Origin: a bacterium
GTDB lineage: Bacteria; Planctomycetota; J058; JAJDCP01
Reading direction: 5' to 3'
NCBI GenBank assembly: GCA_030428695.1
Contig: JAUIEM010000163.1
Location: 1 to 20,208 of the forward strand
DNA: 20,208 bases
The notes under the pieces: model-generated
The model's database searches: none
Told to the model about the DNA's origin: nothing
Seen by the model: only the letters and a program-made list of their open reading frames with translations
In this document: positions 1 to 20,208 of the stretch, in pieces
Position numbering within the stretch: position 1 is the stretch's first letter
How the letters are laid out: every line of letters begins with the position of its first letter
Position numbers and translations under genes: made by a program

Positions 1-1742
1 TGGCGGTACTCCCCCCAACCCTGCGCGACGTTCTGGTAGACCGGTTGATTGATTCCTGTCGTCAGAAGGAGATGGCGTCCGTCCGGGTCACAGATGTCCT
101 CGAGGAAGTCCTCCGCCAGGAAGGGCCGCTCGTCGATCGTCAGGCGGCGGTTCCGGTCCTCGTCGAGCAGGTTCACCAGATCGTCCGGCATGTAGCTGTG
201 CAGACCGAAACCCGTGTCGAGGATCACGACGACGTTCTCGGAGCCGAGCTTGTCGATCAGGTCGATCAACCCGGGGTCGGGCGGCAGCCGGGGGTCGTTG
301 GGATCGCCACGGCGCCTGAGCTCGAGCCCCGTGCCCTCCAGGTTGGAGGTCGACGCGTCCGACGGCAGGAAGTACTTCCGATACTGGTCGGACTCGACGC
401 CGGCGGAATCCGGCCCGATCGGCAACAGAGCTCCGCTCGCATCGCGCGGACCGTCGATCGCGGACTGGCCCGCGAGGTAGATGACGATCAGGTCATCGTC
501 CAGCGTCTTCGTTCCCTGCAACGCCTCGAAAGCCTTGACGATATTGGCTTTGGTCGCGTTCTCCCTCCCGATCAGCGCCTTGACCTGGCTCTTGGGGAAG
601 TCGCAATCGAGCAGGAACTTCTGCATCTCGGCGGCATCGCCCTCGGCGAAGTTGACGAGCTCTTCGCCTTCGTAGGAGCGCTGCTTCAGAGCGTCGTCCC
701 TGTAATCGTTGACGCCGACGACGATCGCCCATGCTTTCGGTGCCGCCGATTCGAAGGCCTCGAGAGCGCCCTCTTCGTCGATCTGGCCGAAGAAGTTCCG
801 ATCCATCAGATCGGCGAGCTCTGCGACGACCTCCGCCAGCGCGGGCGGCGTGACGACCTCGGAGACGTTCTCGTAGTTGCCCTCGGTCAGCACGCCCCAG
901 GACTGTCCGAACATCCGCACCGTCACCGCGGACCACAGGACCGTGAGCGTCACGCCCATGTCGACATCGTCGACATCGTCTTCTATGTCGTGTTCTGCTG
1001 TGGGAGCGTACACCAACGCCCCGCTGTCGAAGAGCGCCTGCCGGATCTCCACTTCGTCCTGGACGTTCTGCTCCTGGAGCCGGCGCATGGTCGACGCCGC
1101 GAGCCGCACGTTGTAGATCTCGAGCTCGACCTCCAGGAAGGAGTGGAAGGTCTCGTCAGGCACGAAGTAGGTCGGGATCCAGGCGAAGATCCAGCCGATC
1201 AGCCCCGGGATCCACCACGCGTCGTTGCTGCCGGTGTAGGCGACGTAGTTCCGGGTCACCTTCGGGACGATCAGGTAGTCGTAGAACTCGGAGTCGGCCT
1301 CGGGCAGGAGCCAGATGCCGGCCTGACCGCGGGTGCCGATGTAGGGCCGAGGGTCGAGCTCCCGGAACATGTTCAGCCCGCTGAGGGGCGCACCCGACTC
1401 GTCCACGGCCTCTGCGCCCAGCGCGCGGATGAGGGCCGCCGTCACATCGGTCTCGGTCGTCGTGACCGGCAGCTTGTAGACGTTCTCGGGGTTGACCTGT
1501 CCGAAGGCCTGCGGGATCAGATCTTTGTCTTCCTCCAGGAAGAAGCTGCCCGCCCCCTCGAAGTCCTGGACGGTCGGGGTCACGCCGACCTTCAGCGGCA
1601 GCGGGTAGCGGAAGAGCTGGCTGTTGCCGCTCCTCTTCGCCTGGTCGAACGTCGTCCTCTTCAAGACGTCGCGTTCCTGGGGCGCCCGGCACCCCGCCAG
1701 CAGCACCAACGCGACCGCGAGGCCCGAGGTCAACCAGCGCAT
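1..1742 (-). CDS. Caspase-like (peptidase C14 fold) lipoprotein, probably catalytically dead; C-terminus off the left edge
   Basis: The frame is open for 580 codons from ATG at 1742 to the window edge without a stop. A GGGAG ribosome site lies just upstream. Residues 1-18 are a lipoprotein signal peptide ending in the lipobox LAGC (Cys18), so the protein is probably anchored to a membrane outside the cytoplasm. Residues about 60-320 match no family I recognise and include a hydrophobic, Trp-rich stretch (about 175-193). Residues about 336-530 have the caspase/paracaspase layout: beta-1 AWAIVVGVNDY (337-347), the second core strand LIVIYLAGQSA (418-428) and a third strand VVVILDTGFG (504-513). 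In active members these strands end in a GHG and a D-[SA]-C. Here the His position is Gln426 and the Cys position is Gly511. It is the last visible gene of the kinase operon, 35 nt after the kinase stop. The fold assignment is by motif only; a binding or scaffold role is inference. Confidence 0.75.
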   Translation of the reverse strand, partial: MRWLTSGLAVALVLLAGCRAPQERDVLKRTTFDQAKRSGNSQLFRYPLPLKVGVTPTVQDFEGAGSFFLEEDKDLIPQAFGQVNPENVYKLPVTTTETDVTAALIRALGAEAVDESGAPLSGLNMFRELDPRPYIGTRGQAGIWLLPEADSEFYDYLIVPKVTRNYVAYTGSNDAWWIPGLIGWIFAWIPTYFVPDETFHSFLEVELEIYNVRLAASTMRRLQEQNVQDEVEIRQALFDSGALVYAPTAEHDIEDDVDDVDMGVTLTVLWSAVTVRMFGQSWGVLTEGNYENVSEVVTPPALAEVVAELADLMDRNFFGQIDEEGALEAFESAAPKAWAIVVGVNDYRDDALKQRSYEGEELVNFAEGDAAEMQKFLLDCDFPKSQVKALIGRENATKANIVKAFEALQGTKTLDDDLIVIYLAGQSAIDGPRDASGALLPIGPDSAGVESDQYRKYFLPSDASTSNLEGTGLELRRRGDPNDPRLPPDPGLIDLIDKLGSENVVVILDTGFGLHSYMPDDLVNLLDEDRNRRLTIDERPFLAEDFLEDICDPDGRHLLLTTGINQPVYQNVAQGWGEYR

Positions 1743-1777
1743 TTCAGTTCTCCCTGCGTAGGGCGAGGCGTCGCCAC

Positions 1778-4700
1778 TCACTTTCCCTGGCCGTCCTTCT
1801 TCTCGTAGGCGTCGCGCACACAGCGGAAGCCGACATCGGTCCAGTAGTCGTTCGCGCTGCGCGCGTCGCGGATTGTGGTCTCAAAGGCCTGGACGTAGTA
1901 GTCGGGCAGCATGAACGAACCGCCACGCACGACGCGGAGCACCTCCGGAGCGTTGTAGCCCTTCTCGTCGTTGGTCGAGCCTTCGTAGGCGCGGTAGTAG
2001 GCCAGACCGTCTGGGCCCTCGTAGCCCTGGGTCCACTCGAACACGTTGCCGGCCATGTTGACCGCGCCGTAGCGGCTCGCGCCCTCTCGGCCGGAGCTGA
2101 CGGGGAAGACCACCTCGGCGCCGTCGAAGCCGGGCTTGCAGTTGCACTTGCTCTCCTGAAAGGTGTTGCCCCAGGGGAAGATGTACTTGTCCGAGGGATT
2201 CTTGCAGAGCGGACCCCAGGCGGCGGCCTTCTCCCACTCCTGCTCGGTCGGGACCCGCTTGCCGCACCAGTTGGCGTAGGCGACGGCATCCCAGTACCGG
2301 ACACCGGTCACCGGATCGGTCGGCTTCCCGCCCGGGCGGTCGATGCTCTCCCAGTTCGCCGGGAGGTGCTGGCCAGGGGTCGGATCGTTGGCGATGTCCG
2401 AGTACCGCGCGGGATCGTTGATCGTCGCCCGGAGGAAGGCCTGGTACTCGAGGATGCTGACCTCTTCCTTGTCGATGAAGTAGGCGTCGGTCTCTTGCGG
2501 GTGCTGCGGGTGGGCGTCGAGCCAGCGGTTCTGGTCGTCGGTCCCCATCGGGAAGGTGCCCGCGTTGACGAACACCATCGAGGTCGTCTCCTCGTGCAGC
2601 AGCGCGAAGGAGGCGTTCTCCTCCTGCAGGTCGACCGCGGCCTCGTACTTGGTGAAGTTCGCCGCCTCATCGGAGCCGAGCATCGCGTCGAGCACGCTCC
2701 GGCAGAGCAGGTAGTGCTGGTCGTTGAAGTGTTTGAGCGCGAGGTTGTACTGCTCTGTCGCGGCCTTGTCCGACTCGAGCTCGAGCTCGGCCAGCCGGTC
2801 TTCCAGGGCGTCGGTCGTCCCGGCCGGCCAGTCCTCGTTGTCTTCGAGCTTCAGCAGCTCCTGCTTGGCCGCGGCGGTCTGGTTCCGCTCGACCAGGCTC
2901 TCGACCTCGGCGAGGATCTCACTGATCACGGCCTCGCGCATCGCCGTGATGTCGCGCTCGACGCCCCCGCGCAAGCTGTCAGCCTTCTGCGCGAAGAGCT
3001 CGGCATCGGAGGGTACGTTGCGTGCGAACCGCTGCAGCTCGAGGGAAAAGGTGATGGCGCTGCCGAGATCGAAGTCGCCGCTCTCGGTGTCGTGGCGGTT
3101 CTTCAGGTCCCGGTAGAGGTCACGCGCGTTCCGGAAGGCAGAGGAGTTGAGGTCTTCATCTGCGATCTTCATCGCGAGCAGCTCATTCGCACGCTTGTGC
3201 GCCGGGGTGTCCTTGTACGACTCGGCGTCGACGAAGCCCTGCAGGTGCTCGATGGCCTCGTCGAGGAAGCCCTCTTTCTGCTCGGCGACCCGCGCCCGTC
3301 GGTTGATCTCGGTGTATTGGGTACTCGCGACCTCATGGAGCTGCTGCACCACGCTGTCGTAGTACTCGGAGGCCCCGAGCACCTTCTCTCCGGTGTCGAC
3401 GTTCAACCCGTGGTCGCCCAGCGCGACCAGTTGCTCGGCCAACCCGATCTGTTCGCGGATCTCGTTGGCGAGCGCCTGGTTTTTGTCGTCGTACTCCGAC
3501 GGTTCCTGACGCTCGGCCTTGACCTCGACAAGGAGCTGCTCCGCGTCATTGCGCATCAGGGACACGGTGTTGTTGTGGATGGAGGCCGCGAGGTTCTCGA
3601 GCGCGCGCTCGGCGGCCCGGTCGCGCTCTTCCTCCTTGCGTTTGACCTCATTGAGCGCGGCCTGAAGCTGCTCGAGGCGGCGCGTCCGCACCTTCTCGTT
3701 CTCCGACTGGGCCAGGCTCGTGTCCCCGGTCGGCCGGTATTGGACGAGCAGCTCTTCGAAGGCCGGGATCACATCGGCGAACTGGTTCGCCTCGATGTTC
3801 TCCTTGGTGGAGCTCCGGGTCGCGGCGAGCGCCTCGCCGATCTCCTTGTCGAGCGCGATCGCGGCGTCTTCGCGGCGCTGCTGCGCTTCCTGGGCGAGGC
3901 GTTTGTCCTCGATCTCCTGCTGGCGCGCCTGGTAGTCGACGTACATGTTGCCGCCGACCATGGCACCGAGGGCCAGCACCGCCACCGCGATCAGCGAGGC
4001 GACGATCCACACCTTCTTGCCGCCGGCCTCGTCGTAGACCTCGTCGACCCGGCGGCGCTTCGCGACCTTCTTGTTCTCGCGCAGGCGCTGGAGGTCCTTC
4101 TGGATCTCCTCGATCGTGTGGTAGCGGTACTTGGCCTTCTTGGCCATCATGTTCGCGACCAGGTTCGACATGCCCTCGGGCACCTCGTCGCACACCTCGT
4201 GGACCATCGGCGGCACCGTCTTGAGGTGCTGCAGCATGATCGTCATCTGGGTGTCGCCGGCGAACGGCGTCTGGCCGGTCAGCATGAAGTAGACGCTGAC
4301 ACCGAGCGAGTAGATGTCCGAGCGGTGGTCGACCTCGAGGCCCTTGCACTGCTCCGGCGACATGTAGTGCGGCGTACCGAGGATGAAGCCCGCCCGGGTG
4401 ACCTCGGACTGGGCGTCGATCTCGCGCGCCAGACCGAAGTCGGCGATCTTGATCGCGCCGGACTCCATCGACACCATCACGTTGTCCGGCTTGATGTCGC
4501 GGTGGACGATGCCCTTGTCGTGGGCGGCCTTCAAGCCCTTGAGGGTCTCCTCGAGGATCGCGGTGACCTCGCGGGTGTCGAGCTTGCCCTCGTTGCGGAT
4601 CATGTCGCGGATCGAGGTTCCCGCGACGTACTCCATCACGATGTAGTTCAGCTCGCCGCCGACGTCGTAGTCGAGCACCTTGACGACGTTGGGGTGGTCG

Positions 4701-7081
4701 ATCGACCCGGCCGTCTCGGCCTCGCGCTTGAAGCGCCCCATCTCGTCTTCGGTGACTTCCATCGACAGGACCTTGATGGCGACGGCCTCTTTGTCCGACA
4801 GGCGCGTCGCCTTGTAGACGGCACCCATACCGCCCTGGCCCAGCTTGCTGATGATCTTGTACTGCTCGCCGATCTGCTTCTGGATCTCGGCGATCTTCTC
4901 TTTGCCCTCTTCGCGCTTGATGCGCTCGAGCGCCTTGCACACGTCCTTGGCCGACTGGAAGCGGTCTTCCGGCCGCTTCGCCATCATCTTGTAGACGACG
5001 CTGACGACGCTGCCCGGGATGTCCGGGTTGTACTCGCGCGGGTTCAGGGGATCCTGGTCGAGATGCTTCTGCATGATCTCGAGCGCAGAATCGCCGATGA
5101 ACGGCATCTTCCCGGTGACCAGCGCGTAGAAGGTCGCACCGAGCGAGTAGATGTCCGAGCGGCTGTCGACCTTCTCGCCGGCGCACTGCTCCGGCGACAT
5201 GTAGGCGGGCGTACCGAGGATCTGGCCGACCTTGGTCAGCTCCTGCATCTCGGAGCCGCCGCGGGCGAGACCGAAGTCCGTGATCTTCACGTCCTTGGTC
5301 TTGTCGACCAGCATCAGGTTCTCGGGCTTGATGTCGCGGTGGACGATGTTGCGCGCGTGCGCCTCGGCCAGGCCTTCGGCGGCATCGGCGATGATCGACA
5401 CCGCCTTCTCGATCGGGAAGGGACCCTTCTCCTTGAGATACTCGTCGAGGCCCTTGCCCTTGACGTACTCCATCTCGATGAAGTGGTAGCCCTTCTCGTG
5501 GCCGACGTTGTGGACCGCGACGATCGCCTTGTGGTTCAGCTCGGCCGCCGAGCGCGCCTCACGGATGAAGCGCTGGATCAGCTGCTGGTTCGAGGCGAGG
5601 TGCGGCGAGATGACCTTGATCGCGACATCGCGCTTCAGGCCGAGGTGACGGGCCTTGAACACCGCGCCCATACCGCCCTGGCCGAGCAGCTTGCCGATCT
5701 GGCAGCCGCCGATGACCTCGCCGATCAGCGGGTGGTTCTTCTTCGAGCGGCTGCGCTTCCCCGACTGCGAGCCGGAGCCGGAACCCGAGCCCGCGCCCGC
5801 CTGCGAGCCGGAGCCCGAGCCGGTGCGACTGCGCCGACGCCGCACACCGCTGGCCGGGGTCTTCGCCTGGCGGTGGGCGAGGTGGTCGCCGGAGCTGACA
5901 TCCCCGAAGTCCATGAAGGTCTGGCGCAGGACGCCCGAGCCGGAGCCGGACATGTTGCCGAAGCCGCTGCCGCTGTCGGAGCCCGGATGGGTCCCGCTGT
6001 CGACGAAGGTGCGCATCGAGTCGGAGGACTGCGACTCGCTGCCCGCCTCCATGTCGATGAACGTCTGGGCCGAGTCGTCGAAGTCGACGTCGGTCGGCAC
6101 GTCGGGGTAGTCACCCTCGGTGGGCGGCACCGCGAGGCCGTTGTCGTCGACCTCCATGAACGTCGGCTGGGACTCGAAGTCTTCGTGCGAGAGCTCGGGA
6201 GACGGGCCGAAGGAGGGATAATCCTCGGTGCCCGCCGGCGTCTCGATGAAGGTCTGCGCCATCTGGAAGTCGCCGGAGTCGCCGAAGCCGGCGGTCTCGC
6301 TGGAGACGTTTCCGCCGCCGACCTCGGTGCGCGCGGCCTGGAACTCCTGCGCGGTCGGGTAGCGGCGCTCGAGGCCGGTCTTGTGCTTCTTCTTGCCGCT
6401 GACACCCGGGTCGGTCTTCGCCTCGCGCTCGTCGAGGTCGGGCACGACCATGTCCTTGGCCGTGCGGCGCCGCTTCGGCGGGGGCAGGGTGAAGGCCGCG
6501 GTCGCCGTCGCGTCGAGCTCTTTGACCTCGTCCTGGTTCGCGTAGCCGCGCTCGATCAGCAGGTTCGACAGCGACTGCGTCGGGTCGATGCGCTTGAGGT
6601 TCTCGACCTCTTTGAGCTGCTTGAAGCTGATCACGCCGGACTTGACCAGGCCGAGCGCCCGGGTCGTCTCCTTGACGCGGGCCTTCTTGACCTTCTGCGT
6701 CTTGTCGACGAGCGCCTGCAGGTCTTCCTCGGTGATGAAGCCCTTCTCGATCAGCACCTCGTGGACGTTCCGCTCACCGTTCGACAGCCGCGCGACCTTG
6801 TCGGCCTCGTTGAGCTGCTTGAAGGTGATCTTGCCCGCCGAGACCAGCTGGACCGGGCGGATCTTCGCGAACGGGTTCGAGGCCGTCTGCTTGCGCACGA
6901 GCAGGCACGAGTCGAGCTGCTCGGATTTCGCGTAGCCGCGCGTGACCGCCGCCGTGTAGAGGTCGTTTTCCTCTCCGGCCAGCACGGCCTTCTCGCATTC
7001 GTTCAGTTGTCGGAAGGTCAGGACGCCGTCCTTCAGAAGGCGCGCTGTCGACAGCTTCTTCTTGCGCTTCGTCCTGCTCAT
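1778..7081 (-). CDS. Transmembrane Ser/Thr protein kinase with two tandem kinase domains and a C-terminal FGE-sulfatase-like domain
   Basis: 1767 aa; ATG at 7081 preceded by GGAG. Residues 15-186 carry three repeats of about 42 residues (15-56, 79-121, 145-186) with the pattern G-[VKI]-[LI]-[TS]-F-[RK]-Q-L and a later [RK]-G-[YF]; they resemble the N-terminal modules of GspE/MshE ATPases. Residues 200-450 are low-complexity, Gly/Ser-rich, with five T-F-[IMV]-[DE] motifs. Kinase 1 spans about 455-722: GQGGMG 467-472, Lys489, HRD 581-583, DFG 602-604. Kinase 2 spans about 741-1001: GQGGMG 748-753, Lys770, HRD 860-862, DFG 881-883. Both keep every catalytic residue (Hanks/PknB type). A single membrane segment lies at about 1024-1048, then a coiled-coil/helical stalk to about 1490, then an FGE-like domain (about 1501-1758) with RVPTEQEWEKAA, NMAGNVFEW and RVVRGGSF. 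Topology implies cytoplasmic kinases and an outside sensor. Domain calls are firm; the signal and targets are unknown. Confidence 0.95.
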   Translation of the reverse strand: MSRTKRKKKLSTARLLKDGVLTFRQLNECEKAVLAGEENDLYTAAVTRGYAKSEQLDSCLLVRKQTASNPFAKIRPVQLVSAGKITFKQLNEADKVARLSNGERNVHEVLIEKGFITEEDLQALVDKTQKVKKARVKETTRALGLVKSGVISFKQLKEVENLKRIDPTQSLSNLLIERGYANQDEVKELDATATAAFTLPPPKRRRTAKDMVVPDLDEREAKTDPGVSGKKKHKTGLERRYPTAQEFQAARTEVGGGNVSSETAGFGDSGDFQMAQTFIETPAGTEDYPSFGPSPELSHEDFESQPTFMEVDDNGLAVPPTEGDYPDVPTDVDFDDSAQTFIDMEAGSESQSSDSMRTFVDSGTHPGSDSGSGFGNMSGSGSGVLRQTFMDFGDVSSGDHLAHRQAKTPASGVRRRRSRTGSGSGSQAGAGSGSGSGSQSGKRSRSKKNHPLIGEVIGGCQIGKLLGQGGMGAVFKARHLGLKRDVAIKVISPHLASNQQLIQRFIREARSAAELNHKAIVAVHNVGHEKGYHFIEMEYVKGKGLDEYLKEKGPFPIEKAVSIIADAAEGLAEAHARNIVHRDIKPENLMLVDKTKDVKITDFGLARGGSEMQELTKVGQILGTPAYMSPEQCAGEKVDSRSDIYSLGATFYALVTGKMPFIGDSALEIMQKHLDQDPLNPREYNPDIPGSVVSVVYKMMAKRPEDRFQSAKDVCKALERIKREEGKEKIAEIQKQIGEQYKIISKLGQGGMGAVYKATRLSDKEAVAIKVLSMEVTEDEMGRFKREAETAGSIDHPNVVKVLDYDVGGELNYIVMEYVAGTSIRDMIRNEGKLDTREVTAILEETLKGLKAAHDKGIVHRDIKPDNVMVSMESGAIKIADFGLAREIDAQSEVTRAGFILGTPHYMSPEQCKGLEVDHRSDIYSLGVSVYFMLTGQTPFAGDTQMTIMLQHLKTVPPMVHEVCDEVPEGMSNLVANMMAKKAKYRYHTIEEIQKDLQRLRENKKVAKRRRVDEVYDEAGGKKVWIVASLIAVAVLALGAMVGGNMYVDYQARQQEIEDKRLAQEAQQRREDAAIALDKEIGEALAATRSSTKENIEANQFADVIPAFEELLVQYRPTGDTSLAQSENEKVRTRRLEQLQAALNEVKRKEEERDRAAERALENLAASIHNNTVSLMRNDAEQLLVEVKAERQEPSEYDDKNQALANEIREQIGLAEQLVALGDHGLNVDTGEKVLGASEYYDSVVQQLHEVASTQYTEINRRARVAEQKEGFLDEAIEHLQGFVDAESYKDTPAHKRANELLAMKIADEDLNSSAFRNARDLYRDLKNRHDTESGDFDLGSAITFSLELQRFARNVPSDAELFAQKADSLRGGVERDITAMREAVISEILAEVESLVERNQTAAAKQELLKLEDNEDWPAGTTDALEDRLAELELESDKAATEQYNLALKHFNDQHYLLCRSVLDAMLGSDEAANFTKYEAAVDLQEENASFALLHEETTSMVFVNAGTFPMGTDDQNRWLDAHPQHPQETDAYFIDKEEVSILEYQAFLRATINDPARYSDIANDPTPGQHLPANWESIDRPGGKPTDPVTGVRYWDAVAYANWCGKRVPTEQEWEKAAAWGPLCKNPSDKYIFPWGNTFQESKCNCKPGFDGAEVVFPVSSGREGASRYGAVNMAGNVFEWTQGYEGPDGLAYYRAYEGSTNDEKGYNAPEVLRVVRGGSFMLPDYYVQAFETTIRDARSANDYWTDVGFRCVRDAYEKKDGQGK

Positions 7082-7104
7082 CGGTCGTCTCCGGTGGTGT
7101 GCGG

Positions 7105-7380
7105 TCAGGCCTCGGACAGTTCTTGCAGTCTCTGGATCAGTTCGCCGGCACTCTGGAGCTCTTCGCGGGTGTCCTGCAGCTCGCGACGCAGCTCGTTGTT
7201 TTCCTGGCGGAGGCGCTCGAGCTCAGCGGCGTCGGCGCCCCCTCCTCCACCCCCGGAGCTGCCCACCAGCCCCATCAGCTCACTCTCCGACAGCACCTCG
7301 ATGTTGTCGAAACCGGTCTGGCCGAGCTGGGAAAGGCTGATCGTCCTGGACTTGCCCCTGATCTGGTCGAGCAACGACAT
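7105..7380 (-). CDS. Small coiled-coil protein, first gene of the kinase operon
   Basis: 91 aa. ATG at 7380 is chosen because GGAG sits about 8 nt upstream and because an extended -10 promoter lies 50 nt further up; a longer in-frame reading from 7515 would run through that promoter and adds only low-quality sequence. Residues 1-40 are polar, with no motif I recognise. A run of six glycines (about 45-50) leads into a charged heptad-like helix at about 53-90 (ELERLRQENNELRRELQDTR and onward) that should form a parallel coiled coil. No signal peptide or membrane segment. The stop is 23 nt before the kinase start, so the two are almost certainly co-transcribed. A role as an oligomerising partner or substrate of the kinase is inference. 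It is a hypothetical protein by sequence. Confidence 0.8.
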   Translation of the reverse strand: MSLLDQIRGKSRTISLSQLGQTGFDNIEVLSESELMGLVGSSGGGGGGADAAELERLRQENNELRRELQDTREELQSAGELIQRLQELSEA

Positions 7381-7430
7381 GATGTTCTCCGCCACACGGT
7401 TGTAGAGCTGGCTTTGCAAAGAGTCGTCCC

Positions 7431-7459
7431 AGTATAGCAGACACACCAGGGGTGTTCCA
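7431..7459 (-). promoter_or_regulatory. Extended -10 promoter for the coiled-coil/kinase/caspase operon, with a small inverted repeat
   Basis: Read on the minus strand, TGCTATACT (7439-7431) is an extended -10 element (TGn plus TATACT). The hexamer 17 nt upstream, TGGAAC (7459-7454), is only a weak -35. The spacer holds the inverted repeat ACACC-AGG-GGTGT (7443-7455), a possible operator. Predicted start of transcription is near 7424, giving a leader of about 45 nt before the ATG at 7380. Found by eye. Confidence 0.55.
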
Positions 7460-7502
7460 CAACCCCTCTCGAGGACCCGCGAACAGGCTTCCCCGGCCGA
7501 CC

Positions 7503-7531
7503 TTGACGCCCCCACGCCGGAGCGCTAGAGT
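7503..7531 (+). promoter_or_regulatory. Sigma-70-type promoter for the transketolase operon
   Basis: TTGACG (7503-7508) and TAGAGT (7526-7531) are separated by exactly 17 nt, close to the housekeeping consensus. Transcription would begin near 7538, leaving a short leader that contains GGAGG (7544-7548) ahead of the ATG at 7560. It diverges from the kinase operon promoter about 70 nt away, so the 179-nt gap 7381-7559 is a divergent control region. Confidence 0.6.
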
Positions 7532-7559
7532 GCGGCTTTTCCCGGAGGCCCAGGCCACC

Positions 7560-9491
7560 ATGCTACGCGCCCCCTTCTCCGCTGGTCCGTTGACCCCGTC
7601 ACAACTGGAGACGCTGACCGGCCTGCGCAAGGACCTGGCCGGCGACTGCATCCGCTCGACCACCCTCGCCGGTTGCGGCCATCCGGGCGGGTCTATGTCC
7701 ACCCTCGACGCCCTGTTGACCATCTACACGGGCGCCCGGCATTTTCCCGAAAAACCGCTGCATCCCGACCGCGACCGGGTGATCGTCAGCCACGGCCACA
7801 TCACCCCCGGCGTGTACTCGACCCTCGCCGCCTGGGGATACTTCGAGCGCGCGGAGTTCATGCGCTCCTTCCGCTACCCCGGCACCGACTTCGGCGGCCA
7901 CGTCGAGTTCGGCGTGCCCGGCGTCGAGTGGAACACCGGCAACCTCGGCCAGGGCCTCAGCGCCGGTTGTGGATCGGCCCTCGCCCTGCGCATGGCGGGC
8001 AAGGAGGCGCGGGTCTTCGTGCTGATGGGGGACGGTGAGCAGCAAAAAGGTCAAATCTCCGAGGCCCGCCGCTTCGCGGTCAAGTTCGGCCTGAGCAATC
8101 TGATCGCCTTCATCGACTACAACAAGCTGCAGATCGGCGGGGACATCGAGCGGATCATGCCCCAGGACATCGCGGCGGAATGGCGGGCCGGCGGCTGGCG
8201 GGTCGTCGAGCTCGACGGGCACGACCTGCCCGGTCTGCGCGCGGCCTTCGCGGAGGCCTACCTCGAGCCGGGCGACAGGCCGACCGTGCTGATCGGCAGG
8301 ACCGTGATGGGCCGCGGCGTGCCCTTTATCGAAAACAAGGCGAAGTACCACGGCTCGGCCCTGTCCGTCGACCAGGCCCGGGAAGCCCTCGCCGCCCTCG
8401 GCGTCGAAGACGACCTCGACGGGTTGCTCGCCGACCGCGCGGCCTTCCGCCCCGAAGGCCTGCCCGAGCACCACCGCGAGATCGAGCTGCCAGAGCTCGA
8501 CGCCGGCACCCCGCGCGACTACGGGGCCGACGTCAAGACCGACTGCCGCTCGGCCTACGGCAACGCCCTCGCCGACCTCGCGGAGGCGAACAACCGGGCC
8601 GGGGCGACCCGCGTCGTCGGCCTGACCTGCGACCTGCAGGGCTCGGTGAAGATGGGGGCCCTCGAGAAGGTCTGCCCCGAGGCCTTCATCGAGTGCGGGA
8701 TCCAGGAACATCACGCCGCGACCCTGGCCGGGCGCCTGTCGGTCGAGGGCATCGTGCCCTTCTTCTCGACCTTCGGCGTGTTCGCGATGGCCGAGGCCTA
8801 CAACCAGCAGCGCCTCAACGACCTCAACGACACCAACCTGAAGATCGCCACCACCCACTGCGGGCTCGACGTCGGCGAGGACGGCCAGACCCACCAGGCG
8901 ATCGACTTCCTCGCCCTCGGCCACGGCCCCTACCACCTGCGGATCTTCGTGCCCGCCGACCCGAACCAGACCGACCGGATCATCCGCTACGCGGCCTGCC
9001 ACCGCGGCAACATGCTGATCCCGATGGGTCGCAGCAAGCTGCCGGTGATCTGCGACGAACAGGGCGCCCCCTTCTTCGCCGGCGACTACCGCTTCGAGCC
9101 GGGCAAGGCCGACCTGCTGCGCGGCGGCGAGGACGTGACGGTCGTCACCTTCGGCGACGTCGCCTGGCGCGCGGTCGAGGCGGCCGACCGGCTGCGCGGC
9201 GAGGTCTCGGTGCGGGTGCTCAGCTGCGCCTCGGTGCGCCCCCTCGACACCGCCAGCCTGGTCGCGGCCGCCCGCGAGACGCGCGGGATGATCGTCTACG
9301 AGGACCACAACCGCGACTGCGGCCTCGGCGTGCAGGTCGCGACCGCCCTGGTCGAGGCCGGCGTCGCGACGAAGTTCAAGCGCATGGGCACGCACCGCTA
9401 CGGCACCTCGGGCAAGCCCGACCCGCTGCTCGCCGAGCAGGGGCTCGGCGTCGATGACCTCGTCGGCGCCTGCCGCGAGCTGGCCGGATGA
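7560..9491 (+). CDS. Transketolase (single-chain, thiamine diphosphate-dependent)
   Basis: 643 aa, close to the usual transketolase length of about 660. ATG at 7560 is preferred because GGAGG lies about 11 nt upstream and a promoter lies just before it; a longer in-frame extension to 7452 would run across the promoter. Residues about 15-270 form the ThDP pyrophosphate-binding domain: an early His in CGHPGGS (39-45), SHGH (77-80), and the cofactor signature GDG (157-159) followed by IDYNK (Asn188). Residues about 325-500 form the pyrimidine-binding domain, with GIQEHH (380-385) holding the catalytic Glu383 and GEDGQTHQ further on; the remainder is the C-terminal transketolase domain. It would move two-carbon ketol units in the non-oxidative pentose phosphate or Calvin pathways. 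The start overlaps no gene; the stop overlaps the next start (ATGA). Substrate preference cannot be read from sequence. Confidence 0.88.
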   Translation: MLRAPFSAGPLTPSQLETLTGLRKDLAGDCIRSTTLAGCGHPGGSMSTLDALLTIYTGARHFPEKPLHPDRDRVIVSHGHITPGVYSTLAAWGYFERAEFMRSFRYPGTDFGGHVEFGVPGVEWNTGNLGQGLSAGCGSALALRMAGKEARVFVLMGDGEQQKGQISEARRFAVKFGLSNLIAFIDYNKLQIGGDIERIMPQDIAAEWRAGGWRVVELDGHDLPGLRAAFAEAYLEPGDRPTVLIGRTVMGRGVPFIENKAKYHGSALSVDQAREALAALGVEDDLDGLLADRAAFRPEGLPEHHREIELPELDAGTPRDYGADVKTDCRSAYGNALADLAEANNRAGATRVVGLTCDLQGSVKMGALEKVCPEAFIECGIQEHHAATLAGRLSVEGIVPFFSTFGVFAMAEAYNQQRLNDLNDTNLKIATTHCGLDVGEDGQTHQAIDFLALGHGPYHLRIFVPADPNQTDRIIRYAACHRGNMLIPMGRSKLPVICDEQGAPFFAGDYRFEPGKADLLRGGEDVTVVTFGDVAWRAVEAADRLRGEVSVRVLSCASVRPLDTASLVAAARETRGMIVYEDHNRDCGLGVQVATALVEAGVATKFKRMGTHRYGTSGKPDPLLAEQGLGVDDLVGACRELAG

Positions 9492-10243
9492 GCACCCTCG
9501 CCGGCAAGATCGCGCTCGTCACCGGCGGCGGCACCGGCATCGGGCGGGGCATCGCCGCGGCCTTCGCCGAGGCGGGGGCGACCGTCGTGATCACCAGCCG
9601 CCGGGCCGAGGTGCTCGCCGAGGCCTGCGCCGCGCTCGGTCCCTCCGTCCGCGCCGAGGCCGCCGATGTCTCGGAGGAGGCGGCGGTGGAAGCCCTCGCT
9701 GCGGCGGTCGTCGAGCGCCACGGCGGGCTCGACATCCTGGTCAACAACGCCGGGGTGGTGTGCGCCGCGCCGGTCTGGGAGACCAGCTGCGACGACTGGG
9801 ACCGGATGTTCGCGGTCAACGTGCGCGGGCCCTTCCTCCTGTGTCGGGCCTTCGCCGGGAGCCTGAAGGCTCGGCGCGGGGCGATCCTCAACATCTCCTC
9901 GACCCTCGGCAGCGCGCCGATTCCGCAGCTCTCTGCCTACAGCGCCTCGAAGGCCGCGCTCGACAACCTGACCCGCAGCCTGGCCCTCGAGCTCGCGCCC
10001 TTTGGCGTGCGGGCGAACGCGATCAGCCCGGCCGTCGTCGACACGCCGATCCACCGCCAGCGCTTCGCCCCGGGCGAGGTCGAGTCGGCCCTCGCCGGCA
10101 TGGGCGCGGCCCACCCCCTCGGCCGCGTCGGCCAGCCCGCCGACATCGCGGCGGCGGCCCTCTACCTCTGCTCGCCGCAGGCGTCCTGGGTGACCGGGGT
10201 GGTGCTGCCGGTCGACGGGGGGATGCTGATCAAGGCGGAGTAG
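9488..10243 (+). CDS. Short-chain dehydrogenase/reductase (SDR, classical type)
   Basis: 251 aa, a typical classical SDR length. The Rossmann cofactor motif TGGGTGIG (12-19), the NNAG motif (86-89), the catalytic Ser138 and the YxxxK pair Tyr151/Lys155 are all in place, and the C-terminus has the usual PVDGG near its end. It resembles FabG/glucose-dehydrogenase-like NAD(P)H oxidoreductases. The basic Ser-Arg-Arg after the second beta strand (about 37-39) hints at NADP(H). ATG at 9488 overlaps the transketolase stop as ATGA, so the two are translationally coupled; a shared sugar substrate is plausible but inferred. FabG itself cannot be excluded, but no other fatty acid synthesis gene is near. 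Confidence 0.88.
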   Translation: MSTLAGKIALVTGGGTGIGRGIAAAFAEAGATVVITSRRAEVLAEACAALGPSVRAEAADVSEEAAVEALAAAVVERHGGLDILVNNAGVVCAAPVWETSCDDWDRMFAVNVRGPFLLCRAFAGSLKARRGAILNISSTLGSAPIPQLSAYSASKAALDNLTRSLALELAPFGVRANAISPAVVDTPIHRQRFAPGEVESALAGMGAAHPLGRVGQPADIAAAALYLCSPQASWVTGVVLPVDGGMLIKAE

Positions 10244-10295
10244 GAAGCTACGCCCGCTCGATCCTGGGCTGGTACCTGGCGCCGACGTGTCCGCC

Positions 10296-10311
10296 TCCTG
10301 AGAAATCAGGA
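10296..10311 (+). terminator. Hairpin with GAAA tetraloop after the SDR gene, possible weak terminator
   Basis: TCCTGA-GAAA-TCAGGA forms a six-pair stem capped by a GNRA-type loop, 53 nt after the SDR stop. No U-run follows (the next bases are ACTCCCTCCCC), so intrinsic termination is doubtful; it may instead stabilise the transcript end. Confidence 0.35.
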
Positions 10312-10384
10312 ACTCCCTCCCCGTCGCTCCTCCCGCTCCGCAGTGATTCTCCGCCAGCCCGCGAAAATCCTGCGATGGGCGTAT

Positions 10385-10400
10385 TGGCACAGGCTGTGCT
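10385..10400 (+). promoter_or_regulatory. Sigma-54-like -24/-12 promoter (also a perfect palindrome) upstream of the micro-gene array
   Basis: TGGCACAGGCTGTGCT matches the sigma-54 consensus TGGCAC-N5-TTGCW at the -24 GG and -12 GC with the required 10-nt spacing between them; only the first T of the -12 box and a flanking G differ. The same bases include GCACAG-G-CTGTGC (10387-10399), a perfect inverted repeat that could be a repressor site instead. Transcription would start near 10411, about 53 nt before the first micro-gene. No upstream enhancer site was recognised. Confidence 0.45.
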
Positions 10401-10453
10401 CTCGTCGTCCCTCAGAACGAGACCGAACGACGCGGCGCTCCTGCTGCCGATGA

Positions 10454-10459
10454 GGAGGA
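10454..10459 (+). promoter_or_regulatory. Strong ribosome binding site of the first micro-gene
   Basis: GAGGAGGATCCC precedes the ATG at 10464 with AGGAGG about 5 nt upstream, an excellent Shine-Dalgarno. It lies inside a five-codon frame from ATG at 10450 (Met-Arg-Arg-Ile-Pro) whose TGA overlaps the 10464 start as ATGA, the same overlap used later in the array; this mini-frame may be incidental. Confidence 0.6.
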
Positions 10460-10463
10460 TCCC

Positions 10464-10538
10464 ATGAAGACCCGCACCCACACCCGCTCCGGCGGCAAGA
10501 AGATGAACCGCACCGAGACGCAGGAGGCCCCGCGATGA
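10464..10538 (+). CDS. Micro-gene 1 of 4: 24-aa Arg/Thr-rich peptide
   Basis: 24 codons, ATG at 10464 after a strong AGGAGG. The product starts MKTRTHTRSGGKKMNR and ends ETQEAPR; it is basic at the front, rich in Arg and Thr, with no Cys, signal peptide or membrane segment. It is nearly identical to copy 4 and clearly related to copies 2 and 3. The codons for Gln-Glu-Ala (CAGGAGGCC) supply AGGAGG 7 nt before the next start, and the final CGA plus TGA creates the ATGA overlap. I recall, but cannot verify here, short bacterial peptides with a similar K-x-K-T-x-x-K-A-G-G followed by N-H-N-[QE]-T pattern. Function unknown; a peptide precursor or signal is possible. Confidence 0.7.
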   Translation: MKTRTHTRSGGKKMNRTETQEAPR

Positions 10539-10609
10539 AGATCCGCACACGCACACGCTCCGGCTCCCACAAGATGAACCGCAACGAGATCCTGGAGGAC
10601 GCGCGATGA
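10535..10609 (+). CDS. Micro-gene 2 of 4: 24-aa Arg/Thr-rich peptide, the most divergent copy
   Basis: 24 codons, beginning MKIRTRTRSGSHKMNR and ending EILEDAR. Its ATG (10535) overlaps the stop of copy 1 by four bases. It keeps the family frame MK[TI]RT[HR]TRSG[GS] and the Asn-Arg-x-Glu core, but differs from copy 1 at ten positions. Despite these changes, the length, the TGGAGG located 7 nt before the next ATG and the terminal Arg-stop are unchanged, which argues that it is still translated. Expressed as part of the coupled array. Confidence 0.68.
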   Translation: MKIRTRTRSGSHKMNRNEILEDAR

Positions 10610-10680
10610 AAACCCGCACCCACACCCGCTCCGGCGGTCGCATCCTGAACCGCACCGAGACGCAGGAGCCCGCTCGATGA
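10606..10680 (+). CDS. Micro-gene 3 of 4: 24-aa Arg/Thr-rich peptide
   Basis: 24 codons, beginning MKTRTHTRSGGRILNR and ending ETQEPAR. The start at 10606 overlaps the copy 2 stop (ATGA). It differs from copy 1 in the middle (Arg-Ile-Leu for Lys-Lys-Met) and in the order of the last Pro and Ala. AGGAG lies 8 nt before the start of copy 4. The conserved ends and variable centre resemble a family with a conserved leader-like part and a changeable segment, which is an inference from four copies only. Confidence 0.68.
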   Translation: MKTRTHTRSGGRILNRTETQEPAR

Positions 10681-10760
10681 AGATCCGCACCCACACCCGC
10701 TCCGGCGGCAAGAAGATGAACCGCACCGAGACGCAGGAGGCCCCGCGCAGCGACCGTTAG
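10677..10760 (+). CDS. Micro-gene 4 of 4: 27-aa Arg/Thr-rich peptide, array end
   Basis: 27 codons, beginning MKIRTHTRSGGKKMNR and ending ETQEAPRSDR. Through residue 24 it differs from copy 1 only at residue 3 (Ile for Thr). The Shine-Dalgarno that would serve a fifth gene (CAGGAGG) is still there, but the following GCGATGA has become GCGCAGCG, so reading goes on three codons to TAG at 10758-10760. That stop overlaps the stop of the convergent thioesterase gene (TAA, 10759-10757, minus strand), leaving no room for a terminator between them. Confidence 0.68.
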   Translation: MKIRTHTRSGGKKMNRTETQEAPRSDR

Positions 10761-11197
10761 CGGAACTCCAACGGCGGCCGCGCCGAGACCTCGAGCCTGG
10801 CCCGCAACAGCTCCGGGACCGGCAGGATCTCGAGCTTGCCGTTCGGACGGCCCCGGCACTGCGCGATGGTCATCTTCAGCCGCGCGGTCTCCTGGCCGCC
10901 GCAGGTGAACAGCGTCGAGATCTCGAGGGTGCGGCGGCTGAGCTTGCTGACCCACTGCTGGATGTCGAGCAGGTCGTGGAAGGCGGCGGGCTTGCGGAAC
11001 TCGCTCTGGACCGCGAGCCGCGGGAAGCCGACGAAGGCGCCGTCCGGCTCGCGCACGAAGGGCACCTGGCCGAGCTCGACGAAGAAGGCGTGCTCGGCCT
11101 CCTCGGCGTAGCGGGCGTACATCGTGAAGTGCAGCATGCCCGCGGTGTCGGTGTCGGCGAACTCGACGCGGCGCTGGCTGAAGAACTCGCTGGGCAT
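10757..11197 (-). CDS. Hotdog-fold acyl-CoA thioesterase (YbgC/4-hydroxybenzoyl-CoA thioesterase type)
   Basis: 146 aa, the normal single-domain hotdog length. The ATG at 11197 has GGGAGG about 10 nt upstream and starts right at the conserved first strand. Residues 11-27 give the family motif VEFADTDTAGMLHFTMY, with Asp17 at the catalytic Asp position and a following Arg-Tyr on the long helix; the LGQVPF and QSEFRKPAAFHD stretches match strand 2-3 of YbgC-like enzymes. It would hydrolyse acyl-CoA or acyl-ACP thioesters in the cytoplasm; the acyl group cannot be told. It lies 82 nt downstream of the prepilin-like gene on the same strand and converges on the micro-gene array. Confidence 0.85.
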   Translation of the reverse strand: MPSEFFSQRRVEFADTDTAGMLHFTMYARYAEEAEHAFFVELGQVPFVREPDGAFVGFPRLAVQSEFRKPAAFHDLLDIQQWVSKLSRRTLEISTLFTCGGQETARLKMTIAQCRGRPNGKLEILPVPELLRARLEVSARPPLEFR

Positions 11198-11279
11198 CCC
11201 GCCCCCTCCCGGCTGAAGCTGCGCCCATTCTGGCGCTCGGCGCCCGGTGCGCAAGGGGGGAGGCCTGCAGCCGGCGAGC

Positions 11280-12098
11280 CTAGTTGTTGAACGGCGGGCC
11301 GTTGTAGACCGCCTCGCCCTTCCCGTCGAGCTCGACCGGCACGAGGTTCGAGATCCAGTCGAGCGAGCTGTCCGGGCTGCCGTCGGGGTTCTGGGGCAGG
11401 GGCCCGAGGGGAACCTCGTCCGGGGCGGCCGGCGGCGCCGTGTAGTTCCAGCCCGTGCCGCCGCCATCGCTGAAGTTGTTGCTCATCGCGCCGTCGAGGC
11501 CCGCGCCCTCCTGGCCTCCGCCGCCGCCCGCGAACAGCTCGCCGAGCAGGTTGCCGTCGCTGACGTTGCCGCCGAGGCCGGCCGCATCGAGCAGGTCGTA
11601 GACGTTGACGAGCAGCGGGAAGCGGCCCTGGCTGACGTAGGGGTCGGTCACGGTGCTGCCCTCGCCGAAGCAGAGCGCCTTCAGGCCGTTGCGGTTCAGC
11701 ACCGCGGCGAAACCGAACTCGTTGTAGCGGACGATGTCGATGCCGAGCTGCAGCTCTTCGAACAGCCGGGTCTGGAAGCGGCGGGTCAACAGCAGCGGTA
11801 CGCCGTTGACCAGCGGGCCCTGCTTGACCGCGGCGGGCTCGGCGGCGAGCTCGGGCGCGCGGCCGAGGGCGCCGGCGTAGCGCCAGTCGATCAGCGGCAC
11901 GGGGGCGGCGACCGAGTCCTGGAAGACCTTCGCGTAGATCATGTTCAGCTCGACCTGCAGCTTCTTCTGGCGGTCGATCAGCCAGGCGTCCTGGGCATCC
12001 TCGGTGGTTTGATCGAAGCTTATGAAGATCGTCACCGACAGGATCGCGACCAGGATCACGGCGAGCATCAACTCGATCAACGTCACGGCGCGCATCAT
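11280..12098 (-). CDS. Prepilin-like protein (type IV pilin/pseudopilin N-terminus)
   Basis: 272 aa, ATG at 12098 behind GGAGG (a second ATG follows directly). The N-terminus MMRAVTLIELMLAVILVAIL is a class III signal: short basic leader, cleavage expected before Val5, Glu at mature position 5, then one hydrophobic helix (about 5-28). The residue before the cut is Ala where Gly is usual. Mature residues 30-60 continue as an amphipathic helix. The globular part (about 65-270) is not recognised and has a Gly-rich loop near 190-205 and a Pro/Asn-rich, Asp-rich tail. It would be processed by a prepilin peptidase and placed in a type IV pilus or type II secretion pseudopilus. No other pilus gene is in view. 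Confidence 0.75.
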   Translation of the reverse strand: MMRAVTLIELMLAVILVAILSVTIFISFDQTTEDAQDAWLIDRQKKLQVELNMIYAKVFQDSVAAPVPLIDWRYAGALGRAPELAAEPAAVKQGPLVNGVPLLLTRRFQTRLFEELQLGIDIVRYNEFGFAAVLNRNGLKALCFGEGSTVTDPYVSQGRFPLLVNVYDLLDAAGLGGNVSDGNLLGELFAGGGGGQEGAGLDGAMSNNFSDGGGTGWNYTAPPAAPDEVPLGPLPQNPDGSPDSSLDWISNLVPVELDGKGEAVYNGPPFNN

Positions 12099-12165
12099 GA
12101 TTCCCTCCTCGCTTCTCCTTCTATGGTACGGTGCCGGGCGCCCGAACGCATCCCTGGAGGACAAC

Positions 12166-12744
12166 GTGTTGCTCGCCGCCGCCCGCTGGGCCCTGCGCCG
12201 CCGCGCCGCGCGCAAATACGCCGCCTGCGCTCCGCACCTCCCGCCCGCCTGCCGGTTGCTCGACATCGGCGCGGCCGAGGGCTACGTCGGCGCCTGCGCC
12301 GCCGCGGACGGCCACGCGGTCAGCCTGGTCGACGTCGAGGATCGCAACCGGAGCGCGCTCCCCTTCCAGCGCTACGACGGACGCACGCTGCCCTTCCCCG
12401 ACGGCGCCTTCGACGCCGGCATCCTCAGCTACGTGCTGCACCACTGCGCCGACCCCGGGCGGGTGCTCGCCGAGGCCGCGCGGGTCTGCCGGCGGCTGCT
12501 CGTGCTCGAGTCGACCTACGAGCAGCCCTGGGAGAAGGCGCTCCTGACCTTCCTCGACCACAGCGCCAACCGCCTGCGCGGCATGCCCGAGGAGCAGCTG
12601 CGCTTCGCGAGCCCGGCGACCTGGTGGCGGCGCTTCGTCGAGCAGGGGCTGACGCTCCGGGAGTTCCGCTGGCTCGGGCGCACGGTGCACAAGCACGTGC
12701 TGTTCGTGCTCGACTGCAATCCCCCCGGCGGTGTGCTATCATAG
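12166..12744 (+). CDS. Class I SAM-dependent methyltransferase (Methyltransf_11 type)
   Basis: 192 aa if started at GTG 12166, which has GGAGG 6 nt upstream; the frame is open further back to 12022 but that part overlaps the divergent prepilin gene start and has no ribosome site. Motif I is LLDIGAAEGYVG (about 31-42), an acidic residue ends strand 2 (LVDVED, Asp56), and LPFPDGAFDAGILSYVLHH (about 73-91) matches the motif II/III region with a helix after it. The C-terminal third is rich in Arg and Trp and resembles no family I know. Substrate unknown. Starts 67 nt from the divergent prepilin gene. Confidence 0.8.
   Translation: MLLAAARWALRRRAARKYAACAPHLPPACRLLDIGAAEGYVGACAAADGHAVSLVDVEDRNRSALPFQRYDGRTLPFPDGAFDAGILSYVLHHCADPGRVLAEAARVCRRLLVLESTYEQPWEKALLTFLDHSANRLRGMPEEQLRFASPATWWRRFVEQGLTLREFRWLGRTVHKHVLFVLDCNPPGGVLS
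12734..12742 (+). promoter_or_regulatory. Extended -10 promoter for the dehydrogenase-led gene run
   Basis: TGCTATCAT is a TGn-extended -10 element located inside the last codons of the methyltransferase gene. No good -35 is seen at the normal distance (CTGCAA at 17 nt is weak). Transcription would start near 12749, 26 nt before the ATG at 12775. The sequence closely resembles the TGCTATACT element used in front of the kinase operon. Confidence 0.45.
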
Positions 12745-12774
12745 GCGACCCGAACCCCGCGAAGGAGTCCCCCG

Positions 12775-13926
<1,152 letters not shown>

Positions 13927-13927
13927 C

Positions 13928-15583
13928 GTGGCCTCCGCGCGCGCTCTCTGCCTGCTGTTCGCCCTCGCTCTCATCGGCTGCGGCGACACCGGCCCGGACG
14001 GCGACGGCGAAGGCGGGCCGGTCGGCGACTCCGGCGTGGTCCTGCGGCCCGGCGCGGTGCAGGTGCCCGTCCGCGGCGAGCGCTCCCCCTTCAAGCTGGT
14101 GTTCGCGGTGCCGCGGCTCGAGGACAGCCTGCACGCGGTGCTGCTCGGCCCGCCGAGCTGGCGTCACCTGGTCTACGAGCCACTGGTGCGGGCCTCGGAG
14201 ACCGGCTTCGTGCCGTGCCTGGCGCGCAGCTGGGAGGTCTCCGCTGACAGCCTGCGCTGGACCTTCGTCCTGCGGCGCGGGGTGTGCTTCAGCGACGGCA
14301 GCCCGCTGACCGCGCGGGACGTCCAGTTCTCCGTGCTGCGCCTCGACGCCCCGCGCCATCCGCGGGCGCCGGCCGCGGCGCTGACCCTCGGGCTGCGCGC
14401 CCTGCCGGGGATGCGGGCGGCGGGGGACGACACGCTGCACTTCGTGCTCCCGCGCCACGACTCCGCCTTTCTCGAGCGGCTGAGCCTGCTCGGCATCGCC
14501 CCGCGCCGCAGCGCGCAGTCCGCGCGCCGGGACTACCGCGGCACCGGCCCCTTCGTGCTCGACCGCAGGGGGATCGTCTTCGACGCGGGCGGCAACCCGC
14601 AGCGCTACCAGCTCTCCCGCCACGCCGGGCGCGCGGCCCTCGGCCCGGTGACGGACGGCTACTGGAAGTTCGATCTGGCGGGGCAGCAGCTCCCCTACGC
14701 CGAAGCGGTGCACCTGCGGGCGGTGCGCGACCCCCTGCGGCGCTTCCGGGAGGGCAGCCTGCACGCCGTCGAGCTGTTTCCGCAGCGGCTCGACCGGCTC
14801 CTGTCCAGCGCGCGGCGATACACCTTCCGGCTCGCCTATCTGCACGGCCAGACGGATGATCTCGAGCTGCACTTCCACCAGGGCCCCGCCGACACCACCG
14901 AGGCGGCGGCCTGCCGGGTCGCCTGGCTGCGCGACCCGGCCTTCCGGCAGGCGCTGGCCTGCTGTGTCGAGCGGCGCGAGCTGCTCGACCGCGCCCTCGG
15001 CGGCCGCGACCGGCCTCCTCCCGCCGGCGCCTTCGCCTACGACCCGCGCACCGCCGACAGCCTGCTGACGACCCTCGGGCTCGTCGACCGTGACGGCGAC
15101 GGCATCCGTGAGGATGTCCACGGCCACAAGGTCGAGCTGGTCGCCGAGCAGAGCCCGAGCCTGCTGCTCGACACCGTCTTCGGCCAGCTGCTCGGCCGGC
15201 GCGGCATCGCGATCAGCTTCCGACCGCTCGCCGTCGGGCCGCTCGAGGACGCCCCCGTCGGCTACGACATCGGCCTGCGCCTGGCGCGGCGGCAGGCGCC
15301 AGGCAGCCTGCGCCGGGCCATCCGGGTGCGCCAGGCGGCGCCGCCGACGATGCGCGCGGGGCTCGACGTGGCCTTCGCCGAGGCCTTCGCCGAGCCGGAC
15401 GCCCGACGGCGGCTCGAGCGCTTCCGCGCGATCGAGCAGAGGGTCGCCGCCCGCCTGCGGGTGATCCCCCTGCTCGTGCTTCCGGTCTACGTCGCCGGGC
15501 ACGATCAGCTGCGGGGCTGGAGCCCGTCGGCCCGGGTGCCGCACAACTGGCACAACATCGAAGAGCTCTACGTGCTGCCGTGA
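13928..15583 (+). CDS. Family 5 extracellular solute-binding lipoprotein (oligopeptide/nickel ABC type), orphan
   Basis: 551 aa from GTG 13928, one base after the dehydrogenase stop. The first residues form a lipoprotein signal peptide with lipobox LIGC (Cys18), followed by an acidic Gly-rich linker to about residue 40. The body follows the SBP_bac_5 plan: LVYEPLVRA early, ARSWEVSADSLRWTFVLRRG and FSDGSPLTARDVQFSV (typical family signature), and an Asp-rich DRDGDGIREDVHGHKVEL segment before the second lobe. The family captures peptides, nickel or other solutes for an ABC importer from outside the inner membrane. No permease or ATPase gene lies in the window, so it may serve a distant transporter. 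Conserved Tyr/Asn-Trp/His ends (NWHNIEEL) close the protein. Confidence 0.8.
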   Translation: MASARALCLLFALALIGCGDTGPDGDGEGGPVGDSGVVLRPGAVQVPVRGERSPFKLVFAVPRLEDSLHAVLLGPPSWRHLVYEPLVRASETGFVPCLARSWEVSADSLRWTFVLRRGVCFSDGSPLTARDVQFSVLRLDAPRHPRAPAAALTLGLRALPGMRAAGDDTLHFVLPRHDSAFLERLSLLGIAPRRSAQSARRDYRGTGPFVLDRRGIVFDAGGNPQRYQLSRHAGRAALGPVTDGYWKFDLAGQQLPYAEAVHLRAVRDPLRRFREGSLHAVELFPQRLDRLLSSARRYTFRLAYLHGQTDDLELHFHQGPADTTEAAACRVAWLRDPAFRQALACCVERRELLDRALGGRDRPPPAGAFAYDPRTADSLLTTLGLVDRDGDGIREDVHGHKVELVAEQSPSLLLDTVFGQLLGRRGIAISFRPLAVGPLEDAPVGYDIGLRLARRQAPGSLRRAIRVRQAAPPTMRAGLDVAFAEAFAEPDARRRLERFRAIEQRVAARLRVIPLLVLPVYVAGHDQLRGWSPSARVPHNWHNIEELYVLP

Positions 15584-15605
15584 AGATCCGGAGGGCAGCC
15601 CAGCC

Positions 15606-16349
15606 GTGAGCGCCGTCACCCCGTTCGAGGAAGAGCTACGCCGCGGGCTGTTCCCCTCGCTGCCGGTCGCCTTCGCCGCGCTGACGGAGCCCGCGGAGGC
15701 GGAGGAGGTCTTTCCCCTCGAGCGCGCCGCCGTGCTCACCGCCTGCACGAAGCGCCAGGAGGAGTTCTTCGCCGGCCGTGTCTGCGCCCGCCGGGCGCTC
15801 GGCCGGCTGGGAGCTCCCGATCGCGCGATCGCGATCGGAGAGCGACGGGCGCCGGTCTGGCCGGAGGGCTTCCTCGGCAGCATCGCCCACGCCCGGGGGC
15901 TCGCCTGCGCGGTCGCGGCCCGGACCGAGGAGCTGGCCGGCCTCGGCGTCGACGTCGAGCACCGCGGCCGCGGCATGAAGCCCGCCCTCGAGCGCCTGAT
16001 CTGCCTGCCCGACGAGCTCGCGCGGCTCGAGAACGGGCCGGAGGACCGGGGGCTGGCGCGCTACCTGGTGTTCTGCGCGAAGGAGGCGCTGTACAAGTGC
16101 CTCGCGCCTCGCGTCGGTCGCTTCTTCGGCTTCTCGGCAGCGCGTCTCTGCGAGGCGGGCGAGGGGCGCCTCTTGTTGCGCCTGACCGAGCCGCTCGGGC
16201 CGTTTCCGGACGGGCAGTCCTTCGAGGGACGCTGGCTGCTCGACGGTGATCATTTGCTGACCGGCGTCTGGTGGAAATCTTCCCCCGCGGCCGGCGAGGC
16301 GATAGAATCGCGCGCCGGAGGTGCCGACGATGTCCAGCCCACACGCTGA
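15606..16349 (+). CDS. 4'-phosphopantetheinyl transferase (EntD/Sfp type)
   Basis: 247 aa from GTG 15606, with GGAGG about 13 nt upstream. Motifs in order: KRQEEFFAGRVCARRAL (49-65), WPEGFLGSIAHARG (85-98), GVDVE (114-118, Mg-binding Asp116 and Glu118) and FCAKEALYKC (156-165, Glu160 and Lys164). This arrangement is that of EntD-like enzymes, which transfer phosphopantetheine from coenzyme A to carrier proteins of nonribosomal peptide, polyketide or fatty acid pathways. No carrier protein or synthase is nearby, so it may activate carriers encoded elsewhere. Its last 20 bases overlap the next gene, whose ribosome site lies inside it. Confidence 0.9.
   Translation: MSAVTPFEEELRRGLFPSLPVAFAALTEPAEAEEVFPLERAAVLTACTKRQEEFFAGRVCARRALGRLGAPDRAIAIGERRAPVWPEGFLGSIAHARGLACAVAARTEELAGLGVDVEHRGRGMKPALERLICLPDELARLENGPEDRGLARYLVFCAKEALYKCLAPRVGRFFGFSAARLCEAGEGRLLLRLTEPLGPFPDGQSFEGRWLLDGDHLLTGVWWKSSPAAGEAIESRAGGADDVQPTR
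16303..16308 (+). promoter_or_regulatory. Possible internal -10 element before the PP-loop gene
   Basis: TAGAAT lies within the phosphopantetheinyl transferase end, 17 nt after a poor -35 (TTCCCC, 16280-16285). It could give the PP-loop gene separate expression, starting near 16315. The GGAGG for ATG 16330 would then be at the very 5' end of the message. Weak match. Confidence 0.25.
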
Positions 16350-17373
16350 GAAGCCCGCCGAGAAGAAAAAGCCCGTCGCGGTCTCGCTGATGTCCGGCGG
16401 TCTCGACAGCCAGCTCGCCGCCCGCATGGTCGCCGAGCAGGGCGTCGACGTACGCGCCGTGACCTTCATGACCAGCTTCGGCTGCGGGCCCGGCGAGGGC
16501 GGCGCCTGCGGGCACGACCCGGCGAAGATTCCCCTGCATCCGAAGATCAAGATCAAGCTGGCCCACCTCGGCCAGGAATACATCGACATGGTGATGAACC
16601 CGAAGCACGGCTACGGGAAGAACGCCAACCCCTGCATCGACTGCCGGGCGATGATGCTGCGTTGGGCGGACGAGTACCGCGAGGCGATCGGCGCCGACTT
16701 CCTGATCACCGGCGAGGTGGTCGGGCAGCGGCCGATGTCCCAGCGGCGCAAGGTGATGGGGGTGGTCGACTCCGACGCGGGGGTCGAGGATCGGGTGCTC
16801 CGGCCGCTGTCCGCCAAGCTGCTGCCGGCGACAAAGGCCGAGCGCGAGGGGCTGGTCGACCGCGAGCGGCTCGAGGACATCAGCGGCCGCTCGCGCAAGC
16901 GGCAGATGCGCATGGCGAAAGAGCTCGGCATCGAGAAGTACCCGACGCCCGCCGGCGGCTGCCTGCTGACCGATCCGAGCTTCGGGCGCCGCTTCCACGA
17001 CCTGCGCAAGCACCAGGAGCGGGCGACCGTCAGCGACATCGACTTCCTCAAGGTCGGCCGCCACTTCCGCTTCACCCCGCAGGTCAAGGTGGTCGTCGGG
17101 CGCAACGAGCGCGAGAACGCGATCCTCGAGGAGCTGCGCGAGGCGGATGACTGGCTGTTCGTGGCCGAGAGTCACATGGGCCCGTGCGGGGTGAGCCGCG
17201 GCGCGATGGACCCCGCGCTGGCCCCGCGGATCGCGGGGCTGATCGCCGCCTACGGGCGGGCGAAGGCGGGGGAGACGGTCACTGTGCGCTGCGGGGCATC
17301 GGCCGATCCGCAGTCCTGCGTCGAGGTGGTCGCCACCGATCGGAAGGACTTCGCGCCGCTCGCCGTGCGCTGA
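16330..17373 (+). CDS. PP-loop ATPase of the tRNA thiouridylase type (MnmA/ThiI-like)
   Basis: 347 aa. ATG 16330 is preferred over the in-frame GTG 16321 because GGAGGTG (16317-16323) is the ribosome site for the ATG. The PP-loop SGGLDS is at 22-27 and binds ATP to adenylate a substrate. Residues 101-105 (PCIDC) hold a CxxC pair (Cys102, Cys105), TGEVVGQRPMSQRR (127-140) and RPLSAKLLPAT (158-168) are strongly conserved in this group, and PAGGCLLTD (207-215) holds Cys211. Three such cysteines suggest an iron-sulfur cluster or sulfur relay, as in TtuA/TtcA-type thiolases (inference). The C-terminal third (VGRHFRFTPQVKVVVGRNER) is a small added domain common in this group. Likely acts on tRNA uridine. 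It overlaps the preceding gene by 20 nt. Confidence 0.78.
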   Translation: MSSPHAEKPAEKKKPVAVSLMSGGLDSQLAARMVAEQGVDVRAVTFMTSFGCGPGEGGACGHDPAKIPLHPKIKIKLAHLGQEYIDMVMNPKHGYGKNANPCIDCRAMMLRWADEYREAIGADFLITGEVVGQRPMSQRRKVMGVVDSDAGVEDRVLRPLSAKLLPATKAEREGLVDRERLEDISGRSRKRQMRMAKELGIEKYPTPAGGCLLTDPSFGRRFHDLRKHQERATVSDIDFLKVGRHFRFTPQVKVVVGRNERENAILEELREADDWLFVAESHMGPCGVSRGAMDPALAPRIAGLIAAYGRAKAGETVTVRCGASADPQSCVEVVATDRKDFAPLAVR

Positions 17374-17389
17374 TCATGGAGGCCGCGCG

Positions 17390-18733
17390 ATGCGGACGTT
17401 GACCCTGACCCTGCTGTGCGCCACCGCGCTCTTCGCCCAGGACCTCGGCTACGTCGAGATGCCCGAGGCCGAGGACGGCTCGTACATCCTCGCCTCTTCC
17501 CCGGGCTCGAACCGCGCCTGGGGGCTGCCGGAGACCATCCGCCATCTGCAGCTGGTCGCCCGGGAGTGGCACACGCGGCACCCGGACGGCCCGGTGCTCC
17601 GCATCGGTGACATCTCCAAGGAGGACGGCAGCGACTTCCCGCCGCACAAGACCCACAAGGACGGCTGCGCGATCGACATCACGACGCGGCCGAACATCTG
17701 CCACGTCGACTGGGAAGACCAGACGCTGACCGCCGAGCTCGCCCAGCTGATCATCGACCTCGGGGCCACGCAGATCCTGTACAACCACGCGGACGTACAG
17801 GCGCTCAACCCGTCGATCATCCGCGAGTGGCCGAAGCACGACGACCACTTCCACGTCGTCGTCGACCCCGACCGCGTCCCGCGCGAGGGCGTGCCGACAC
17901 TGGTCGCCGACGCCGGCTGGCAGAACGGCGCCTGGCTGGGCTCCGACCGCTACGACGGCAGCTTCGCGCCAGCCTGGCGGCTGATCCCCGCCCAGCTCGA
18001 CGTCCGCGACCGGCCGCTGGCCTTCGACGCCCGCGTCGAGGTCGCCGACGCCGACGGGACGGTCCTGTACGACAGCGGCAGCTTCTCCGACACCGAGCGC
18101 CTGCACGCGGTGTCGCTCGCCCTGCCCGAGCTCGGCGCGCTGCGCTGGCGGGTGCGGCTCGCCAGCGCCGAGGCCGAGCTGTCGACGGGCTGGCTGGAGC
18201 TCGGGGTCGACCTCCTGCCCCCGACGGTCACCCCCAGCGCCCCGGCGGAGGCGAGCGAGGTCGACGCCAACCCGCGCCTGGAGTGGGGCTACACTGATCC
18301 GGGTGAGGGGACGCAGGCCTGGTTCGAGGTCGAGATCAGCACCTCGAAGCGGCAGACCAGGGTGACGACCCTCGAGCGGCAGGCCGGCGCCGCGACCAGC
18401 TTCCGCCTGCCCGGCAAGCTGAAGAAGAACCGCACCCACTTCTGGCGGGTGCGGGTCGGGGACGGCCACGGCAACGAGGCGGTCAGCGCCTGGGCCAGCT
18501 TCAAGCCCGGCGCAGAGTATCGCTGGCGGCCGCCGGTCGGGCGCGTGACCAGCGAGACCCTCAACCTGCGCCGTGGGGCGGGCACCAACTGGGCGATCAT
18601 CGCGCCCCTGCCGCGGGGCCACGAGTTCTACATCGTCGGCGAACGCGGGGACTGGCTCGAGGTGCAGACCCAGATCGGCGACCGGGCGGTCGAGGGCTTC
18701 CTGCACGGCGGGTACATCGAACGGGTCGACTGA
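17390..18733 (+). CDS. Secreted M74-type murein endopeptidase with Fn3-like and SH3b domains
   Basis: 447 aa, ATG 17390 with GGAGG 8 nt upstream, 16 nt after the PP-loop gene. Residues 1-16 are a signal peptide, cut near Ala16. Residues about 30-160 match MepA-type penicillin-insensitive endopeptidases: HKDGCAID (His89, Asp96) and KHDDHFHVVV (His150, His153, His155), giving the expected H-x6-D and HxxHxH zinc-binding spacing. MepA cuts D-Ala-mDap cross-links in peptidoglycan. Residues about 230-375 contain a beta-sandwich linker with an Fn3-like segment (RLEWGYTDPG to WRVRVGDGHG), and residues about 385-447 an SH3b domain (LNLRRGAGTNW to GYIERVD) that probably holds it to the wall. Acts in the periplasm. 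Confident on the peptidase, less on the middle domain. Confidence 0.82.
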   Translation: MRTLTLTLLCATALFAQDLGYVEMPEAEDGSYILASSPGSNRAWGLPETIRHLQLVAREWHTRHPDGPVLRIGDISKEDGSDFPPHKTHKDGCAIDITTRPNICHVDWEDQTLTAELAQLIIDLGATQILYNHADVQALNPSIIREWPKHDDHFHVVVDPDRVPREGVPTLVADAGWQNGAWLGSDRYDGSFAPAWRLIPAQLDVRDRPLAFDARVEVADADGTVLYDSGSFSDTERLHAVSLALPELGALRWRVRLASAEAELSTGWLELGVDLLPPTVTPSAPAEASEVDANPRLEWGYTDPGEGTQAWFEVEISTSKRQTRVTTLERQAGAATSFRLPGKLKKNRTHFWRVRVGDGHGNEAVSAWASFKPGAEYRWRPPVGRVTSETLNLRRGAGTNWAIIAPLPRGHEFYIVGERGDWLEVQTQIGDRAVEGFLHGGYIERVD

Positions 18734-18739
18734 ACCCGC

Positions 18740-19828
18740 TCAGCGTGCCGCCTTCCTCTTCTTGCCCGCCTTCGCGACCAGGAAGAAGCACAGCAGCGCT
18801 CCGAGCAACAGCGGCACGCCGACGATCGGTCGGTGCGCGACCCAGGCCACCGCGATCGTGAACAGGCTCAGGCCGAAGGCCATCAGCCCCGCGAACAGGG
18901 CGACCCCGGCGCCGACCAGGTTGCCGATGAAGGGGATGACGTCGGCGAGGGCGACCAGCGGCGAGAACAGCATCGCGAGGCCGATCGCCATCAAGAGGAA
19001 GCCGCCGAAGCGCAGGCCCCAGGTCAGGAGCGTGTTCTCGGTGCGCAGCCGCTCGAACATCGCCGGCTTGGACAGGAGGCCGACGCGCAGCTCGTTGAAC
19101 GGGTTGCCCTGGGCCGTGGTCCAATCGACCAGGCGGTCGCCCATCTGCATCGCGACGACCGTGACCTCGCTCGGCCCGACCGACTGGAAGCTGATGCGCA
19201 CGTCGCCGATCTGCGGCGCGCTCGGCGTCCCCGTCCCGGCGTACCAGCCCTCGCGGGTGCTCTGCAGGTTGCCGGGCAGGGCGATGACCGGCGTGGCCGC
19301 TTCGGCCGGAGGAGGCAGCTCCTTCCAGGTGTTGATCTGCCCCACCTGGTCCCTGCTGAGGGCGAAGGCGCCGAGGGCGACCGCCTCGGCCTGCCAGGTG
19401 AAGGAGTCGATCGGCTTCCTGGGCGGGTTCGAGCCGCGGTAGGAGTGATCCTCGAAGCGGCTGGAGTCGTGGAAGTCCTCGTCCCACACCTCATCGTAGT
19501 AGTAGGTGTCGATCGTCTCGCTGCCGCCGCCGGTCTTCTTGCGCGTCTCGGACTCCTTGCGCTCCTCGTACTGGTACATCTCGACCTTGCGCTTGAGCCG
19601 CAGGGCCTGGGCGGAGACCTGGAACTCCGGGTCGAGCAGCACCTCCTTCGCGAAGCGGCCCATGTCCGACGCGAGCCAGCGGCCGAGCGGCACCGGGAAG
19701 CCCATCTTGCGGCGCTCGAGCACCGTCGTCGGCAGCAGATCGCGGACCGCATCGGCGAGATCGACGTCGGCGATCCGGACGACGCGCTCACCTGGAGCAA
19801 CAGCGCCAGGACGCCCGAGCAGCTGCAC
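18740..19828 (-). CDS. TMEM43-family membrane protein with a foreign, asparagine-synthase-like N-terminus (chimeric frame)
   Basis: 362 aa by the longest frame; the true start is uncertain. From about residue 66 onward it matches the TMEM43 (LUMA) family: RLKRKVEMYQYEE (77-89), a Tyr-rich DTYYYDEVWDEDFHDSSRF stretch, NPPRKP, and four hydrophobic helices in the last third (about 270-350), ending in a Lys/Arg-rich tail. Family members are multi-pass membrane proteins of poorly known role, with one helix at the N-terminus and the rest at the C-terminus. That N-terminal helix is absent here; residues about 14-66 instead resemble asparagine synthase. The body is thus truncated at its front and fused to another gene's fragment. 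It converges on the endopeptidase gene, the stops 6 nt apart. Confidence 0.65.
   Translation of the reverse strand: MQLLGRPGAVAPGERVVRIADVDLADAVRDLLPTTVLERRKMGFPVPLGRWLASDMGRFAKEVLLDPEFQVSAQALRLKRKVEMYQYEERKESETRKKTGGGSETIDTYYYDEVWDEDFHDSSRFEDHSYRGSNPPRKPIDSFTWQAEAVALGAFALSRDQVGQINTWKELPPPAEAATPVIALPGNLQSTREGWYAGTGTPSAPQIGDVRISFQSVGPSEVTVVAMQMGDRLVDWTTAQGNPFNELRVGLLSKPAMFERLRTENTLLTWGLRFGGFLLMAIGLAMLFSPLVALADVIPFIGNLVGAGVALFAGLMAFGLSLFTIAVAWVAHRPIVGVPLLLGALLCFFLVAKAGKKRKAAR
19631..19789 (-). pseudogene. Fragment of an asparagine synthase (glutamine-hydrolysing) C-terminal domain
   Basis: About 53 residues in frame with the TMEM43-like sequence. LLPTTVLERRKMGFPVPLGRWL is characteristic of the C-terminal end of AsnB-type enzymes (pattern LLP-x-x-[VL]-x-x-R-x-KMGF-x-VPL-x-x-W). 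The catalytic ATP-binding parts of the enzyme are absent. The joint with TMEM43 is near the shared-looking LLDPEF (about 19642-19625). Assignment rests on this one motif. Confidence 0.5.
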
Positions 19829-20208
19829 GCCGACGCGGTGGCGACCGAGCCGCTCCTGCGCGACATCCTCGACGGCGCGGCGGCGGCGGCCGGCGGCGAG
19901 TCGAACTACGGCCCCGGCGGCAAGTTCGCGGTGAAGGGCAAGGACTCGCTGGCGCGCAAGATCGCGGGCGGCAAGCGCGTCGAGGTGGTGAGCGACGCGG
20001 TGCGCGGCTCGATCCTGGTGGACAGCCCCGAGCAGGTCACCGGGGCGGTCACCGCGCTACAGGAGCGGGTGGAGGCGGCCGGCGGCAAGCTCATCGTGGA
20101 CAACAAGTTCGCCAAGCCGAACCCCGCGGGCTACGGCGCGGTGCACGTGGACATGCTGCTGCCCACGCCGGACGGCGGCATGATCCGCTCCGAGGGGCAG
20201 GTGCACAT
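19781..20208 (+). CDS. Partial protein with a RelA/SpoT-like nucleotidyltransferase region; runs off the right edge
   Basis: A plus-strand frame (first convincing codon GAC at 19781) stays open for 142 codons to the edge with no stop. It contains DSLARKIAGGKRVEVVSDAV then RGSILVDSPEQV and, near the end, NPAGYGAVHVDMLL and SEGQVH, in the order of RelA/SpoT domains (a basic patch with a Ser-x-x-x-Lys, an Asp-x-x-x-R-[GS] strand, a G-Y-x-x-x-H and a final E-x-Q-[IV]-x). In the usual family the last motif has Glu one residue before Gln; here Gly intervenes. Such domains make or break (p)ppGpp, or occur as modules of phage or toxin proteins. No start codon or ribosome site can be defined because the frame begins at the mosaic joint. 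Identification is tentative. Confidence 0.4.

Follow-up and report, generated by a model that had tools for sequence, protein, structure and literature searches.

Four ATGA-coupled micro-genes as possible precursors of exported peptides

The window, by which we mean the whole 20,208-nucleotide stretch of bacterial DNA analysed here, carries on its + strand four minute open reading frames that follow one another without a gap. Are these frames genes, and if so, what kind of peptide do they encode? The analysis below led us to regard them very probably as real micro-genes with a leader/core build and, with moderate confidence, as four leader-plus-core precursors for peptide export that may stand at the edge of a K-x-[KR]-T family of tiny precursors.

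Results

Layout of the array

The four frames occupy positions 10464-10538, 10535-10609, 10606-10680 and 10677-10760 (all +) and specify products of 24, 24, 24 and 27 amino acids: MKTRTHTRSGG-KKMNRTETQEAPR, MKIRTRTRSGS-HKMNRNEILEDAR, MKTRTHTRSGG-RILNRTETQEPAR and MKIRTHTRSGG-KKMNRTETQEAPRSDR. At the three internal borders the stop codon overlaps the next start as ATGA, and the fourth stop has no such overlap. The repeat period is 71 bp; two-unit copies match the first one at 77% and 83% identity, and units 1 and 4 differ by a single base among the 69 bases of codons 1-23. Alignment of the peptides leaves 13 of the 24 shared columns invariant. Coordinates, overlaps and invariant columns all agree with the original prediction of four gapless, ATGA-coupled genes for related products of 24-27 residues.

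Each start codon is preceded by a Shine-Dalgarno sequence: AGGAGG at 10453-10458 (+) for micro-gene 1, at -11; AGGAGG at 10522-10527 (+) for micro-gene 2, at -13; GGAGG at 10594-10598 (+) for micro-gene 3, at -12; and GGAG at 10665-10668 (+) for micro-gene 4, also at -12. Since the last three lie inside the preceding gene, conservation at the end of the peptide is partly conservation of a ribosome-binding site. The conserved peptide ends noted in the original prediction are indeed present, but the 3' end also supplies the following gene with its ribosome-binding site.

Evidence for translation

Open reading through four copies had been taken as a sign of coding, an argument that proved weaker than claimed. 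With a 71-bp period and ATGA at each border, TGA falls in frame automatically, and in neutral simulations units 2 and 3 stayed open in 67% of cases, a stop arising in 33%; open frames by themselves are thus little proof of coding. The longest ATGA-linked chain in the window was three ORFs, and the same was seen in 1 of 200 shuffled windows, a rough guide only, as the shuffles were roughly dinucleotide-keeping and broke the repeat. In view of the 67% of simulations that stayed open, we rejected the ATGA chain, taken alone, as proof of coding.

Base composition by codon position is gene-like. Read in the frames proposed, units 1-4 have third-position G+C of 0.96, 0.88, 0.83 and 0.96, with 0.46-0.62 at positions one and two, giving third-position contrasts of 0.48, 0.46, 0.28 and 0.50. 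In seven genes of the window the contrast was 0.38 +/- 0.10 in frame (186 windows) and -0.19 +/- 0.22 off frame (372 windows), and none of the 372 off-frame windows reached 0.28. Letter shuffles matched the contrasts of units 1-4 in 3, 66, 3315 and 1 cases per 100000. Among 163 overlapping intergenic windows, none reached 0.46 and 1.8% reached 0.26, about the value of unit 3; given these figures and its 3315 matching shuffles, unit 3 is weak taken singly. In all of these tests the copies of the array are mutually dependent.

The codon changes are distributed unevenly along the peptide. Comparing units 2 and 3 with unit 4, codons 1-11 show four synonymous and three replacing changes, and codons 12-23 show none synonymous and 11 replacing (Fisher p 0.011, with the border at codon 11/12 chosen with the family leader described below in mind); counting along mutation paths gives about two synonymous steps in the core. 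Total replacements number 14, the neutral mean being 17.1 (P 0.08). As this total is not clearly below neutral, the data argue for conservation of the leader rather than of the peptide. Codon-position G+C, ribosome-binding sites and the leader/core pattern together back the prediction of translated micro-genes.

Neighbourhood and promoter

Upstream of the array lies a gene for a short-chain dehydrogenase (SDR; 9488-10243, +; PF13561, E 8.8e-66), and downstream a convergent gene for a 4HBT-type thioesterase (10757-11197, -; PF13279, E 5e-7 on 10757-11293, -), whose start was picked by hand and whose stop at 10757 makes it overlap the array by four bases. Neither flank is likely to belong to the system. 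The next recognised + strand gene 3' of the array starts at 12022. No Rfam family reached its gathering score in the window, no terminator-like site was found on the + strand, and no C39 exporter, MvdC/D or other partner gene was found within the 20 kb. Elsewhere in the window, 1778-7081 (-) encodes a protein of 1767 aa in which two regions look protein-kinase-like and the C-terminus resembles a formylglycine-generating-enzyme/sulfatase-modifying domain, both judged by eye.

At 10385-10400 (+), 79 bp 5' of the first ATG, is a sigma-54-like site, with one mismatch to the consensus TGGCAC-N5-TTGCW. It is the sole match in the window at one mismatch or fewer on either strand; shuffled windows contained a mean of 0.20 such matches, and at least one in 19 of 100.

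Lineage and searches for close relatives

The isopropylmalate/isocitrate dehydrogenase (IPMDH) of the window is 70% identical to that of the planctomycete G189. It shares 61-70% identity with the enzymes of 12 of 199 planctomycetes, the next best being 51%, and eight of these 12 belong to the class of G189, so that the window derives from a planctomycete of that class or of one close to it. Transketolase was rejected as a lineage marker, its matches being of mixed phyla; IPMDH served better.

No close relative of the array emerged from the sequence searches. A two-unit profile run against 5.77 billion proteins gave 91 scored candidates, none at E <= 10, and the units sought in six genomes, in 392 Planctomycetota and in 12 class-mates of G189 reached best E values of 0.6, 0.011 and 0.027; a profile search of the kind proposed to identify homologues of the 24-aa units thus confirmed none. 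Loci inspected from the genome searches (13 from the first two, then five from the last two) contained chance-like stretches and no micro-gene array. Pattern searches for relatives of the four units returned 71 stretches in viral contigs and 47 in genome contigs, none of them confirmed, and Pfam and NCBIfam had no match for the four peptides. Synteny was equally uninformative: 13 window proteins compared with 80 transketolase loci gave only kinase-like or IPMDH-like matches, at eight loci, and about 1.5 kb around 10 IPMDH loci held no window protein besides the query. In the 12 genomes of G189's class, neither the array peptides nor the C39-exporter subfamily discussed below scored convincingly.

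A family of putative minimal precursors

The original prediction had pointed to short bacterial peptides of a K-x-K-T-x-x-K-A-G-G / N-H-N-[QE]-T type. Such peptides do exist: of 892 candidates retrieved with a two-unit consensus, 666 scored at E <= 1. The 120 listed of these 666 proteins have no precomputed Pfam domain, are all but one hypothetical or nameless, and consist mostly of one to three 22-residue units of the form [ML]-K-[VI]-K-T-N-V-K-A-G-G-x3-N-H-N-[QE]-T-x2-R. A looser pattern found 216 units in the same 120; the profile was built from 165 units of exactly 22 residues, the window being left out, and the invariance of H in them is built in, as the choice of units required it. The consensus had no match in plasmids or phages, and 12 stretches in viral contigs were not confirmed. 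A literature search, partly judged by title, found no relevant occurrence of the family strings, those of the Myxococcota arrays described below included.

Against this profile the four window peptides score 20.9-24.1 bits, the members having a mean of 53.7 and a minimum of 40.3. With M1 fixed, the window scores were matched by 0, 0, 0 and 2 of 200000 shuffles. The units align to the family free of gaps and in the same register: counted from the start codon, the leader positions K2, [KR]4, T5, [KR]8, [AGS]9 and G10 are all present, and the window retains K2, R4, T5, R8, S9, G10, N15 and E18. Position 7 is T in all four window units and V, I, A, L or M in all 165 family units, and position 9 also differs. 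The N-H-N-[QE]-T or N-H-A that follows the leader, in the repeat subgroups only, is absent, the window having N-R-[TN]-E-[TI].

A second comparison used the planctomycete G111, which encodes six polyproteins of 17-residue units, for example VRSTVKAGGMDPNHAAV and VRSTIRSGGWNNHAAI. The window aligns with these in the same register, and 17, 121, 309 and 15 of 100000 free-offset shuffles did equally well or better; its score is well below those of members. The KAGG...NHAA polyproteins (L281-L283, G111:C100:50.8-86.8 kb) lie on one contig with the exporter about 2 kb off, and large genes that appear kinase-like by eye occupy the opposite strand.

Tandem micro-gene arrays with a similar leader are also found in Myxococcota. 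Spaced arrays of M[KQ]IKTKVRGGPRGCGGG... genes at L275 (G511:C10:248000-266000), L257 (G533:C7) and L255 (G509:C29) encode peptides of 18-34 aa, and every gene has a ribosome-binding site to itself. A C39 exporter and an unnamed protein of about 590 residues (p590) are encoded nearby, and NCBIfam had no match for two sample peptides. In some longer precursors, such as ...GKLNIKTAVRAGVASGFDCIYFARNAPFAPEHL, the motif lies in mid-sequence; these occur near the same exporter subfamily (L260:12295, L261:11220, L262:4579, L265:1246 and L266:12149). The sole exact match to the leader pattern in the viral collection is an 18-aa ORF, MKAKTNIKAGRKPNKIYP (L222:6024-6080), on a phage-like contig between genes that by eye resemble those for a holin and a ParB/terminase.

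The peptide type is therefore real, and its relation to the array is plausible, not proven, because the scores lie below that of the lowest member and the array departs from the family at positions 7 and 9 and in the NH pair. We put the chances of kinship at about even.

Co-occurrence with a C39 exporter and p590

One subfamily of C39-peptidase ABC exporters accompanies the peptides. It was present in 9 of 10 peptide-positive genomes and 31 of 185 others in a first genome set, and in 3 of 6 and 4 of 288 in a second. These counts keep all 16 peptide-positive genomes, although the peptides of G564, G123 and G188 are chance-like and that of G185 is doubtful; the G551 peptide is a real N-H-N type repeat, MRKIKTGVRAGG...NHNVKVKTGVRAGG. 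Conversely, the peptide search (A3, E <= 0.05) misses related RGG-type peptides, and G509, G533, G456, G496 and G460 were scored as peptide-negative despite the presence of RGG-type genes. In a subset check, the exporter was found in 11 of 11 peptide-positive genomes (nine of the 10 of the first set, without G564, and two of the six of the second). Of the genomes behind the remaining 74 transketolase loci, 50 were searched with A3 and 0 of 50 matched, an empty result that shows nothing in the absence of a positive. In the draft genome G403, peptide genes lie on six contigs and the exporter was found on one of these. Since G403 precursors lie away from the exporter, its absence near the array is by itself no refutation.

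The peptide-bearing genomes often also encode p590 (P0121; L170:8890-10656), which has at least 327 relatives at E <= 1e-10 and no Pfam domain in the 120 relatives listed. In a structural model its N-terminus possibly resembles RiPP recognition elements (RRE), which have a PqqD-like fold; the remainder is helical with many invariant residues. Plasmids gave one partial match of 26% only.

A sigma-54-like site also precedes three family members of G403. The scans covered the window and 13 loci, then 39 sources, from which motif-internal precursors were excluded; two genes, L166 of G403 and one of G422, dropped out of the latter scan because their upstream sequence is missing, and L274 repeats L168. 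Among the genes scanned the site was seen just in G403 and the window, and sigma-54 control as a general family trait was rejected.

Comparison with known systems

PMC10885120 describes the LahT cluster, in which a PCAT (peptidase-containing C39 ABC exporter) occurs with up to nine RiPP precursors, and gives as the substrate rule hydrophobic residues at -4, -7 and -12 of the leader. C39 cutting at GG, GA or GS, clusters with many precursors, and double-glycine microviridin precursors with C39 exporters are described in PMC10885120, PMC8939145 and PMC13039773. Like PCAT-cut precursors, the array comprises paralogous precursors with kept leaders, diverse cores and a small pair, GG or GS, at the leader end (G10-G11 in units 1, 3 and 4; G10-S11 in unit 2). 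It differs in its far shorter leader of 10-11 residues, its ATGA overlaps and the lack of an exporter nearby. A cut after position 10 would leave SG, a non-canonical pair; for either cut position -4 is T or R, not hydrophobic, and the leader has fewer than 12 residues.

Microviridin/graspetide precursors of classes II and III are likewise double-glycine types with a C39 exporter, according to PMC13039773 and PMC8939145. The microviridin-type precursor of G009 carries KVKTNVKAG between PFFARFLE and the core and is clustered with a C39 exporter, whereas the window peptides have neither PFFARFL nor the T-x-K-Y-P-S-D core, do not match NF033738 or PF12559, and have no MvdC/D relative in the window. 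The nearest likeness is to the MKIKTNVKAGG...NHN[QE]T repeat proteins and the M[KQ]IKTKVRGGPRGCGGG arrays, which share with the array K2, [KR]4, T5, [KR]8, [AGS]9, G10 and the tandem build, the repeat proteins sharing also the register of N15, E18 and T19. The array differs from them in T7 for V/I7, R16 for H16, and overlapping genes in place of spaced genes or polyproteins.

Discussion

We propose that the four micro-genes would be coupled in translation and would make up a transcription unit of their own, perhaps under sigma-54 control, with each gene yielding a precursor with a kept leader, MK[TI]RT[HR]TRSG(G/S), and a variable tail of 13-16 residues. It would be an outlying member of a tiny-precursor family whose front, [MQ]K-x-[KR]-[TS]-x-x-[KR]-[AGS]-G, may be what a C39-peptidase ABC exporter grips in order to cut at the [AGS]-G pair or beside it. 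Where present, a maturation enzyme would use the same front, either MvdC/MvdD-kind ATP-grasp ligases, as in the microviridin-type cluster, or p590 with its possible RRE. After cleavage and export, a single message would give rise to a small group of related core peptides, with perhaps a toxic or signalling role. The strongest objections are T7, at a position where the family and the C39 rule, as given in PMC10885120, want a hydrophobic residue, the scores below those of members, and the lack of a partner within 20 kb.

The same objections favour the principal alternative, that the micro-genes are real but unrelated to the family: a lineage-specific duplicated basic peptide acting inside the cell, for example by binding RNA, a ribosome or a partner protein, its likeness being chance in a peptide rich in R, T, S and G. 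The failure to find a homologue in 5.77 billion proteins, 392 Planctomycetota and 12 class-mates and the differences at positions 7, 9 and NH agree with it, yet composition-keeping shuffles equal the same-register match at a rate of about 1e-5 to 3e-3 for each unit, depending on the profile, the leader/core pattern is that of a precursor, and the sigma-54-like site recurs before three G403 family members. We consider this alternative rather unlikely, though a serious contender. That the array is a non-coding 71-bp minisatellite between convergent genes, open by accident, would account for the automatic ATGA/TGA register, the open frames in most neutral simulations and a replacement total not clearly below neutral, but gene-like third-position G+C, a ribosome-binding site at -11 to -13 of every start and the constraint on the leader make it improbable. 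A translated regulatory leader, serving a gene further downstream as attenuator or coupling device, is a role that small ORFs with overlapping starts and stops play elsewhere; with a convergent gene next, the next same-strand gene only at 12022, and neither an Rfam family at gathering score nor a + strand terminator-like site, it is highly improbable here. That the peptides are small partners, antitoxin-like or other, of a toxin encoded next to them is suggested by size and charge only and is least credible of all, the neighbours being an SDR and a thioesterase. Of the roles offered in the original prediction, peptide precursors are thus the best supported, and signals, antitoxins and RNA-binding peptides gained no support.

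Preferring the precursor reading, we tentatively suggest, as something possible though less than probable, that Planctomycetota and Myxococcota share an unnamed class of minimal precursors whose leader has ten residues, [MQ]K-x-[KR]-T-x-x-[KR]-[AGS]-G, and whose length is in many cases only 14-35 residues, arranged in tandem arrays or polyproteins and served by one C39-exporter subfamily and in part by an RRE-bearing p590 maturase. The window would hold its most compact form, with four ATGA-coupled cores in successive frames under sigma-54 control. Because annotation often passes over genes of 14-27 codons, a peptide class carried largely on such genes would be missed by mining based on precursor models or known maturases. 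A ten-residue leader acting as the handle for both export and maturation, if true, would be unusually short and testable with synthetic peptides, and p590 would be a candidate new RiPP enzyme.
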